In this document: one piece after another, positions 1 through 64,000 of the stretch
Position numbering within the stretch: the stretch's first letter is position 1
Layout: each line of letters starts with the position of its first letter
Notes under the pieces: model-generated
What the model was told of the DNA's origin: nothing
Seen by the model: the letters and a program-made list of their open reading frames with translations, nothing else
Database searches by the model: none
Made by a program: the position numbers and the translations under genes
Assembly (NCBI RefSeq): GCF_902500225.1
Contig: NZ_LR722650.1
Location: 1-64,000, forward strand
Reading direction: 5' to 3'
DNA: 64,000 nt
Origin: Buttiauxella massiliensis
GTDB taxonomy: Bacteria; Pseudomonadota; Gammaproteobacteria; Enterobacterales; Enterobacteriaceae

Positions 1-574
1 CCAGAATCATGTTGATATCTGGGTGGTGCATCAGTGCGTTAGACAGTTCGACAGATGGCTGGTCAATCCAACCGATCAGATCTTTAGGTGCACCAGCAGC
101 GATCGCAGCTTGCAGAACGATGTCTGCTGCTTTGTTGGTCGCGTCTTTTGCACGTGGATGTGGAGAGAAGATGATCGCGTTACGAGTCTTCAGGCTGATC
201 AGAGACTTAAAGATAGCCGTTGAAGTTGGGTTAGTCGTTGGCACGATACCGCAGATGATACCGATTGGCTCAGCGATGGTGATAGTCCCGAAGGTGTGGT
301 CTTCAGACAGAACACCGCAGGTTTTCTCATCTTTATAGGCGTTGTAGATATACTCTGAAGCAAAGTGGTTTTTGATCACTTTATCTTCAACGATACCCAT
401 GCCAGATTCGGCAACGGCCAGTTTCGCGAGAGGGATTCGAGCATCGGCAGCAGCCAGAGCGGCGGCGCGGAAGATTTTATCTACTTGCTCTTGAGTAAAG
501 TTGGCATATTCACGCTGGGCTTTCTTGACGCGCTCTACAAGTGCGTTAAGTTCAGCGACATTAGTTACAGCCAT
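1..574 (-). CDS. adhE: Bifunctional acetaldehyde-CoA/alcohol dehydrogenase, N-terminal part (cut by window edge)
   Basis: The reverse strand encodes about 191 residues beginning MAVTNVAELNALVERVKKAQ, which I recognise as the start of AdhE, the fermentative enzyme that reduces acetyl-CoA to acetaldehyde and then ethanol. Only the N-terminal CoA-dependent aldehyde dehydrogenase (Rossmann) part is present; the iron-dependent alcohol dehydrogenase half lies beyond base 1. The segments GIICGIVPTTNPTSTAIFKS and AIIFSPHPRAK are typical of this domain. The start ATG at 574 is preceded by AGGAGAG on the reverse strand. It is divergent from ychE across 480 bases, as in E. coli. Confidence 0.96.
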   Translation of the reverse strand, partial: MAVTNVAELNALVERVKKAQREYANFTQEQVDKIFRAAALAAADARIPLAKLAVAESGMGIVEDKVIKNHFASEYIYNAYKDEKTCGVLSEDHTFGTITIAEPIGIICGIVPTTNPTSTAIFKSLISLKTRNAIIFSPHPRAKDATNKAADIVLQAAIAAGAPKDLIGWIDQPSVELSNALMHHPDINMIL

Positions 575-1054
575 AATGCTCTCCTGATAATGTTTAAACT
601 CTTTTAGTAAATGAGCTGCTCGAGACGACAGTATAGTCAGCGGGCAACAGCTTGCGTAAAACACGAGCCACGACTATCCAAAAACTTCCCAAAACGCCTT
701 GCTGATTTACTAAAAGAGCCTTATCGAAAAAACCTATTCATGGTCTGAATCATACGCTCTTCAGATGTATCCAAGAGTACTCACTTCTGAGTAGGTTTTT
801 TGTGATGTAAATCACATTATCCTAAGGCTGACTCCATTCAGCATGACAGATTCAGGTTACTGATAAATCTTTAAAATTTTAGTCACAGCACAGACAAAAC
901 AAACTACCATATTTTCAACAAGTGGGTAACAATATTGATTAATATCGCATTTGTACATAAAAGTAGTTATCTATGCTGCGAATGGGCGTAGCGTCAACAC
1001 CGGTTTTCCATTACATTACGCCGGCCTTTGCTACGTTCATTTGCGGAGTTTTTA
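575..1054. other. adhE-ychE divergent intergenic region
   Basis: This 480-base AT-rich stretch separates the divergent adhE and ychE genes, and I see no credible coding sequence in it. It should hold the adhE promoter; in E. coli this region is the target of FNR, Cra, Fis and NarL (known for that organism, not demonstrated here). The only clear site I can read is a CRP-type palindrome, entered separately. Confidence 0.7.
801..816. promoter_or_regulatory. CRP-type palindrome
   Basis: TGTGATGTAAATCACA is a perfect TGTGA-N6-TCACA match to the CRP consensus. It lies about 226 bases upstream of the adhE start and 238 bases upstream of the ychE start, so either gene could be the target. An FNR site (TTGAT-N4-ATCAA) fits less well because both arms carry the G/C that favours CRP. 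Confidence 0.55.
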
Positions 1055-1702
1055 GTGGCTCAATCCTTGTTTGATTTGCCGACCTATTTTAAGTTCTTTA
1101 TTGGCTTGTTTGCGCTGGTAAACCCGGTGGGAATCATTCCTGTCTTTATTAGCATGACCAGCTACCAAACCGCTGTAGCGAGGAATAAAACCAACCTTAC
1201 TGCCAATCTATCAGTCGCTATCATTTTATGGACATCATTGTTCCTCGGTGACGGCATTCTGCAATTATTCGGGATATCAATAGATTCCTTCCGTATTGCT
1301 GGCGGCATTCTGGTCGTGACTATCGCGATGTCGATGATTAGCGGCAAGCTCGGGGAAGATAAACAGAACAAACAAGAAAAGTCAGAAAGCGCTATTCGTG
1401 AAAGCGTCGGCGTGGTTCCTCTGGCATTACCATTAATGGCAGGGCCGGGGGCCATCAGTTCTACTATTGTTTGGGGAACGCGATACCATAGCTGGAACTA
1501 TTTAATCGGTTTTACGATAGCAATTGCGTTGTTTGCGTTCTGTTGCTGGCTGGTGTTCCGTCTGGCACCGTGGTTGGTCAGGCTGCTTGGGCAAACAGGA
1601 ATTAACGTCATCACCCGTATTATGGGATTGTTATTGATGGCTCTGGGGATTGAATTTATCGTCACTGGTATGAAAAGCATCTTCCCAGGCCTGCTAAGCT
1701 AG
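1055..1702 (+). CDS. ychE: MarC-family inner-membrane protein YchE
   Basis: The protein of 215 residues is the same length as E. coli YchE and shares long identical stretches (for example FFIGLFALVNPVGIIPVFIS and GITRIMGLLLMALGIEF-like segments). It is a MarC/UPF0056 integral membrane protein with about six hydrophobic helices; no transport substrate is established for the family. I chose the GTG at 1055 because GCGGAG sits six bases upstream and it gives the family length; an in-frame TTG at 1028 lacks this support. A hairpin terminator follows. It lies between adhE and oppA as in E. coli. Confidence 0.93.
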   Translation: MAQSLFDLPTYFKFFIGLFALVNPVGIIPVFISMTSYQTAVARNKTNLTANLSVAIILWTSLFLGDGILQLFGISIDSFRIAGGILVVTIAMSMISGKLGEDKQNKQEKSESAIRESVGVVPLALPLMAGPGAISSTIVWGTRYHSWNYLIGFTIAIALFAFCCWLVFRLAPWLVRLLGQTGINVITRIMGLLLMALGIEFIVTGMKSIFPGLLS

Positions 1703-1723
1703 ATCTGCTGAATCTGACATATG

Positions 1724-1752
1724 AAAAAGCAGAATAACCATTCTGCTTTTTT
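1724..1752 (+). terminator. Rho-independent terminator after ychE
   Basis: The stem AGCAGAAT/ATTCTGCT with a four-base loop is flanked by an A-run upstream and a run of T downstream, a canonical intrinsic terminator 22 bases after the ychE stop codon. The A-run makes it potentially bidirectional. Confidence 0.85.
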
Positions 1753-2464
1753 CTTGTTAACTTCCCACCACGTTCATGTGTTAATCACATTTCCGCACGG
1801 TATGTAAATCAAATCACTCATAAGAAAATGCTTTGGAAACGAGGCATTAGCTGCCTGCATTTTCTTTCGCTGTACATAAAACTCACAATCGCACCGTTAT
1901 TTCACTCACACTACACAATGATACTTGCTGACGCTTTATTGAGATGATATTAGTAAATCATGCTCTCTTGTAGACGAATGTGCTAAAAAGTGACCTGTTG
2001 TTAAGTTTTTGTGAATTGCCATGTAATGTGAAGAAACTGGAAAGTTGTAGCCTAATCCCTTGTCACTATTTCTTTTATTTTTAATCAGTTAACAAGAGTA
2101 TTTGTACCGGCGCAATACCGATACAAATCTGATACTGGAAAGATAAAGGAGAAATGGTTAACAAATTTGCAAATTGTATTGGCGAGCATCAGGCGCTTTT
2201 GATACTTTCCGGGCAACACAATTATCTGAAAATTGTTTCAATTACAGATGACTCATCAATATCAACCTGAGAACAGGGTAGGTTGATTAAGAATCGACGG
2301 AGCAGGGTGCCAATAAGAGCGTCCCCCAAATAAAGTCGGTGATAGCAAGTAACACAGAAGAACAACCTGGCAGTTGCATACGCTCTTGCGCTGTTAAGGA
2401 ACCCCCAAGAGGGGAAGAGGCTGGCTTTCGGGTCGGTAATTATAATGAGTGGAGTATCAACACA
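1753..2464. other. Long non-coding region and leader upstream of oppA
   Basis: About 700 bases without a supported gene precede oppA. A reading frame continues upstream from oppA to 2339, but it has no homology to the OppA signal peptide region and no good ribosome site, so I treat it as untranslated leader. In E. coli and Salmonella the oppA leader is bound by the small RNA GcvB and the operon responds to Lrp; the CA-rich segments around 2348-2368 and 2459-2466 would suit GcvB pairing, which is inference. Confidence 0.5.
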
Positions 2465-4099
2465 ATGTCCATCATCACAAAAAAAAGTCTGGTAGCAGCA
2501 AGCATTTTATCCGCGCTAATCGTAGGCAATGTGGCCATGGCGGCCGAAGTTCCTGCAGGTGTTCAACTGTCAGAAAAGCAAACGTTGATCCGAAATAACG
2601 GTGCTGAACCACAGTCTCTGGACCCAAATAAGATTGAAGGTGTTCCTGAGTCAAACGTCAGCCGTGACCTGTTTGAAGGTTTACTGATTACTTCTCCGAA
2701 AGACGGCCACCCAATTCCGGGTGTTGCAGAGTCCTGGGATAATAAAGATTTTAAAGTCTGGACCTTCCATCTGCGTAAAGATGCGAAATGGTCTAACGGC
2801 GAACCTGTCACAGCACAAGACTTTGTATATAGCTGGCAGCGTCTGGTTGATCCAAACACCGCTTCTCCATACGCAAGCTACCCGCAATACGGCCATATCG
2901 TAAACGTTGATGCCATCATCGATGGCAAAATGAAACCAAGTGAACTGGGTGTAAAAGCCATTGACGACCATACTCTGGAAGTCACTTTGAGCGAGCCTGT
3001 TCCTTACTTCTACAAACTTCTGGTTAACCCGGCGATGTCCCCGGTGAATAAAACCGCCATTGAGAAGTTTGGTGAGAAGTGGACCCAACCTGCAAACATC
3101 GTGAGCAACGGTGCTTATAAACTGAAAGACTGGGTTGTTAACGAACGCATCGTAATGGAGCGTAATACTAATTATTGGGATAACGCGAAAACCGTTATTT
3201 CGCAAATCACCTATCTGCCAATCTCTTCCGAAGTCACGGATGTGAACCGCTACCGCAGCGGCGAAATTGACATGACGTATAACAACCTGCCAATCGAGCT
3301 GTTCCAGAAGCTGAAAAAAGAAATTCCAGCTGAAGTACACGTTGACCCGTATCTGTGTACTTACTACTACGAAATCAACAACCAGAAAGCTCCATTTAAC
3401 GATGCGCGTGTCCGTACCGCTCTGAAACTGGGTCTGGATCGTGACATTATCGTTAATAAAGTGAAGGCGCAGGGCGATCTGCCAGCATATGGTTATACCC
3501 CTCCTTATACTGACGGTGCAAAACTGACTAAACCTGAGTGGTTCTCATGGACTCAGGAAAAACGTAACGAAGAAGCTAAGAAGTTGCTGGCTGAAGCGGG
3601 TTACACCAAAGACAAGCCGCTGACCTTCGACTTGCTGTACAACACATCCGATCTGCATAAGAAACTGGCTATCGCGGCCGCGTCTATCTGGCAGAAAAAC
3701 CTCGGTGTGAATGTGAAGCTGGTAAACCAGGAATGGAAAACCTTCCTCGATACTCGTCACCAGGGTAACTACAACGTTGCGCGTGCTGGCTGGTGTGCGG
3801 ATTACAACGAACCGACTTCCTTCCTGAACACCATGCTGTCTGGCAGCTCAATGAACACCGCGCATTATAAGAGCCCGGCCTTTGACGCTATCATGGCGGA
3901 ATCGCTGAAAGCGACTGATGATGCGCAACGCTCTGCCGCATACGATAAAGCGGAACAGCAATTAGGCAAAGATTCTGCAATCGTTCCGGTTTATTACTAC
4001 GTGAATGCCCGTCTGGTGAAACCATGGGTTGGCGGTTATACCGGTAAAGACCCGATGGATAATATCTATACTAAAGATATGTATATCATCAAACATTAA
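2465..4099 (+). CDS. oppA: Periplasmic oligopeptide-binding protein OppA
   Basis: This is the substrate-binding subunit of the oligopeptide ABC importer. The 544-residue protein matches the usual length of about 543. Residues 1-26 form a Sec signal peptide (MSIITKKSLVAASILSALIV, then cleavage after AMA), followed by the SBP_bac_5 fold with motifs such as LIRNNGAEPQSLDPNKIEG and NWT-like WTFHLRKDAKWSNGEPVTAQ. The ATG at 2465 follows GGAG at about ten bases and starts at the signal peptide. It heads oppABCDF; an ERIC element separates it from oppB, which may help set the usual excess of OppA over the membrane components. Confidence 0.97.
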   Translation: MSIITKKSLVAASILSALIVGNVAMAAEVPAGVQLSEKQTLIRNNGAEPQSLDPNKIEGVPESNVSRDLFEGLLITSPKDGHPIPGVAESWDNKDFKVWTFHLRKDAKWSNGEPVTAQDFVYSWQRLVDPNTASPYASYPQYGHIVNVDAIIDGKMKPSELGVKAIDDHTLEVTLSEPVPYFYKLLVNPAMSPVNKTAIEKFGEKWTQPANIVSNGAYKLKDWVVNERIVMERNTNYWDNAKTVISQITYLPISSEVTDVNRYRSGEIDMTYNNLPIELFQKLKKEIPAEVHVDPYLCTYYYEINNQKAPFNDARVRTALKLGLDRDIIVNKVKAQGDLPAYGYTPPYTDGAKLTKPEWFSWTQEKRNEEAKKLLAEAGYTKDKPLTFDLLYNTSDLHKKLAIAAASIWQKNLGVNVKLVNQEWKTFLDTRHQGNYNVARAGWCADYNEPTSFLNTMLSGSSMNTAHYKSPAFDAIMAESLKATDDAQRSAAYDKAEQQLGKDSAIVPVYYYVNARLVKPWVGGYTGKDPMDNIYTKDMYIIKH

Positions 4100-4120
4100 T
4101 GGCAATTCGTGGGGCAAGTT

Positions 4121-4247
4121 TTATCCCTAATACTTCACGTTGCAGGTGCGTTAACTGCGCTCATTCACCCCAGTCACATAGTTTGTCTATGTTCCAGGGG
4201 ATTCATGAGCTTGTCGCCTTCCTGCAACGTGAATTATTTAAGATAAA
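4121..4247. repeat. ERIC (IRU) element between oppA and oppB
   Basis: A palindromic element of about 127 bases with the ERIC core: TCATTCACCCCAGTCACATA followed by CTATGTTCCAGGGGATTCAT, the two halves that the ERIC2 and ERIC1R primers are based on. Outer arms CTTCACGTTGCAGG (4132-4145) and CCTGCAACGTGAA (4221-4233) are inverted repeats. It lies inside the opp transcription unit, so it will be transcribed and folded in the oppA-oppB mRNA junction. Confidence 0.88.
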
Positions 4248-4315
4248 AGGGTAGAGCTTGCCCCATCGTGTCTTATTTTATCGCACTCTAAAGGCACAGC
4301 CAGAAGGTACGGGCA

Positions 4316-5236
4316 ATGTTGAAATTTATTCTGCGTCGTTGTCTGGAAGCAATTCCGACACTATTTATTCTTATAACAATTTCATTCTTCATGATGCGCC
4401 TTGCGCCAGGTAGCCCTTTTACCAGCGAACGCGCACTGCCGCCGGAAGTTATGGCGAACATTGAAGCCAAATACCATTTAAACGATCCGATCTCGACCCA
4501 GTATTTCAGTTATCTGAAACAACTGGCTCACGGTGATTTTGGCCCGTCATTTAAATATAAAGATTATTCAGTGAACGACCTGGTGGCCTCAAGCTTCCCA
4601 GTCTCGGCAAAATTGGGTGCTGCTGCATTTATCTTTGCCGTTGTTTTAGGGGTTTTCGCTGGGGTTATTGCCGCACTGAATCAAAATACCAAATGGGATT
4701 ACGCCGTAATGGGGATAGCCATGACCGGGGTAGTTATCCCGAGCTTCGTGGTTGCGCCATTACTGGTTCTGATATTTGCGATAACCCTCAAGTGGTTGCC
4801 CGGAGGTGGGTGGAACGGAGGCGCCATTCAATACATGATCCTGCCGATGGTCGCGTTGTCGTTGGCTTATATCGCCAGTATCGCGCGTATCACTCGCGGC
4901 TCGATGATTGAAGTTCTGCACTCCAACTTTATCCGTACCGCACGTGCTAAAGGGTTGCCGATGCGTCGCATTATTTTGCGCCACGCGTTGAAACCTGCAC
5001 TGTTACCTGTTCTGTCTTACTTAGGCCCGGCTTTCGTCGGTATCATTACAGGTTCAATGGTTATCGAAACCATTTACGGCTTACCGGGTATCGGCCAGTT
5101 GTTCGTCAACGGAGCGTTGAACCGTGACTATTCATTGGTTCTGAGCCTGACCATTCTGGTCGGTGCGCTGACTATTCTTTTTAACGCGATTGTTGATGTG
5201 CTGTATGCCGTTATCGATCCGAAAATCCGTTACTGA
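4316..5236 (+). CDS. oppB: Oligopeptide ABC transporter permease OppB
   Basis: Inner-membrane permease of 306 residues, equal to the E. coli length. It has an N-terminal helix (MLKFILRRCLEAIPTLFILI) and the BPD_transp_1 domain with the EAA loop around residues 200-225 (RTARAKGLPMRRIILRHALK), which docks on the ATPases. It forms the transmembrane channel with OppC. The ATG follows a GTACGGGC spacer with weak Shine-Dalgarno. The gene is separated from oppA by 216 bases containing an ERIC element, and from oppC by 14 bases, indicating cotranscription with oppCDF. Confidence 0.97.
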   Translation: MLKFILRRCLEAIPTLFILITISFFMMRLAPGSPFTSERALPPEVMANIEAKYHLNDPISTQYFSYLKQLAHGDFGPSFKYKDYSVNDLVASSFPVSAKLGAAAFIFAVVLGVFAGVIAALNQNTKWDYAVMGIAMTGVVIPSFVVAPLLVLIFAITLKWLPGGGWNGGAIQYMILPMVALSLAYIASIARITRGSMIEVLHSNFIRTARAKGLPMRRIILRHALKPALLPVLSYLGPAFVGIITGSMVIETIYGLPGIGQLFVNGALNRDYSLVLSLTILVGALTILFNAIVDVLYAVIDPKIRY

Positions 5237-5250
5237 CGCTGGAGTACGCC

Positions 5251-6162
5251 ATGATGTTGAGTAGTAAGAAAAACAGCGAGGCGCTGGAAAACTTCAGTGA
5301 AAAACTAGAAGTAGAAGGCCGTAGCCTTTGGCAAGATGCCCGTCGCCGTTTTATGCATAACCGTGCCGCGGTGGCGAGTCTGATTGTGCTGGCATTTATC
5401 GCGCTGTTCGTGACCTTCGCACCGATGCTGTCACAGTTTAGTTATTTTGATACCGATTGGGGAATGATGTCGGCTGCACCGGATATGACCTCAGGTCACT
5501 ATTTCGGTACTGACTCCTCAGGCCGTGACCTGTTAGTTCGTGTCGCTATCGGTGGTCGTATTTCATTGATGGTAGGCGTTGCAGCGGCCCTGGTCGCCGT
5601 TGTCGTCGGGACGTTATACGGTTCTATGGCGGGTTATCTGGGCGGCAAAACCGACTCCGTGATGATGCGTCTGCTTGAGATCCTCAACTCCTTCCCATTC
5701 ATGTTCTTCGTAATTTTGCTGGTGACATTCTTCGGGCAAAACATCCTGCTGATCTTCGTGGCAATCGGGATGGTTTCCTGGCTGGATATGGCGCGTATCG
5801 TGCGTGGCCAAACGCTGAGCCTGAAACGTAAAGAGTTCATTGAAGCCGCCCAGGTTGGCGGTGTTTCTACCGTTAACATTGTAGTTCGTCATATTGTGCC
5901 GAACGTGCTCGGCGTAGTGGTGGTTTATGCTTCGCTGCTGGTACCAAGCATGATCCTGTTCGAATCTTTCCTGAGCTTCCTGGGTCTGGGTACACAAGAG
6001 CCATTAAGTAGCTGGGGTGCATTGCTGAGCGATGGTGCTAACTCCATGGAAGTGTCCCCATGGTTGCTGATGTTCCCGGCAGGCTTCCTGGTTATCACTC
6101 TGTTCTGTTTCAACTTTATCGGCGATGGCCTGCGTGATGCCCTCGACCCGAAAGATCGTTAA
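5251..6162 (+). CDS. oppC: Oligopeptide ABC transporter permease OppC
   Basis: The second permease subunit, 303 residues against 302 in E. coli. The N-terminus ([20 protein letters not shown]) and the OppC_N segment [20 protein letters not shown] are diagnostic, followed by a BPD_transp_1 domain with the EAA-type loop [30 protein letters not shown] precedes the start. It sits 14 bases after oppB and 11 bases before oppD. Together with OppB it makes the pore for di- to pentapeptides delivered by OppA. Confidence 0.97.
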
Positions 6163-6173
6163 GGAGTGCCGCG

Positions 6174-7187
6174 ATGAGCACAATTGAAAATCCTGCGGTG
6201 GTTACTCCACTGAGCCAGACTTCTACGTTGTTAGACGTAAAAGATCTGCGCGTCACCTTCGGAACGCCAGACGGTGATGTTACTGCGGTAAACGATCTGA
6301 ATTTCAGCCTGAAAGCCGGTGAAACACTGGGTATTGTAGGCGAGTCCGGTTCCGGTAAATCGCAAACGGCTTTTGCTTTGATGGGTTTACTGGCGGCGAA
6401 CGGCCGTATTGGTGGCTCAGCGAAGTTTAATGGTAAAGAGATTCTGAATCTGCCAGAAAGCCAGCTTAACCGTCTGCGTGCAGAACAAATTTCGATGATC
6501 TTCCAGGACCCAATGACTTCGCTGAACCCTTACATGCGTGTAGGCGAGCAGTTGATGGAAGTGCTGATGTTGCACAAAAAATTGGGTAAAGCAGAAGCGT
6601 TTGAAGAATCTGTTCGTATGCTCGATGCGGTGAAAATGCCTGAAGCACGTAAACGCATGCGCATGTTCCCGCATGAGTTTTCCGGCGGTATGCGCCAGCG
6701 CGTAATGATTGCCATGGCGTTACTTTGCCGTCCAAAACTGCTGATTGCCGATGAGCCAACGACAGCACTGGACGTAACTGTTCAGGCACAAATCATGACG
6801 CTGTTGAATGAACTTAAGCGTGAGTTCAACACCGCTATTATCATGATCACCCACGATCTGGGGGTTGTTGCCGGGATCTGCGACAAAGTACTGGTGATGT
6901 ATGCTGGCCGTACTATGGAGTATGGTCAGGCGCGGGATGTGTTTTACAACCCGGTTCACCCGTATTCTATCGGCCTGCTGAATGCGGTACCGCGTCTGGA
7001 TGCTGAAGGTGAATCACTGCTGACTATTCCTGGCAACCCGCCAAACCTGTTGCGTTTGCCGAAGGGTTGTCCGTTCCAGCCGCGTTGCCCGCATGCAATG
7101 GAAATCTGTAACACAGCGCCACCACTGGAGCATTTTGGTGAAGGCCGCTTACGCGCCTGCTTTAAGCCAGTGGAGGAGTTAGTATGA
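6174..7187 (+). CDS. oppD: Oligopeptide ABC transporter ATPase OppD
   Basis: ATP-hydrolysing subunit of 337 residues. Walker A is GESGSGKS near residue 60, the signature is FSGGMRQRV, Walker B is [13 protein letters not shown], and the H-loop is ITHDLGVV. The C-terminal oligopeptide-ABC domain with conserved cysteines ([14 protein letters not shown]) is the family's [4Fe-4S]-type cluster region. A GGAG ribosome site precedes the ATG. Its stop overlaps the oppF start by four bases (ATGA), implying translational coupling of the two ATPases that form a heterodimer. Confidence 0.97.
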
Positions 7188-8188
7188 ACGCCGTGACGCA
7201 AGAGAAAAAAGTCCTCTTAGAAATCGCTGACCTGAAAGTTCACTTTGATATCAAAGACGGCAAGCAGTGGTTCTGGCAACCTTCTAAAACACTGAAGGCG
7301 GTTGATGGCGTGACGCTGCGTTTATATGAGGGAGAAACGCTGGGTGTGGTCGGGGAATCTGGCTGCGGAAAATCGACATTTGCTCGTGCGATTATCGGCC
7401 TGGTGAAAGCCACTGAAGGCCGTGTGGCATGGCTGGGTAAAGATTTGCTGGGGATGAATCAGGACGAGTGGCGCGAAGTGCGTAGCGACATCCAGATGAT
7501 TTTCCAGGACCCGCTGGCGTCGCTCAACCCGCGTATGAATATCGGCGATATTATCGCTGAGCCGCTGCGCACTTATCACCCAAAAATGCCGCGCCAGGAA
7601 GTTCGTGACCGCGTAAAAGCGATGATGATGAAAGTGGGCTTGCTACCAAACCTCATCAACCGTTACCCGCACGAGTTTTCAGGTGGCCAGTGCCAGCGTA
7701 TCGGAATTGCCCGTGCTTTGATCCTTGAGCCGAAACTGATTATCTGTGACGAACCGGTTTCGGCACTCGACGTATCAATCCAGGCACAGGTTGTGAACCT
7801 GCTGCAAAAACTGCAACGTGAAATGGGGCTTTCCCTTATTTTCATCGCGCACGATTTAGCCGTGGTAAAACACATCTCTGACCGTGTTCTGGTTATGTAT
7901 CTGGGCCATGCTGTCGAGTTGGGCACTTATGACGAGGTGTACCACAACCCGCTGCACCCTTATACCAAAGCGCTGATGTCTGCGGTGCCGATTCCTGACC
8001 CGGATCTGGAAAGAAATAAAACGATACAACTTCTCGAAGGGGAGTTGCCATCGCCAATCAACCCGCCGTCAGGCTGCGTTTTCCGTACGCGTTGCCCGAT
8101 TGCAGGGCCGGAATGTGCGAAAACTCGCCCGGTTCTGGAAGGCAGTTTCAAGCATGCCGTTTCCTGTCTGAAGGTTGACCCGTTATAA
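7184..8188 (+). CDS. oppF: Oligopeptide ABC transporter ATPase OppF
   Basis: Partner ATPase of OppD, 334 residues as in E. coli. Walker A GESGCGKS, signature [15 protein letters not shown], Walker [14 protein letters not shown] and H-loop IAHDLAVV are all intact, and the C-terminal [14 protein letters not shown] cysteine motif is present. The glutamine-tryptophan insertion near the start ([11 protein letters not shown]) is typical of OppF. It begins inside the oppD stop codon (ATGA overlap) with GGAGG upstream and ends the operon seven bases before a strong terminator. Confidence 0.97.
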
Positions 8189-8194
8189 TCTCGC

Positions 8195-8222
8195 AGGGCT
8201 GGCATTACGCCAGCCCTTTTTT
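8195..8222 (+). terminator. Rho-independent terminator of the opp operon
   Basis: Perfect nine-base stem AGGGCTGGC/GCCAGCCCT with loop ATTAC followed by six to seven T residues, beginning seven bases after the oppF stop. It also separates opp from the downstream ion-channel gene. Confidence 0.92.
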
Positions 8223-8237
8223 ACAGGCGAGGTTTTC

Positions 8238-9089
8238 GTGACAGGGAATAAGAGTTCTTTAAGACTACGTTGTTACCACGTTTTATTTGATCAACGAACC
8301 CGCTCAGGGCGCCGCTGCGAAGTATTATGGGGTTTGCTGGCGCTGCTTAGTGTCATCACTGTTTTTATTGAATCCAGCATCGGCAACCAGGTCACTTTCA
8401 CACCAGAACAGTGGCGGATGTTTATCGCCATCGAAATCGGTTTTACCCTGGTCTTTACCCTTGAATACGTATTGCGCGTGCTTGTCTGGCCCGATCCGGT
8501 GCGCTATGTATTCAGTTTTTGGGGTTTTATCGATCTTGCGACGATCCTGCCGCTCTATGTTTTGTGGCTATGGCCAGAACTGGCAATACACTATTTCTTT
8601 GCCTGGCGTGCCATGCGGGCAATTCGCGTACTCCGTATTCTAAAATTGCTGCGCTTAATGCCTGCGCTAAATAGTTTATGGCGTGCAGTGGTCAATGCCC
8701 GGCATCAGCTGATCCTATTCTATTCGTTTATTGCGATTGTATTAGTTACCGCTGGCGCGCTGATGTATGGCATTGAAGGGGCGGTCAATGGCTTCACAAG
8801 TCTGGGTGTTTCGGTTTACTGGGCGGTTGTGACGGTGGCGACGGTGGGCTATGGCGATATTACGCCTCATACACCGCTCGGGCGGCTGGTGGCTTCGTTG
8901 CTTATCTTGATTGGTTACTCGGTGATTGCTATTCCAACGGGGATTTTGACCGCGCAAATGACGGCGGAATTCCAGCGCAAAAGGCTGGAGCGAAAATGCC
9001 CGTTATGTCATCAGCAAGATCATGAGACCAACGCGCAATATTGCAAATCGTGTGGCGGGCGGTTGCCGCTTATTGGAAAAGAAGAGTAG
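8238..9089 (+). CDS. Six-helix voltage-gated-type potassium channel with C-terminal zinc ribbon
   Basis: This 283-residue protein has the layout of an Ion_trans channel: S1-S3 helices, an S4-like segment at residues 124-139 with basic residues every third position (R-x-x-R-x-x-R-x-x-R-x-x-K-x-x-R), two pore helices, and the K+ selectivity filter TVGYGD at 202-207. After S6 come four cysteines in CPLC...YCKSCG (254-272), a small zinc ribbon. It has no RCK domain, unlike E. coli Kch, which occupies this general neighbourhood there. I chose GTG 8238 because GGCGAGG lies five bases upstream; an in-frame start at 8175 overlaps the opp terminator. Confidence 0.85.
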   Translation: MTGNKSSLRLRCYHVLFDQRTRSGRRCEVLWGLLALLSVITVFIESSIGNQVTFTPEQWRMFIAIEIGFTLVFTLEYVLRVLVWPDPVRYVFSFWGFIDLATILPLYVLWLWPELAIHYFFAWRAMRAIRVLRILKLLRLMPALNSLWRAVVNARHQLILFYSFIAIVLVTAGALMYGIEGAVNGFTSLGVSVYWAVVTVATVGYGDITPHTPLGRLVASLLILIGYSVIAIPTGILTAQMTAEFQRKRLERKCPLCHQQDHETNAQYCKSCGGRLPLIGKEE

Positions 9090-9119
9090 CGCGGCAGCCA
9101 GTGCCGCGCCAAAAAAGCA

Positions 9120-9461
<342 letters not shown>

Positions 9462-9486
9462 TTATTAAGTACTGATGCGCCACGTT

Positions 9487-10947
9487 TTACAGTAACGGGC
9501 TAAAGAAGTAAAACAGTCGCTCTACCACACGTTGCCACATTGGGCGTTTCAACCACAAGCGTAGATCAACCAGCCGTGAGCGGGAGATATAATCGTCCTG
9601 TACGGCGGCAAGGTCGCTGGCAAAACCGGAGTCGTCGATAACCAGGGTTATCTCGAAATTGAGCCAAAGACTACGCATATCCAAATTAACCGTACCCACC
9701 AGACTGAGTTGCCCATCGACCAGTACGCTCTTGGTATGCAGCAAGCCACCTTCGAACTGATAAATCTTCACGCCAGCTTCCAGCAATTCGGTAAAGAATG
9801 CCCGGCTTGCCCAACCCACCAGTAATGAGTCGTTCTTGCGAGGAACGATAATACTGACGTCCACGCCACGTTGCGCAGCGGTACAAATTGCGTGGAGTAA
9901 ATCGTCGCTCGGCACGAAGTAAGGGGTCGTCATAATTAAATATTCACGCGCGGCATACACGGATGTCAGCAATGCCTGGTGAATCAAATCTTCCGGGAAA
10001 CCTGGGCCTGAAGCAATCGTGTGAATGGTATGACCGCTGGCTTCTTCAAACGGCATAATATTGGCATCTGGCGCGGGAGGTAAAATGCGCTTACCGGTTT
10101 CGATTTCCCAGTCACAGGAATAGACAATCCCCATTGCTGTGGCAACCGGGCCTTCCATACGCGCCATTAAATCGACCCATTGCCCAACGCCTGCATCTTG
10201 TTTAAAGAAGCGTGGGTCGACGAGATTCATACTGCCGGTGTAGGCAATATAATTATCGATCATCACCATTTTGCGGTGCTGGCGTAAATCCATGCGGCGC
10301 AAGAACACACGCATCAAATTAACTTTGAGCGCTTCAACGACTTCCACGCCGGCGTTACGCATCATGTTGGCCCACGGGCTGCGGAAGAAGGCGACGCTAC
10401 CGGCTGAGTCCAGCATTAAACGGCAGTGAATGCCACGGCGAGCCGCAGCCATCAGCGATTCAGCGACTTGATCAGCTAAACCACCGGGTTGCCAGATGTA
10501 GAATACCATCTCGATATTATGACGAGCCAATTGGATATCACGAATCAATGCATGCATCGTTTCATCAGAGGTTGTGAGTAGTTGCAGCTGATTACCTTTG
10601 ACACCGCCAATTCCCTGGCGGCGTTCACATAACTGGAATAACGATGTCGCGACTTCGCTGTTTTCTTCGGCAAAAATATGTTTGCAGCTTTTAAGATCGT
10701 TTAGCCATTTTGCGGTTGATGGCCACATAGCGCGCGCACGTTCGGCACGACGTTTGCCCAGATGCAGCTCACCAAACGAGAGGTAGGCGATTATCCCTAC
10801 CAGAGGAAGAATATAAATAATCAGCAGCCATGCCATGGCCGAAGGAACTGCGCGGCGCTTCATTAAAATTCGCAGCGTTACGCCGGCTATTAGAAGCCAA
10901 TAACCTAAAATGATCAGCCAACTAACAACTGTATAGAAGGTTGTCAT
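9487..10947 (-). CDS. clsA: Cardiolipin synthase A
   Basis: ClsA joins two phosphatidylglycerol molecules to make cardiolipin and glycerol at the inner membrane. The 486 residues equal the E. coli length. Two N-terminal membrane helices ([20 protein letters not shown] and a second near residue 40) precede two phospholipase-D domains, each with an HKD motif: HRKMVMID near residue 224 and HTKSVLVD near residue 404. AAGGA stands before the ATG. Downstream yciU is on the same strand. Confidence 0.97.
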
Positions 10948-11092
10948 AGTTCAAAAATCCTTTAGAAACCGTATGCTTTTGAGTTTACGCACAACCGCCA
11001 GATGTTGACACTAAAACTAATCGTAAAACGTCTGGTCTGGCGTGAAGAAGACACTATAATGGCGCGTCTTACATGCAACCTGAGTCGTAAAA

Positions 11093-11275
11093 ATGAGGCG
11101 TAGTAGAACTGAGGTCGGACGTTGGCGTATGCTTCGTCAGACACAACGGCGCAGATCGCGTTGGCTGGAAGGTCAGTCGCGCCGCAATATGCGCATTCAC
11201 GCCATCAGAAAGTGCCAGACAAACCGCCAGCGTAACTCCTTGCTGTTTGCCATTCACGATCAATGGGCGTCGTAA
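11093..11275 (+). CDS. yciY: Small basic protein YciY
   Basis: A 60-residue, strongly basic protein that aligns over nearly its whole length with E. coli YciY (57 residues), sharing RSRTEVGRWRM, RRKSRWLEGQSRRNMRIH and the RNSLLFAI ending. The function is unknown. Conservation between genera supports it being a real gene despite its small size. It is divergent from clsA, and a TATAAT hexamer at 11055-11060 may be its -10 box, with no clear -35. Confidence 0.8.
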   Translation: MRRSRTEVGRWRMLRQTQRRRSRWLEGQSRRNMRIHAIRKCQTNRQRNSLLFAIHDQWAS

Positions 11276-11301
11276 AGAAAAGGGCACCGCTTGCGGTGCC
11301 C
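11276..11301 (-). terminator. Intrinsic terminator, reverse strand
   Basis: Nine-base stem GGGCACCGC/GCGGTGCCC with a two-base loop; read on the reverse strand it is followed by TTTTCTTT, so it best serves the small membrane-protein gene ending at 11333. It starts immediately after the yciY stop codon and may also end that transcript. Confidence 0.75.
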
Positions 11302-11332
11302 AGTATCTTCAAAATCTTCTGAAACTTCGGTC

Positions 11333-11488
11333 TTACGAGAAATGCATTGCCAGTAAAATAATCAGCACTGTGACCGATGCCGCCGCGACAATCACCAAGG
11401 GATGTTTGGCAAGCCAGGCGTTCCAGCGTGCTTCCTGATTACCCACAGATTGCTTGTGGCGCTCATAAGACTCATCAAACAAATCCAT
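11333..11488 (-). CDS. Small single-span membrane protein (51 aa), unrecognised
   Basis: A reverse-strand frame of 51 residues starting MDLFDESYERHKQSVGNQEA. An acidic/basic N-terminal half (about residues 1-28) is followed by one hydrophobic helix (HPLVIVAAASVTVLIILLAM) and a short tail HFS. The ATG has AGGAAA five to six bases upstream, and a strong intrinsic terminator follows the stop at 30 bases. It lies 42 bases downstream of yciI on the same strand and is likely cotranscribed. I do not recognise the family; the predicted topology is N-in or N-out single span, not determinable here. Confidence 0.62.
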   Translation of the reverse strand: MDLFDESYERHKQSVGNQEARWNAWLAKHPLVIVAAASVTVLIILLAMHFS

Positions 11489-11530
11489 AAAAATTTCCTG
11501 ATAACTTCATTCACCGTACGAATAGTAGAA

Positions 11531-11827
11531 TCAGAATACCTTCTTGAATGGCTTGATTGCTACCTGTTTATAGACACCCGCCGCAATGTAAGGATCTGCT
11601 TCAGCCCAGGCTTGGGCATCTTCAAGAGATGCAAACTCAGCAATCACCGTTGAACCGGTAAAACCCGCTGCACCAGGATCATTACTGTCGACGGCAGGCA
11701 TAGGCCCGGCAGTTAACAGGCGGCCTTCATCGCGTAAAAGTTGTAGACGGGCCAGGTGGGCAGGGCGCACAGCCGTGCGTTTTTCGAGAGAGTCGGCATT
11801 ATCTTCCGCATAAATGACATACAGCAC
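11531..11827 (-). CDS. yciI: YciI-family protein
   Basis: The 98-residue product matches E. coli YciI in length and sequence ([42 protein letters not shown]). The family has a ferredoxin-like alpha/beta fold with a conserved His/Asp pair suggesting an enzyme, but its substrate is unknown. I chose the GTG at 11827 because AAGGAG lies eight bases upstream and it reproduces the E. coli N-terminus; the frame extends three codons further to another GTG that overlaps the Shine-Dalgarno. It is divergent from tonB. Confidence 0.92.
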
Positions 11828-11993
11828 GTGCAGCACTCCTTATAGATATGAGGTTTGTAAAACACGGTAAGTGAATGGCGCTAAGACTGCAACTTGAAAT
11901 CTGTTGCGTATTAACAAGATGTTAAATCACTACGTTGAATGTGGGAAAATCCAGCGCCTGGCAGGAAAATGAGCGACTTTGTTCGATGCGTTG

Positions 11994-12023
11994 TTGAATA
12001 TGATTGCTATTTGCATTTAAAAT
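11994..12023 (+). promoter_or_regulatory. tonB promoter with Fur-box-like sequence
   Basis: TTGAAT (11994-11999) and TAAAAT (12018-12023) are spaced by 18 bases and form a plausible sigma-70 promoter. The spacer segment GATTGCTATTTGCATTTAA reproduces the Fur-regulated tonB promoter of E. coli as I remember it and is a degenerate Fur box. This predicts iron repression of tonB. Confidence 0.65.
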
Positions 12024-12061
12024 TGACGCCTGTTTAAGAGACCTAAGACATTATGACGTCA

Positions 12062-12787
12062 ATGACCCTTGATTTACCTCGCCGCCGCTTTCCGTGGCCG
12101 ACCGCACTCTCTGTCGTACTTCATGGTGCTATTGTCGCGGCGGCTCTCTATACCTCGGTACATCATCAGGTTGTTGAGTTGCCAGCACCTGCGCAGCCTA
12201 TCAGTATCACCATGGTGACTCCGGCTGAGCTTGAACCACCGCAACCTGAAGTTGTTCAGCCACCGCCAGAGCCGGTAGCCGAACCTGAGCCTGAACCGAT
12301 CCCTGAGCCGCCAAAAGAGGCGCCAGTTGTCATTCATAAGCCAGAGCCGAAACCAAAACCTAAGCCAAAACCGAAGCCGGTGAAAAAGGTTGAAGAGCCG
12401 AAGCGCGAAGTAAGGCCGGTTGAACCACGTCCGAGCGCGCCGGTAACTAACACCGCACCCGCACGTCCCGCACCGGTTGCAAACACTGCGCCTGTTGCCT
12501 CAGCAGCACCAGTTGCCACAGGGCCGCGCGCGCTGAGCCGCAATTCGCCACAGTATCCTGCGCGCGCACATGCGCTGCGTATTGAAGGCAAGGTACGTGT
12601 GAAGTTTGATGTTGCTGCGGATGGTAGCGTGAGCAATGTGACGATTCTTTCCGCGACACCGGCCAATATGTTCGAACGCGAAGTGAAACTGGCGATGAAA
12701 AAATGGCGCTACGAAAGCGGCAAGCCAGGGCAAGGTATGATTGTCAACGTGGTGTTCAAGATCAACGGCGGCGCGACGATGGAGTAA
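12062..12787 (+). CDS. tonB: TonB energy-transducing protein
   Basis: TonB links the ExbB-ExbD proton-motive complex to outer-membrane receptors. The product has an N-terminal anchor helix ([20 protein letters not shown], with the SHLS-type His), a long proline-rich periplasmic spacer with Glu-Pro and Lys-Pro repeats (roughly residues 60-120), and the C-terminal domain with [10 protein letters not shown] and the NVVFKING ending. Length 241 residues against 239 in E. coli. The start at 12062 follows E. coli; an ATG three codons upstream (12053) is equally readable, and neither has a strong Shine-Dalgarno. The adjacent pqqU product is one of its clients. Confidence 0.95.
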
Positions 12788-12805
12788 TCCATCCCCTGTA
12801 CCAAA

Positions 12806-12839
12806 TAAAAACGGAACCTGATGAGGTTCCGTTTTTTTA
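12806..12839. terminator. Bidirectional terminator between tonB and pqqU
   Basis: Stem ACGGAACCT/AGGTTCCGT with loop GATG, flanked by an A-run on the left and seven T residues on the right, so it can terminate the convergent tonB and pqqU transcripts. Confidence 0.9.
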
Positions 12840-12842
12840 TGC

Positions 12843-14963
12843 TTAAAGGAATGTGTAACTCAGGTTCACCCCCACACCATAATTTCGCCCCGATGCGGGC
12901 TCGTAGTAGCGACCATTACTTTCGTTAACAATAACGGAACCGACATACTTGCGATCGAACAGGTTATCGACGCGTCCCCAAATATCCAATAACCAGCTTT
13001 CCTGAATCCGCAGTTTATAACCGCTATTGAGTGAGGCGACCGTGTAAGCCGGTGCTTTCGCAGTATTTTCATCATTGGCCTGAATATCACTCATATAACG
13101 CACGTCGGCTCCTGCATAGAATCCCTCTGGCGGTGCGTATTCAAGCGAAGCGTATCCCATATTACGCGCGATGCCCGGAATACGATTACCCTCGCAGTTG
13201 TCATCACCACATGCGTTGCTGCGATAGGTTGCATCGAGATAAGTCCATGCCATTTTTACGCGCCAGTCGTAGCCAAGTTGGCTATCTGCAGAGAGTTCCA
13301 CCCCACGGCGGCGGGTTTCACCGGCGTTTTTGTAGGTTGTGCGCCCACCACTGCTTTGGTCTGCAACAATTTCATCATCGGTATCTGTCTGGAAGAGTGC
13401 TGCAGCAAACAAACTATTGCCGACGCGCGTTTTACTGCCGATTTCCACGGTATCGCTGGTGGATGGTTTTAATCCAAAATTCAAACCTGACTGGCCGTTA
13501 TCACGATACGAGAGTTCGTTGATGGTCGGCGTTTCAAAACCACGGCCTGCCGAGGTGTAAATGTTCCAGGCATCGGTCACGGCGTATTTCAACGCGGCGG
13601 CAGGTAGCCATTTGTGATAGCTCGCATCGCCGCTGTCATCGCCATTTTTACCGCTGATGTACTGATCGTTCGAGTCAAACCAGACCGAGCTGAAACGCAC
13701 ACCTGCATCGAGGCCGAGTTTATCGGTGAGTTGCCAGGCAGTTTGCAGATAGGGGTCAACGTTCCACATCAGGTTACGTTCGTCACGGCGAAGGTCGCCT
13801 TTTTCGCCTAAAGCGGTGGTGCCGTTTTCTACCACAAAGTTTTCATACCCTTTGCGCTTTTCCGACATGGTTTCGTAATCAAGCCCGGTGGTAAACGTTA
13901 CCGGCACAGATAGAAGATTGCCTCGATGTGTCCAGCGAGAATCTATCCCTTGGTAATGGCGTGAAAGTTCAATCACGCCACCTGGATGTGTTGGGTTTAA
14001 CTGAGGGGCCACGGGAATTGACTGATATTGCGTAGTTTCGCGCACCCCTGCATAGGTCATGACACTTAAATCATCATTGGCGGTTAACTGCCTGTCATAG
14101 CGCAGGCCAGCCTGAGTCTGTTTAGTGGTCTTGCGGGTATTGTACTGTTCGGCACGAGGGGCCTGAGTCGGGTCATTGCGCCATTCCTGCTCGGTTAACC
14201 CGCCAGGATCGTTAGCATCAATATCTACGCTGTTGAGCAGTAGTGTTAATTTGCTTGCTTCATTGAGACGCACACCCAGTTTGGCATTACCGAGATTCTT
14301 TTGGGCGCTGCTGTGGTCGCGATAGCCATGAGTGGTAAAGCGTGAAGCTGATACGGCGTAATCGACATCGCCAGCCTGCGTACCATCACCCGTGGAACCG
14401 GTTGCTTTAATACTGTTACGCCAGCTTCCAAAGCTGCCGTAATAGCTGCTCGCTTCAAAAGTTGGCGGCTGTGTACCCGTTGTTGTGCTGACATTAATCA
14501 CGCCACCCGATGCGTTGCCATAAAGTGCCGAGAAGGGGCCCCGTAACACTTCAATACTTTCTACGCTGTTAATATCGATATTCGAGGTTTGGCCCTGGCC
14601 ATCAGGCATGGTAGCGGGAATACCATCGACATACATTCTTATGCCGCGCACACCATAGGTGGAGCGAGAACCAAATCCGCGCACCGAAAGCTGTAAATCT
14701 TGCGCATAGTTCTGGCGATTCTGAACTTGCAGACCCGGTACGCTGCTAAGGCTTTCTGAAAGATTAACGCGTGGTGCCGCCTGGCGCATATCGTCGCCAT
14801 TGACGACACTCACTGCCGCTGGTGTATCCAGCTCGGAAATCGTGCCTTGTGTTGCGGTAACGACCATCGTCTCTTCGGCGGCAAGTACCGGAAGGGCAAA
14901 AGACGAAAGGGCCGGGACTAATATCAGTGGCAGGGAGATCTTTCCATGGTGCACAATTTTCAT
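12843..14963 (-). CDS. pqqU: TonB-dependent outer-membrane receptor PqqU (YncD), PQQ uptake
   Basis: A 706-residue TonB-dependent receptor that aligns with E. coli YncD, now called PqqU, which imports the cofactor pyrroloquinoline quinone. It has a signal peptide (cleavage near LPVLA-AEE), a TonB box-like ETMVVTA, a plug domain (RVNLSESLSSVPGLQVQNRQ, VEVLRGPFSALYGNASGG-type segment) and a 22-strand barrel ending GVGVNLSYTFL with terminal phenylalanine-type signature. Extended identity includes GRGFETPTINELSYRDNGQS and NLFDRKYVGSVIVNESNGRY. In E. coli yncD lies near ansP and far from tonB; here it is convergent with tonB. Confidence 0.92.
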   Translation of the reverse strand: MKIVHHGKISLPLILVPALSSFALPVLAAEETMVVTATQGTISELDTPAAVSVVNGDDMRQAAPRVNLSESLSSVPGLQVQNRQNYAQDLQLSVRGFGSRSTYGVRGIRMYVDGIPATMPDGQGQTSNIDINSVESIEVLRGPFSALYGNASGGVINVSTTTGTQPPTFEASSYYGSFGSWRNSIKATGSTGDGTQAGDVDYAVSASRFTTHGYRDHSSAQKNLGNAKLGVRLNEASKLTLLLNSVDIDANDPGGLTEQEWRNDPTQAPRAEQYNTRKTTKQTQAGLRYDRQLTANDDLSVMTYAGVRETTQYQSIPVAPQLNPTHPGGVIELSRHYQGIDSRWTHRGNLLSVPVTFTTGLDYETMSEKRKGYENFVVENGTTALGEKGDLRRDERNLMWNVDPYLQTAWQLTDKLGLDAGVRFSSVWFDSNDQYISGKNGDDSGDASYHKWLPAAALKYAVTDAWNIYTSAGRGFETPTINELSYRDNGQSGLNFGLKPSTSDTVEIGSKTRVGNSLFAAALFQTDTDDEIVADQSSGGRTTYKNAGETRRRGVELSADSQLGYDWRVKMAWTYLDATYRSNACGDDNCEGNRIPGIARNMGYASLEYAPPEGFYAGADVRYMSDIQANDENTAKAPAYTVASLNSGYKLRIQESWLLDIWGRVDNLFDRKYVGSVIVNESNGRYYEPASGRNYGVGVNLSYTFL

Positions 14964-15170
14964 CAGACATTTTCACAGGTGGGAGCATTTTACGTTCCGG
15001 ACGAACCATCTGGAACATTCAAGAGGGTATGTTAATACTTGTGATGAATGTTTGAAAAGTGTTAACGGCACATAACGTTAATGCAAGTTTTTATGAGCGA
15101 AAGTGTTTTGTGAGGATTTCCGCGGCGGAAGGAGTGATTTTTCCAGAGTGAAAAAATATTTTCATATTCC

Positions 15171-15200
15171 TGCATCCAGTTCATTTCCTCGTACGTATAT
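15171..15200 (+). promoter_or_regulatory. Candidate ECF-sigma promoter upstream of the fasciclin gene
   Basis: TGCATCC (15171-15177) and CGTATAT (15194-15200) are separated by 16 bases. This spacing and the ATCC / CGTA elements resemble promoters of group-ECF sigma factors that recognise TGATCC or CCATCC type -35 sequences. It lies 48 bases upstream of the fasciclin start codon. No good sigma-70 hexamer pair overlaps it. The assignment to the ECF factor encoded downstream is inference. Confidence 0.45.
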
Positions 15201-15247
15201 CAGAGTGTGAGCCAACAACGTGCTCCTGACTCAATGAGGAAATAACC

Positions 15248-15808
15248 ATGAACAGAATCCTTACTGCTGCTATCTCTACATCATTACTCTTTAGTGCCGC
15301 CAGCATAGCTGCCATGATGTCAGACTCCGTGATGGTGGGCGGCGCTGCGATGTATCCTTCAAAAAACATCGTAGAAAATGCGCTCAACTCTAAAGACCAC
15401 ACAACCCTGGTTGCCGCGGTAAAAGCTGCGGGTCTGGTCGACACATTGCAGGGAACAGGACCATTTACTGTGTTCGCACCAACTAATGCAGCATTTGCAA
15501 AACTGCCCGCAGGGACCGTTGAGAATCTGGTGAAACCGGAAAACAAAGCGGTACTGACCAACATCCTGACTTATCACGTCGTGGCAGGAAAATACGACAT
15601 GAAGCAGCTTGAGAAAAAAATTAAAGAGGGTGGCGGCCATGCGGAGTTGAAAACCGTGAACGGGCAACCTTTATGGGTAATGAGTAACGGCCCGCATAAC
15701 ATCCAGTTGAAAGATGCTCAGGGAAATATCGCGAATATCAGTACTTATGACGTAAATCAGAAAAACGGTGTAATTGACGTTATTGATACTGTCCTGATGC
15801 CTAAATAA
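15248..15808 (+). CDS. Secreted fasciclin-domain (FAS1) protein
   Basis: The 186-residue product has a Sec signal peptide (MNRILTAAISTSLLFSAASI, cleavage near residue 22) and one FAS1 domain over about residues 40-185. The H1 and H2 hallmarks are visible: GPFTVFAPTNAAFAKLP and the ILTYHVVAGKYD segment, ending NGVIDVIDTVLMPK. FAS1 domains usually mediate adhesion or ligand binding at the cell surface or in the periplasm. AATGAGGAAATAACC precedes the ATG. The ECF sigma gene follows after 65 bases and is probably cotranscribed. Confidence 0.88.
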   Translation: MNRILTAAISTSLLFSAASIAAMMSDSVMVGGAAMYPSKNIVENALNSKDHTTLVAAVKAAGLVDTLQGTGPFTVFAPTNAAFAKLPAGTVENLVKPENKAVLTNILTYHVVAGKYDMKQLEKKIKEGGGHAELKTVNGQPLWVMSNGPHNIQLKDAQGNIANISTYDVNQKNGVIDVIDTVLMPK

Positions 15809-15873
15809 ATCCTGTCTATACTCGGTGTGAGTGAGCGCGGCCTGCGTCCACTCACACCTCAATCAGGGCAGAT

Positions 15874-16428
15874 ATGGACAATAAGCAGGTTCAACAACAG
15901 GTAGTGCTGGTTCAGGCGATTGCGGGTGGCGATCGTGGAGCCTTTGAACAACTTTATCGCCAGACGTCACCGATGCTTTTCCCGGTAGCGTTACGTATGT
16001 TGCGCCGCTCATCATGGGCCGAAGAAGTTCTGCATGACAGTTTTCTTGCCGTCTGGAATCGCGCTGCAACTTATGATCCTGCCTCTAGCTCCCCGATGAC
16101 CTGGCTTACGCATATTGTACGCAATCGTTGTATCGATTGGCTAAGAAGTGGCGCCGCTCGTAGTAGTGAACTGGAAGATGAACTGAATGAATATACGCCA
16201 GTAACGAGTTATCAAAATGAAGATAGCCAGCACGATGATAAGCAGGTCGACAAACTCACACTATGCCTTGCTCATCTGCCGCCAGAACAACGGCAAAGCG
16301 TGGTACTGGCCTACTATCAGGGGATGTCGCATAGCGAAATTGCGACCTGGTTGCATCAACCGCTTGGTACAGTAAAAAGTTGGGTGCGCCGGGCTCTGGA
16401 CCACCTTAAGGACTGCGTAGGATTATGA
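15874..16428 (+). CDS. ECF-type RNA polymerase sigma factor (SigK-like by context)
   Basis: A 184-residue sigma-70 family protein with only region 2 (about 25-95: FEQLYRQTSPMLFPVALRML and the PMTWLTHIVRNRCIDWLR -10 recognition helix) and region 4 (about 125-180: LPPEQRQSVVLAYYQGMSHS, TVKSWVRRALDHLK). This is the ECF layout. Its stop overlaps the start of the anti-sigma gene by four bases (ATGA), the usual arrangement for a coupled sigma/anti-sigma pair. With a RskA partner and an upstream fasciclin gene it parallels mycobacterial SigK; orthology is not claimed. Confidence 0.9.
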   Translation: MDNKQVQQQVVLVQAIAGGDRGAFEQLYRQTSPMLFPVALRMLRRSSWAEEVLHDSFLAVWNRAATYDPASSSPMTWLTHIVRNRCIDWLRSGAARSSELEDELNEYTPVTSYQNEDSQHDDKQVDKLTLCLAHLPPEQRQSVVLAYYQGMSHSEIATWLHQPLGTVKSWVRRALDHLKDCVGL

Positions 16429-17078
16429 AAAGCAGACACGATATCGACAGCGCATTGAGCGCGCAGTATGCCCTGGGCACCCTGCGTGGTAATGCGCGTC
16501 TGCGTTTCGAAAAACGCCTTGCGCAGGAACAAGAGTTGGCACAGCAACTTGGTCGTTGGCAAACCTTGCTGGCACCATTTGAAAACAATACACAGCAACA
16601 GATTCCGCCAGAACGGGTATGGAAAAAAATACAGCTCAGCTTACCGCCGCAAAGACCTACGTCATTGTGGAACTGGAATTACCTGGGATGGGCGCTGGCA
16701 GCCGGACTCGCCGCGGTTATTCTGGTGCCGTATTTCGCGAACCGCTCACCCGATCTCGCACCGCTGGTGGTGTTAAACAGTAGCGATACAACCAAAGGTC
16801 AATGGGTTGTCAGTGCTGACAGTGAACGTAAAACGCTCCAGTTGGTTCCGGTTCAGCCTCGCGCCATTGCGGCCAATAACAGCTTGCAGTTATGGGCGAT
16901 ACCTTCAGGTGCAAAACCGATTTCACTTGGCTTAGTGAATGCCAGTGAACCTACGCAACTTACTGCAACCAATGTGGCTTTATCTCCAGGCACGACGATT
17001 GCAATCAGCCTCGAACCGCAAGGTGGTTCTCCAACGGGGCAACCGACCGGGCCAGTCATATTTAGCGGGACATTGTAA
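16425..17078 (+). CDS. RskA-family membrane anti-sigma factor
   Basis: The 217-residue protein has an N-terminal cytoplasmic anti-sigma domain of the non-zinc type (YALGTLRGNARLRFEKRLAQ, near residues 15-34), a transmembrane helix at about 84-104 (YLGWALAAGLAAVILVPYFA), and the extracytoplasmic RskA domain with its signature LQLWAIPSGAKPISLGLV and GGSPTGQPTGPVIFSG. Such proteins hold their ECF sigma factor at the membrane until the periplasmic domain is cleaved or altered by a signal. Start overlaps the sigma stop; a terminator lies nine bases after its stop. Confidence 0.9.
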   Translation: MKSRHDIDSALSAQYALGTLRGNARLRFEKRLAQEQELAQQLGRWQTLLAPFENNTQQQIPPERVWKKIQLSLPPQRPTSLWNWNYLGWALAAGLAAVILVPYFANRSPDLAPLVVLNSSDTTKGQWVVSADSERKTLQLVPVQPRAIAANNSLQLWAIPSGAKPISLGLVNASEPTQLTATNVALSPGTTIAISLEPQGGSPTGQPTGPVIFSGTL

Positions 17079-17086
17079 AGAGCAGC

Positions 17087-17115
17087 AAAAAGGGCAGAAA
17101 ATATTCTGCCCTTTA
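17087..17115. terminator. Bidirectional terminator between rskA-like gene and ansP
   Basis: Stem AGGGCAGAA/TTCTGCCCT with loop AATA, preceded by AAAAA and followed by TTTAT. Suits both the forward sigma operon and the reverse ansP transcript. Confidence 0.82.
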
Positions 17116-17144
17116 TCGCTACGAAACACTGGCTCAGTATGGGT

Positions 17145-18632
17145 TTACTTCACCTTTTGCGGCGCTTCCTCAGGGTGAGCGTCGGGATTGTGGGCAAGTT
17201 CTTGAACACGCTTACGTGCGCCAAACCAGCCAATCACCAGTAACAAAGCAATCAGCGGAATAGATGCAATGGTATAAGTTCCGTTCGGGTAATCGAACGC
17301 CATCAATACCAATACGCTAAACAGGAAGAGCAGGGTTAACCATGAGGTGAATGGTGCGCCAGGTAATTTAAAGCTAACGTCTTCAGCTTTCCCCTCTTTA
17401 ATCGCTTTACGCAAGCGCATCTGGCAAACCATGATAAATGCCCAGGAAGAGATAATCCCCAGTGAGGCAACGTTGAGAACTATCTCGAACACTTGTGATG
17501 GCACAAGATAATTCAGTACCACACCAATCACATATATCCCAAGCGTAACCAATATCCCGGCATAGGGTACGTGCTGCTTGCTCATTTTCGACATGAACTG
17601 AGGTGCTGAGCCACCCATCGACATTGAACGCAAAATACGCCCGGTGGAATAGAGGCCAGAGTTTAGGCTGGAAAGCGCAGCAGTCAGAACCACCATATTC
17701 ATGATGTCGCCAATATATGGCACACCGAGTTTAGAGAAAAATGTCACAAACGGGCTTTGTCCCGCCTGGTAGGCGTTCCATGGCAGCAATAAAACCAACA
17801 ATGTCACGGAGCCGACGTAAAAAAGCCCGATACGCCAGATAACGCTGTTAATCGCTTTTGGCACCATTGTCTTTGGATCTTTGCATTCACCCGCTGCCGT
17901 ACCCACCAGTTCGATTGAAGCAAAAGCAAACACCACGCCCTGAATAAGCACTAATGCAGGCAGTAACCCATGCGGGAAGAAACCACCGTTATCAGTAATT
18001 AAATGGAAACCTGTCGTGTTGCCATCAAGCATTTTCCCACTGCCCAGGAACACTGTTCCCACCACCAGGAAGGCGACTATTGCGAGGACTTTGATCAGCG
18101 CAAACCAGAACTCCATTTCTGCGAACCATTTCACGCCGATCATATTCATGGCACCGACAATACCAAGCGCCCCGAGAGCAAAGACCCATTGTGGGACATC
18201 GCCAAAAGCGCCCCAATAGTGCATATAAAGTGCCACGGCGGTGATATCAACAATCCCTGTCATTGCCCAGTTGACGAAGTACATCCAGCCTGCCACGTAG
18301 GAGGCTTTCTCACCGAGAAACTCACGGGCATAAGAAACAAAACTGCCGCTTGAAGGGCGATGAAGTACCAGTTCACCTAGCGCACGTAAAATGAAGAAAG
18401 AGAAGATGCCGCAGACCAGATAGACGATTGCCAGAGCCGGGCCTGCCATTTGTAGACGTGCGCCAGCGCCCAGGAAAAGCCCTGTGCCAATTGCGCCGCC
18501 GATGGCAATCATTTGTACCTGGCGGTTGCCCATCGCTTTGTGATAACCGGAATCATGGGAATTAAGCCAGCGGCGTTTCGCGGCGTGTTTCTCTGCTTCG
18601 GTGGTCGGTTTACTGCTCGATGTTGTGTTCAT
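17145..18632 (-). CDS. ansP: L-asparagine permease AnsP
   Basis: Amino-acid/proton symporter of the AAT (APC superfamily) with twelve predicted helices and 495 residues. Long identities with E. coli AnsP include AMGNRQVQMIAIGGAIGTGL, LVLHRPSSGSFVSYAREFLG, and KLPGAPFTSWLTLLFL, which distinguish it from other AAT permeases. The N-terminus (HAAKRRWLNSHDSGYHKAM) is also AnsP-specific. The ATG follows AGGATACAGGGAAAA. In E. coli ansP also lies close to yncD, so the pqqU-ansP block has moved or been kept as a unit around the sigma operon. Confidence 0.94.
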   Translation of the reverse strand: MNTTSSSKPTTEAEKHAAKRRWLNSHDSGYHKAMGNRQVQMIAIGGAIGTGLFLGAGARLQMAGPALAIVYLVCGIFSFFILRALGELVLHRPSSGSFVSYAREFLGEKASYVAGWMYFVNWAMTGIVDITAVALYMHYWGAFGDVPQWVFALGALGIVGAMNMIGVKWFAEMEFWFALIKVLAIVAFLVVGTVFLGSGKMLDGNTTGFHLITDNGGFFPHGLLPALVLIQGVVFAFASIELVGTAAGECKDPKTMVPKAINSVIWRIGLFYVGSVTLLVLLLPWNAYQAGQSPFVTFFSKLGVPYIGDIMNMVVLTAALSSLNSGLYSTGRILRSMSMGGSAPQFMSKMSKQHVPYAGILVTLGIYVIGVVLNYLVPSQVFEIVLNVASLGIISSWAFIMVCQMRLRKAIKEGKAEDVSFKLPGAPFTSWLTLLFLFSVLVLMAFDYPNGTYTIASIPLIALLLVIGWFGARKRVQELAHNPDAHPEEAPQKVK

Positions 18633-18826
18633 TTTTCCCTGTATCCTTGTTAAAAAGATTCCCGTGACAGAGCCTGGCTTTTTATAAATTCAGCATCATG
18701 GCGAAACGGGCGCTAAATCCTATCCAGAAATGGTTAAGGACGCTAATGTCTTTTGTGAACAACGAGGGGAAAAGCGATGGTTGGTGTGGATGCAAACCAT
18801 CGCTGAGCAGTAATAACTAACTTGTC

Positions 18827-19075
18827 TTAATTACATTGACGGTCGTAAGCGTCGATTTGTGAATTCACCGCATCAACGGGAAGCGGGCGGCTACAGTCGA
18901 TGGACTCGTCCAGGCGCTGCCTTTGTTGATACTCAGGCACACCTTGCGCATCTTCGCTTTGGTTGGTCACCCGGTGGTGATGATGCGAATGCTCTGCGGG
19001 TTCCTTAATCACGCACCCGGTCAGGAATAAGGTTGGAATTAAAATCATGGTGGAAAACCTCAGTAACTTACTCAT
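18827..19075 (-). CDS. Small histidine-containing lipoprotein, unrecognised
   Basis: An 82-residue product with a lipoprotein signal: MSKLLRFSTMILIPTLFLTG followed by Cys21 (lipobox LTGC, Val at +2, so outer-membrane sorting is expected). The mature part starts with a His-rich patch (HSHHHH, residues 29-34) and is otherwise polar, ending with a C-terminal cysteine pair (ESIDCSRP... DRQCN). The His patch could bind metal ions; that is inference. The start has only a weak AGAG ribosome site. I do not recognise the family. Confidence 0.65.
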   Translation of the reverse strand: MSKLLRFSTMILIPTLFLTGCVIKEPAEHSHHHHRVTNQSEDAQGVPEYQQRQRLDESIDCSRPLPVDAVNSQIDAYDRQCN

Positions 19076-19127
19076 CTCTAAAACCCTGTATTGAAAATTA
19101 TTGTATTAATAACAAAAAATAACGGTG

Positions 19128-19385
19128 CTATTTTGCGCGGGTGATCCAGGCCAACAGGCCAAGAATGGCTCCCACTAAGAGCAAACCTGCGGATTCCCCG
19201 ATTACTGCAACGGTTTCGCCAAATCGAAAGGCAGATTCTTGTCCCGCAATGACGTCAACATGGCTGACGGAAAGCAGCGTGTTAAATAAACAGAAAGCAG
19301 CATAAATACAGAATAAATAGAACAGCCATAGCATAATCTTCCCAATGGAAGATCGGTTTTTCTTTTTTGATTCAGGTGCGTTCAT
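19128..19385 (-). CDS. Small two-helix membrane protein, unrecognised
   Basis: An 85-residue product with a basic N-terminus (MNAPESKKKNRSSIGK) and two hydrophobic helices, about residues 17-38 (IMLWLFYLFCIYAAFCLFNT) and 62-82 (ESAGLLLVGAILGLLAWITR). The loop between them would be periplasmic by the positive-inside rule. It is 52 bases upstream of the lipoprotein gene on the same strand, so the pair may be cotranscribed. I cannot assign a function. Confidence 0.6.
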   Translation of the reverse strand: MNAPESKKKNRSSIGKIMLWLFYLFCIYAAFCLFNTLLSVSHVDVIAGQESAFRFGETVAVIGESAGLLLVGAILGLLAWITRAK

Positions 19386-19922
19386 CGTGTTTCTCGTGAT
19401 GTTGTAATAATAACATTTGTTGTGAGCGAGATAATAAATAGCATGGCAATGCGAGGAGTAAATATCCTCTTTATTGTTAATTGACGTAAATCAACTAAGC
19501 GTTGAAATTGCTTTAACCAGGAAATGTCTCATAGAGAGAAGTGGGTTTTATGATCACTGGTGCAACCAGTTGTCAGGCTTATCTTCTGGTTTATAGCGAC
19601 AGTGACGTTTGTTTGTGGTTTTATTGTCTGGTTTTTGCTGTTTTATTCAGTACTAAATATTGTTGCTGTTGATTTTATCAGGAGTTGCCGCTCAATTGTT
19701 TTAGGCGGTTTAGAATCCTGGCTTATCGACTAGTAAGAAATTGTAAATTTGTGAAATATGTTAATAATGGTGATGTTGCTTAAGTAACATCGGTAAATTA
19801 ATCACAGTGAATTAATTAAAACAAAATAAATAATGGGTTTATTGTTTGGGGGCGATTGACTTTAAATTCTGAACGTATATTTATAGTCGGAATTGACTTG
19901 ATAGTTCTTTTGGAATTGTATT
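19386..19922. other. AT-rich intergenic region with no supported gene
   Basis: This 537-base stretch between two divergent small genes is clearly richer in A and T than its surroundings, with several TTAATTAA-like and TTTATT runs. A 40-codon frame starting ATG at 19550 has no convincing ribosome site and is cysteine-rich at its end, so I do not call it. The region may hold promoters for both flanking genes or an AT-rich nucleoid-protein (H-NS) target; neither can be shown here. Confidence 0.5.
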
Positions 19923-20324
19923 ATGAATCTGATGAAAAAAACGGTTTTGGGGGCAATGATGGCTGGCGCTTTATTCTCTTCGGCGTCGGCATTTGCGGCA
20001 AGAATTGCTACGGATGGCCCACTTAACTTTCAGGGATATCATGAAGTCCATATTGATGAAGATTTTAAAGCGGCATACATTGACGGTAAATCTGCGCGTA
20101 TCTCTTTTATTAATAAAAACTTTATTGAATTGCATGGCAACAGCATTGTGGTTTCACTATCCAAAAAACCGGCAGGTGGTTGGGATGCGACCTGGACAGG
20201 TACGCATCGCGAACACGGCGTTTTGACGCCAGGCATGAAGCCAACGTCCAAAAGCGACGCCGGGCAGCTTCCGGCATGTGCTGAGGACCATAGTCAGGCT
20301 GATGGTCCGTGTCGGGAGAAGTGA
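19923..20324 (+). CDS. Exported protein of unknown function
   Basis: A 133-residue product with a clear Sec signal peptide (KKTVLGAMMAGALFSSASAF, cleavage after AFA near residue 25). The mature part of about 108 residues contains GYHEVHIDEDFKAAYIDG and a Trp-containing stretch GGWDATWTGTHREHG, and two cysteines near the C-terminus that could form a disulphide. An alternative start is the ATG at residue 4 (19932). AT-rich upstream sequence differs from neighbours. It is convergent with lacZ and separated from it by a terminator. I do not recognise the family. Confidence 0.68.
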   Translation: MNLMKKTVLGAMMAGALFSSASAFAARIATDGPLNFQGYHEVHIDEDFKAAYIDGKSARISFINKNFIELHGNSIVVSLSKKPAGGWDATWTGTHREHGVLTPGMKPTSKSDAGQLPACAEDHSQADGPCREK

Positions 20325-20350
20325 TTTTATAGCGCGTTAAAAATTACATC

Positions 20351-20388
20351 GGGGCAGTACAAAGAACTTTGTGCTGCCCCGGTTTTTT
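20351..20388. terminator. Strong terminator between the exported-protein gene and lacZ
   Basis: A 14-base stem, GGGGCAGTACAAAG against CTTTGTGCTGCCCC (one T-G wobble), with a two-base loop and GGTTTTTT after it. It ends the forward gene and, because lacZ ends at 20394 on the reverse strand, it leaves no room for a lacY cotranscribed with lacZ. Confidence 0.88.
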
Positions 20389-20393
20389 GCGGT

Positions 20394-23534
<3,141 letters not shown>

Positions 23535-23536
23535 TT

Positions 23537-23565
23537 AATATGTTTTTTACCTGCGCAGATGTAAA
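23537..23565 (-). promoter_or_regulatory. lacZ sigma-70 promoter
   Basis: On the reverse strand TTTACA (23565-23560) and CATATT (23542-23537) are separated by 17 bases. TTTACA is the same -35 as the E. coli lac promoter. The predicted start point near 23530 places the operator at about +3 to +19. Confidence 0.72.
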
Positions 23566-23582
23566 GCAGTAAAACAACTTCA

Positions 23583-23598
23583 GGTGAGCCGATTCACA
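23583..23598 (-). promoter_or_regulatory. CRP site of the lac promoter
   Basis: On the reverse strand TGTGAATCGGCTCACC matches TGTGA-N6-TCACA with one mismatch. Its centre is about 60-61 bases upstream of the predicted start point, the class I position used in E. coli lac. Confidence 0.75.
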
Positions 23599-23602
23599 AA
23601 AA

Positions 23603-24685
23603 TCACTTCAGACGCGCGACCTGATGGGCAAGTACCGCAAGCGCGTCGGCCAGGGCTTGTGGTGACACAGTTTCAGAATTTGGTGCTGCCGTCGTTTTAC
23701 GCTCAATAAGCGTGACGGGAAGAACGGTGGCATGGCCCGGTAATGCGGGCGTGTGGATTTGGGCAATCAGTTGGTCAACGCTGGTATTCCCCAGTGCTTT
23801 AAAGTCTTGCTTGATGGTAGTGAGCGGCGGGATAAAACAGGCGCTGTCTTCGGTATCGTCATAACCCACCACTGAGACTTGCCCAGGAACGGATAAGCCT
23901 GACTCATTGAAGGCACGTAACGCACCTAACGCCATTTGATCGTTAGCGACCAGCAGGGCGGTAAACTTCGATCCCGTACTAATGAGCGCCAGTGTCTGGA
24001 GATAACCGGAGATTGAACTCCAGTCACCCTGCAATTGCGCGACAGCCATCAGATGATGCTTTGCCAGAGCCAGTTGCCAACCTTCCAGACGCAGGCGGGC
24101 TGAAACTGAGGTCAACGGGCCGCTGAGTAAAGCAATATGCTGGTGGCCTTGTTGGACGAGATGAGTTACTGCCAACTGCGTGCCGGTGCTGGCATCGAAT
24201 GTGATGCTGTGGGTATTGAGAGTCGGGGAGACATCGAGGAACAATACCGGCACATTGCCGCACATGTCAGTGATGGCTCGAACCTGGTCATCCTCCAGAG
24301 GAATATTCACAATCAGCCCATCAACCCTCTGGGAAAGCAGGCTATTCACCGCACCTTTGCAGGCACTTAAATCAGGCTGCTCAATCATCGATATCACCAC
24401 GTTAAAGTGGAGTTTGCTGGCCTGAGACTTAATGGCTGCGGCGATTTGCGACGGAGCGTGGAGGGACAAATTGCTGGTTACAAGCCCAATCGTTTGGCTT
24501 AGTTTTCCAGCCAGTTGCTGCGCCACCCGGTTAGGAACGTAGTTAAGTTCTTGCATCGCTGCTTCGACTTTACGGCGCGTTTTATCAGAAACATGCTCTG
24601 CCTGATTGATAACCCGTGAAACGGTCTGATAGGAAACATTGGCGTGTTTTGCCACATCATAGAGAGTCATCGACTTGGGTTTCAT
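23603..24685 (-). CDS. lacI: Lactose operon repressor LacI
   Basis: LacI of about 360 residues, homologous from end to end to E. coli LacI. The helix-turn-helix TLYDVAKHANVSYQTVSRVI and hinge NRVAQQLAGKLS are conserved, with Tyr-Gln-x3-Arg in the recognition helix unchanged, which supports the operator call. The periplasmic-binding-like core and the C-terminal leucine-rich tetramerisation segment (ALADALAVLAHQVARLK) are present. I chose ATG 24685, which follows AGAAGGA at seven bases; a start six codons upstream is possible. It lies 113 bases upstream of lacZ on the same strand. Confidence 0.95.
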   Translation of the reverse strand: MKPKSMTLYDVAKHANVSYQTVSRVINQAEHVSDKTRRKVEAAMQELNYVPNRVAQQLAGKLSQTIGLVTSNLSLHAPSQIAAAIKSQASKLHFNVVISMIEQPDLSACKGAVNSLLSQRVDGLIVNIPLEDDQVRAITDMCGNVPVLFLDVSPTLNTHSITFDASTGTQLAVTHLVQQGHQHIALLSGPLTSVSARLRLEGWQLALAKHHLMAVAQLQGDWSSISGYLQTLALISTGSKFTALLVANDQMALGALRAFNESGLSVPGQVSVVGYDDTEDSACFIPPLTTIKQDFKALGNTSVDQLIAQIHTPALPGHATVLPVTLIERKTTAAPNSETVSPQALADALAVLAHQVARLK

Positions 24686-24814
24686 GGCGCATCCTTCTGG
24701 CACTTAATTTCCGCGGAATAGTCTACAGGCCTGTTGTAGCCAGAGCATTATCGATCATTTGCCATGAAAAAAACGTTTTATAGTAAAGACATCGGATTTT
24801 AAGAGGTTGAGATA

Positions 24815-25615
24815 ATGACTTTCAAGCGACAAACCTATTTTGCGCGTATCGGTTTTCATGGTGAAGCCATACCCACCTTAGAAACCTTGCAACGTATTCA
24901 TCTGCTGCATGCTTGTTCCATTCCTTTCGAAAACTTAGATGCGCTTCTTGGTCGAACCATCAGGCTTGAACTCGATAATGTTTTTGAAAAGCTCGTCGTT
25001 GCTGGTCGAGGAGGTTATTGCTATGAGCAAAATGCTTTGCTGCGCGCAGCGCTTGAAGACATTGGTTTTGAAGTGGAAGACCTGGCGGCGAGAGTGTTGA
25101 TCACGCAACCGCCTGAAATGCCACCAAGAACGCACCGCCTATTGCTGGTGACGATAAATCAACAGCGTTATCTGGCTGATGTAGGATTTGGCGGGAAAAC
25201 GCTGACTTCCCCTTTGCGGTTGGAAACTGATGTTGAGCAGCCTACGGCGCATGGTGTCTATCGCTTAACGCATCTGGATGGCGATTACTTGCTGAGCATC
25301 AAACAACAAGATGACTGGTTGCCTCTGTATCGGTTTGATCTGCAACCCCAATATTTCAGTGATTTTCAGGTCGCAAATCACTATGTTTCGACCTGGCCTG
25401 AATCGTATTTCCGTCATCATTTAATGTTGTGTTTGCATAAACCCGATGGCACAACGTTAACGCTGAGTAACCGGCAGTTTAGCGGCGAGCAATGCGAAGA
25501 AATGGTCGATGAGAGGGCGGTGTATCAACTACTGCAAGAAAAGTTTGGCTTGCGACTGGACCACGAGCAGTACGGCATCAGCTTTGATGAGTTTGCCCCC
25601 ATCTGCCCCAAATGA
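24815..25615 (+). CDS. nhoA: Arylamine N-acetyltransferase / N-hydroxyarylamine O-acetyltransferase
   Basis: NAT-family enzyme of 266 residues that transfers acetyl from acetyl-CoA to arylamines and N-hydroxyarylamines. The catalytic triad is intact at exactly the positions known in Salmonella NAT: Cys69 (RGGYCYEQN), His107 (PRTHRLLLV) and Asp122 (LADVGFGG). It is slightly shorter at the C-terminus than E. coli NhoA (281). It is divergent from lacI and is followed by pptA after 66 bases, the E. coli neighbour. Confidence 0.94.
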   Translation: MTFKRQTYFARIGFHGEAIPTLETLQRIHLLHACSIPFENLDALLGRTIRLELDNVFEKLVVAGRGGYCYEQNALLRAALEDIGFEVEDLAARVLITQPPEMPPRTHRLLLVTINQQRYLADVGFGGKTLTSPLRLETDVEQPTAHGVYRLTHLDGDYLLSIKQQDDWLPLYRFDLQPQYFSDFQVANHYVSTWPESYFRHHLMLCLHKPDGTTLTLSNRQFSGEQCEEMVDERAVYQLLQEKFGLRLDHEQYGISFDEFAPICPK

Positions 25616-25681
25616 TTTTCTGTTGCTATAACTTGATAGTTTAACGTAAGAATAGAGTTCGCCATTCAAAGGAGATCTGTT

Positions 25682-25912
25682 GTGCCGCATATCACCGTAA
25701 AACACTTCCCGCGTGAGTTGACTGAAGAACAAAAAGAGGCGCTTGCCGCTGATATTTGTGCCGTGCTGAAGAAGCACTTTAATTCATCTGACGAGTCGCT
25801 CTCAGTTGCGCTAACACCTATCCAGAAAGATCGCTGGAAAGAGGATGTCTACGATAAAGAGATAGCTCCGGCACTGGATACTTTGGCCAAAAAACCGGGT
25901 TACAGTATGTAG
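25682..25912 (+). CDS. pptA: 4-oxalocrotonate tautomerase family protein PptA
   Basis: A 76-residue tautomerase with the N-terminal Pro that becomes the catalytic base after removal of Met (MPHITVKHFPRELTEEQKEA). It aligns with E. coli PptA (77 residues), including the KKPGYSM C-terminus. The physiological substrate is unknown; E. coli PptA tautomerises phenylpyruvate-like substrates. The start is a GTG at 25682 with AAGGAGATCT upstream. Confidence 0.93.
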   Translation: MPHITVKHFPRELTEEQKEALAADICAVLKKHFNSSDESLSVALTPIQKDRWKEDVYDKEIAPALDTLAKKPGYSM

Positions 25913-25919
25913 CGTTACT

Positions 25920-25957
25920 CCATAGCCGCTCAGTTATCCGGAGCGGCTATGGCTCTT
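25920..25957. terminator. Bidirectional terminator between pptA and tqsA
   Basis: A 12-base stem CCATAGCCGCTC/GAGCGGCTATGG with a nine-base loop; the T-rich CTCTTTAGTTTTT follows on the forward side. It separates convergent genes. Confidence 0.7.
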
Positions 25958-26991
25958 TAGTTTTTGGTTACATCACTCAACAGCACGGCAATACTCTTGC
26001 CACCCTCGTTTTGTTCAAGTGCTATTTTCACCGCGATAGTCAGTGGAACCGACAGTAGCATTCCCACCGGGCCCAGCAGCCAGCCCCAGAAAATCAACGA
26101 TAAGAAAACCACCAGAGTCGATAAACCCAATCCTCGCCCCATCATGCGTGGTTCGATGATATTGCCAAACACCAGGTTGATGGCCAGATAACCAGCAACG
26201 ACAAGCAGCGCATCATACAGTCCACTAAATACCAGCACTTGTGCAACCGGTGGAATGGCTGCGAGAACGGAGCCAATATTGGGAATATAGTTGAGCGAGA
26301 AGGCGAGTAGCCCCCAGACAAAGGCAAAACGCACATCCAACATGGCTAACATTATCCAGACCACCAACCCCGTCACCAGGCTGATAGCGGTTTTTAGCAC
26401 AAGATAATGGCTGACACTGTCCAAAGCTCGCTGAATAGCACCCATACCTTCAGCCGGTCGGGACATCAATTGTTGAAGTTTTACCGGCAATTGCGGTACT
26501 TCAATCAACATAAATACTACGGTCAGAAGCAGCAAAAAGATTGAGGTCATCGCATTGGAAAGCTGAGTGATAAGACTTGTGACTAACGTCATTGCCGCGT
26601 TTGGGTCGATATACTTAACCAGTTCATCCACCGACACAGAAATCCCAACCCGTTGCAGCCACGGGTCCAGTGTTTGCAGCGGGGAGATTAATAAGGAACG
26701 GTATTGTGGCAGCGTACGCGTCAGCTCATTAAGCGTGGTTCCCAGGTAGGCGAGCAGTACAGCCATGAAGAAAATAATCACTGAAATGACGAAGGTGATC
26801 GCCAGCACGCGCGGGACCCGTATGCGCTCCAGACGACGAATCATTGGGTTGAGGATAATGGCAATAAACAGTGCCAGAATAAATGGCACGATGATCTCGG
26901 CAGCCACTTTTATACCCACGAGGATGATGACTAACATCCCCAACATAATGACTACTTTTAATCCACTTAACGTAATAATGGGTTTTGCCAT
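25957..26991 (-). CDS. tqsA: AI-2E family transporter TqsA
   Basis: A 344-residue inner-membrane protein of the AI-2E (UPF0118) family, the same length as E. coli TqsA (YdgG), reported to export autoinducer-2 and affect biofilm formation. N-terminus [20 protein letters not shown] and C-terminal half ([40 protein letters not shown]) are close to identical. About eight hydrophobic segments are present. It is divergent from mdtJI, as in E. coli. Confidence 0.95.
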
Positions 26992-27523
26992 TATTGACGG
27001 TCTCCATCAGAATAATCCGTTCCTTAATTGTGTATATAGTACGGGTGGTGAAAGGAGGGGTATACACTTATTTTCTGCTGCTCAAGCGTAAAGAATTGAA
27101 AAGGGAAGTCAGGCGTCTTACGAAATATGGTACAAATTCAGCGTGTTTGACTACTGAGGACAATTTACTATCCGCAACTGATGAGAAGCAACACCGCGGA
27201 TACGTTGTGAAAACTATGGACATTATGCTTACGAACAAGCTGTTCAAAACGTTATTAACCCATCAAGCCCCATCTTTCTCTTCTGCTTTCTCGCTTTCCG
27301 GTGAACAACACTGGCGCAACGCGCTGTAGATTCGCTCTCCTGTTTTTCCCTTGATACTTCGCGCCCCAGTTGCGTTGACTGCACCCGCTTGCTTACGGTC
27401 TTGTCGCCTTACTGGTACACGAATTATTGCGGGTAAATAAGCTTATTTTTTATTCGGCTTGTGCGCTTTATTTAGCACATTACAAGCATTAGCACGGCTA
27501 TTTTCTCTATCAGGAGAGGAATC
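26992..27523. other. tqsA-mdtJ divergent intergenic region
   Basis: This 532-base region contains no gene that I can support. It should carry the divergent promoters of tqsA and mdtJ and includes a shortened ERIC-like repeat at 27347-27436. Frames within it are short and lack homology. Confidence 0.6.
27347..27436. repeat. Degenerate, shortened ERIC-like element
   Basis: Both ERIC ends are recognisable (CCCTTGATACTTC at the left; CACGAATTATTGCGGGTA at the right), with TGCGTTGACTGCACCCGCTT and TTGTCGCCTT between, but the central core palindrome of the full 127-base unit is missing, leaving about 90 bases. Confidence 0.5.
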
Positions 27524-27898
27524 ATGATCTATTGGATATTATTAGCATTGGCTATTATTGCCGAAATTACCGGCACATTATCCATGAAATGGTCCAGCGT
27601 CAGTGATGATAATCTCGGCTATATTTTTATGCTGTTGATGATCACCTTGTCTTATATTTTATTATCATTTTCGGTTAAAAAAATCGCCCTTGGCGTCGCG
27701 TATGCCATGTGGGAAGGAATTGGTATTTTATTTATTACCCTTTTCAGTGTTCTATTGTTCGACGAATCGATCTCACTACTGAAAATCATCGGTCTGACCA
27801 CGTTAGTGGTGGGGATTGCTTTGATTAAATCGGGAACCAGCGCTAAAAAAACGCGAAAGGTAAAACCAGCAAAGGAGAGCGAACATGCAATCATTTGA
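27524..27898 (+). CDS. mdtJ: Spermidine export SMR subunit MdtJ
   Basis: A four-helix small-multidrug-resistance protein of 124 residues matching E. coli MdtJ (121), with [15 protein letters not shown] near the N-terminus containing the family's essential Glu, and [20 protein letters not shown]. MdtJ and MdtI form a heteromeric spermidine exporter. AGGAGAGGAATC stands before the ATG. Its 3' end overlaps mdtI by 14 bases. Confidence 0.95.
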
Positions 27899-28214
27899 AT
27901 GGGTTCACGCGCTATGGCTGTTCCTGGCAATCGTGTTAGAAATTGCCGCTAATATTTTCTTGAAACACTCTGATGGTTTTCGCCGTTTTGGCTACGGCAT
28001 ACTGTCGCTGTGTGCAGTTCTGGCAGCCTTCAGCGCGCTGGCGCAGGCAGTAAAAGGAATTGAGCTGTCGGTGGCTTATGCACTATGGGGTGGCTTCGGC
28101 ATTATCGCCACCGTGGCGGCTGGCTGGATTTTATTCGGCCAGCGTCTTAACCGTAAAGGCTGGGTGGGGCTGGTTTTATTACTAGCGGGCATGGTGCTTA
28201 TCAAACTGGCATAA
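27885..28214 (+). CDS. mdtI: Spermidine export SMR subunit MdtI
   Basis: The partner of MdtJ, 109 residues as in E. coli, with four helices, the conserved Glu in [20 protein letters not shown] and the [20 protein letters not shown] signature. AAGGAGAGCGAAC precedes the start inside mdtJ, so translation is coupled by a 14-base overlap. A stem ACCGCCGGG/CCCGGCGGT at 28221-28245 follows the stop but has no strong T-run. Confidence 0.95.
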
Positions 28215-28249
28215 AAGCAAACCGCCGGGCGTGATACCCGGCGGTGAAA

Positions 28250-29056
28250 TTATTGGCTGGCTAAACTCTGTAGCTGGTCACGAAATCCTGTCACAGAAAT
28301 CGCCCGATTATCAGCCCGATAACGATCTTTCGCCGCAGGCGCCGAGCTTTGTACCGCAATCAGCTGCCATCCATTTTCCGTTTTCAGCATCAAGGGTGAA
28401 CCACTATCACCAGGTAATGTATCGCACTGATGCGAGAGAACAGTTTTCTGTGCCCAGCCGGTAATCAGGCAATCGTTATGGGTATAGAGATCGTCCAGAT
28501 GATCCTCGGGATAACCCGACTGCGTGACTTTACGATTCTGATTTTTAAGCGCTTCGGTTAGTGCGTCACGGTCACCCTCAAACAATGGCAACGGCGTGAT
28601 ACCAGAAGGTGGGTTGTGCAAAATAATCAGACCAAAATCATGAGGTGCTGCACTGGCAGGGACAATCCAACCGTCGCCATCGGGTTTAAGGCGACGACCC
28701 AGCGTAGATTCAACCCGGCCTTCAATATCATGAATTTCGTAGCGCCATTTCCCTTTATTAGATACAAAGCGCAAAGCGATGGCTTTATCGGGTTTTCCAC
28801 GGGGTGGTTGTAGCAAACAGTGCCCGGCGGTAAGTGCCAGGTGAGGGGAAATTAAGGTCGCGGTGCAAAGATTGCCGCTGGCCGTCTCAAGTTGACCGAT
28901 AGCATCCCACGGCGGTGTTGCGGGATCATTCACTCTTGTGCGGTCATCCTTGCCAAAAAACAGCGTTTTGACATTTGCAGCACTTTCGTCATCAGCATGA
29001 GAAAGGGCAGGCAACAAGCACAGTACACCTAACAACATCACAACTTTTTTGCGCAT
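28250..29056 (-). CDS. ydgD: Periplasmic trypsin-like serine protease YdgD
   Basis: A 268-residue S1-family protease with a Sec signal peptide (first about 21 residues, cleavage at SHA-DD). The catalytic triad is visible: His79 (LALTAGHC), Asp140 ([10 protein letters not shown]) and Ser218 (LPGDSGSP). It corresponds by position and sequence class to E. coli YdgD, next to mdtI and asr. Natural substrates are unknown. Cysteines flanking His and Ser fit the usual disulphides. Confidence 0.88.
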
Positions 29057-29153
29057 ATCACTCTCTGTGGGGCGATTAATTTTGATTGTTATATAAACCC
29101 AGCGAATGGACTAACTATAGACGGGTCGCACAAAAAGTGGGAGTAAAAAGTCA

Positions 29154-29237
29154 TTACAGCCAGAAGCTTAGCGTAATAATGCCGCAAAGAATAAGCAGCG
29201 TGAGGATGATTTCAAAGCTATAGCGTCGCAACATCAT
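29154..29237 (-). CDS. ydgU: Very small membrane protein YdgU
   Basis: A reverse-strand frame of 27 residues (MMLRRYSFEIILTLLILCGI, then ITLSFWL), nearly all one hydrophobic helix after a short basic start. It matches E. coli YdgU in place (between ydgD and asr), length and sequence pattern (RRYxFExILTxLILC). GGAG lies five bases before the first ATG and eight before the second (29234). The function is unknown. Confidence 0.78.
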   Translation of the reverse strand: MMLRRYSFEIILTLLILCGIITLSFWL

Positions 29238-29282
29238 CCAGACTCCGGAAGTAAACACCCGGCGAACCGGGTGTTTTTAACC

Positions 29283-29396
29283 GTCATACTTCACATTATC
29301 GGTGTGTTGGCGCCGGTCGTTCATCCCAGTAACATAGTTATCTATGCTTCTGGGGACTCACTTGCTCGCCACCTGCCGACAACTCAAATTATGCAG
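29283..29396. repeat. ERIC element between ydgU and asr
   Basis: A diverged ERIC: left arm TCATACTTCACATTATCGG, core TTCATCCCAGTAACATAG and CTATGCTTCTGGGGACTCAC, right arm GCCGACAACTCAAATTATG. About 114 bases, slightly shorter than the 127-base consensus. It lies downstream of asr and upstream of ydgU on the reverse strand. Confidence 0.78.
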
Positions 29397-29437
29397 GTTA
29401 GTAGTGTGGCTATGCTTTCGGGATAACCCCGATAACC

Positions 29438-29689
29438 TTATGCAGCTGGCTGAGTTGCAGGTTTTGCTGCTTCAGTTTTCTTCACTTCTTTTTTGTGTTT
29501 TTTAGCGGCTTGTGCTTTCTGCTCGGTAGCTGCTTTTTTGTGTTTTTTATGATGAGTAGTTTTTGCAGCAGGAGCTTTAGCTGCAGCAGAAGTGGTAGCA
29601 GGAGCTGGAGTCGCAGTAGTTTCAGCAGCGAAAGCAGCAGAAGACAGACCCATTGCAGCGGCAACAACCAGAGCTAATACTTTATTCAT
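29438..29689 (-). CDS. asr: Acid shock protein Asr
   Basis: An 83-residue periplasmic protein: signal peptide ([18 protein letters not shown]) followed by an Ala/Lys/Thr/His-rich low-complexity body with [10 protein letters not shown] and AAKKHKKE repeats, ending KPATQPAA like E. coli Asr (102 residues, so one repeat block is missing here). It is induced by acid and phosphate limitation in E. coli through RstA and PhoB. An RstA box is present 115-127 bases upstream of the start codon. Confidence 0.93.
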
Positions 29690-29802
29690 CTCGACATCCT
29701 CAATTCATGTTTGAATTTATGTTTGTTTGAAGCCCAGCGGGGCCGTTGAGATGAACTATAGACTTGTGGATCAATGCGTTCAGTGAGTGATTGGTTTCGG
29801 CG

Positions 29803-29816
29803 TGTAACGGTTTGTA
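29803..29816 (-). promoter_or_regulatory. RstA box upstream of asr
   Basis: On the reverse strand TACAAACCGTTACA matches the RstA consensus TACATNTNGTTACA at ten of twelve defined positions. A TATAGT -10 element at 29755-29760 predicts a start near 29748, putting the box centre at about -61, a class I activator position; the matching -35 (TGAACG) is weak, as expected for an activated promoter. RstA is encoded at 60 kb in this window. Confidence 0.68.
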
Positions 29817-29847
29817 CACGCCGGGGAATTGATGACGAAATTTCTTG

Positions 29848-29925
29848 GTAGGTCGGATTAGCGCAGCGACATCCGACATAACCTGCGTCAATGGTGGATG
29901 TCGCTAATACTATTCACCCCTACAA
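29848..29925. repeat. REP/BIME-type palindrome pair
   Basis: GTAGGTCGGATTAGCGCAGC followed by GACATCCGAC, then GGTGGATGTCGCTAATACTATTCACC about 20 bases on: two imperfect palindromic units with the GGTCGGAT...ATCCGAC arms typical of enterobacterial REP sequences. Confidence 0.7.
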
Positions 29926-29961
29926 AACCCGAATTATTTAGGGCGCGGACAGGTGAGGAGA

Positions 29962-31446
29962 TTAAAGGTAACGCGCTTCTAAATGTTTGCGGAAATACAA
30001 CGGGTTAAGATCTTCCCCGGTTGCATTGGTAATCAACTCTGAAGTGGTGAAGCGACTGCCGTGTTGCCAGATATTCTGACGTAGCCAGTCGAACAATGCG
30101 CTGAAGTTTCCTTCCGCAATATCGCTTTCGAGCTGTGGCAGCGCAAGTTTTGCAGCATTGAACAATTGGGCGGCATACATTGCGCCCAGCGTGTACGAAG
30201 GGAAGTAACCGAAAGCACCGTCAGTCCAGTGAATATCCTGCATACAGCCATTGCGGAAGTTATCTTTGGTAGAAAGCCCCAACCATTGCTGCATTTTTTC
30301 ATCCCACAGTGCCGGGATGTCTTCCACTTCAATTTCGCCATCAATCAGCGCGCGCTCAATTTCGTAGCGCAGCACAACATGGGCTGGATAGCTCACTTCA
30401 TCCGCATCAACGCGGATAAAACCACGCTCAACACGCTGGTTCACGGCAATAAAGTTTGCCGTTTCAAATGCAGGCTGTTTGCCAAAACGCGCTGTAACCA
30501 TCGGCAGCAGCAGTTTAAGGAACTCTTTGCTGCGACCCAACTGCATCTCAAAGAAGAGACTTTGTGACTCATGAATCGCCGTGGAACGCGCAAGAGCAAC
30601 AGGCTGGCCTAGCCATTCACGTGGCAGGTTCTGCTCGTAACGCGCATGGCCCGTTTCGTGGATAACGCCAAACAGTGCGCTGACCAGATCGCTTTCATCG
30701 TAACGCGTGGTGATGCGTACATCTTCCGGCACGCCGCCGCAGAACGGATGGGCACTGACATCAAGCCGGCCGCCGTTAAAATCAAAGCCCAACAGCTTCA
30801 TGATTTCCAGGCCAAGCTCGCGCTGGTCGTTCGTGGCGAATGGGCCAACAGGAGCTATGACCGACTCTTTTGCTTGTTTATCGACAACTTTTTGCAGCAA
30901 CGCTGGCAGCCAGGTGCGCAAGTCGCCAAACAGAACGTCAAGTTTAGCGCTGGTCATTCCTGGTTCATAAATATCTAACAGCGCGTCGTATGGGGATTTG
31001 CCCTTTGCTTCGGCGCGCAGTTTCGCCTCTTCACGGCTAACACGAACCACTTCTTTTAAATTGGTGGAAAAACCCTGCCAGTCGTTGGCTGGGCGTTGCG
31101 TGCGCCAGCCATGTTCACAGCGCGTCCCAACCAGCGATTTTTCTTCTACCAGTGATGCGGGTAATAAAATGGCTTCCTGGTACTGGCGTGTCATTTCACG
31201 CAGGTTTGCACGTTCAATATCATTCAAATTTTCCTGAACTGCGGCCTGCAATAGCGTGGCGATTTTTTTATCGGTCAGGATTTGGTGCTGCAAAACACTC
31301 AGTTCGGCCAGGGCTTCGCCGCGCGCTGTGCTGCCATTGGGTGGCATATTGGTGAACATATCCCAGCCAGCGATGGCTGAGAGATGTCCAAAACGGGAAA
31401 GACGCTGGAAGGTGCGGGTGAGGTGATTGTAGTTTTGCTTTTCCAT
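29962..31446 (-). CDS. M32-family (Taq-type) metallocarboxypeptidase
   Basis: A 494-residue carboxypeptidase Taq homologue. The zinc motif HETGH is at residues 263-267 and the family's second conserved HES (third-ligand glutamate) is in TAIHESQSLFFE at about 292-300. Near-C-terminal GYFPSYTLGAMYAAQLFN and the N-terminal GWDMFTNMPPNGSTAR are also family hallmarks. It lacks a signal peptide, so it is cytoplasmic and releases C-terminal amino acids from peptides. E. coli K-12 has no gene of this family at this position, as far as I recall. Confidence 0.9.
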   Translation of the reverse strand: MEKQNYNHLTRTFQRLSRFGHLSAIAGWDMFTNMPPNGSTARGEALAELSVLQHQILTDKKIATLLQAAVQENLNDIERANLREMTRQYQEAILLPASLVEEKSLVGTRCEHGWRTQRPANDWQGFSTNLKEVVRVSREEAKLRAEAKGKSPYDALLDIYEPGMTSAKLDVLFGDLRTWLPALLQKVVDKQAKESVIAPVGPFATNDQRELGLEIMKLLGFDFNGGRLDVSAHPFCGGVPEDVRITTRYDESDLVSALFGVIHETGHARYEQNLPREWLGQPVALARSTAIHESQSLFFEMQLGRSKEFLKLLLPMVTARFGKQPAFETANFIAVNQRVERGFIRVDADEVSYPAHVVLRYEIERALIDGEIEVEDIPALWDEKMQQWLGLSTKDNFRNGCMQDIHWTDGAFGYFPSYTLGAMYAAQLFNAAKLALPQLESDIAEGNFSALFDWLRQNIWQHGSRFTTSELITNATGEDLNPLYFRKHLEARYL

Positions 31447-31519
31447 AGGGCCTCATAAAGAGATGGTTTACGCAGCGAAAATAGCAAAAAGCTATCCCGA
31501 AAACGAGGCCGTGACAGGG

Positions 31520-32770
31520 TTATTGTGCGCGATGATGCAAACGCGTTCCCACCAGTAATGAAATGACCAAAAGTGAGCCAATAAAACTCGCGACTCCCAA
31601 CCAGCCAAACTGATGCCAGAAAACACCGCCGAGCGTCCCGGCAAGGCTCGAACCTAGATAATAGCTGAACAAATAGAGTGATGAGGCTTGCCCTTTAGCA
31701 CGTTTAGCTCGCGGGCCAATCCAGCCGCTGGCGACGGAGTGTGCGGCGAAGAATCCAGCAGAAAAGAGCAGCATGCCGATGAAGATAATCGGCAGCGGTG
31801 AAAAGACGGTTAACACCACGCCTGCCAGCATTACCGCGGTGGAAAAGACCATCACCGGGCCACGGCCAAATTTTGCGGTCATTGCCCCGGCTTTTGGCGA
31901 GCTCCATGTTCCGGTCAAATACGCTACCGATAAAAGCCCGACCACCGCCTGGCTTAAATACCACGGCCCTTGCATCAGGCGATAGCCAATGTAGTTAAAC
32001 AGGGTGACAAACGCCCCCATCAGCAAAAAGCCCTGCGCAAATAACAGCGGCAGGCCCTGATCGCGCCAGTGCAGCCGGAAGTTGATAAACAGAGTTTTTG
32101 GCCGCAGCGAAGAAGGGCGGAAATGTTTTGAGGCTGGCAGTATTTTCCAGAACATTAACGCTGACGCGAGAGCGAAGCAGCCAATAGCCGCAACGGCAAT
32201 GCGCCAGTTAAAGAAGTCGGTCAAAACGCCGCTTAACAGGCGGCCACTCATGCCACCAATCGAATTTCCGCTGATATAGAGCCCCATCGAAAATGCCACT
32301 ACGCTTGGGTGGATTTCTTCACTCAGGTAAGTCATGCCAACCGCAGCAACACCGCTAAGAGACAGCCCAATCAGGGCACGCATCACCAATATGCCGTGCC
32401 AACTTGTCATCATGGTGGAAAGCAGCGTGCAGCATGAGGCGAGTAATAGCGCCGTAACCATCACGGGTTTACGACCAATGGCATCAGACAGCGGGCCAGT
32501 AAAGAGCAGCCCAATCGCCAGCATAGCGGTAGAAACAGATAGCGAAATACTGCTACTGGCCGGTGAGACTCCAAATTCATGAGAAAGAACCGGCAGTATT
32601 GGTTGTACACAATAAAGCAGCGCGAAGGTGGCAAGTCCTGCGGAAAAAAGCGCAAGCGTAACGCGCATAAATTGAGGTGAACCGCGCTTGATATAAGTGA
32701 CCGGCTGGGGAGATCGTCTTTCGTCAATATCTGCTGCCGGGGCGGTGTTGACGAGGGTTGTACGGCTCAA
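31520..32770 (-). CDS. ynfM: MFS transporter YnfM
   Basis: Major facilitator superfamily exporter of 416 residues with twelve helices, matching E. coli YnfM (417): IKRGSPQFMRVTLALFSAGL, the GPLSDAIGRKPVMVTALLLA motif A loop, and KGQASSLYLFSYYLGSS. Its substrate is not certain; E. coli work has linked YnfM to arabinose/small-molecule efflux. It is divergent from its likely regulator ynfL, with 102 bases between. Confidence 0.94.
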   Translation of the reverse strand: MSRTTLVNTAPAADIDERRSPQPVTYIKRGSPQFMRVTLALFSAGLATFALLYCVQPILPVLSHEFGVSPASSSISLSVSTAMLAIGLLFTGPLSDAIGRKPVMVTALLLASCCTLLSTMMTSWHGILVMRALIGLSLSGVAAVGMTYLSEEIHPSVVAFSMGLYISGNSIGGMSGRLLSGVLTDFFNWRIAVAAIGCFALASALMFWKILPASKHFRPSSLRPKTLFINFRLHWRDQGLPLLFAQGFLLMGAFVTLFNYIGYRLMQGPWYLSQAVVGLLSVAYLTGTWSSPKAGAMTAKFGRGPVMVFSTAVMLAGVVLTVFSPLPIIFIGMLLFSAGFFAAHSVASGWIGPRAKRAKGQASSLYLFSYYLGSSLAGTLGGVFWHQFGWLGVASFIGSLLVISLLVGTRLHHRAQ

Positions 32771-32872
32771 AATCGGTCCTTAAAAATCTACAAATGAAGT
32801 CTTCTTTTCAGAGTAGAAAATTGTAATTGTTCTGTCTAATATATTAATAATCTCAATTAATATTTTAAAAGT

Positions 32873-33781
32873 ATGAATATTGAATTGCGCCATCTGCGTT
32901 ACTTTATTGCCGTTGCTGAAGAGCTGCATTTTGGGCGGGCTGCCGCGCGTTTACGTATCTCTCAGCCACCTCTGAGCCAGCAAATTCAAATCCTTGAACA
33001 GCAAATTGGTGCACGTCTACTGGCGAGAACCAATCGCAGCGTGAATCTGACCGCCGCAGGCAGCCAGTTTTTGCAAGATGCCCGGCAGATTTTAAGCCAG
33101 GTTGATGCAGCGGCAGGGCGCGCAGCCCGGCTTCATCAAGGGGAAACAGGCGAGTTGCGTATTGGTTTCACCTCATCCGCGCCCTTTATTAAAACGGTAT
33201 CCGATAGCCTTTCGACATTTCGCCGCAGCTACCCGGACGTACATCTCCAGATGCGGGAAATCAACACTCGTAAGCAAATTGCACCGTTAAACGACGGCGA
33301 ACTCGAACTCGGTTTAATGCGCAACACGCGGCTTCCGGATACGCTCGACTGGAGTCTGGTTCTACGTGAGCCACTACTGGCAATGGTGCATCGTGACCAT
33401 CCGTTGGCCCAATGCTCAAAAATTTCACTGCAACAGCTCGCACATGAACCTTTTGTCTTCTTTGATCCGCTCGTTGGGACCGGGCTGTATGAGGATATTC
33501 TCGGCCTGCTGCAACGCCACGGGATTTCACCCTACATCACCCAGGAAGTGGGCGAGGCTATGACGATTATTGGGTTGGTGTCCGCCGGGTTAGGGGTGTC
33601 GATACTTCCGGCGTCATTTAAACGCGTCCGTCTATCTGAAGTGGTGTGGCTACCCATTGATGAGCCGGAAGCGCAATCTGAAATGTGGCTGGTTTGGCCA
33701 AAGCACCGTGAACTTTCAGCTGCGGCACTTCGCATCTCTGCGCTGCTCACTGAGTCAATAACGACGTTAAAAGAGGGTTAA
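32873..33781 (+). CDS. ynfL: LysR-type transcriptional regulator YnfL
   Basis: A 302-residue LysR regulator. The N-terminal winged helix-turn-helix reads MNIELRHLRYFIAVAEELHF and RLRISQPPLSQQIQILEQQI; the C-terminal effector domain includes GELRIGFTSSAPFIKTVSD and GEAMTIIGLVSAGLGVSILP, nearly identical to E. coli YnfL. Divergent location next to ynfM is the classic LysR arrangement and suggests it controls that gene; the inducer is unknown. Confidence 0.92.
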   Translation: MNIELRHLRYFIAVAEELHFGRAAARLRISQPPLSQQIQILEQQIGARLLARTNRSVNLTAAGSQFLQDARQILSQVDAAAGRAARLHQGETGELRIGFTSSAPFIKTVSDSLSTFRRSYPDVHLQMREINTRKQIAPLNDGELELGLMRNTRLPDTLDWSLVLREPLLAMVHRDHPLAQCSKISLQQLAHEPFVFFDPLVGTGLYEDILGLLQRHGISPYITQEVGEAMTIIGLVSAGLGVSILPASFKRVRLSEVVWLPIDEPEAQSEMWLVWPKHRELSAAALRISALLTESITTLKEG

Positions 33782-33793
33782 TACAGCAGATTA

Positions 33794-33809
33794 TGTGCGG
33801 TAAATCACA
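33794..33809. promoter_or_regulatory. CRP-type site upstream of mlc
   Basis: TGTGCGGTAAATCACA matches TGTGA-N6-TCACA with one mismatch. It lies 90-105 bases before the mlc start. E. coli mlc is also cAMP-CRP controlled, which supports the call. Confidence 0.6.
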
Positions 33810-33863
33810 ACCCTACCTAAATATTTGACTCCTTCACTTGAAGTGTTTCACCATAGCCCAAAG

Positions 33864-33887
33864 TTTATTTCGAAGCGCGAAAATAAA
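33864..33887. promoter_or_regulatory. Mlc operator (autoregulatory)
   Basis: TTTATTTCG, a five-base spacer AAGCG, then CGAAAATAAA form a palindrome of the Mlc operator type (A/T-rich arms around TTTCG...CGAAA). It ends twelve bases before the mlc start, so bound Mlc would block its own expression, as in E. coli. Confidence 0.72.
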
Positions 33888-33898
33888 GGGAGTCGCAA

Positions 33899-35116
33899 GT
33901 GGTTGCTGATAGTCAACCGGGCCATATTGATCAGATCAAGCAAACTAATGCGGGCGTAGTTTATCGCTTGATTGATACCCATGGGCCGGTGTCGCGCATC
34001 GATCTTTCTCGCCTGGCGCAACTTGCGCCTGCCAGCATCACGAAAATTGTTCGTGAAATGATTGAAGCTCATCTGGTGCAGGAAACGGAAATTCAAGACC
34101 CCGGTAGCCGGGGCCGTCCCGCCGTGGGTTTGATGCTGGAAACTGAAGCATGGCACTACTTGTCCGTGCGTATTAGTCGTGGGGAAATCTCGCTTGGCCT
34201 GCATGATTTAAGCAGCAAGCTGATAGTTGAAGATACGGTTGACCTTGCTATTAATGACTCGCAACCGCTTATTGAACGCATCATCGCGCAGATTGACCAG
34301 TTCTTTATCCGCCATCAGCAAAAACTTGAGCGCCTGACGGCAATAGCTATCACTATGCCGGGTATTATTGATACCAAGCGCGGCATAGTGCATCGGATGC
34401 CGTTTTATGAAGTCTGCGATATGCCGCTCGGTGAGATTCTGGAGAACTACACCGGCGTGCCGGTCTATATTCAGCATGACATCAGCGCCTGGACGATGGC
34501 GGAAGGGCTGTTTGGCGCCTCAAAGGGCGCTCGTGATGTGATTCAGGTTGTTATTGATGATAACGTCGGAGCCGGTGTGATTACCGATGGCCGCCTGCTC
34601 CATGCGGGCAGCAGCAGCCTGGTTGAAATTGGCCATACGCAAGTCGATCCTTATGGCAAACGTTGTTATTGCGGTAACCACGGTTGCCTGGAAACGATTG
34701 CCAGTATCGACAGCGTGCTTGAGTTGGCGCAGCTTCGCATGAGCCAGTCGATGGGTTCCATGCTGCATGAACAACCTCTGACAGTCGAGTCTCTCTGTGA
34801 TGCTGCATTAAGTGGCGATCTATTAGCGAAAGATATCATTCTCGGTATTGGCACTAACGTCGGCCGTATACTTGCGATAATGGTGAATCTGTTCCATCCA
34901 CAAAAAATCCTGATTGGTTCCCCGTTTAACCGAGCCGCAGAGATTCTGCATCCGGCAATCACCAGTTGTATTCGCCAACAAGCACTCCCTGCATATAGCG
35001 AACATATGGTTGTTGAAAGTACCCAGTACAATCATCGTGGAACAATGGCGGGTGCGGCGCTGGTAAAAGATGCAATGTATAACGGTTCATTATTGATTCG
35101 CTTGCTGCAAGGTTAA
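33899..35116 (+). CDS. mlc: Mlc, ROK-family global repressor of glucose/PTS genes
   Basis: A 405-residue ROK repressor (E. coli 406, also called DgsA) that represses ptsG, manXYZ, malT and itself and is sequestered by unphosphorylated EIICB-Glc. The N-terminal helix-turn-helix is SRIDLSRLAQLAPASITKIV; the structural zinc site is the Cys cluster in GKRCYCGNHGCLE; the C-terminal amphipathic helix (DAMYNGSLLIRLLQG) is conserved. The start is GTG at 33899 with AAAGGGAG upstream. An operator and a CRP site precede it. Confidence 0.96.
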   Translation: MVADSQPGHIDQIKQTNAGVVYRLIDTHGPVSRIDLSRLAQLAPASITKIVREMIEAHLVQETEIQDPGSRGRPAVGLMLETEAWHYLSVRISRGEISLGLHDLSSKLIVEDTVDLAINDSQPLIERIIAQIDQFFIRHQQKLERLTAIAITMPGIIDTKRGIVHRMPFYEVCDMPLGEILENYTGVPVYIQHDISAWTMAEGLFGASKGARDVIQVVIDDNVGAGVITDGRLLHAGSSSLVEIGHTQVDPYGKRCYCGNHGCLETIASIDSVLELAQLRMSQSMGSMLHEQPLTVESLCDAALSGDLLAKDIILGIGTNVGRILAIMVNLFHPQKILIGSPFNRAAEILHPAITSCIRQQALPAYSEHMVVESTQYNHRGTMAGAALVKDAMYNGSLLIRLLQG

Positions 35117-35215
35117 TGTCATTGCCTGATCCACTAAAAATTGCGCTATCTCAATCTGGTCGAATGACTATTCTTTTAGACTTTCACTCCTGAATTATTC
35201 AATTTTTAATCACTC

Positions 35216-35282
35216 ATACCCTGAATAATTTGAGTTGCGGGCGGGCTATAACCACACCTGCAACCTTAAGTTTGATGGGTAC
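35216..35282. repeat. ERIC remnant (ends only)
   Basis: TACCCTGAATAATTTGAGTT and CAACCTTAAGTTTGATGGGTA are inverted relatives of the ERIC termini (TACCC...CAAGTTGC / GCAACT...GGGTA), with only about 20 bases between them, so this appears to be an internally deleted element of about 67 bases just upstream of bioD2. Confidence 0.5.
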
Positions 35283-35308
35283 TTAAAGCATTACCTTGGG
35301 AGTTAGTC

Positions 35309-36004
35309 ATGCTTACGCGTTTCTTTATAACGGGTACCGATACTGCAGTCGGGAAGACTGTGGTTTCTCGCGCCTTGTTGCAGGCTCTTGCAGCCAGTGG
35401 CAAAAGTGTCGTCGGCTATAAGCCGGTAGCCAAAGGCAGTAAAGAGACGCCAGAGGGCCTACGCAACAAAGACGCGTTAGTTCTACAAAGCGTTTCCACT
35501 GTCAATTTACCTTATGAAGCCATCAATCCTATCGCTCTTAGCGAAGAAGAAAGCAGCGTGAGCCATAACTGCCAGATTAACTATTCGCTGCTGTCTGATG
35601 GGCTTCAGCGTTTGGCCGGGCAGGTGGATCATGTTGTTGTCGAAGGCACTGGCGGCTGGCGCAGCCTGATGAACGACTTACGTCCATTATCGGAGTGGGT
35701 GGTTCAGGAACAGTTACCGGTGTTGATGGTGGTTGGGATTCAGGAAGGCTGCATCAATCATGCCTTACTGACAGCTCAGGCGATTGCCAATGATGGCTTG
35801 CCACTGATTGGTTGGGTGGCAAACCGTATCAATCCAGGGCTTGCACACTACGCAGAAATTATCGATGTATTAAGCAAGAAATTGCCTGCACCGCTGGTGG
35901 GCGAACTGCCTTATTTGCCTCGAGCAGAGCAGCGTGAACTGGCAAATTACATCGATTTATCCCGTCTTAGCAGCGTTCTGACTGTAGACCGTTTGAGGGC
36001 GTAA
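35309..36004 (+). CDS. bioD2: Dethiobiotin synthetase paralogue BioD2
   Basis: ATP-dependent dethiobiotin synthetase-like enzyme, 231 residues as in E. coli BioD2 (YnfK). The P-loop is GTDTAVGKT at residues 9-17, with [15 protein letters not shown], the acidic [13 protein letters not shown] motif and [12 protein letters not shown] following. It would close the ureido ring of biotin from 7,8-diaminopelargonate. TTGGGAG lies before the ATG. Its 3' end overlaps the convergent clcB by 48 bases. Confidence 0.94.
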
Positions 36005-37252
36005 CCAGCGCGAAAGTGCTGAAGCAATTACGCACGCCAGCAGTAAGCCGGGGAGTAAAGTAAATTCCCCGGTCATTTCACAAACCATCAATGTGGACAT
36101 AATCGGTGCATGAGTGGTCGCCGCTAAAAGCGTTGCCATTCCAGTTAATGCCAGCAAAATAGCGATACTATCGCCACTCCACGTCCAAATCCCAAACCAT
36201 TGTCCGACCAGCATTCCGAGCGCTGCACCTACAAACAGTGTCGGTGTGAACACGCCACCGGGCGCGCCGGAACCGCTACTTGCCAGCACCGCTGCTAGTT
36301 TGTAAACCAGAATCCCTGCCACAAACAGCAGCGCCGGAGGCTGAGAAAGGAACGATTGCACCACGCTGTAACCATTTCCCCAAACCAATGGCGTAATCAG
36401 CGAAAGCAGCCCAACCAGCAAACCACCCAGCGCCAGTTGCAACGGTGGCGTTAAATGCAAACGTTGGAACAATTTATTACTGTGGGACATCAGCCAGAGG
36501 AATAACGGCCCGGCGACACCGGCTATCACACCGAAGGTTGCCATCAGCAAATACTGTATAGGTTGCGGAGCGCTTAACGCTCGCACGGTATACAGCAATG
36601 CTTGTTCGTCATTGAGTAAATGAGTCATCAACAAGGCGCTGACGGCGGCAATCACTACTGGGCCCAGCGAGGCGAGCATCAGCGTGCCAAACAGAATCTC
36701 TGCGATAAACAAACTTCCAGCCAGTGGTGCGTGGTAGGCGCTTGCCATCCCGGCTGCGGCACCGCAGGCGACCCACAATTTCCATTCATCTTTATTTGAG
36801 AAACGCTGGGCAAATACCGAAGCAAAAACAGTGGCCAATAGTACCATCGCACCTTCGCGACCAATGGCACTACCGCTTGCTACCACAATCAGTGACGCGG
36901 CTGATTTGACCAGACTTGCGGATACATCAAGACGTCCGTCGCCGGTCTCTATGGCTTCCATATAGTCAGTGGGAGCAGAAGGGCGCTGGCGTGTGGCGCG
37001 TTGCCAGCCCCAAAGTAGTGTACCTGCAAGTAAACCACCCATAGCCGGGGTGAGTAATCTGCGCCACGGCGGTAGTGCGGCAGCGGCGGCAACCAGGCTT
37101 CCGCTATGATCGCCAAGGAAAAGGCCTTCAAGGAAATACATTGACTGGCGAAATAGCCAGACGACCAATGCAGAGGCAACGCCAATCCAGACGGCGAATA
37201 TTAGCCGTCGAAGCATGCCTTTCATATCGGGGAAGTGGTTTAGATGGCGCAT
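35957..37252 (-). CDS. clcB: ClC-type chloride channel/transporter ClcB
   Basis: CLC-family protein with the chloride-site motifs [10 protein letters not shown] (gating Glu) and [14 protein letters not shown], similar to E. coli ClcB (418 residues). In E. coli ClcB works with ClcA in extreme acid resistance. I give the start as the ATG at 37252 (431 residues); starts at 37225 or 37216 are possible, and none has a clear Shine-Dalgarno. The frame runs on upstream to 37291, but that part is a REP palindrome. The 3' end overlaps bioD2 by 48 bases on the opposite strand. Confidence 0.92.
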
Positions 37253-37261
37253 CAGAGCATT

Positions 37262-37338
37262 GTAAGGTGGATAAGCGTTAGCGTCATCCACCGTTTGTTG
37301 CTGTTTTGTCGGATGTCGCTGGCGCTAATCCGACCTGG
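37262..37338. repeat. REP pair upstream of clcB / downstream of osmV
   Basis: Two palindromes: GGTGGATAAGCGTTAGCGTC plus ATCCACC (37266-37292) and GTCGGATGTCGCTGGCGCTA plus ATCCGACC (37308-37336). The arms are GGTGGAT/ATCCACC and GTCGGAT/ATCCGAC, the REP classes seen at two other places in the window. Confidence 0.75.
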
Positions 37339-37362
37339 GATTGAGTAATATTGGCGTTGAAA

Positions 37363-38502
37363 CTACGAAATATTCAGCGCTCGGCGAGTGCGGCCTGAAC
37401 TGAGGTAATCGGCGATATAATCTTGCGAAATTTCACCGCTGTAACGGCCATCTTCGTCAGTAATCGGCATCCATACCATGTTGTGCTCGTAAAGTTTAGA
37501 TAGCACAATTCGCAGGTTATCTTCCGCACGCCCGGTCACGCGGAACGGGTGCAGTAACTCAGAGCATGAGCCGATGGCACCACGCGCTTCGCGGCGCTTC
37601 ACAAAGCCTAATGGCTTACCTTCACCATCCACCACGGTTATCGAGCGCATGTCGTTATCATCCATGGTAGAGAATGCTTCCGGTAACGGTGTGGACTCAC
37701 GCGCGGTAATTGTCGGTTGCTGGTCGGTGACATCCCCAGCCTGAACCAACAGCAGGCGTTTCAGGGTGCGATCCTGGCCAACAAACGACCCCACAAATTC
37801 ATTGGCAGGCTTAGCTAAGAGCTCATCGGGACTGGCACATTGCACGATTTTCCCCTGACGGAACACGGCGATACGGTCACCCAATTTCAGGGCTTCATCA
37901 ATATCATGGCTGACCAGCATGACGGTTTTCTTCAACTGACGCTGCATTTCCAGAAATTCATTCTGTATAGATTCACGGTTGATAGGGTCAACCGCACCAA
38001 ACGGCTCGTCCATCAGCAGCACCGGAGGATCCGCCGCCAGCGCCCGGATCACGCCGATACGTTGTTGCTGCCCGCCTGACATTTCACGCGGGTAACGGTT
38101 CAGGAAGCGGTTAGGGTCGAGCGCCACCATGCTCATTAATTCGCTGGCGCGTTCTTTACAGCGCGCTTTATCCCAACCCAGCATCCGCGGCACGACGGTA
38201 ATGTTTTCTTCAATCGTCATGTTCGGGAACAGACCGATTTGCTGGATAACATAGCCAATATTGCGGCGCAGCGTGACGGTATCCAGCTCGTTAGTGTTTT
38301 TACCGTTAATCAGAATATTGCCGCCGGTTGGGGCAATCAGGCGGTTAATCATCTTTAGTGTGGTGGTTTTGCCACAGCCGGAAGGGCCGAGCAGCACGCA
38401 CATTTCGCCTTCAGGCACATTCAGGCTGACGTTATCAACCGCGTTAAATGTTTGGCCGTTCTTCTGAACGAACTGTTTGGTGAGATTTTCCAGTTTAATC
38501 AT
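37363..38502 (-). CDS. osmV: OsmU osmoprotectant importer ATPase OsmV
   Basis: ABC ATPase of the glycine-betaine/choline (OTCN) class, 379 residues. Walker A GPSGCGKTT, signature MSGGQQQR, Walker B VLLMDEPFGAVDP and H-loop VSHDIDEAL are intact; two C-terminal CBS-type segments (about 280-375) would sense ionic strength. With osmWXY it matches the Salmonella OsmU operon (STM1491-1494), which imports glycine betaine and choline sulfate. The start overlaps the osmW stop by one base (TAATG). Last gene of the operon. Confidence 0.92.
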   Translation of the reverse strand: MIKLENLTKQFVQKNGQTFNAVDNVSLNVPEGEMCVLLGPSGCGKTTTLKMINRLIAPTGGNILINGKNTNELDTVTLRRNIGYVIQQIGLFPNMTIEENITVVPRMLGWDKARCKERASELMSMVALDPNRFLNRYPREMSGGQQQRIGVIRALAADPPVLLMDEPFGAVDPINRESIQNEFLEMQRQLKKTVMLVSHDIDEALKLGDRIAVFRQGKIVQCASPDELLAKPANEFVGSFVGQDRTLKRLLLVQAGDVTDQQPTITARESTPLPEAFSTMDDNDMRSITVVDGEGKPLGFVKRREARGAIGSCSELLHPFRVTGRAEDNLRIVLSKLYEHNMVWMPITDEDGRYSGEISQDYIADYLSSGRTRRALNIS

Positions 38503-39149
38503 TATCGAATCCCCTTAGGAGTCAGCACCACTTGTAAACGATGCAGTAACCAATCAAGCACAATAGCCAAAACACAAATCATCACCGCACCGGCAATCAA
38601 CATACGGATGTCGCTGCTGCCGATGCCGTTTAGCAATAACAAACCTAAGCCGCCAGCACCGATCACCGCAGCAATCGCCATCACACCAATATTCATGACC
38701 ACTGCGGTACGAATACCACCAAAAATCACCGGTAAAGCCATTGGGATTTCAACCCAACGCAGGCGTTGCCAGAAGGTCATGCCGATACCGCGTCCCGCTT
38801 CGCGTAATCCGGGCGGCAGGCTATCTAATGCGGTGTGAGTGTTGCGTACAATCGGCAAGAGCGAATAGAGGAAGACAGCGGTAATGGCGGGGAATACGCC
38901 AATCCCTTGTCCAACCAGCGAAAACAGCGGAATCATCAGGCCAAACAGCGCGATAGACGGGATCGTCAGCACGATGGTGGCGATACCCAAAACGGGCGTG
39001 GCGAGCCATTTGTGGCGCACAATTAAAATTCCCAACGGCACGCCAATAACTATCGCCAGCCCCACAGCTAATAAGACTAGCCACAAGTGTTGTAGCGTCA
39101 GGCTGCCAAGATAGCCCGCGTTATCAATCATATAATGTAACGTTTCCAT
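38502..39149 (-). CDS. osmW: OsmU permease OsmW
   Basis: A 215-residue permease with one BPD_transp_1 domain of five to six helices. The EAA-type loop is PPGLREAGRGIGMTFWQRLR, near-identical to the corresponding loop in OsmY downstream in the operon order. AAGGAGG lies before the ATG at 39149. It follows osmX by nine bases and overlaps osmV by one base. Confidence 0.92.
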   Translation of the reverse strand: METLHYMIDNAGYLGSLTLQHLWLVLLAVGLAIVIGVPLGILIVRHKWLATPVLGIATIVLTIPSIALFGLMIPLFSLVGQGIGVFPAITAVFLYSLLPIVRNTHTALDSLPPGLREAGRGIGMTFWQRLRWVEIPMALPVIFGGIRTAVVMNIGVMAIAAVIGAGGLGLLLLNGIGSSDIRMLIAGAVMICVLAIVLDWLLHRLQVVLTPKGIR

Positions 39150-39158
39150 GATGCCTCC

Positions 39159-40061
39159 TTAGAGCAAGCCTTTACGCTGCAGGAATTCTTGCGCAACTTT
39201 TTGTGGGGTTTCATGGTCGATATCCACTTTGGCATTCAGTGTGGATATCACGTCGTTATTGAGTGATGCGGAGAGGGTGTCGAGAGCCTCCTCAAGCCCA
39301 GGGTTCGCCGCTAACGTCTCTTTACGCACAACAGGCGTCACGGCATAACTTGGGAAGAAGCCCTTATCGTCTTCCAGCACTTTCAGATCAAAGCCCTTCA
39401 CGCGCCCGTCCGTGGTGTAAATCAACCCAGCATCCACAAACCCATCGCGCACCGCGTTATAGACAAGGCCTGGGTCCATTTGGCGAATCTGAGGTCTGTC
39501 GAGCGGCATGTTGTAGGCTTGCTGCAAAGGCTTCATGCCATCGCTACGCCCGGCAAACTCCAGGTCCAGTCCGAGCATCCAGTTGTTGTCCGGGTCTGTT
39601 TTGCGGATTTGTTCAATTTTTGCCACCAGTTCCGACATGGTATTGATGTTCTCTTCTTCAGCGCGTTTGCGCTGCATCGCGAAGGCGTAGGTGTTGTTCA
39701 TATCGGCAGGTTTCAACCACACCAATCCGAGTTTGGCATCGAGTTTTTTAACGGTGTCGTAGGACTCCTGCGGGGTCATACGTTTGTTGATGTGATTAAA
39801 AATAATCAATGAGGTACCGGTATATTCCCAGGTCATATCCACCTGTTTGTTGATCATCGCATTACGGGAAATTACGGTGGCAATGTTGGTCTGCGGCGTC
39901 ACCTGGAAGCCTTTCTTACGCAGGTACTGTGTGGTCATGGCAGACAAAATATGTTGTTCGGTAAAGCTTTTTGTTGCCAGCACGATAGGTTCGGCTTTTG
40001 CTGCGCCTGCGAATAGCAGCGTTGTGGTGAGTGCGGCAAGTAACGGTTTAAATGGTTTCAT
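39159..40061 (-). CDS. osmX: OsmU substrate-binding protein OsmX
   Basis: Periplasmic OpuAC-type binding protein of 300 residues with signal peptide ([20 protein letters not shown], cleavage near KA-EP). The family motif [12 protein letters not shown] at the start of the mature protein and [13 protein letters not shown] are characteristic of betaine/choline binders. AAGGAG precedes the ATG. It lies between the two permease genes. Confidence 0.93.
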
Positions 40062-40083
40062 GACGGGCTCCTTTTTATTGTTT

Positions 40084-40800
40084 TTATTTCACTGTGTGAG
40101 GACTTAACACGCGTCCCAAGCCCGCGAGTGCAACATCAAGGAGCAGGGCAAAGAGTGCTGTGGCAGCTGCACCCAAAATCAGCGTTGGGAAATCATTGAG
40201 GTAGATGCCCGGGAAAATAAGCTCACCGTAACTACTGGCACCTATCAAAAACGCCAGCGGCGCAGTACCCACGTTAATTGCGGTAGCAATACGGATGCCC
40301 GAAAGCATGACTGGCCATGCGTTGGGTAATTCGACCTGGCGCAAGCGTTGCCATTTAGTCATGCCAATGCCGTTGGCAGCTTCGATAAGCGAAGAAGGGA
40401 CACCGGATAAACCCGAGTAGGTATTACGGACAATGGGCAGCAGCGAGGCGAGGAACAGCGCGATAATTGCAGGTTTGTCGCCAATCCCGATAAACACCAT
40501 CGCCAACGCTAAAACGGCTAGCGGTGGCAAGGTATTTCCGACGTTAAAGATTTGCATCGCATATTCAGCGAAACGGCGAGCAGCAGGGCGACTGAGCAGA
40601 ATTCCGCTTGGGATCCCCACCAGTAGAGCCAGCGCCATCGAACTAAACACCAAAATTAAGTGTTGTTGCCCGAGATAAAGTAAATCCACTTTACGAGCGA
40701 TTATGGTTTCGGGGCCAATTCCCCAAATCAATAATCCGAGGACGACGATTATTGCCAGTGCACCAAAAAAAGTGCGTTTTACGATGGAAGTATTATGCAT
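40084..40800 (-). CDS. osmY: OsmU permease OsmY (not the unrelated E. coli periplasmic OsmY)
   Basis: First gene of the osm operon, a permease of 238 residues with an N-terminal helix ([20 protein letters not shown]) and a BPD_transp_1 domain with EAA loop [20 protein letters not shown]. The ATG at 40800 has GGGAG ten bases upstream; an in-frame GTG at 40824 is an alternative. The name follows the Salmonella OsmU system and must not be confused with the osmotically induced periplasmic OsmY. Confidence 0.9.
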
Positions 40801-41155
40801 TGCAGTGTGTCTCCCTGGGTGCACGTTATAGCAACCTTGAGGTCGCTTGTTGTTATGCCTTGTGTCGGCAGGGTGTTTTGACCTATAGCAACGCAGCGGG
40901 AATGATTCCAGTAAATAGAGAAATTACCAGGCGAATGATTAGCGTGTAAATTAACGAGTTAGCCTTGTGCCGCCTCGCTTGAAACGTGGTTGTAAAGAAT
41001 TGTCTTAAAAGTGTTTGAGTGAAGTTACGTTGTAACTTTTACAGGGGAGAGTGACTGAGAGTAAATGCCGGATAATGAGGGGTTAATTCGCGGGGTCGAT
41101 ACTAGAAAAGTAGTCGGTGGATACGCGCAAACGCCATCCACCGTTACTCAGATTC
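40801..41155. other. Upstream region of the osm operon
   Basis: A 355-base region between osmY and dmsD, both on the reverse strand. It must carry the osm operon promoter; I cannot identify hexamers with confidence. It contains one REP-type palindrome (41115-41142). Confidence 0.55.
41115..41142. repeat. Single REP-type palindrome
   Basis: CGGTGGATACGCGCAAACGC followed by CATCCACCG: the same GGTGGAT/ATCCACC arms as the REP at 37266-37292, located just after the dmsD stop codon. Confidence 0.65.
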
Positions 41156-41785
41156 TTAGGAATAGAGCTCTTTTTGTGCGACAGGAATCTGCAAACCTTG
41201 ACTCCACTGAGCAAGTGTCAGGTTAGTTAATTCGCCTAACGCCTGATAGAACGGATGTCCAGCATTGGCGATAAACAACTCCAGGAAACGCCCGCTCCAC
41301 GGCAGGATGTGCCAGGCAAGAAGTTCGTCAACTTTCGGCTGCAATCTTTCTTCAGCAAGCCAGGCGGCCAGCATCAGTAGCAAACCGAAATGATCTTCGG
41401 GTTCGTTGTTTTCTTGCTCGTTGGAGATGTCGTTTTTACGCATCCAGCGGCGTAATTCAAGCATCGAATCACCAAAAAGCACTTGTTCTTTATCGAGATA
41501 GACCGAACCCCAAGGCGAGGCTGGTAAAGCGTCCGGGCCGATGAACAGGCGCTGCCAGGCTTCACTCAAAGATTCTGGCTCATAGTTAAAACCTTCCGCC
41601 ATACGCTGAGCGATACTCGCCAGCTCTTCATGCTGCACTGGCCATTGCTCAGTCCAGGATGGATCCTGAAGTGAGGCATACAGTGATGCGACATCCCGGC
41701 TTTTGGGTTCTTGATAAAAAAGCGCACCGAGCACTCTTCCTGTCAGGGCGATAGTCGCCAGTCGTTGCGTTGTTTCAGACATCAT
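41156..41785 (-). CDS. dmsD: Tat proofreading chaperone DmsD
   Basis: Redox-enzyme maturation protein of the TorD/DmsD family, 209 residues (E. coli 204). The signature ALPASPWGSVYLDKEQVLFG and EPEDHFGLLLMLAAWLAEE are conserved. DmsD binds the twin-arginine signal peptides of DmsA and YnfE. AAGGAAG lies before two adjacent ATGs (41785, 41782). In E. coli it is the last gene of ynfEFGH-dmsD; here the gene upstream is ynfD, so its client reductase genes are not adjacent. Confidence 0.93.
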   Translation of the reverse strand: MMSETTQRLATIALTGRVLGALFYQEPKSRDVASLYASLQDPSWTEQWPVQHEELASIAQRMAEGFNYEPESLSEAWQRLFIGPDALPASPWGSVYLDKEQVLFGDSMLELRRWMRKNDISNEQENNEPEDHFGLLLMLAAWLAEERLQPKVDELLAWHILPWSGRFLELFIANAGHPFYQALGELTNLTLAQWSQGLQIPVAQKELYS

Positions 41786-41875
41786 TCTCTTCCTTGTTGC
41801 GCGAGTTATGCCGCGCATTCTCTACGGATTGCCTGGCAATTGCTATGCATTAGACATCTACATCCGTTTTAATAA

Positions 41876-42178
41876 CTATTGTGGCTCACTTTGTGACCCA
41901 TCCTGCGTACTACCACCGCTTACCGGATAGTTTCCGCTACTGGTACGCGTATACAGGATTTTTTGCGTATCATTACCACAATGGCCAACAACTTGGGCAT
42001 CAGGCTTATCCGCTTGATCGTTAGGGACAATTGTTAAACTAAAGCCTGATTCAGGGACACCGTTATTGATTATCTTTTGCTGAATGTCGGCCTTGACTGT
42101 ATCGCAGGAAGTCTGTGCGGCCAGTACAGGAGTTGCTGCAGCCAACAGGCATACACCAAGCCAAATTGAACGTTTCAT
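41876..42178 (-). CDS. ynfD: Periplasmic DUF1161 protein YnfD
   Basis: A 100-residue secreted protein with a signal peptide (MKRSIWLGVCLLAAATPVLA) and the DUF1161 core SCDTVKADIQQKIINNGVPE, VVGHCGNDTQKILYTR with two cysteines likely joined by a disulphide. It resembles E. coli YnfD; the function is unknown. The ATG at 42178 follows AAGGAAGATAC; the frame extends further upstream through ERIC sequence and is not expected to be translated. Confidence 0.9.
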   Translation of the reverse strand: MKRSIWLGVCLLAAATPVLAAQTSCDTVKADIQQKIINNGVPESGFSLTIVPNDQADKPDAQVVGHCGNDTQKILYTRTSSGNYPVSGGSTQDGSQSEPQ

Positions 42179-42245
42179 CGTATCTTCCTTTCTGTTGAGG
42201 GGCTGTAGTAAGGATAGTATCTGCAGTGTAAATTGTTGTATTTGC

Positions 42246-42438
42246 TTATACCCTTCATACTTCAAGTTGCATGTGCGTTGGCTGCGTTTACTCACCCGCA
42301 TCACTTACCAGAGTAAGCTCATCGGGACTCGCTCTCTTGCCTCGTTACTCGGCATAGCCTCGCCCCGAAGGGGCCAGCGCAAGCGCTGTTCAAAAGGCCG
42401 AAGCCTTTTGTCCTGCAACTCGAATTATTTTGGGTACA
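42246..42438. repeat. ERIC element with an internal insertion of about 70 bases
   Basis: Left part ACCCTTCATACTTCAAGTTG, core CACCCGCATCACTTACCAGA and GTAAGCTCATCGGGACTCGC, and right end TCCTGCAACTCGAATTATTT with GGGTAC are ERIC. Between the core and the right end is an extra segment (about 42342-42411) made of three small hairpins (GCCCCGAAGGGGC, CAGCGCAAGCGCTG, AAAAGGCCGAAGCCTTTT). Longer ERIC variants with such insertions are known in enterics. It lies between divergent ynfD and ynfC. Confidence 0.85.
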
Positions 42439-42476
42439 TCATTGTTGTTACATTTCAAGTCGGGGACAGGTATTAC

Positions 42477-43187
42477 GTGAAGAAAATCATTATCCTCTGT
42501 GCGCTGGCAGCGTCTATTGCCGGGTGTGACAATCAGAACAATACGCTTTCTTATACGCCTGAAATGGCGAGTTTCTCGAATGAATTTGATTTTGACCCGC
42601 TGCGTGGGCCGGTAAAAGACTTCAGTCAGACATTAATCAATGAAAAAGGCGAAGTCGTTAAACGCATTGTTGGCTTGATATCGGAAGAAGGGTGTTTCAA
42701 CGAGCTCGAATTTCACGATCTGGAAAACAATACCGGTGCAACCTTGGTGTTGGATGCTAATTACTATCTTGACGCCATCACCCGTGAAAAACGGGTAAAG
42801 CTTCAGGGGAAATGCCAGTTGGCAGAATTGCCGAGTGGCGCTATTACCTATGAGACGGACGATAAAGGTTTTGTGGTGGCAGCGCACAGTGAAGCGACAT
42901 CCATTGTTTATAACTATGACGCTGATGGATATCCGTTAGGTAAGGTAACTAAAGCAAAAAATGACACCCTGGCTATCAAGGCGAAATCCGGTAGCGACAA
43001 TAAGAAAAAACTCGATTACACCTCTGAAAGCACCCTCAACGGCAAGTCTATCGCTTTAGTCAAACAAACTTGTGATTACGACGGGTATTTCAACCCACTG
43101 GAATGTGTGCTGAACATCACCGATGAAAGTGTCAAACCGCCGAAGGTTGAAAGTTTTACGATTAAAAATAGCATCAATTATTATTGA
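42477..43187 (+). CDS. ynfC: Lipoprotein YnfC
   Basis: A 236-residue lipoprotein, the same length as E. coli YnfC, with lipobox SIAGC at Cys17 (MKKIIILCALAASIAGCDNQ). The conserved core TPEMASFSNEFDFDPLRGPV and the ending KNSINYY confirm identity. The function is unknown. I chose GTG 42477, preceded by ACAGG at six bases; the frame runs open far upstream (to 42084) across ynfD antisense and ERIC sequence, which is not coding. Confidence 0.93.
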   Translation: MKKIIILCALAASIAGCDNQNNTLSYTPEMASFSNEFDFDPLRGPVKDFSQTLINEKGEVVKRIVGLISEEGCFNELEFHDLENNTGATLVLDANYYLDAITREKRVKLQGKCQLAELPSGAITYETDDKGFVVAAHSEATSIVYNYDADGYPLGKVTKAKNDTLAIKAKSGSDNKKKLDYTSESTLNGKSIALVKQTCDYDGYFNPLECVLNITDESVKPPKVESFTIKNSINYY

Positions 43188-43239
43188 TACTTAGGGTAAA
43201 ACCTCGTGTTAATGGCATTGGATTTACGCGCGAAACAGC

Positions 43240-43277
43240 AAAAGAAAGCTTGAGTCAGCTTCCTGACTCAAGCTCTT
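43240..43277. terminator. Terminator between ynfC and add
   Basis: Twelve-base perfect stem AGCTTGAGTCAG/CTGACTCAAGCT with loop CTTC. On the reverse strand it is followed by TTCTTTTG, so it mainly serves add. Confidence 0.82.
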
Positions 43278-43284
43278 GTCGGAG

Positions 43285-44286
43285 CTACGCGGCGCGAACC
43301 TTAGCAATCAGCGCCTGTTTTTCTGCATCAGATAAGAAGGCAATTCTTAAACCATTCTCTTGTGCGGTACGAATATGTGCTGCACTTAAACCTGCCTGCG
43401 GTGCAGCCACATTATATTCGTGAATAATATCGATACCCTGGACGGCTGGGTCATCAGTATTGATCGTGGCCAGCACGCCTTTATCCAGGAAGGTAATCAA
43501 CGGGTGTTTATCCATTGAGGCTATCGTGCTGGTTTGGATATTGGACGTCAGGCAGGACTCGATGCCAATTCCATGTTCCGCAAGGAAATCCATAAGCGCC
43601 GGATCTTCGATTGCCTTAACACCATGTCCGATACGCTCGGCACCCAGCTCACGAATTGCCTGCCAGATACTTTCCGGACCAGCGGCTTCACCGGCATGAA
43701 CGGTGATGTGCCAACCCGCATCACGTGCACGGTTAAAGTGACTCAGGAACAGACTACCCGGGAAACCTAGTTCATCACCGGCAAGGTCAAGGGCAGTAAT
43801 GCTATCGCGATGTGCCAGTAGGGCCTCCAACTCAGCCAGACATGCAGCCTCACCGAAAGTACGACTCATAATGCCAATCAAGCGGGCTTCAACACCGAAA
43901 TCACGGCAACCCTGGCGAACGCCTTCAATCACCGCTTCCACAACACCCGCAACCGGCAGGTTATGGGTCATGGCCATATAGCCTGGGGAGAAACGTAACT
44001 CGACATAATGCAGGCCATTCAGGGCTGCATCTTCAATGTTTTCCCATGCTACGCGGCGGCAGGCATCGAGATCCGCGAGGACTTTAACGCCCCAGTCCAG
44101 TTTTTGCAGGAAACTCACCAGATCAGGTGCTGTTTCCACAACTTGTACGTGAGGACGAAGTGCTTCAAGGGAGTCAGCCGGGAGCGGCAAATTAAACTGG
44201 CGGCCCAGATCGAGAATAGTTTGAGCACGAATATTGCCATCAAGGTGGCGGTGCAAATCGGTTAACGGCAGGGTGATATCAATCAT
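43285..44286 (-). CDS. add: Adenosine deaminase
   Basis: Zn-dependent adenosine deaminase of 333 residues (E. coli 333), converting adenosine and deoxyadenosine to inosine and deoxyinosine in purine salvage. Zinc and substrate residues are visible in [15 protein letters not shown] (HxH), [14 protein letters not shown] (His and catalytic Glu), ERIGHGVKA (His) and [13 protein letters not shown] (Asp pair). It is transcribed toward ynfC and lies downstream of the malX-malY genes on the same strand. Confidence 0.96.
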
Positions 44287-44360
44287 GGTCGCACTCTTTT
44301 TTTGATTTAAGTGCGCAACAGTATAAGAACAAACGCACCTAAATAGCTACGTTGCGCAAA

Positions 44361-44382
44361 CAAAAAGGGGAGTTTGCTCCCC
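44361..44382 (-). terminator. Terminator after malY
   Basis: On the reverse strand GGGGAG-CAAA-CTCCCC is followed by TTTTTG. It begins six bases beyond the malY stop codon. Confidence 0.82.
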
Positions 44383-44388
44383 GTAACT

Positions 44389-45561
44389 TCACTGGAGAGA
44401 TTTAATCGCCGCAATCAGGCGCTTCACGCCGTCTTCAAGCTTAACGCGTGGGCAGCCGGCATTCAGTCGTACAAATCCTTTTCCTTCCTCGCCGTAGGTA
44501 TATCCCGGCATGATGGCGACTTTTTGCTGCTCAATGAGCACTTTTTGCAGCGCGTTGTCATCAATGCCCAATGGGCGTAAATCTATCCATGCAAGATAAG
44601 TGGATTCCGGCGGTTGCCAGTTTAGTTGCGCAAACTCTCCATTCAGCGCATCGGCGACAAAGCGCAGGTTACTTTGCAGGTAAACTCGAAGCTCATCAAG
44701 CCAGACTGAACCTTCTTGATAGGCCGCAATATGTGCGACAACGGCAAGAATGGCGGGGGATGATAATCCATCCTGACCTTTCAGCACATTTAAGTATTTC
44801 TGGCGCTCATTACTATCATTAATCAAGCCATAAGCACCTGTTAATGCAGGAATGTTGAAGCTTTTGGAACCCGATGTGAACAGAGCCCATTGACCTTTGC
44901 CTACTTCATTCCACGGCGTGTGCTGGTGGCCTTCCCATACCATATCCATATGGATTTCATCACTGATAACCCTCACGCCATGACGTTCGCAAAGCATTGC
45001 CATGGTTTCAAGCTCAGTACGTGTCCAGACTTTGCCGGTAGGATTTTGCGGGCTGCAAAGCAGCATGATCTTGCATTCAGGCTTCGCCAGTTGCGCTTCG
45101 AGAGCACCCATATCGCACATCCAACTGCTATCGGTTTTATGCAACGGCGCGCTAAATACCTGGCGTTGGTTGCCCTCAATGGCTTTATAAAATGCATCAT
45201 ATGCAGGGGTATGGACTAGCACTGCATCGCCAGGTTCAGACCACTGGCGGATGAGTTGCGATACCATGTAGATAACCGACGGGCCGTACACTATCGACTC
45301 TTTATCGATCACACTGTTAAAACGCGTGTAATACCAATGCGCGATCGCGCCAAGAAACTCCTCATTCTTCCAGCGGCTATAACCTAATACACCGTGAGAT
45401 AAACGTTGTTGCAGAGCTTCAAGAATGACTGGAGCGGTAGGGAAATCCATATCGGAGATGGTAAAGGGCAGGAGGTCGGCGGCACCGAAACGGTCAGCGA
45501 CATAATCCCACTGAGTACACCAGGTTCCGTGGCGGTCAACGACTGTGGAAAAATCGAACAT
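44389..45561 (-). CDS. malY: PLP-dependent cystathionine beta-lyase / MalT-modulating protein MalY
   Basis: A fold-type I aminotransferase-like enzyme of 390 residues, the E. coli length, with the PLP lysine in FTSGSKSFNIPALTG and the pocket CSPQNPTGKVWTR. In E. coli MalY cleaves cystathionine and separately inhibits the activator MalT. I chose ATG 45561 (MFDFSTVVDRHGTWCTQWDY) with GAGG just upstream; five extra codons are possible. A hairpin (ACGGGCG...CGCCCGT, 45578-45596) lies between the malX stop and this start. Confidence 0.95.
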   Translation of the reverse strand: MFDFSTVVDRHGTWCTQWDYVADRFGAADLLPFTISDMDFPTAPVILEALQQRLSHGVLGYSRWKNEEFLGAIAHWYYTRFNSVIDKESIVYGPSVIYMVSQLIRQWSEPGDAVLVHTPAYDAFYKAIEGNQRQVFSAPLHKTDSSWMCDMGALEAQLAKPECKIMLLCSPQNPTGKVWTRTELETMAMLCERHGVRVISDEIHMDMVWEGHQHTPWNEVGKGQWALFTSGSKSFNIPALTGAYGLINDSNERQKYLNVLKGQDGLSSPAILAVVAHIAAYQEGSVWLDELRVYLQSNLRFVADALNGEFAQLNWQPPESTYLAWIDLRPLGIDDNALQKVLIEQQKVAIMPGYTYGEEGKGFVRLNAGCPRVKLEDGVKRLIAAIKSLQ

Positions 45562-45602
45562 ATTACCTCGCAACAAACGGGCGCCGTAACGCCCGTTATG
45601 AT

Positions 45603-47195
45603 TTACGCCTGAGCAGTTTGCATCAGATGCGCCATTTCATCTTTCACCGACTGGACCTGCGGACCAATCACCACTTGCAGATTGTGCTGGTTGAGTTGCA
45701 CCACACCGATGGCACGGAGGTTTTTAAGCGCTGCGCTGTCGACCAGAGACATATCTTTCACTGACATACGCAGGCGAGTGATGCAGTTATCGAGAGAAAC
45801 AATATTCTCGGTACCGCCCAGAGCTGCGAGCATGGCTGGAACATTGTAACCCGATTTACCCACCTGGCCGGCAATCGCTTTTTCAGCGCTGGTGGTGTTA
45901 TCGATATCACGACCCGGCGTTTTGATGTTGAAGCGGGTAATGGCAAAACGGAAGATTGTGTAGTATGCCGCAAACCAGATAGCTGCAACCACAGGCACCA
46001 TATACCATTTTGTCGCCAGGCCGTGCAGGATACCGAACACGACGAAGTCGATGATATTGCCATCGGTATTACCGATAGTCACACCCAATACCGCCATCAT
46101 GGTAAAGCCAAGGCCAGTCAACAAAGCGTGGATGACATACAACACAGGAGCGACAAAAAGGAACAGGAATTCCAGAGGCTCAGTCGTTCCACCAACCACG
46201 CAGGCAATCACGCCAGAAATCAGCAGGCCTTTAATTTTGTGACGGTTTTCAGGGCGAGCACAGTGATACATCGCCAGTGCCGCACCAGGTAAACCGCCAA
46301 GGAAGGCAGGCATTTTACCTTGTGACAGGAAGCGGGTCGCACTTTCAGAGAAACCATGAACCGTTGGGCAGCTCAATTGCGCCTGGAAGATAGTCAGTGC
46401 GCCGCTGACGCTATGGCCACAAACATCCATCGTTCCGCCTGCATCAGTAAAGCGAATCAGCGCAACAAGGATGTGGTGCAAACCAAACGGCAGCAACAAG
46501 CGCTCACCAGTACCGAAGATCATCGGCCCAAACATGCCAGCGCTGTTGATCATATTACCCAGTGCGTTGATCCCAGCGGCAAAAACCGGCCAGATTAACG
46601 GGATAACCAGACCAACCAGACCCATCACGACGGTGGTGATGATTGGCACAAAGCGGGTACCACCAAAGAAGGCCAGCGCATCAGGCAAGCGCACGTTGTG
46701 GAAACGCTCATGCAGCAGGAATACAATCACACCGACAATAACTGCACCCAAAATGCCGGTATCAATAGATTGAATACCCAGAATATTTTGGATGTTGTTT
46801 GCTTTCAGGATGGCGGTATCTGTTGTCGGCAAAATGCCTTTAGCCGTCAGCCAGAAGTTCACTGCAAGGTTCATTACCGCGTAACCGACAAAACCGGAAA
46901 ACGCCGCTACACCTTTGTTTTCACGCGCGAGCCCAAGCGGGATTGCGATACAGAACATAATTGGTAGGAAGCTAAACGCAAACGAGCCGACTTTCCCCAT
47001 CCAGGTGAAAATTAGCTGTAAAACAGGATTACCTAATGCTGGAAGCAGAGTCACTACATCGTGGCTACTGAGTGAACTCCCGATACCGAGCATGATGCCG
47101 CAGAACGACAAAAGTGCCACGGGCAACATAAAGGTTTTGCCAAGGTTTTGAAAAAACTCCCAAAGCGTAATTTTTTGTGGTGTATTAGCCGCCAT
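45603..47195 (-). CDS. malX: PTS maltose/glucose-type EIICB component MalX
   Basis: A 530-residue (E. coli 530) PTS permease with an N-terminal EIIC domain of about ten helices (including GGTTEPLEFLFLFVAPVLYV) and a C-terminal EIIB domain with the phosphorylated cysteine in LDNCITRLRMSV. AAGGAG precedes the ATG. It is cotranscribed with malY and divergent from the repressor malI, and two MalI operators lie between them. Confidence 0.95.
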   Translation of the reverse strand: MAANTPQKITLWEFFQNLGKTFMLPVALLSFCGIMLGIGSSLSSHDVVTLLPALGNPVLQLIFTWMGKVGSFAFSFLPIMFCIAIPLGLARENKGVAAFSGFVGYAVMNLAVNFWLTAKGILPTTDTAILKANNIQNILGIQSIDTGILGAVIVGVIVFLLHERFHNVRLPDALAFFGGTRFVPIITTVVMGLVGLVIPLIWPVFAAGINALGNMINSAGMFGPMIFGTGERLLLPFGLHHILVALIRFTDAGGTMDVCGHSVSGALTIFQAQLSCPTVHGFSESATRFLSQGKMPAFLGGLPGAALAMYHCARPENRHKIKGLLISGVIACVVGGTTEPLEFLFLFVAPVLYVIHALLTGLGFTMMAVLGVTIGNTDGNIIDFVVFGILHGLATKWYMVPVVAAIWFAAYYTIFRFAITRFNIKTPGRDIDNTTSAEKAIAGQVGKSGYNVPAMLAALGGTENIVSLDNCITRLRMSVKDMSLVDSAALKNLRAIGVVQLNQHNLQVVIGPQVQSVKDEMAHLMQTAQA

Positions 47196-47250
47196 AACGA
47201 CTCCTTAAACCCTGGTTGATAGATGGGTGGTGGTAAAGAACGAAGCGGAT

Positions 47251-47266
47251 GATAAAACGTTTTACC
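47251..47266. promoter_or_regulatory. MalI operator, malX-proximal
   Basis: GATAAAACGTTTTACC differs from the perfect palindrome GATAAAACGTTTTATC known for E. coli MalI at one base. It lies 56 bases upstream of the malX start. Confidence 0.82.
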
Positions 47267-47329
47267 AACCTTTATTGCGCTATAGTTCACAGATCTAAAG
47301 CTCACTAGAGTGCTTAATACCTCATATGA

Positions 47330-47345
47330 GGTTAAACGTTTTATC
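47330..47345. promoter_or_regulatory. MalI operator, malI-proximal
   Basis: GGTTAAACGTTTTATC matches the MalI palindrome GATAAAACGTTTTATC except at two positions in the left arm. It lies 36 bases before the malI start and predicts autoregulation. Confidence 0.72.
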
Positions 47346-47380
47346 ACTAAATTTTGTTTCATGGAGGGTCCGTCGGCCTA

Positions 47381-48415
47381 ATGACGACTCAGGATAAGAA
47401 AATAACAATTAACGAAGTCGCTGAAGCGGCTGGAGTTTCTGTTACGACAGTTTCTCTGGTTCTCAGTGGCAAAGGACGCATTTCACCAGCGACCGGATTG
47501 CGCGTGAATGAAGCCATAGAAAAGTTAGGATTCGTGCGTAATCGCCAGGCTGTTTCATTACGTGGTGGCCAAAGCGGGGTTATTGGGTTGATCGTGCGTG
47601 ATCTATGCAATCCTTTTTATGCCGAGCTCACCGCAGGTTTAACGGATGAACTAGAAAAGCAGGGCAAGCTACTCTTCCTGACCCAAAGTGGCGCACAGGG
47701 GCAGCATATGCAGCGTTGCTTTGACATGTTAATTGCGCAAGGAGTGGATGGCATTATTGTCGCCGGAGCAGCAGGACAGGGGGCGGATATGCGTACTATT
47801 GCGCAACAGAAAAATTTACCACTGGTATTTGCCTCTCGCGCCAGCTACCTCGATGAGGCCGATATTATCAGGCCTGACAATATGCAGGCCGCTCAGCTTG
47901 TCACCGAACACTTGATCAAGCGTGGGCATCAACGGATTGCCTGGCTCGGTGGTGATGGTGCCTCTTTGACTCGCGCCGAGCGCGTGGGTGGTTATTGTTC
48001 CACGCTTCTGCAATACGGCTTGCCATTCCACAGTGAGTGGATAATTGAATGCGAGCCGAGTCAGAAAAAAGGGGCGGACGCGATCACCACACTTCTACAG
48101 CACAACCCGACAATTACTGCTGTGCTCTGCCACAACAGCACTGTGGCGATGGGGGCATGGTTTGGTTTACTGCGTGCAGGAAGACAAAGCGGTGAGGGAA
48201 GTATCGACAGTTACTATGACCGCCATGTAGCACTGGCAGCTTTCGCTGAAGTGATGGACGATGAACTGGATGACTTGCCATTAACCTGGGTTTCTACACC
48301 TGCACGTGAGATAGGCCGTATGGCTGGGCAGCGTATCCTGCAACGTACACAACAAGGTGATACCAGTGCGCTTAGTCAGATTATGCCAGCACGATTGGTG
48401 ATTAGGAAAAGTTAA
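47381..48415 (+). CDS. malI: LacI-family repressor MalI
   Basis: A 344-residue repressor of malXY. The helix-turn-helix ITINEVAEAAGVSVTTVSLV and hinge region RQAVSLRGGQSGVIGLIVRD match E. coli MalI, followed by the periplasmic-binding-like domain (PLVFASRASYLDEADIIRPD). The ATG at 47381 reproduces the E. coli N-terminus (MTTQDKKIT); GGAGGG lies rather far upstream (13-14 bases), so translation may be weak. Operators for it flank its promoter. Confidence 0.93.
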   Translation: MTTQDKKITINEVAEAAGVSVTTVSLVLSGKGRISPATGLRVNEAIEKLGFVRNRQAVSLRGGQSGVIGLIVRDLCNPFYAELTAGLTDELEKQGKLLFLTQSGAQGQHMQRCFDMLIAQGVDGIIVAGAAGQGADMRTIAQQKNLPLVFASRASYLDEADIIRPDNMQAAQLVTEHLIKRGHQRIAWLGGDGASLTRAERVGGYCSTLLQYGLPFHSEWIIECEPSQKKGADAITTLLQHNPTITAVLCHNSTVAMGAWFGLLRAGRQSGEGSIDSYYDRHVALAAFAEVMDDELDDLPLTWVSTPAREIGRMAGQRILQRTQQGDTSALSQIMPARLVIRKS

Positions 48416-48440
48416 AAAGCCTCCCTAAAGGGAGGCTTTT
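48415..48440. terminator. Bidirectional terminator between malI and ydgA
   Basis: A 12-base perfect stem AAAAGCCTCCCT/AGGGAGGCTTTT with a two-base loop, T-rich in both directions, between convergent genes. Confidence 0.9.
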
Positions 48441-48459
48441 AGCCAGGCATCGCTCATAA

Positions 48460-50010
48460 TTATTGCTGAGGAACAGCTGGCGCTTCTGGTGTGGCAGGTG
48501 CTTCAAGTTCTGGTGCCGGGGCTGCTTCTGGTTCACCCATAGTCGGCATACCAAACATTCCTAACAGATCGCCCAGTGCCATTTTCTGGCCGTTCAGTGT
48601 GACCTGACCGTTGGAGTACTGCAGGCTGGAAACCACATTATTGTCTTCCATAGTGGTTACTCGGAACATTTGCCCCATTGCCGCCAGGCCTTTGATTTGT
48701 TGCTCGGCAAGTTTAGCTGCTTCGGCAGGCTGGTAGCCTTCAAACTGCGCAACTTGCGTCATCAACTCGGTCGCCATATCTACTGGTATAACCAGCTTAC
48801 TGTCGAGAGATTTAACCACACGGTTCAGTTGTTCTTCCGGAGTTGTTGGTTCACCCTTTGATTGCGCCGGGTCTTTCAGGAACAAAGACAGATTGAAGCT
48901 GCTTTCACCTTTAGCATTTTTCCAACTTAATGGCGCAACGGTAATCACCGGATCACCTTTCAACAACAGCGGCAGGTTGGCGGCAAACAGCTCAACAATT
49001 TGCTGCTGATAAGCTTCAGGATTCTGCGCAACAGCAGGATCTGCCAGTAATTTTTGCGACTCAGCGTTATATTTCTTGCTAAATTCTCGCACCGCCGCTC
49101 CGTCAAGATTGCCGATTTTGAGCGTTAGCTTGCCGCTACCAATATCTTTGTTCTGTACCTTCAAAGAATTAATCGCGTATTCGATTTGGCCGGAAAGATG
49201 CTTTTTATCTTCCTGAAGTTCAGATTTGGCGTTGATGTTAAAGCCTTCCACAACCGCCATTTCTTTGCCTTCGATGGAAATGGATAATTTGTCGATCGAG
49301 GCTTTCTGGCTACCAATTCGCTCGATAAATTCGCTACGCGCACTATTGCCTTCGGTTTTGATACCGTTAAAGGTCATCTGTACGTGCTGGCCGTATTCAT
49401 TGACGGTATTGACCAGGCCGCTTTGCGCTTCACCACTCACGGCAATTTTATCACCCTGGGCATCCACATCAGCCTTGAACTCACCACCGCTAAAGGCAAC
49501 TTTTTGCTCGCCATTTTCATAATTCAGTGGCAGTAAATTGATATCAGAAGAGGTGTCACCGCTATAGCCAATGCGCGTTTGGGCATCAATAAAGGACTGG
49601 CCTTTAGCAATATCAAACAATGGCTTGGTGGTTGGGTTGTTCATCAATGTGGTATGAACTGACGCCATGGATGGCAACAGATTGAATTTTTGCAGTTGTG
49701 CGAACGGGAACGGGCCATGATCAATGGTTTCGTTAAATACGATAGTTTGGTCAGGCTTGAGGATCGCGCTTGTCATTCCTGCGGTTGGCTTGATGACTAA
49801 CTGCATGGTGCTGCTGAACAGACCACGATGGTAATCCTGGTAGCCCAGCGTCAAGCCAGCTTCGGGCGAGGCTTTATTCAATGCGGTATTAGCGTTGCTG
49901 ATCATCTCCGCCATACGGCCTTCGAGCTGTTTACCGGTGTACCAGGCTGTGCCAGTCCACACCACACCCAAAGCCACAATAACACCTACTGCAACCAGTG
50001 ATTTTTTCAT
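48460..50010 (-). CDS. ydgA: DUF945 family protein YdgA
   Basis: A 516-residue protein matching E. coli YdgA (502): an N-terminal membrane anchor (MKKSLVAVGVIVALGVVWTG) followed by a large periplasmic DUF945 region (NYHRG-like DYHRGLFSSTMQLVIKP, GPFPFAQLQKFNLLPSMASV) and a Pro/Ala/Glu-rich tail (residues about 490-516) longer than in E. coli. The function is unknown. The ATG at 50010 matches E. coli; the frame has five further codons upstream. It is downstream of manA on the same strand. Confidence 0.92.
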   Translation of the reverse strand: MKKSLVAVGVIVALGVVWTGTAWYTGKQLEGRMAEMISNANTALNKASPEAGLTLGYQDYHRGLFSSTMQLVIKPTAGMTSAILKPDQTIVFNETIDHGPFPFAQLQKFNLLPSMASVHTTLMNNPTTKPLFDIAKGQSFIDAQTRIGYSGDTSSDINLLPLNYENGEQKVAFSGGEFKADVDAQGDKIAVSGEAQSGLVNTVNEYGQHVQMTFNGIKTEGNSARSEFIERIGSQKASIDKLSISIEGKEMAVVEGFNINAKSELQEDKKHLSGQIEYAINSLKVQNKDIGSGKLTLKIGNLDGAAVREFSKKYNAESQKLLADPAVAQNPEAYQQQIVELFAANLPLLLKGDPVITVAPLSWKNAKGESSFNLSLFLKDPAQSKGEPTTPEEQLNRVVKSLDSKLVIPVDMATELMTQVAQFEGYQPAEAAKLAEQQIKGLAAMGQMFRVTTMEDNNVVSSLQYSNGQVTLNGQKMALGDLLGMFGMPTMGEPEAAPAPELEAPATPEAPAVPQQ

Positions 50011-50144
50011 TCTGTCGTAGTCCATATTAAGTGCATCTGCCGGTAGTCCTCCGGCAGATGATTGAAATGCCCGCGGGCATTGAAGAAACTGATTCTACAC
50101 AGCTTAGCAATCCTACCCAAAAAGATCAGTAAGTTGCTTTAAAC

Positions 50145-51317
50145 TCAGATTTTAGAGAACACACGAGCCACACGACCTACACCGCTGAGAGATACCGGTG
50201 ATTCTTGCGCAGAAATAAATGCAGACTCACCAGGTTTGAGCGTCAATTGTTGCTGGTCTTTGCTTAAAATTGCTTCACCTTCAGTGCAGAACACGATGGC
50301 CGCACTTGGCTGGGCAAGCTGCACTTGCTGAGAACTGAGATCGTGCAAGGAGAAGGCGAAGTCATCAACTGGGATAGGGAAGTCCAGTTCGCTGCCATTT
50401 TTCTCCGGCTGAGTCAGCAATTCAGCGGCAGGTTTTGGCTCAAACTTAACGTTTGCGACCAGCTCAGGAATGTCGATGTATTTTGGCGTGAGCCCGGCGC
50501 GCAGGACGTTATCCGAGTTTGCCATCACCTCAAGAGCCACACCTTTCAGATAAGCGTGCGGGGTTTCTGCAAACAGGAACATTGCTTCGCCCGGCTGTAA
50601 TTTCACCACGTTCAACAGCAGTGGTGAGAATAAGCCACTGTCGTCCGGGTAAAACTCAGAAATAACGCGAATGGTTTCCCACGGCTCGCCTTGCTGATTA
50701 TTCAATGCTGCCTTCAACACGCCGAGTGCCAGGGATTTCTCATCGCCTTTCATATTCAGCAGGCTTGCGAAAAGCTGTGACAAACGTTCCGCATTTGGCT
50801 CTTGTAAGAAATGAGCTATGGCAGGGTGTGCGCCAGAAACGGGCTGCAGCAAAGAGACGATATCGCTAAACTCACGGAACGCATTCATTGCCAGGAATGG
50901 GGTAAGCGCGAACACCAGTTCTGGTTTGTGGTTTGGATCTTTGTAATTACGTTCGGCGGCATCTAATGGAATGCCTGCTGCATTCTCTTTGGCAAAGCCC
51001 AATTCAGAAGCTTTTTTGTTAGGATGAACCTGAATAGAAAGGGGTTGATCGGCACACAGCACTTTGAAGAGAAACGGTAGCTCACCAAAACGCTCTGCAA
51101 CGGCCTTGCCTAACAGTGCGGGTTTGTCGGCATCAATCACGTCACGCAGTGAACGAGCTTTGCCGTTCTCAAGAATTTTTGAGCTGCTTTTCGGGTGAGC
51201 CCCCATCCATAATTCTGCCATAGGCAGGTTTTCTGGGTTTTCCACGCCGTAAAGTTCCGTTAACGCAGTTTTACTTCCCCAGGCATAGTTTTGCACTGAG
51301 TTAATGAGTTTTTGCAT
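50145..51317 (-). CDS. manA: Mannose-6-phosphate isomerase
   Basis: Type I phosphomannose isomerase of 390 residues (E. coli 391), interconverting mannose-6-P and fructose-6-P. Zinc ligands are in LSIQVHPNKK (Gln, His), HKPELVFAL (Glu) and AETPHAYL (His). The ATG at 51317 (MQKLINSVQNYAWGSKTALT) follows AGGG at seven bases; the frame extends two codons upstream. It is divergent from fumA. Confidence 0.96.
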   Translation of the reverse strand: MQKLINSVQNYAWGSKTALTELYGVENPENLPMAELWMGAHPKSSSKILENGKARSLRDVIDADKPALLGKAVAERFGELPFLFKVLCADQPLSIQVHPNKKASELGFAKENAAGIPLDAAERNYKDPNHKPELVFALTPFLAMNAFREFSDIVSLLQPVSGAHPAIAHFLQEPNAERLSQLFASLLNMKGDEKSLALGVLKAALNNQQGEPWETIRVISEFYPDDSGLFSPLLLNVVKLQPGEAMFLFAETPHAYLKGVALEVMANSDNVLRAGLTPKYIDIPELVANVKFEPKPAAELLTQPEKNGSELDFPIPVDDFAFSLHDLSSQQVQLAQPSAAIVFCTEGEAILSKDQQQLTLKPGESAFISAQESPVSLSGVGRVARVFSKI

Positions 51318-51535
51318 TATCAAGCCCTATAGTAATCTAAACAAAGTTACTGCTATTAAACCAATTATCCGCAGTGAAGTAACCAGGGGATTAAAAAGTC
51401 GGTTTAGTCTCAGTTTTTGTTAAAAAATTGTGTAGCATGTTAGACCCGTTATCTTTCAAGCCACAGCGGGGTTGGCTCAGGCTTGAAATCTTAAGGGTAT
51501 AAAAGATAATAATTAACGTAGTAAGTGAGAGAACA

Positions 51536-53182
51536 ATGCCGAATAAAGCCTTTCATTATCAAGAACCGTTCCCGTTAAAAAAAGATGAAACAGAATACTA
51601 CCTGCTCAGCAGTGATTATGTTTCCGTGTCAGAGTTCGAAGGGCAAGAAGTCCTGAAAGTTGATCCTAAAGCCCTCACGTTACTCGCCAAACACGCCTTC
51701 CACGATGCCTCGTTTATGTTACGCCCGGCCCACCAGCAACAAGTAGCCGATATCCTCAATGACCCTGAAGCCAGCGAAAATGATAAGTATGTCGCGCTGC
51801 AATTCCTGCGTAACTCCGAAATCGCTGCAAAAGGTATTTTGCCAACCTGCCAGGATACCGGTACGGCAATTATCATGGGTAAAAAAGGCCAACGCGTCTG
51901 GACCGGCGGTGGTGATGAAGAAGCGCTGTCCCGCGGCGTCTATAACACCTTTATTGAAGATAACCTGCGCTACTCGCAAAACGCGGCGCTGGATATGTAC
52001 AAAGAGGTGAATACCGGCACAAACCTGCCTGCGCAAATCGACCTTTACAGTGTTGATGGCGCTGAATACAAATTCCTCTGTATCGCCAAAGGCGGCGGTT
52101 CAGCAAACAAAACCTATCTCTATCAGGAAACGAAGGCGTTGCTGAGTCCTGGCCGCCTTAAAGATTACCTGGTCGATAAAATGCGTAGCCTCGGGACTGC
52201 CGCGTGCCCGCCGTATCATGTGGCGTTTGTGATTGGCGGTACATCGGCTGAAGCGACGCTTAAAACCGTAAAACTCGCCTCAACCAAATACTATGATGGT
52301 CTGCCAACCGAAGGTAACGAACACGGCCAGGCATTCCGCGACGTAGCACTTGAAAACGAGTTATTAAAAGAAGCTCAGAACCTTGGCCTTGGCGCGCAGT
52401 TTGGTGGTAAATACTTCGCCCACGATATCCGTGTTGTGCGCTTGCCGCGTCACGGTGCGTCATGCCCGATTGGTATGGGTGTTTCGTGCTCAGCCGATCG
52501 CAACATTAAAGCGAAGATCAACCGCGATGGTATCTGGATCGAAAAACTCGAACACAACCCAGGAAAATTTATCCCGCAGGAATTGCGTCGGGCGGGTGAA
52601 GGGGAGGCAGTTAAAGTAGATCTGAACCGCCCGATGAGTGAGATCCTAAAACAACTGGCGCAGTATCCTGTTTCAACTCGCCTTTCTCTAAGCGGCACGA
52701 TAATTGTGGCACGCGACATCGCCCACGCTAAACTCAAAGAACGTATCGACAACGGCGAAGGTTTGCCGCAATACATCAAGGATCACCCGGTGTATTACGC
52801 GGGGCCTGCAAAAACGCCAGACGGTTATGCATCAGGTTCACTTGGGCCAACAACAGCCGGGCGTATGGATTCCTATGTCGATTTATTGCAAGCCAACGGC
52901 GGCAGCATGGTGATGTTGGCAAAAGGCAACCGTAGCCAGCAAGTGACGGATGCCTGCCATAAACATGGCGGTTTCTATCTTGGTAGTATCGGCGGCCCGG
53001 CGGCAGTTCTGGCGCAGCAGAGCATTAAGAGCCTTGATTGCGTGGAATATGCGGAATTAGGTATGGAAGCCATCTGGAAGATTGAAGTTGAAGACTTCCC
53101 GGCCTTTATTCTGGTGGATGATAAGGGCAACGACTTCTTCCAGAAAATACACGCCTCGCAATGCACACGGTGCGTGAAGTAA
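51536..53182 (+). CDS. fumA: Class I (iron-sulfur) fumarase FumA
   Basis: Class I fumarate hydratase of 548 residues, equal to E. coli FumA. The three [4Fe-4S] cysteines fall at 105 ([10 protein letters not shown]), 224 (TAACPPYH) and 318 ([11 protein letters not shown]), exactly as in E. coli. The C-terminal beta domain ([20 protein letters not shown]) is intact. It catalyses fumarate/malate interconversion in the TCA cycle and is oxygen sensitive. fumC follows after 183 bases containing a terminator and an ERIC element. Confidence 0.96.
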
Positions 53183-53192
53183 GACACTCAAG

Positions 53193-53215
53193 CCGCCCAT
53201 CAGGGCGGTTTTTTT
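53193..53215 (+). terminator. Intrinsic terminator after fumA
   Basis: Stem CCGCCC/GGGCGG with loop ATCA followed by seven T residues, eleven bases after the fumA stop. It would let fumA be expressed separately from fumC. Confidence 0.87.
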
Positions 53216-53341
53216 ATCCCCCTTCATTCTTCGTGGTGCGTCTGTGTTGGCTGCTCTCGCTTACCCGAATCACTTACTTATGTAAGCTCATCGGGATAAG
53301 TTCCTTTGCCGCCTTGACGCACCTCGAATTATTTTGGGGGA
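53216..53341. repeat. ERIC element between fumA and fumC
   Basis: A nearly complete ERIC: CCCCTTCATTCTTCGTGGTG at the left, core CGCTTACCCGAATCACTTAC and TTATGTAAGCTCATCGGGAT, right end GACGCACCTCGAATTATTTT then GGGG. Length about 126 bases. It ends 25 bases before the fumC start codon, so it must overlap or replace part of the fumC promoter region. Confidence 0.87.
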
Positions 53342-53365
53342 TGCTCTATGTCTAAGGAGAATGAA

Positions 53366-54763
53366 ATGGCATCAAGTCGCAGTGAAAAAGACTCAATGGG
53401 CCCAATCGACGTCCCTGCAGATAAGCTGTGGGGCGCGCAAACTCAGCGCTCACTTGAGCACTTCCGTATTTCCACGGAAAAAATGCCCACGGCGCTGATC
53501 CACGCGTTGGCATTAACCAAGCGAGCTGCCGCGAAGGTAAATATGGATCTTGGATTGCTGGTGGAGGATCGTGGCAACGCCATTATTAAGGCGGCCGACG
53601 AAGTTTTGGCGGGCCAACACCCGGATGAATTCCCACTGGCTATCTGGCAAACCGGCTCGGGTACACAGAGCAATATGAATATGAACGAAGTGTTGGCAAA
53701 CCGGGCGAGCGAAATTCTTGGCGGCTTGCGTGGCATGGAGCGAAAAGTTCACCCGAACGACGATGTGAATAAGAGCCAAAGTTCGAATGACGTTTTCCCA
53801 ACGGCGATGCATGTTGCTGCTGTCATTGCAGTGCGCGAACAACTTATCCCGCAGCTAACCCTATTGAGAGAGACATTGCAGGGTAAAGCGGAAACCTTCC
53901 GTGACATCGTTAAAATTGGCCGCACCCATTTACAAGATGCTACCCCGCTTACCCTGGGCCAGGAGATTTCCGGCTGGGTGGCGATGCTTGAGCATAATCT
54001 CAGGCATGTTGAAAACAGTCTGCCGCACGTTGCCGAACTAGCATTAGGCGGTACGGCTGTTGGAACAGGGCTGAATACCCATCCCGAATACGCAGTACGC
54101 GTCGCCAAAGAACTCGCAGAAATTACCGGGCAACCGTTTATCACCGCGCCGAATAAATTCGAAGCACTGGCGACCTGTGATGCGCTGGTTCATTCGCATG
54201 GTGTGCTAAAAGGGCTGGCGGCGTCGCTTATGAAAATTGCCAACGATGTGCGCTGGCTATCTTCTGGCCCGCGCTGTGGAATTGGTGAAATCGCTATTCC
54301 TGAGAATGAACCGGGGAGCTCAATTATGCCTGGTAAGGTGAATCCTACCCAGTGTGAGGCGGTGACGATGCTCTGCTGCCAGGTGATGGGTAACGATGTG
54401 GCGGTAAATATGGGTGGGGCGTCAGGCAACTTTGAGCTCAATGTTTATCGCCCGATGGTGATTCATAACTTCTTGCAATCGGTGCGTTTACTGGCAGATG
54501 GTATGGAAAGTTTTAACGAACATTGCGCGGTGGGTATTGAGCCGAATCGTGACCGCATTACGCAATTACTGAACGAATCACTGATGCTGGTGACTGCACT
54601 CAATACGCATATTGGTTATGACAAAGCAGCAGAAATTGCCAAGAAAGCCCATAAAGAAGGGCTAACTTTGAAAGCTTCAGCGCTGAAACTTGGCTATCTA
54701 AGTGAAGACGAGTTTGATGCCTGGGTGCGACCAGAAGAGATGGTTGGCAGCATGAAACAGTAA
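53366..54763 (+). CDS. fumC: Class II fumarase FumC
   Basis: Iron-independent, oxidation-resistant fumarase of 465 residues (E. coli 467), a member of the fumarase/aspartase superfamily with signature [11 protein letters not shown] and [16 protein letters not shown] chose ATG 53366 because AAGGAG lies six bases upstream; a frame extension to 53348 exists. In E. coli fumC has its own SoxS-responsive promoter; here the terminator and ERIC element upstream also suggest separate transcription. Confidence 0.96.
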
Positions 54764-54770
54764 GGCCGAC

Positions 54771-54808
54771 GCGCCTGCATTTATTCCTCGCAGTACAAAT
54801 GCAGGCGC
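54771..54808. other. Long hairpin overlapping the 3' end of tus
   Basis: A 12-base perfect stem GCGCCTGCATTT/AAATGCAGGCGC with a 14-base loop lies between fumC and tus and includes the last codons of tus. Neither side has a good T-run, so it may protect mRNA 3' ends or act as a weak terminator. Confidence 0.55.
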
Positions 54809-55710
54809 GGGATTACCAGCCGTAGTGGTTGCGCATCCGGCTTATAGCGATGACGAATATTCTCCGCATCATAATTCAATAACTCCCCCATATCCGGTGG
54901 CATTTCGCCATTATCACGGTTACACAGCACTACCAAAGGTGACGGGCAGGCATGTTGTACCTGCTTTTTACGCTCCTGGTACCAGGCGCGGGCGACGGGC
55001 TGTACTTTTACCGGTCGTTTAATCTTCAGGCGTACGTTATCTGAAAGGCTGGTAATGGAGTTCAGCTCGCGGGTAATTTGCTCCGCCCATTGCTCACGGG
55101 TGTAGGGCGGTACAGCGCGATTCGCTTTGAGGCTCTTTTCGAGTATTTCGATAACTTCCCGGCGTGAGTAATTCTTGATGATTTGTTTATTTGCCCAACC
55201 GAAATTCAGCGTAGTAGGGTTTTCCAGCAGTGTAATAGAGCGGTAAGCATTAAGGGTGATAAGCCCAGGAAGCTGGCGGTGAACCCACTCAAAGCGCTGC
55301 ACGCTGGGCAGTCCCGACTCCACGCTGATAATGTTTTCAAGCTCCTGTTTAAGCTGATTAATGCGTACTACCAGGGTTTGAGTCTGAAGGCGGGAGATTT
55401 CGTCAACCTGATAGCAAACGGCACCAGGCAGGCGCACAGCGGCTTTGCTGCTGGTTTTCTCGGACTGCTGCTGGATAAACAAATGAGTGAAATGGGCGAG
55501 GGTGGCCTGATGTGCTTCTCTACCAAGTCGTTGTGTCACCTCGATTTTGCTTACCGCATCGTGTTCATTCCCTTTATCAACCGTAGGCAGTTGAAAGACA
55601 CGACCAACTAACAACCTGTAGCTGTCGAGTTGTTCACTGAACAGACGGAGATCTCGCTCGAGCTCGCGAAATGTACTGTTAAGGCGCTCAATCAAATCAT
55701 ATTTTGTCAT
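54781..55710 (-). CDS. tus: DNA replication terminus site-binding protein Tus
   Basis: Tus, 309 residues as in E. coli, binds Ter sites as a monomer and arrests DnaB helicase in a polar manner. Recognisable segments are [20 protein letters not shown], the interdomain DNA-binding strands ([20 protein letters not shown] region) and the C-terminal [20 protein letters not shown]. It is convergent with fumC, as in E. coli, and a Ter sequence lies ten bases before its start codon, where it would autoregulate. Confidence 0.95.
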
Positions 55711-55722
55711 TTCGCCACCGCG

Positions 55723-55741
55723 TTAGTTACAACATACTATT
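55723..55741 (-). other. Ter replication-arrest site (TerB-like)
   Basis: Read on the reverse strand, AATAGTATGTTGTAACTAA matches the Ter consensus AGNATGTTGTAACTAA. It occupies the tus promoter region as TerB does in E. coli. By analogy, the non-permissive face is at the higher-coordinate end, so forks arriving from the rst side would be blocked. Confidence 0.88.
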
Positions 55742-55813
55742 CATTGTTTATAACACAAGGAGATGAACCTGACCATCAGTGTTACGAAGGTCAGGCAGGA
55801 GACAATGTGATTT

Positions 55814-57130
55814 TTAGCGGCTTGGCTTGATAGAGGCCAGTGTCATTGCGGATTCAGTCTTAATTGGCCAGCTAAAGCGAAAACGCGCACCACCCAAGGC
55901 ACCGCTATCAACGACTACAGAACCCTCCATAGCGGTTGCGACAGAATGCACAATTGCCAGCCCAAGGCCACAGCCACCGGTAGCGCGGTCACGGCTTGGG
56001 TCAAGGCGAACAAACGGTTCAAATACTCGTTCGCGTTCTTCTGCGGGTATACCTGGGCCATCGTCTTCCACCTGCAAAATTGCGGTTTGTCCGTCAAGCC
56101 ACAGGCTAATACGTAATTTCTCATTGCTGTAACGCAATGCGTTGTTGACCAGGTTATCTGTCACTCGTTCCATCAGGCGTAGGTCAATCATGCCAAAATT
56201 GCCGCTAGGTGGGGTATCCAGCAAGATATCGAGATGGGGATGAATAATTCTGACGTCGGCAATGTGCTCATCAAGCCAGCGAGGAACGTTGACACTTGCC
56301 AGTTGTAACTCAGTTTGCGGGCGATCCAGACGTGCGTAGGTTAGCAATTCTTCAATTAACGCTTCCAGTTGTCCAATGTCGCGGTTTAGTGCCAGTGATT
56401 CCGCTTCGGTAAGATTATCACTCATCTCCAGGCGATAACGTAAGCGGACTAATGGTGTACGAAGTTCATGAGCAATCCCGTCAATCAGGAGCTTCTTACT
56501 GGCGATTTGCGCATTAATGCTATCGGCCATCTGGTTAAACGCGACGCCCAGGCGCTCAAAACTTGAGGCACTATCGAAATGAATTCGCTCATCCAGATGT
56601 CCTTGCCCCAATCTTTGCGCCGCCGTTTCTAGTTTGAGCATGTCCTTCCAGTGCGGTCGCATCCAGATAAATACGGGGAAGGCGAGGGAGATGGCAATAA
56701 ACGCCATCAGTGCGACGTCCAGTAAGCGCATTTGGTGTAAGAAAAAGAGATACGGTATTGGCCCTACGGCCAGTACATAGTGGCTGCGAGGGATGCGCTG
56801 GATAAATGTATATTCATCGTCGAGAGCGACAATTTCGCCTGCGCGCAGGTGATGCATTGTCATCTCATCAAGCTTGAATTTATCCATTGGCTCAATGTGC
56901 AGCTTAAAGGATAAATTAAGGTCGAGATCTTTAATGGTGCGGTTCCAGTCGCGAGGAGGAATTTCTCGCAACTCGCTACGCATTAAATACAGTGAGCTTT
57001 TCATCAAATCATCTAGCGACTGGCGACCTGCACGTTCGGCGGTGAATTTGTATACCAGTCCAACCAGCATGGTCATCACCAAAAAGCAGACGAACAGTAA
57101 AAGATAGAATTGTATAAATAACTTTTTCAA
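55814..57130 (-). CDS. rstB: Sensor histidine kinase RstB
   Basis: Two-component sensor of 438 residues (E. coli 433). Layout: TM1 (about 4-25), periplasmic sensor (about 30-135), TM2 (about 136-158), HAMP, dimerisation domain with the phospho-His in DGIAHELRTPLVRLRYRLEM, and ATPase domain with NLVNNALRYS, DDGPGI and GCGLGLAI. The only start matching the E. coli N-terminus (MKKLFIQFYLLLFVCF) is a TTG at 57130 with a weak GGTGAT upstream. It is separated from rstA by an inserted EIIC-EAL gene. Confidence 0.95.
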   Translation of the reverse strand: MKKLFIQFYLLLFVCFLVMTMLVGLVYKFTAERAGRQSLDDLMKSSLYLMRSELREIPPRDWNRTIKDLDLNLSFKLHIEPMDKFKLDEMTMHHLRAGEIVALDDEYTFIQRIPRSHYVLAVGPIPYLFFLHQMRLLDVALMAFIAISLAFPVFIWMRPHWKDMLKLETAAQRLGQGHLDERIHFDSASSFERLGVAFNQMADSINAQIASKKLLIDGIAHELRTPLVRLRYRLEMSDNLTEAESLALNRDIGQLEALIEELLTYARLDRPQTELQLASVNVPRWLDEHIADVRIIHPHLDILLDTPPSGNFGMIDLRLMERVTDNLVNNALRYSNEKLRISLWLDGQTAILQVEDDGPGIPAEERERVFEPFVRLDPSRDRATGGCGLGLAIVHSVATAMEGSVVVDSGALGGARFRFSWPIKTESAMTLASIKPSR

Positions 57131-57242
57131 TGAAAATCACCGGGTTATTACGTATCTGAAGACTGGCTCCTGCTTTACAGGAGCGCTACGGGGGGATGGG
57201 CGATGTCATTTTAGAATTTTCTTACCCCAGTTGGCAGGGTAT

Positions 57243-57267
57243 GTAAGCAGGGTTTGCCCCTGCTTAC
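57243..57267. other. Hairpin between the EIIC-EAL gene and rstB
   Basis: A ten-base perfect stem GTAAGCAGGG/CCCTGCTTAC with a five-base loop lies 45-69 bases past the EIIC-EAL stop on the reverse strand. It has no T-run, so partial termination or mRNA processing between the two genes is possible. Confidence 0.5.
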
Positions 57268-57311
57268 AATATCTGGTGTGTGTAAACGCGGTGTTTAATG
57301 ACAATGGTGGC

Positions 57312-59450
57312 TTAAGCTATTGCTTCAACCTCAGGTAGAGAGTGGCCTGGCTGCATTTTCATCTTGTGTTGTTCCGCCAGAAGTTGACACACGACTTCTC
57401 CTGGTAATGGGCGGTGGAACAAGAAACCTTGGCACAATTCAATGCCCGCCATTTTCACTAGTTCTAATTCTTGCTCGGTTTCAACACCTTCGATGAGTAT
57501 TTCACACTGAACCACCATGCATAATTTAACTACCTGTTGCAGGAAGCTAAAGCCATCCGGCTTGGCCAGACCGAGAACCATCGATCTATCGAGCTTTATC
57601 TTGTCTAGTGGGTAGCGGGTCAAATAGTGCAGCGTCGAATATCCCGAACCAAAATCATCAAGGGCGATTTTGATACCTAGACTGCGCAACTTTTCCAACA
57701 CTTCTGCGACACGCACCGGTTCGTGAACCTTTTGTGATTCTGTTATCTCAAACTCAAGATTCCAGCCAGCAGGTAATGGTTTAGTCAGCACTTTATTCAC
57801 AATGTGCAGAAGTCGATAGTCGACCAACGTTTGTGGGGAAATATTGACCGATAGAGTCATGCCCTCTGTTTCAGGCATATTGGCTCGCACATAATCCAGT
57901 GCGTTTTCCATCACCCAGAAATCTATCTCCGGCATCAAACCAGCCCGCTCATAATATTTCAGGAATGTTGGTGGCGTTATCTTTCCGTGGTCATCCTGAT
58001 GGCGGATTAAAACCTCAACGGCAAAGATTTTATTGTCAGATAAACGTAACTGCGGCTGGAAATACAGGATGAATTGACCACTGGTTTGCAGTTTTTCTAT
58101 CTGTCTTTGTGCTTCAAGGTTACTGTTTTCTTCTACAATATGATTGTAGTTAGGCACCATCTCAAAGTTAGTGGGTTGGCTGGTTTTTACCTCACCGGTA
58201 AGTAAGTCCATGTCATTATTTACAGCGCTTTTTTGTTTTAATGTACTTTTGACAAATGGGTAATAAATAGCCACACCTAGAGCGACAAGAGCAATATATA
58301 GCATGACGGCAGCACTGGATTGCCCGCTGGCTAACCACACCTTGATAGGCCCTGGCGTTGACCAACTAACGATTGCGGTAATCCGCGGGATGAAACTATA
58401 GTAAGTCGCACCGTACGCCACGATGTAAGAGACTAACGGGGTCAGGACGAACGGAATAATCATTACCGGGTTGAGAACAATCGGAAAACCAAAAATCAGC
58501 GGTTCGTTGATGTTAAACAATGCCATTGGCCCGGCGATGGTTAACAGGCGGCGGTGCGGACTGTTTTTCTGCATTAAAATGCAGATGACCAAACTCAGTG
58601 TATTTCCTGTACCACCAGAATTACACCACATGTCGTAGAAGACAGGGCTGAGAATATTGAGTGCGCCACGTCCTGAATACCAATCATTAATATTTAATTT
58701 TGCAGCTGCAGTAAAAGCAACATCAATGTCCATAAATAGATAATAGCCATGTAGACCAAAGAACCACGGAACACTGCGCAACAGAACGTATGAAATGCCA
58801 TTTAAAAAATTAGTCGGGTAAAAATAAAGTGACAGTTGGCTGAATAAATTCATTGTATGGTGTAAGCCAGCTTCAGCAGCTAATTTTATAATGCTGCTGA
58901 ATAGGGCGATTACCATTAACGTAACAAAAAACGAAACAATTGTGACGTTATTGTTATCCTTCCATTGGCGAAGTTTTAACAGATTCTTACTGACGATTTC
59001 CTGTAATACATTACCAATTATCCCGGAAGCCAAAGCCATAGGAATGCTGATATCCAGGAAAAATTGTGCGTTATCATCCATGATTCGTCGGAAGATCATC
59101 AACGTACTGATGCTTAACGCGATACAGTATATTTGCGATAGGCGGTTTCTAACGGCCCAGTGGACCGCAACATAGATATTCATCACCAGTGGTGCTAGTG
59201 CTAAGAAGCCAATCTGTAGCTGCATAAACCACAGCGCTGCCTGGTTAAATCCTGCAGTATCACAAAGTACCGACGCAGTGATGACTAAACCACGAACAAT
59301 CGATAAGGGAACAATAGCCATGGTGCTGGCAATAATGGCATGGGCATAACGATTGTTTAATAACTTGATTTGACTGTTATTCAAACGATGCAAAAGATTG
59401 TTTTGTAGCCACACTTTTATCACAAAATTACCTGAAGCAATTACGCTCAT
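57312..59450 (-). CDS. PTS EIIC-like membrane domain fused to an EAL c-di-GMP phosphodiesterase
   Basis: A 712-residue fusion. Residues about 30-405 are a lactose/cellobiose-class EIIC domain: FGLHGYYLFMD, CNSGGTGNTLSL (275-286) and the substrate motif NEPLIFGFPIVLNP (315-328). Residues about 445-695 are an EAL domain with catalytic residues kept: EVL (479-481), N536, E568, DDFGSGYS (598-605), K619, E654 and Q674, so activity is expected. There is no EIIA/EIIB. It splits rstA from rstB. The ATG 59450 lacks a ribosome site; a GTG at 59423 has CAGG seven bases upstream. Confidence 0.9.
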   Translation of the reverse strand: MSVIASGNFVIKVWLQNNLLHRLNNSQIKLLNNRYAHAIIASTMAIVPLSIVRGLVITASVLCDTAGFNQAALWFMQLQIGFLALAPLVMNIYVAVHWAVRNRLSQIYCIALSISTLMIFRRIMDDNAQFFLDISIPMALASGIIGNVLQEIVSKNLLKLRQWKDNNNVTIVSFFVTLMVIALFSSIIKLAAEAGLHHTMNLFSQLSLYFYPTNFLNGISYVLLRSVPWFFGLHGYYLFMDIDVAFTAAAKLNINDWYSGRGALNILSPVFYDMWCNSGGTGNTLSLVICILMQKNSPHRRLLTIAGPMALFNINEPLIFGFPIVLNPVMIIPFVLTPLVSYIVAYGATYYSFIPRITAIVSWSTPGPIKVWLASGQSSAAVMLYIALVALGVAIYYPFVKSTLKQKSAVNNDMDLLTGEVKTSQPTNFEMVPNYNHIVEENSNLEAQRQIEKLQTSGQFILYFQPQLRLSDNKIFAVEVLIRHQDDHGKITPPTFLKYYERAGLMPEIDFWVMENALDYVRANMPETEGMTLSVNISPQTLVDYRLLHIVNKVLTKPLPAGWNLEFEITESQKVHEPVRVAEVLEKLRSLGIKIALDDFGSGYSTLHYLTRYPLDKIKLDRSMVLGLAKPDGFSFLQQVVKLCMVVQCEILIEGVETEQELELVKMAGIELCQGFLFHRPLPGEVVCQLLAEQHKMKMQPGHSLPEVEAIA

Positions 59451-59848
59451 AATGGTGTTTTTAAACAGATAACTGGATTGTCAGAGCGAGTTATCCGGTG
59501 TTACGACAAGGTGAAATTAGCTATTTTTCTACATTCACGGATTTTTGCCCGTGAATGAAGTTTAAAGGTTTTTTTGTTAATTCAGATAAATAACAAAAAG
59601 AACACAAAGTAATAATAAAATAGTTTTTTTGTGAAATATCAGTCTGATTTTTTTTGAAGCAAATCACAGACAGAAATCTATCATATAAGTTAGGTGTATT
59701 TCTATACATAAGTTTACACAATTAAAACCCGTCGGGTGAGTCTGTGAAATATATGAGGAAGGATTTCGAAAGGAAGTAGCTGAATCAAAGTAACAGCTCA
59801 TTAAATGAACGGTTACTTATAGTGTTAAGCAAATAAAATATTGAACAC
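59451..59848. other. AT-rich region between rstA and the EIIC-EAL gene
   Basis: About 400 bases, strongly AT-rich (runs of T and A around 59570-59660), with no supported gene. It should contain the promoter of the EIIC-EAL gene, and includes an RstA-box-like sequence. The composition is unlike the flanking rst genes and fits an insertion boundary. Confidence 0.55.
59705..59718. promoter_or_regulatory. RstA-box-like sequence upstream of the EIIC-EAL gene
   Basis: TACATAAGTTTACA matches TACATNTNGTTACA at ten of twelve defined positions, but in the orientation opposite to that of the downstream gene. A possible -10 (TATGAT, reverse strand, 59685-59680) would put its centre near -38. This is suggestive only. 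Confidence 0.3.
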
Positions 59849-60577
59849 CTAAACTTCGCTTTCCCAGGCATGTGGGGCGAATAAATAGCCTTTATTACGC
59901 ACTGTCTTGATACGAAATGGCTCAGTCGCGCTGTCGTAAAGTTTCTTTCTCAGACGTGAAATAGCGACGTCAACGCTACGGTCCAGACCATCGTAGGTCA
60001 CCCCACGCAAGTTTTTAAGCAGCGCATCACGATCCATAATTTGCCCTGCGTGAGTCGCCAGTTCCCAAAGTAGATCGAAATCAGCAGTGGAGAGTGTGAT
60101 GTTCTCTGAACCAAGGGTGACTTGACGATTGACCGGGTCAATACACAACGCACCAAAGCGCATAGCTTTGTGAGGTTTGAGCGCTGTAGGGCTACTTTCG
60201 ACAGTATGTTGCGCAGAAACGCGTTGGCGTAAATGCAAGCGTAAGCGTGCAAGAAGAACGGCTGGAGGCGTGGTTTTGAGGATATAGTCGTTAGCGCCCA
60301 TCTCCAGTGACAATATGTGGTTCATATCGCTGTCCAGAGAGGTAAGCAGCACAATCGGGCCATCCCACTGAGGACGCAAGTCACGGCACAATGTCATACC
60401 ATCTTTGCCGGGGAGCATGACATCAAGCAACACAAGGTCAGGGCGCTGCTGCTGAATTGTTGCCTCAGCGCAATCACCACGGCTTTCAACAATAACGTCA
60501 ATGTCATGTTTGCCGAGATAAGCGGCGATTAACGCTCCTACTTCAGGATCGTCTTCTACGTATACGATTTTGCTCAT
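59849..60577 (-). CDS. rstA: Response regulator RstA
   Basis: OmpR/PhoB-type regulator of 242 residues (E. coli 239). Receiver: acidic pocket YVEDDPEVG, phospho-acceptor Asp52 (LVLLDVMLPGKDG), Thr in VLLTSLDSD and Lys in DYILKTTPP. The C-terminal winged helix includes LSTADFDLLWELATHAGQIM, GLDRSVDVAISRLRKKL and IKTVRNKGYLFAPHAW. The ATG 60577 matches E. coli MNTIVFVEDD; four extra codons are possible. RstA activates asr and others; a good box exists upstream of asr here. Confidence 0.95.
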   Translation of the reverse strand: MSKIVYVEDDPEVGALIAAYLGKHDIDVIVESRGDCAEATIQQQRPDLVLLDVMLPGKDGMTLCRDLRPQWDGPIVLLTSLDSDMNHILSLEMGANDYILKTTPPAVLLARLRLHLRQRVSAQHTVESSPTALKPHKAMRFGALCIDPVNRQVTLGSENITLSTADFDLLWELATHAGQIMDRDALLKNLRGVTYDGLDRSVDVAISRLRKKLYDSATEPFRIKTVRNKGYLFAPHAWESEV

Positions 60578-60632
60578 AGCCCGATACATTGGATCAAAAA
60601 GAAAACATACACTGCAAAAGGTTTTAATGCCA

Positions 60633-60649
60633 TAAATCGAGGGTAAACA
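60633..60649 (-). promoter_or_regulatory. PhoP-box-like direct repeat upstream of rstA
   Basis: On the reverse strand TGTTTA-CCCTC-GATTTA resembles the PhoP box (T/G)GTTTA-N5-(T/G)GTTTA with one mismatch. E. coli rstA is a PhoPQ target, which supports it, but I see no clear -10 at the expected distance. Confidence 0.4.
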
Positions 60650-60652
60650 AAA

Positions 60653-61378
60653 TTATCTAAGCGGGCGGCCGCCATCAACGCAATGGGTGCGGCCTGTCAC
60701 GTAACTGCTGTTCAACAGATAATTCACTAACCCAACTATTTCTTGTTCACCTGGCGCTATTTTCATCAACGATTTATTCAATGCTTTTTTCCGGTACTCG
60801 CTGTCGTCATGCTCATTGAACATGATCATTGCAGGCGCAATGGCATTCACTTTGACTTCAGGTGCCAGTTTGCGGGCAAACGAGCGAGTCATATTATCAA
60901 GAGCAGCTTTGCTGGCTGCATAGGCAATGTGCTTATCGCTTCCACGTTCTACAACGTAATCGGTGAAATGAATGATATCGGCACTGGAATGCCCACATCC
61001 ACGCAATAGTGGCTCAAGAAGATGATTGAGAAGATAGGGGGTGTTAACGTGAATTTGTAGCATTTCAGCCAGGGTCTGAGCGGGTGACGAGTGAGAGGGC
61101 TCGGGAAGCCAGGCACTGGCATTGTGCAGAATGGCACGCAGGCCATCGCAACACTGTGTGACGTTCAGGGCAAATTGCTCAATACCCTGGTTAGTTGAGA
61201 AATCTGCGAACAGGCAAGTTGCTCCTGCCTGTTCTAGCTCATCTACCGCCGGATAACGCGTACGGTAGCTGATAATGACGGGTTGCTTTTGAGCCAGGAA
61301 GTGTCGCGCCAGTGCCAGGCCAATTCGTTTACCGGCACCAGTAATCAAAATAGGACGGGCGGATGATGTTATCTCCAT
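60653..61378 (-). CDS. folM: Dihydromonapterin reductase FolM
   Basis: Short-chain dehydrogenase of 241 residues (E. coli 240) reducing dihydromonapterin with NADPH. The cofactor motif is LITGAGKRIGLALA, with YRTRYP giving NADPH preference, and the catalytic Tyr-Lys are in IAYAASKAALDNMTR. AAGGAG precedes the ATG at six bases. It lies 75 bases upstream of rstA on the same strand; E. coli ydgC, which sits between them there, is absent. Confidence 0.94.
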   Translation of the reverse strand: MEITSSARPILITGAGKRIGLALARHFLAQKQPVIISYRTRYPAVDELEQAGATCLFADFSTNQGIEQFALNVTQCCDGLRAILHNASAWLPEPSHSSPAQTLAEMLQIHVNTPYLLNHLLEPLLRGCGHSSADIIHFTDYVVERGSDKHIAYAASKAALDNMTRSFARKLAPEVKVNAIAPAMIMFNEHDDSEYRKKALNKSLMKIAPGEQEIVGLVNYLLNSSYVTGRTHCVDGGRPLR

Positions 61379-61409
61379 CGACGACTCCTTACTGTTGTTT
61401 TCTGGTGAT

Positions 61410-62792
61410 TTACTTCACCAGTACCCATGTTGCAGGAAACGCAGCCACCAGCATCAGGAAAATGACAGATCTTTCCTTGAAGTTAAGTTTGATGTCATGC
61501 GTATGTGTGCTGCGCGTATACATAAAGACTAATAATCCCGGCGCATACAATACCACCGAAAGCAGTAAATGCATGGGGCCTGATGCATACAACAGCCATA
61601 AGCCATAAATGCATGCCCCAAAGCCAATTGCTTTATGCAGCGGGCGTGTCGACACTTTTAGCAAAAAGGCACCTACCAGGAAGTAGGGAACCAGAATCAT
61701 CTCTGAAGCGATTGTCAGCAGCGTGTTGTAATCTGAGCCCGTCAACCAAATCAAAACCAGGCAAATCTGGACACTAATATTGGTAAGCCACAGCGAAGCA
61801 GACGGGGCATTATTCTTGTTCTGACGAGCAAAAATCTTCGGGAAGGCCTTATGTGTGGCTGCAAGATATGGCACCTCTGCGGCCATGATAGTCCAGCTCA
61901 GATAGGCACCACACACTGAAACAATAAGTCCAGCAGCGATAATAACTTCACCCCAAGGGCCCATCATTTCGACCATTAATCCGGCCATAGAAGGATTGCG
62001 CATTCCGGCGAGTTCCGGACGGGCAATTACCCCCAACGAAAGCAATGTGACGAGCAGATACACGCCTAATGCCGCAGTCACAGCAAGAAGTGTTGCTCGC
62101 CCGACATCATTTTTATTACGCGCACGAGCAGAAACCACCACTGCACCCTCAACACCAATAAATACCCAAAGGGTAATCAGCATGGTGTTCTTGACCTGTT
62201 CCCAAACGGGAACACCTAGCGCAATCCCGCTAAAATCTAGGGTGAAGGTACGAAGTTTAAAGGCCAAAGCGGCGAGAACGATAAACAGACCTAACGGCAA
62301 TAACTTCGCAAGTGTGGCAACCAGATTGATACTGGCCGCCGTTTGCACGCCGCGAAGTACCAGGAAGTGAACCATCCACAGTAGCACCGATGCTCCAATA
62401 ATCGACTGCCAGGTATTCCCATCACCAAACAAGCGCAGTTCCGGCGTATCGGTGAAGAAACTCAGTGCGGAGAAAACAATAACCAGATAGGAGACATTAG
62501 CGATCACTGCACAAAGCCAGTAGCCCCATGCGGAGAAGAATCCGATCAGTTCGCCAAAACCTTCGCGTGCGTAAGTAAAAATTCCGCCGTCCAGATCGGG
62601 CCGCAGGCGTGTTAGCACCAACATTGCCAGCGCCAGCAACAAAATACCTGCACCGGTAATGGCCCAGCCAATCAGTAATGCTGAGGGACTGGCTACACTC
62701 GCCATGTTTTGCGGCAGGCTAAATACACCAGCACCGAGCATCGAACTCAATACCAATGCAGTTAATGCGGCGAGGCCAAGTTTCTTTTCCAT
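61410..62792 (-). CDS. ydgI: Basic amino-acid antiporter family protein YdgI
   Basis: A 460-residue (E. coli 460) APC-superfamily transporter with twelve to thirteen helices, related to ArcD/LysP-type arginine-ornithine antiporters: MEKKLGLAALTALVLSSMLG, ALGVPVWEQVKNTMLITLWV and GSDYNTLLTIASEMILVPYF are near-identical to YdgI. The substrate is predicted, not proven. It is 31 bases upstream of folM and may be cotranscribed with it. Confidence 0.94.
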   Translation of the reverse strand: MEKKLGLAALTALVLSSMLGAGVFSLPQNMASVASPSALLIGWAITGAGILLLALAMLVLTRLRPDLDGGIFTYAREGFGELIGFFSAWGYWLCAVIANVSYLVIVFSALSFFTDTPELRLFGDGNTWQSIIGASVLLWMVHFLVLRGVQTAASINLVATLAKLLPLGLFIVLAALAFKLRTFTLDFSGIALGVPVWEQVKNTMLITLWVFIGVEGAVVVSARARNKNDVGRATLLAVTAALGVYLLVTLLSLGVIARPELAGMRNPSMAGLMVEMMGPWGEVIIAAGLIVSVCGAYLSWTIMAAEVPYLAATHKAFPKIFARQNKNNAPSASLWLTNISVQICLVLIWLTGSDYNTLLTIASEMILVPYFLVGAFLLKVSTRPLHKAIGFGACIYGLWLLYASGPMHLLLSVVLYAPGLLVFMYTRSTHTHDIKLNFKERSVIFLMLVAAFPATWVLVK

Positions 62793-62933
62793 AGCAGTCC
62801 CGTGATATTCAAATAAGACCCAGAATAATTATCATGTTTTTATGCATAAAAATGGTGGGTAACACTAAGGCGCGGAATTTTACGGAGTGTAGACGCTGCT
62901 TGCAATGACATGAGCCATAAAATGCTCGGGAAA

Positions 62934-62964
62934 TAAAAAAAGGGCGGCAGAGCCACCCTTTTTG
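62934..62964 (-). terminator. Terminator after ydgH
   Basis: On the reverse strand AGGGTGGC-TCT-GCCGCCCT (one wobble pair) is followed by seven T residues, about 16 bases past the ydgH stop. It isolates ydgH from ydgI. Confidence 0.82.
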
Positions 62965-62979
62965 CTACAAAAGCTGCGC

Positions 62980-63924
62980 TTATTTATACAAATCAGCGCT
63001 AATTGTCATATTACCGCCACGTTCATCCCATTGACGAGTGATGTGGTAGAACTTCGCACCTTTCTTGGCCGCACGTTTTGCAACCTGGTAAGAAATTTCA
63101 GTACCGCTGCCATAGTGGCCAGTGAATTTCACGCTATCAAATGGAACCATTTGAGCGGCAGTCACTTTGTTCAGTTCCTGAATTTTAGTGCCGTCTGGTA
63201 GCGTTACAGTGTAACGCCCGCCTTGAGTGGTTTGTGTTTCAAAGAAGCGACCAACATCAGAGCTTGGTGTGCTGGAGCTTGCAACCCCTGGGATCTCAAC
63301 TTTGGCCGCTGCAGCACCACCGGCAGCCAGCGCGGCTTTACCTGCTTCTGAATCAGCAGGAATCACGTCAGCGCTTTGCAGAACACGTTTCTTGGCATCT
63401 TTTTTATAGATGAAAGCGGTAATACGTTGGTTACCACCGGAGTTTGCATCAATCTGGCGCACAATAAAGAAGGAGTCCGCACCTTTTTCTTTAGCTACAC
63501 GAGTGATTGCATCATTAACTTCAGGTTGGCTGCGATAAAAGCCCTGAATTGTCACTGTATCGAATGGTTCAAGAGCATATGCCTGGTCTTTCGGTAACTC
63601 CGTCACACCATTAATAACGCGGTTGGACGTCTTTTCGGCTTTAGGGGCATCAGCATGATACACATCAGCGACTACGCGCCAGTTACCGCTACTGCTGGCA
63701 TCACTTGTACCCTGAACATAGAAAGATGCGGCGCCGATCTTATCCGCACGACGGGAAACAGCATCGACAGCGTCACCAATCGAATTGAAACGACCAGTGA
63801 TAGTAATGCGATCAAATGGTTTAAGAGCTGCAGCTTGATCCGGTGTCAGTTCCGTTGCCGCCTGAGCAGACAGCGTCATTAAGGAAATCAGTGCTGATGC
63901 CAGAAGGGTGTTCTTGAGCTTCAT
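62980..63924 (-). CDS. ydgH: Periplasmic protein YdgH with three DUF1471 (YhcN/BhsA-type) repeats
   Basis: A 314-residue (E. coli 314) secreted protein. After the signal peptide (MKLKNTLLASALISLMTLSA) come three DUF1471 modules starting near residues 25, 110 and 235, each with the pattern PFDxVxxxGxF/HY...A...ADKxGAxxFY. DUF1471 proteins are linked to stress and biofilm phenotypes; the precise role is unknown. The ATG at 63924 matches E. coli; the frame extends 15 codons further upstream without homology. Confidence 0.94.
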   Translation of the reverse strand: MKLKNTLLASALISLMTLSAQAATELTPDQAAALKPFDRITITGRFNSIGDAVDAVSRRADKIGAASFYVQGTSDASSSGNWRVVADVYHADAPKAEKTSNRVINGVTELPKDQAYALEPFDTVTIQGFYRSQPEVNDAITRVAKEKGADSFFIVRQIDANSGGNQRITAFIYKKDAKKRVLQSADVIPADSEAGKAALAAGGAAAAKVEIPGVASSSTPSSDVGRFFETQTTQGGRYTVTLPDGTKIQELNKVTAAQMVPFDSVKFTGHYGSGTEISYQVAKRAAKKGAKFYHITRQWDERGGNMTISADLYK

Positions 63925-64000
63925 AAAAATAGTCCTTCGCCTTGCGCAAAATGAATACAAATACCGCATTCTCTGAGGGTTACCTGTTAGCCGCCGATTA

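Follow-up and report, generated by a model that had tools for sequence, protein, structure and literature searches.

An EIIC–EAL fusion protein of Buttiauxella as a candidate sugar receptor for c-di-GMP breakdown

A gene of Buttiauxella massiliensis encodes a PTS permease domain (EIIC) joined to an EAL domain in a single protein; it lies in a 64,000-nucleotide stretch of DNA (NZ_LR722650.1, positions 1 to 64,000), referred to here as the window. The most likely explanation for its conservation pattern, with a probability that we put at about 0.52 on sequence comparisons, is that EIIC serves as a sugar-binding receptor without phosphotransfer and sets the activity of the phosphodiesterase. The protein would then be a c-di-GMP phosphodiesterase bound to the membrane, in which a domain that was once a sugar permease has become the sensor. 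An EIIC dimer would bind, in its conserved site, a disaccharide of the PTS type (chitobiose, cellobiose or another beta-glucoside) without phosphorylating it; on binding, the dimer would change in shape or spacing, and a linker of about 38 residues would carry this change to the EAL pair, such that c-di-GMP breakdown goes up or down. We infer sugar binding, the absence of phosphotransfer, the dimeric state and the coupling between EIIC and EAL from the comparisons described below.

The gene was initially read from an ATG as a single stop-free frame of 712 amino acids on the minus strand (57312-59450). This ATG occurs in half of 10 orthologues (5), whereas a GTG nine codons further inside and its preceding AGG are kept in all 10; as a result, translation probably starts at the GTG at 59423 and the protein is probably 703 amino acids long. 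Feature positions are collected in Table 1, with residue numbers according to the ATG reading. Pfam identified PTS_EIIC followed by EAL in one chain in the window protein and in 7 of 7 relatives scanned, and found neither GGDEF nor another sensor domain in the fusion protein. NCBIfam models of EAL proteins matched the C-terminal half, and those of lactose/cellobiose-type IIC permeases matched residues ~170-412. None of the 20 matches reached its curated cut-off, and thus no NCBIfam model of that release claims the fusion.

Table 1. Positions of the fusion gene, its parts and its neighbours in the window
Feature	Position	Strand	Basis
rstA, response regulator, upstream neighbour	59849..60589	-	NF007977, 465.1 bits (cut-off 330)
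EIIC-EAL fusion gene, probable real extent, GTG start, 703 aa	57312..59423	-	start from 10/10 orthologues
EIIC domain, Lac/cellobiose-chitobiose family, residues 17-408 (ATG reading)	58227..59402	-	hhalign and Pfam PTS_EIIC
GLHGY, including H234 (= H250 of 3qnq)	58743..58757	-	alignment to 3qnq
NINEPL, including sugar-site E316 (= E334 of 3qnq)	58497..58514	-	E in 61/62 fusions
EIIC-to-EAL linker, ~residues 409-446, ~38 residues	58113..58226	-	between domain ends
EAL phosphodiesterase domain, residues 450-681	57408..58103	-	Pfam; catalytic residues 62/62
rstB, sensor kinase, downstream neighbour	55814..57130	-	NF007898, 782.1 bits (cut-off 478)

The earlier note had described an intact EIIC carrying NEPLIFG...PIVLNP, and this description held. 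Both motifs are present in the window protein, and Pfam placed PTS_EIIC at residues 44-338 (59.5 bits, cut-off 30.7). A phmmer alignment to 3qnq, a solved ChbC, was limited to residues 170-409; the truncated domain that this coverage might imply was ruled out by profile-profile alignment. When a profile of the fusions was compared by hhalign with six stand-alone EIICs of the same genome, 392 columns were aligned over residues 17-408 (E 5.8e-60); a match to the stand-alone EIICs persisted with the first 165 residues on their own (E 2.5e-11, profile-profile). On these alignments the N-terminal half is also EIIC, and the domain is complete and colinear with known Lac-family members. Its NCBIfam permease scores, at about 141 bits, fall short of the cut-offs of 236 for TIGR00410 (lactose/cellobiose) and 434.45 for TIGR00359 (cellobiose). 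A predicted structure based on 10 close orthologues had a mean pLDDT of 45.7, with EIIC below 50.

Conservation was scored over 62 aligned fusions from 45 genomes, a subset of those found (24 rows from 12 Buttiauxella genomes and 38 rows from 33 others). Residues H234, N315, E316 and W363 of the window protein are the same as in 3qnq and E. coli ChbC; the residues of 3qnq that correspond to E316 and H234, E334 and H250, reportedly contact the sugar in the ChbC structure. The E316 position is glutamate in 61 fusions and aspartate in one. Position 234 is histidine in 40 fusions, including all 12 rst-type orthologues, and asparagine in the other 22. Three further sugar-site positions vary (N is found at 313 in 58 fusions and at 315 in 53, and W at 363 in 58), while GGxG, N327, P333 and P366 are found in all 62 fusions and likewise in all of 14 stand-alone EIICs. 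The latter set consisted of six proteins from this genome, E. coli ChbC, six from five other genomes and one from Niallia taxi. Replacement of H250 by asparagine was considered as proof of lost transport and dropped, as one of the 14 stand-alone EIICs has asparagine as well.

A different result was obtained for a segment between the two halves of EIIC, VPxxVxxSF. All 14 stand-alone EIICs retain its V, P, S and F, whereas none of the 62 fusions has all four: 36 have none of the key letters, 16 have one and 10 have two. The fusions of C. difficile and Tritonibacter likewise lack the full set (0 of 2). Although the corresponding regular expression matches two of the 62 fusions somewhere in EIIC, the aligned place holds at most two of the four letters. 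The segment appears to face the cytosol. It may form part of the dock for EIIB, or else the hinge that joins the dimer half of EIIC to its transport half, and phosphotransfer is not known to be abolished when it is lost. Retention of the sugar site with loss of VPxxVxxSF is the main evidence that EIIC acts as a receptor, and conservation over the 62 fusions favours such a receptor over a phosphotransferring permease as judged from sequence. The fusion resembles the Lac-family EIICs ChbC and CelB (3qnq, E. coli ChbC) in its complete, colinear domain and in its sugar-site His, Asn, Glu and Trp. It differs from them in that no EIIA or EIIB was found alongside, VPxxVxxSF is lost, an EAL domain is attached and NCBIfam permease cut-offs are not reached.

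The absence of PTS partners was searched for with E. coli ChbA and ChbB as queries, i.e. for the Lac type only. The 47 fusion stretches searched, each ~9-19 kb long (L039-L047, L080-L107, L118-L124 and L131-L133, the window's being L080), yielded no frame resembling ChbA or ChbB. In a control with six stand-alone EIICs of this genome, ChbB-like frames were detected beside three and ChbA-like frames beside two. Because the control missed EIIB beside three of the six EIICs, the missing Lac-type EIIA and EIIB constitute moderate evidence. The claim that no EIIB or EIIA lies in or near the gene therefore stood in part: no Lac-type partner was found adjoining, at this partial sensitivity, but malX, an EIICB of the glucose/maltose PTS family with its own EIIB, lies ~10 kb from the fusion (45603-47195). 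Besides malX, no other PTS gene was seen between 40 and 64 kb of the window. The genome has 28 PTS_EIIC matches, three of which are EIIC–EAL fusions.

These results bear on an alternative in which EIIC is a working permease and the trigger, receiving EIIB in trans from another PTS while its transport cycle sets EAL activity. The permease-like sugar-site residues, including H234 and E316, are consistent with transport, and the stand-alone EIICs of the genome with adjoining ChbA/ChbB-like genes could give EIIB. We nonetheless consider a transporting trigger unlikely, as the VPxxVxxSF of all 14 stand-alone EIICs has been lost, no own EIIB was found near the 47 fusion stretches, and the H250 position is replaced in 22 of the 62 fusions, although the window protein is not among these.

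In the C-terminal half, Pfam placed EAL at residues 450-681 (201.5 bits, cut-off 31.3), and the solved chains closest to this half belong to EAL proteins. The seven residues that the earlier note had listed (E479, N536, E568, D598, D599, K619 and E654) are all present, and together with D621, E657 and DDFGxG they are invariant in 62 of 62 aligned fusions. We take these to be the catalytic and metal-binding residues of the domain. On sequence, the EAL half is very likely active as a c-di-GMP phosphodiesterase. In having a full EAL domain with every catalytic residue it is like DibA, MucR and the motility regulator of 4rni; it differs from them in that its sensor is EIIC.

Selection on the two halves was compared in pairs with seven of nine named orthologues, of which six pairs were usable (L039 was excluded). 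Values of dN/dS, which are rough because dS is high and near saturation in most pairs, were 0.035-0.070 for EIIC (6 of 6 usable pairs) and 0.057-0.094 for EAL (4 of 6 pairs, dS being saturated for L043 and L045). The sequences suggest strong purifying selection on both domains, and both halves look to be needed. A pseudogene or a chance fusion was ruled out by conservation, i.e. genus-wide presence, invariant EAL residues and purifying selection.

Another alternative is that EIIC is a membrane anchor and dimeriser only, with the EAL domain always on and controlled by expression. Location between rstA and rstB could provide such control. This alternative is disfavoured because an anchor would not need glutamate in 61 of 62 fusions; the pocket residues are kept over deep divergence (~30% identity), and selection on EIIC is about as strong as that on the enzyme. 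We judge it improbable. For the proposal of a sugar sensor without phosphotransfer, the outcome is thus mixed: conservation in 62 fusions favours it, but transport with EIIB in trans or a mere anchor could still hold.

The gene neighbourhood is as follows. In E. coli K-12 three bases separate rstA and rstB, and in the window (55814-60589) the two are ~2.7 kb apart with the fusion gene inside the gap. The same arrangement was found in 9 of 12 Buttiauxella genomes. The fusion is located elsewhere, not between rstA and rstB, in B. izardii and B. agrestis ATCC 33320, and in B. warmboldiae it is flanked by folM and tus (L042, 4639-9326). No match to rstA or rstB was obtained within that B. warmboldiae stretch, as if the two-component system had been lost and the fusion kept. 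In the window, rstB is read from a TTG and probably needs its own promoter.

Candidate control elements were also searched for around the gene. Shortly after the fusion gene lies an inverted repeat (57242-57268), perfect over 11 bases around a 5-base loop and lacking a T run, which is a possible terminator or protein site. No Rfam match was obtained up to E 1 in 57000-60700. Four promoter-like sites were counted against 6.7 in shuffled sequences, i.e. no excess, and five terminator-like sites against 2.4 (sd 1.7). An RstA box in the gap upstream of the fusion was rejected: scanning with a consensus that we take to be that of the RstA box gave four matches in the window (at most two mismatches), and as 4.31 were expected by shuffling these are attributed to chance.

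The gene had been treated as singular, and this did not survive the survey of its distribution that the earlier note had called for. The fusion is present in 12 of 12 Buttiauxella genomes, this one included, and nine named Buttiauxella loci are 77-94% identical to the window. Because two to four candidates were scored per genome (the two best in the family and order searches, four in the class search), the following counts are lower bounds. With a limit of E 1e-45, at least 6 of 392 genomes of the family match, every one of them Buttiauxella, and the order yields at least 43 of 394 genomes, from 12 of 114 genera, whose matches extend over both parts; at a looser limit at least 5 of 274 genomes of the class match, namely this genome, one with a match reaching EIIC and three with matches to the EAL part only. 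Among the best 25 of at least 5000 matches, plasmid records of Photobacterium, Vibrio, Tritonibacter and Clostridioides difficile matched both parts, and Pfam confirmed both domains in the proteins of C. difficile and of Tritonibacter, an alphaproteobacterium. The C. difficile fusion (L131, 4497-6599) adjoins rlmH in a record deposited as a plasmid; since rlmH is usually chromosomal, the record may be a piece of chromosome. The fusion was unmatched in E. coli genomes by megablast.

Several genomes carry more than one copy. This genome has three, at C19 (the window), C29 and C45, and a relative (G009) has five. In each of two genomes (L082, 5052-11534; L087, 6298-12787) a paralogue has downstream of it a GGDEF–EAL protein, weakly matched by HAMP, as well as two family-3 solute-binding proteins; this arrangement resembles a conserved c-di-GMP operon. 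Downstream of a further paralogue in this genome (L081, 6817-11871) lie a second EAL protein and a protein of the winged-helix type (HTH_46), and three EIIC–EAL fusions are clustered in one genome from another family of the order (L122, 3237-10896). In a tree of the 62 fusions the 12 rst-type genes group together (100/99), and their nearest outside relative is a gene from another family of the order (99/96). In a tree of EIIC (40 of 64 fusion rows), seven stand-alone EIICs group as a single clade (100/99) to which no fusion belongs; beside it stand the fusion from C. difficile and four from a single other family (96/96). This tree is unrooted and is compatible with a single fusion event.

Taking these distributions together with the conserved pocket, a wider proposal can be tentatively made: that a family of permease domains has become dedicated c-di-GMP receptors, with the PTS pocket intact and the phosphotransfer side lost, gating a phosphodiesterase. 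We hold this at somewhat below even odds. A cell with such a receptor would read an extracellular disaccharide without uptake. With similar reserve, the receptor family might be said to have spread across many genera and to have multiplied in Buttiauxella.

No experiment on an EIIC–EAL fusion was found in the full-text literature searched, mostly papers outside subscription; earlier work in C. difficile, whose EAL proteins were reportedly surveyed in PLoS Genet 2011, is possible. The fusion is not described in the available parts of PMC2453333, PMC10100716, PMC1183210, PMC10333796, PMC9756655, PMC10513181, PMC3360785, PMC9371280 or PMC11878068. The kind of fusion is already in print, EIIC being among the domains of c-di-GMP proteins in the accessible part of a 2022 review, where PTS_EIIC is classed among the rare receiver domains of proteins that signal through c-di-GMP and is named in the legend to Fig. 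4 (PMC8846402). The proteins covered there are like ours in combining EIIC with a c-di-GMP enzyme domain, GGDEF, EAL and HD_5 being grouped together in that part of the review (PMC8846402). As far as the same text extends, EIIC is grouped with phosphoreceivers and the sugar example cited is EIIA, not EIIC (PMC8846402); in contrast to this phosphoreceiver reading, the conservation found here favours ligand sensing.

That a PTS component can place an EAL enzyme under sugar control has a precedent in EIIA-Glc, which acts on Vibrio cholerae PdeS (PMC6877527). The systems are alike in linking sugar state to an EAL phosphodiesterase and differ in that PdeS is served by a separate soluble PTS protein (PMC6877527) and the present enzyme has a fused permease domain. 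Indirect control of the fusion by a soluble PTS protein would leave the fused EIIC and its kept pocket unexplained, and we regard it as highly unlikely. In the classical PTS, phosphate is carried on EIIA and EIIB, not on EIIC, which counts against a phosphoreceiver. That EIIC is itself phosphorylated and that its phosphorylation state sets the output, although so worded in the accessible part of the 2022 review (PMC8846402), is the least credible alternative, as the VPxxVxxSF common to stand-alone EIICs is lost here.

What is new here is that the sugar-site glutamate is kept (61/62), that VPxxVxxSF is lost (0/62) and that a search of partial sensitivity revealed no ChbA/ChbB-like partner in 47 fusion stretches. 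The kept pocket and the lost segment provide a precise mutational test. Even if EIIC is not a receptor, the survey shows that the gene is not singular and calls into question the published phosphoreceiver reading (PMC8846402). If EIIC is a receptor, the protein would be a clear example of a transporter turned sensor and would provide a direct, one-protein link from sugar outside the cell to the control of biofilm or motility.
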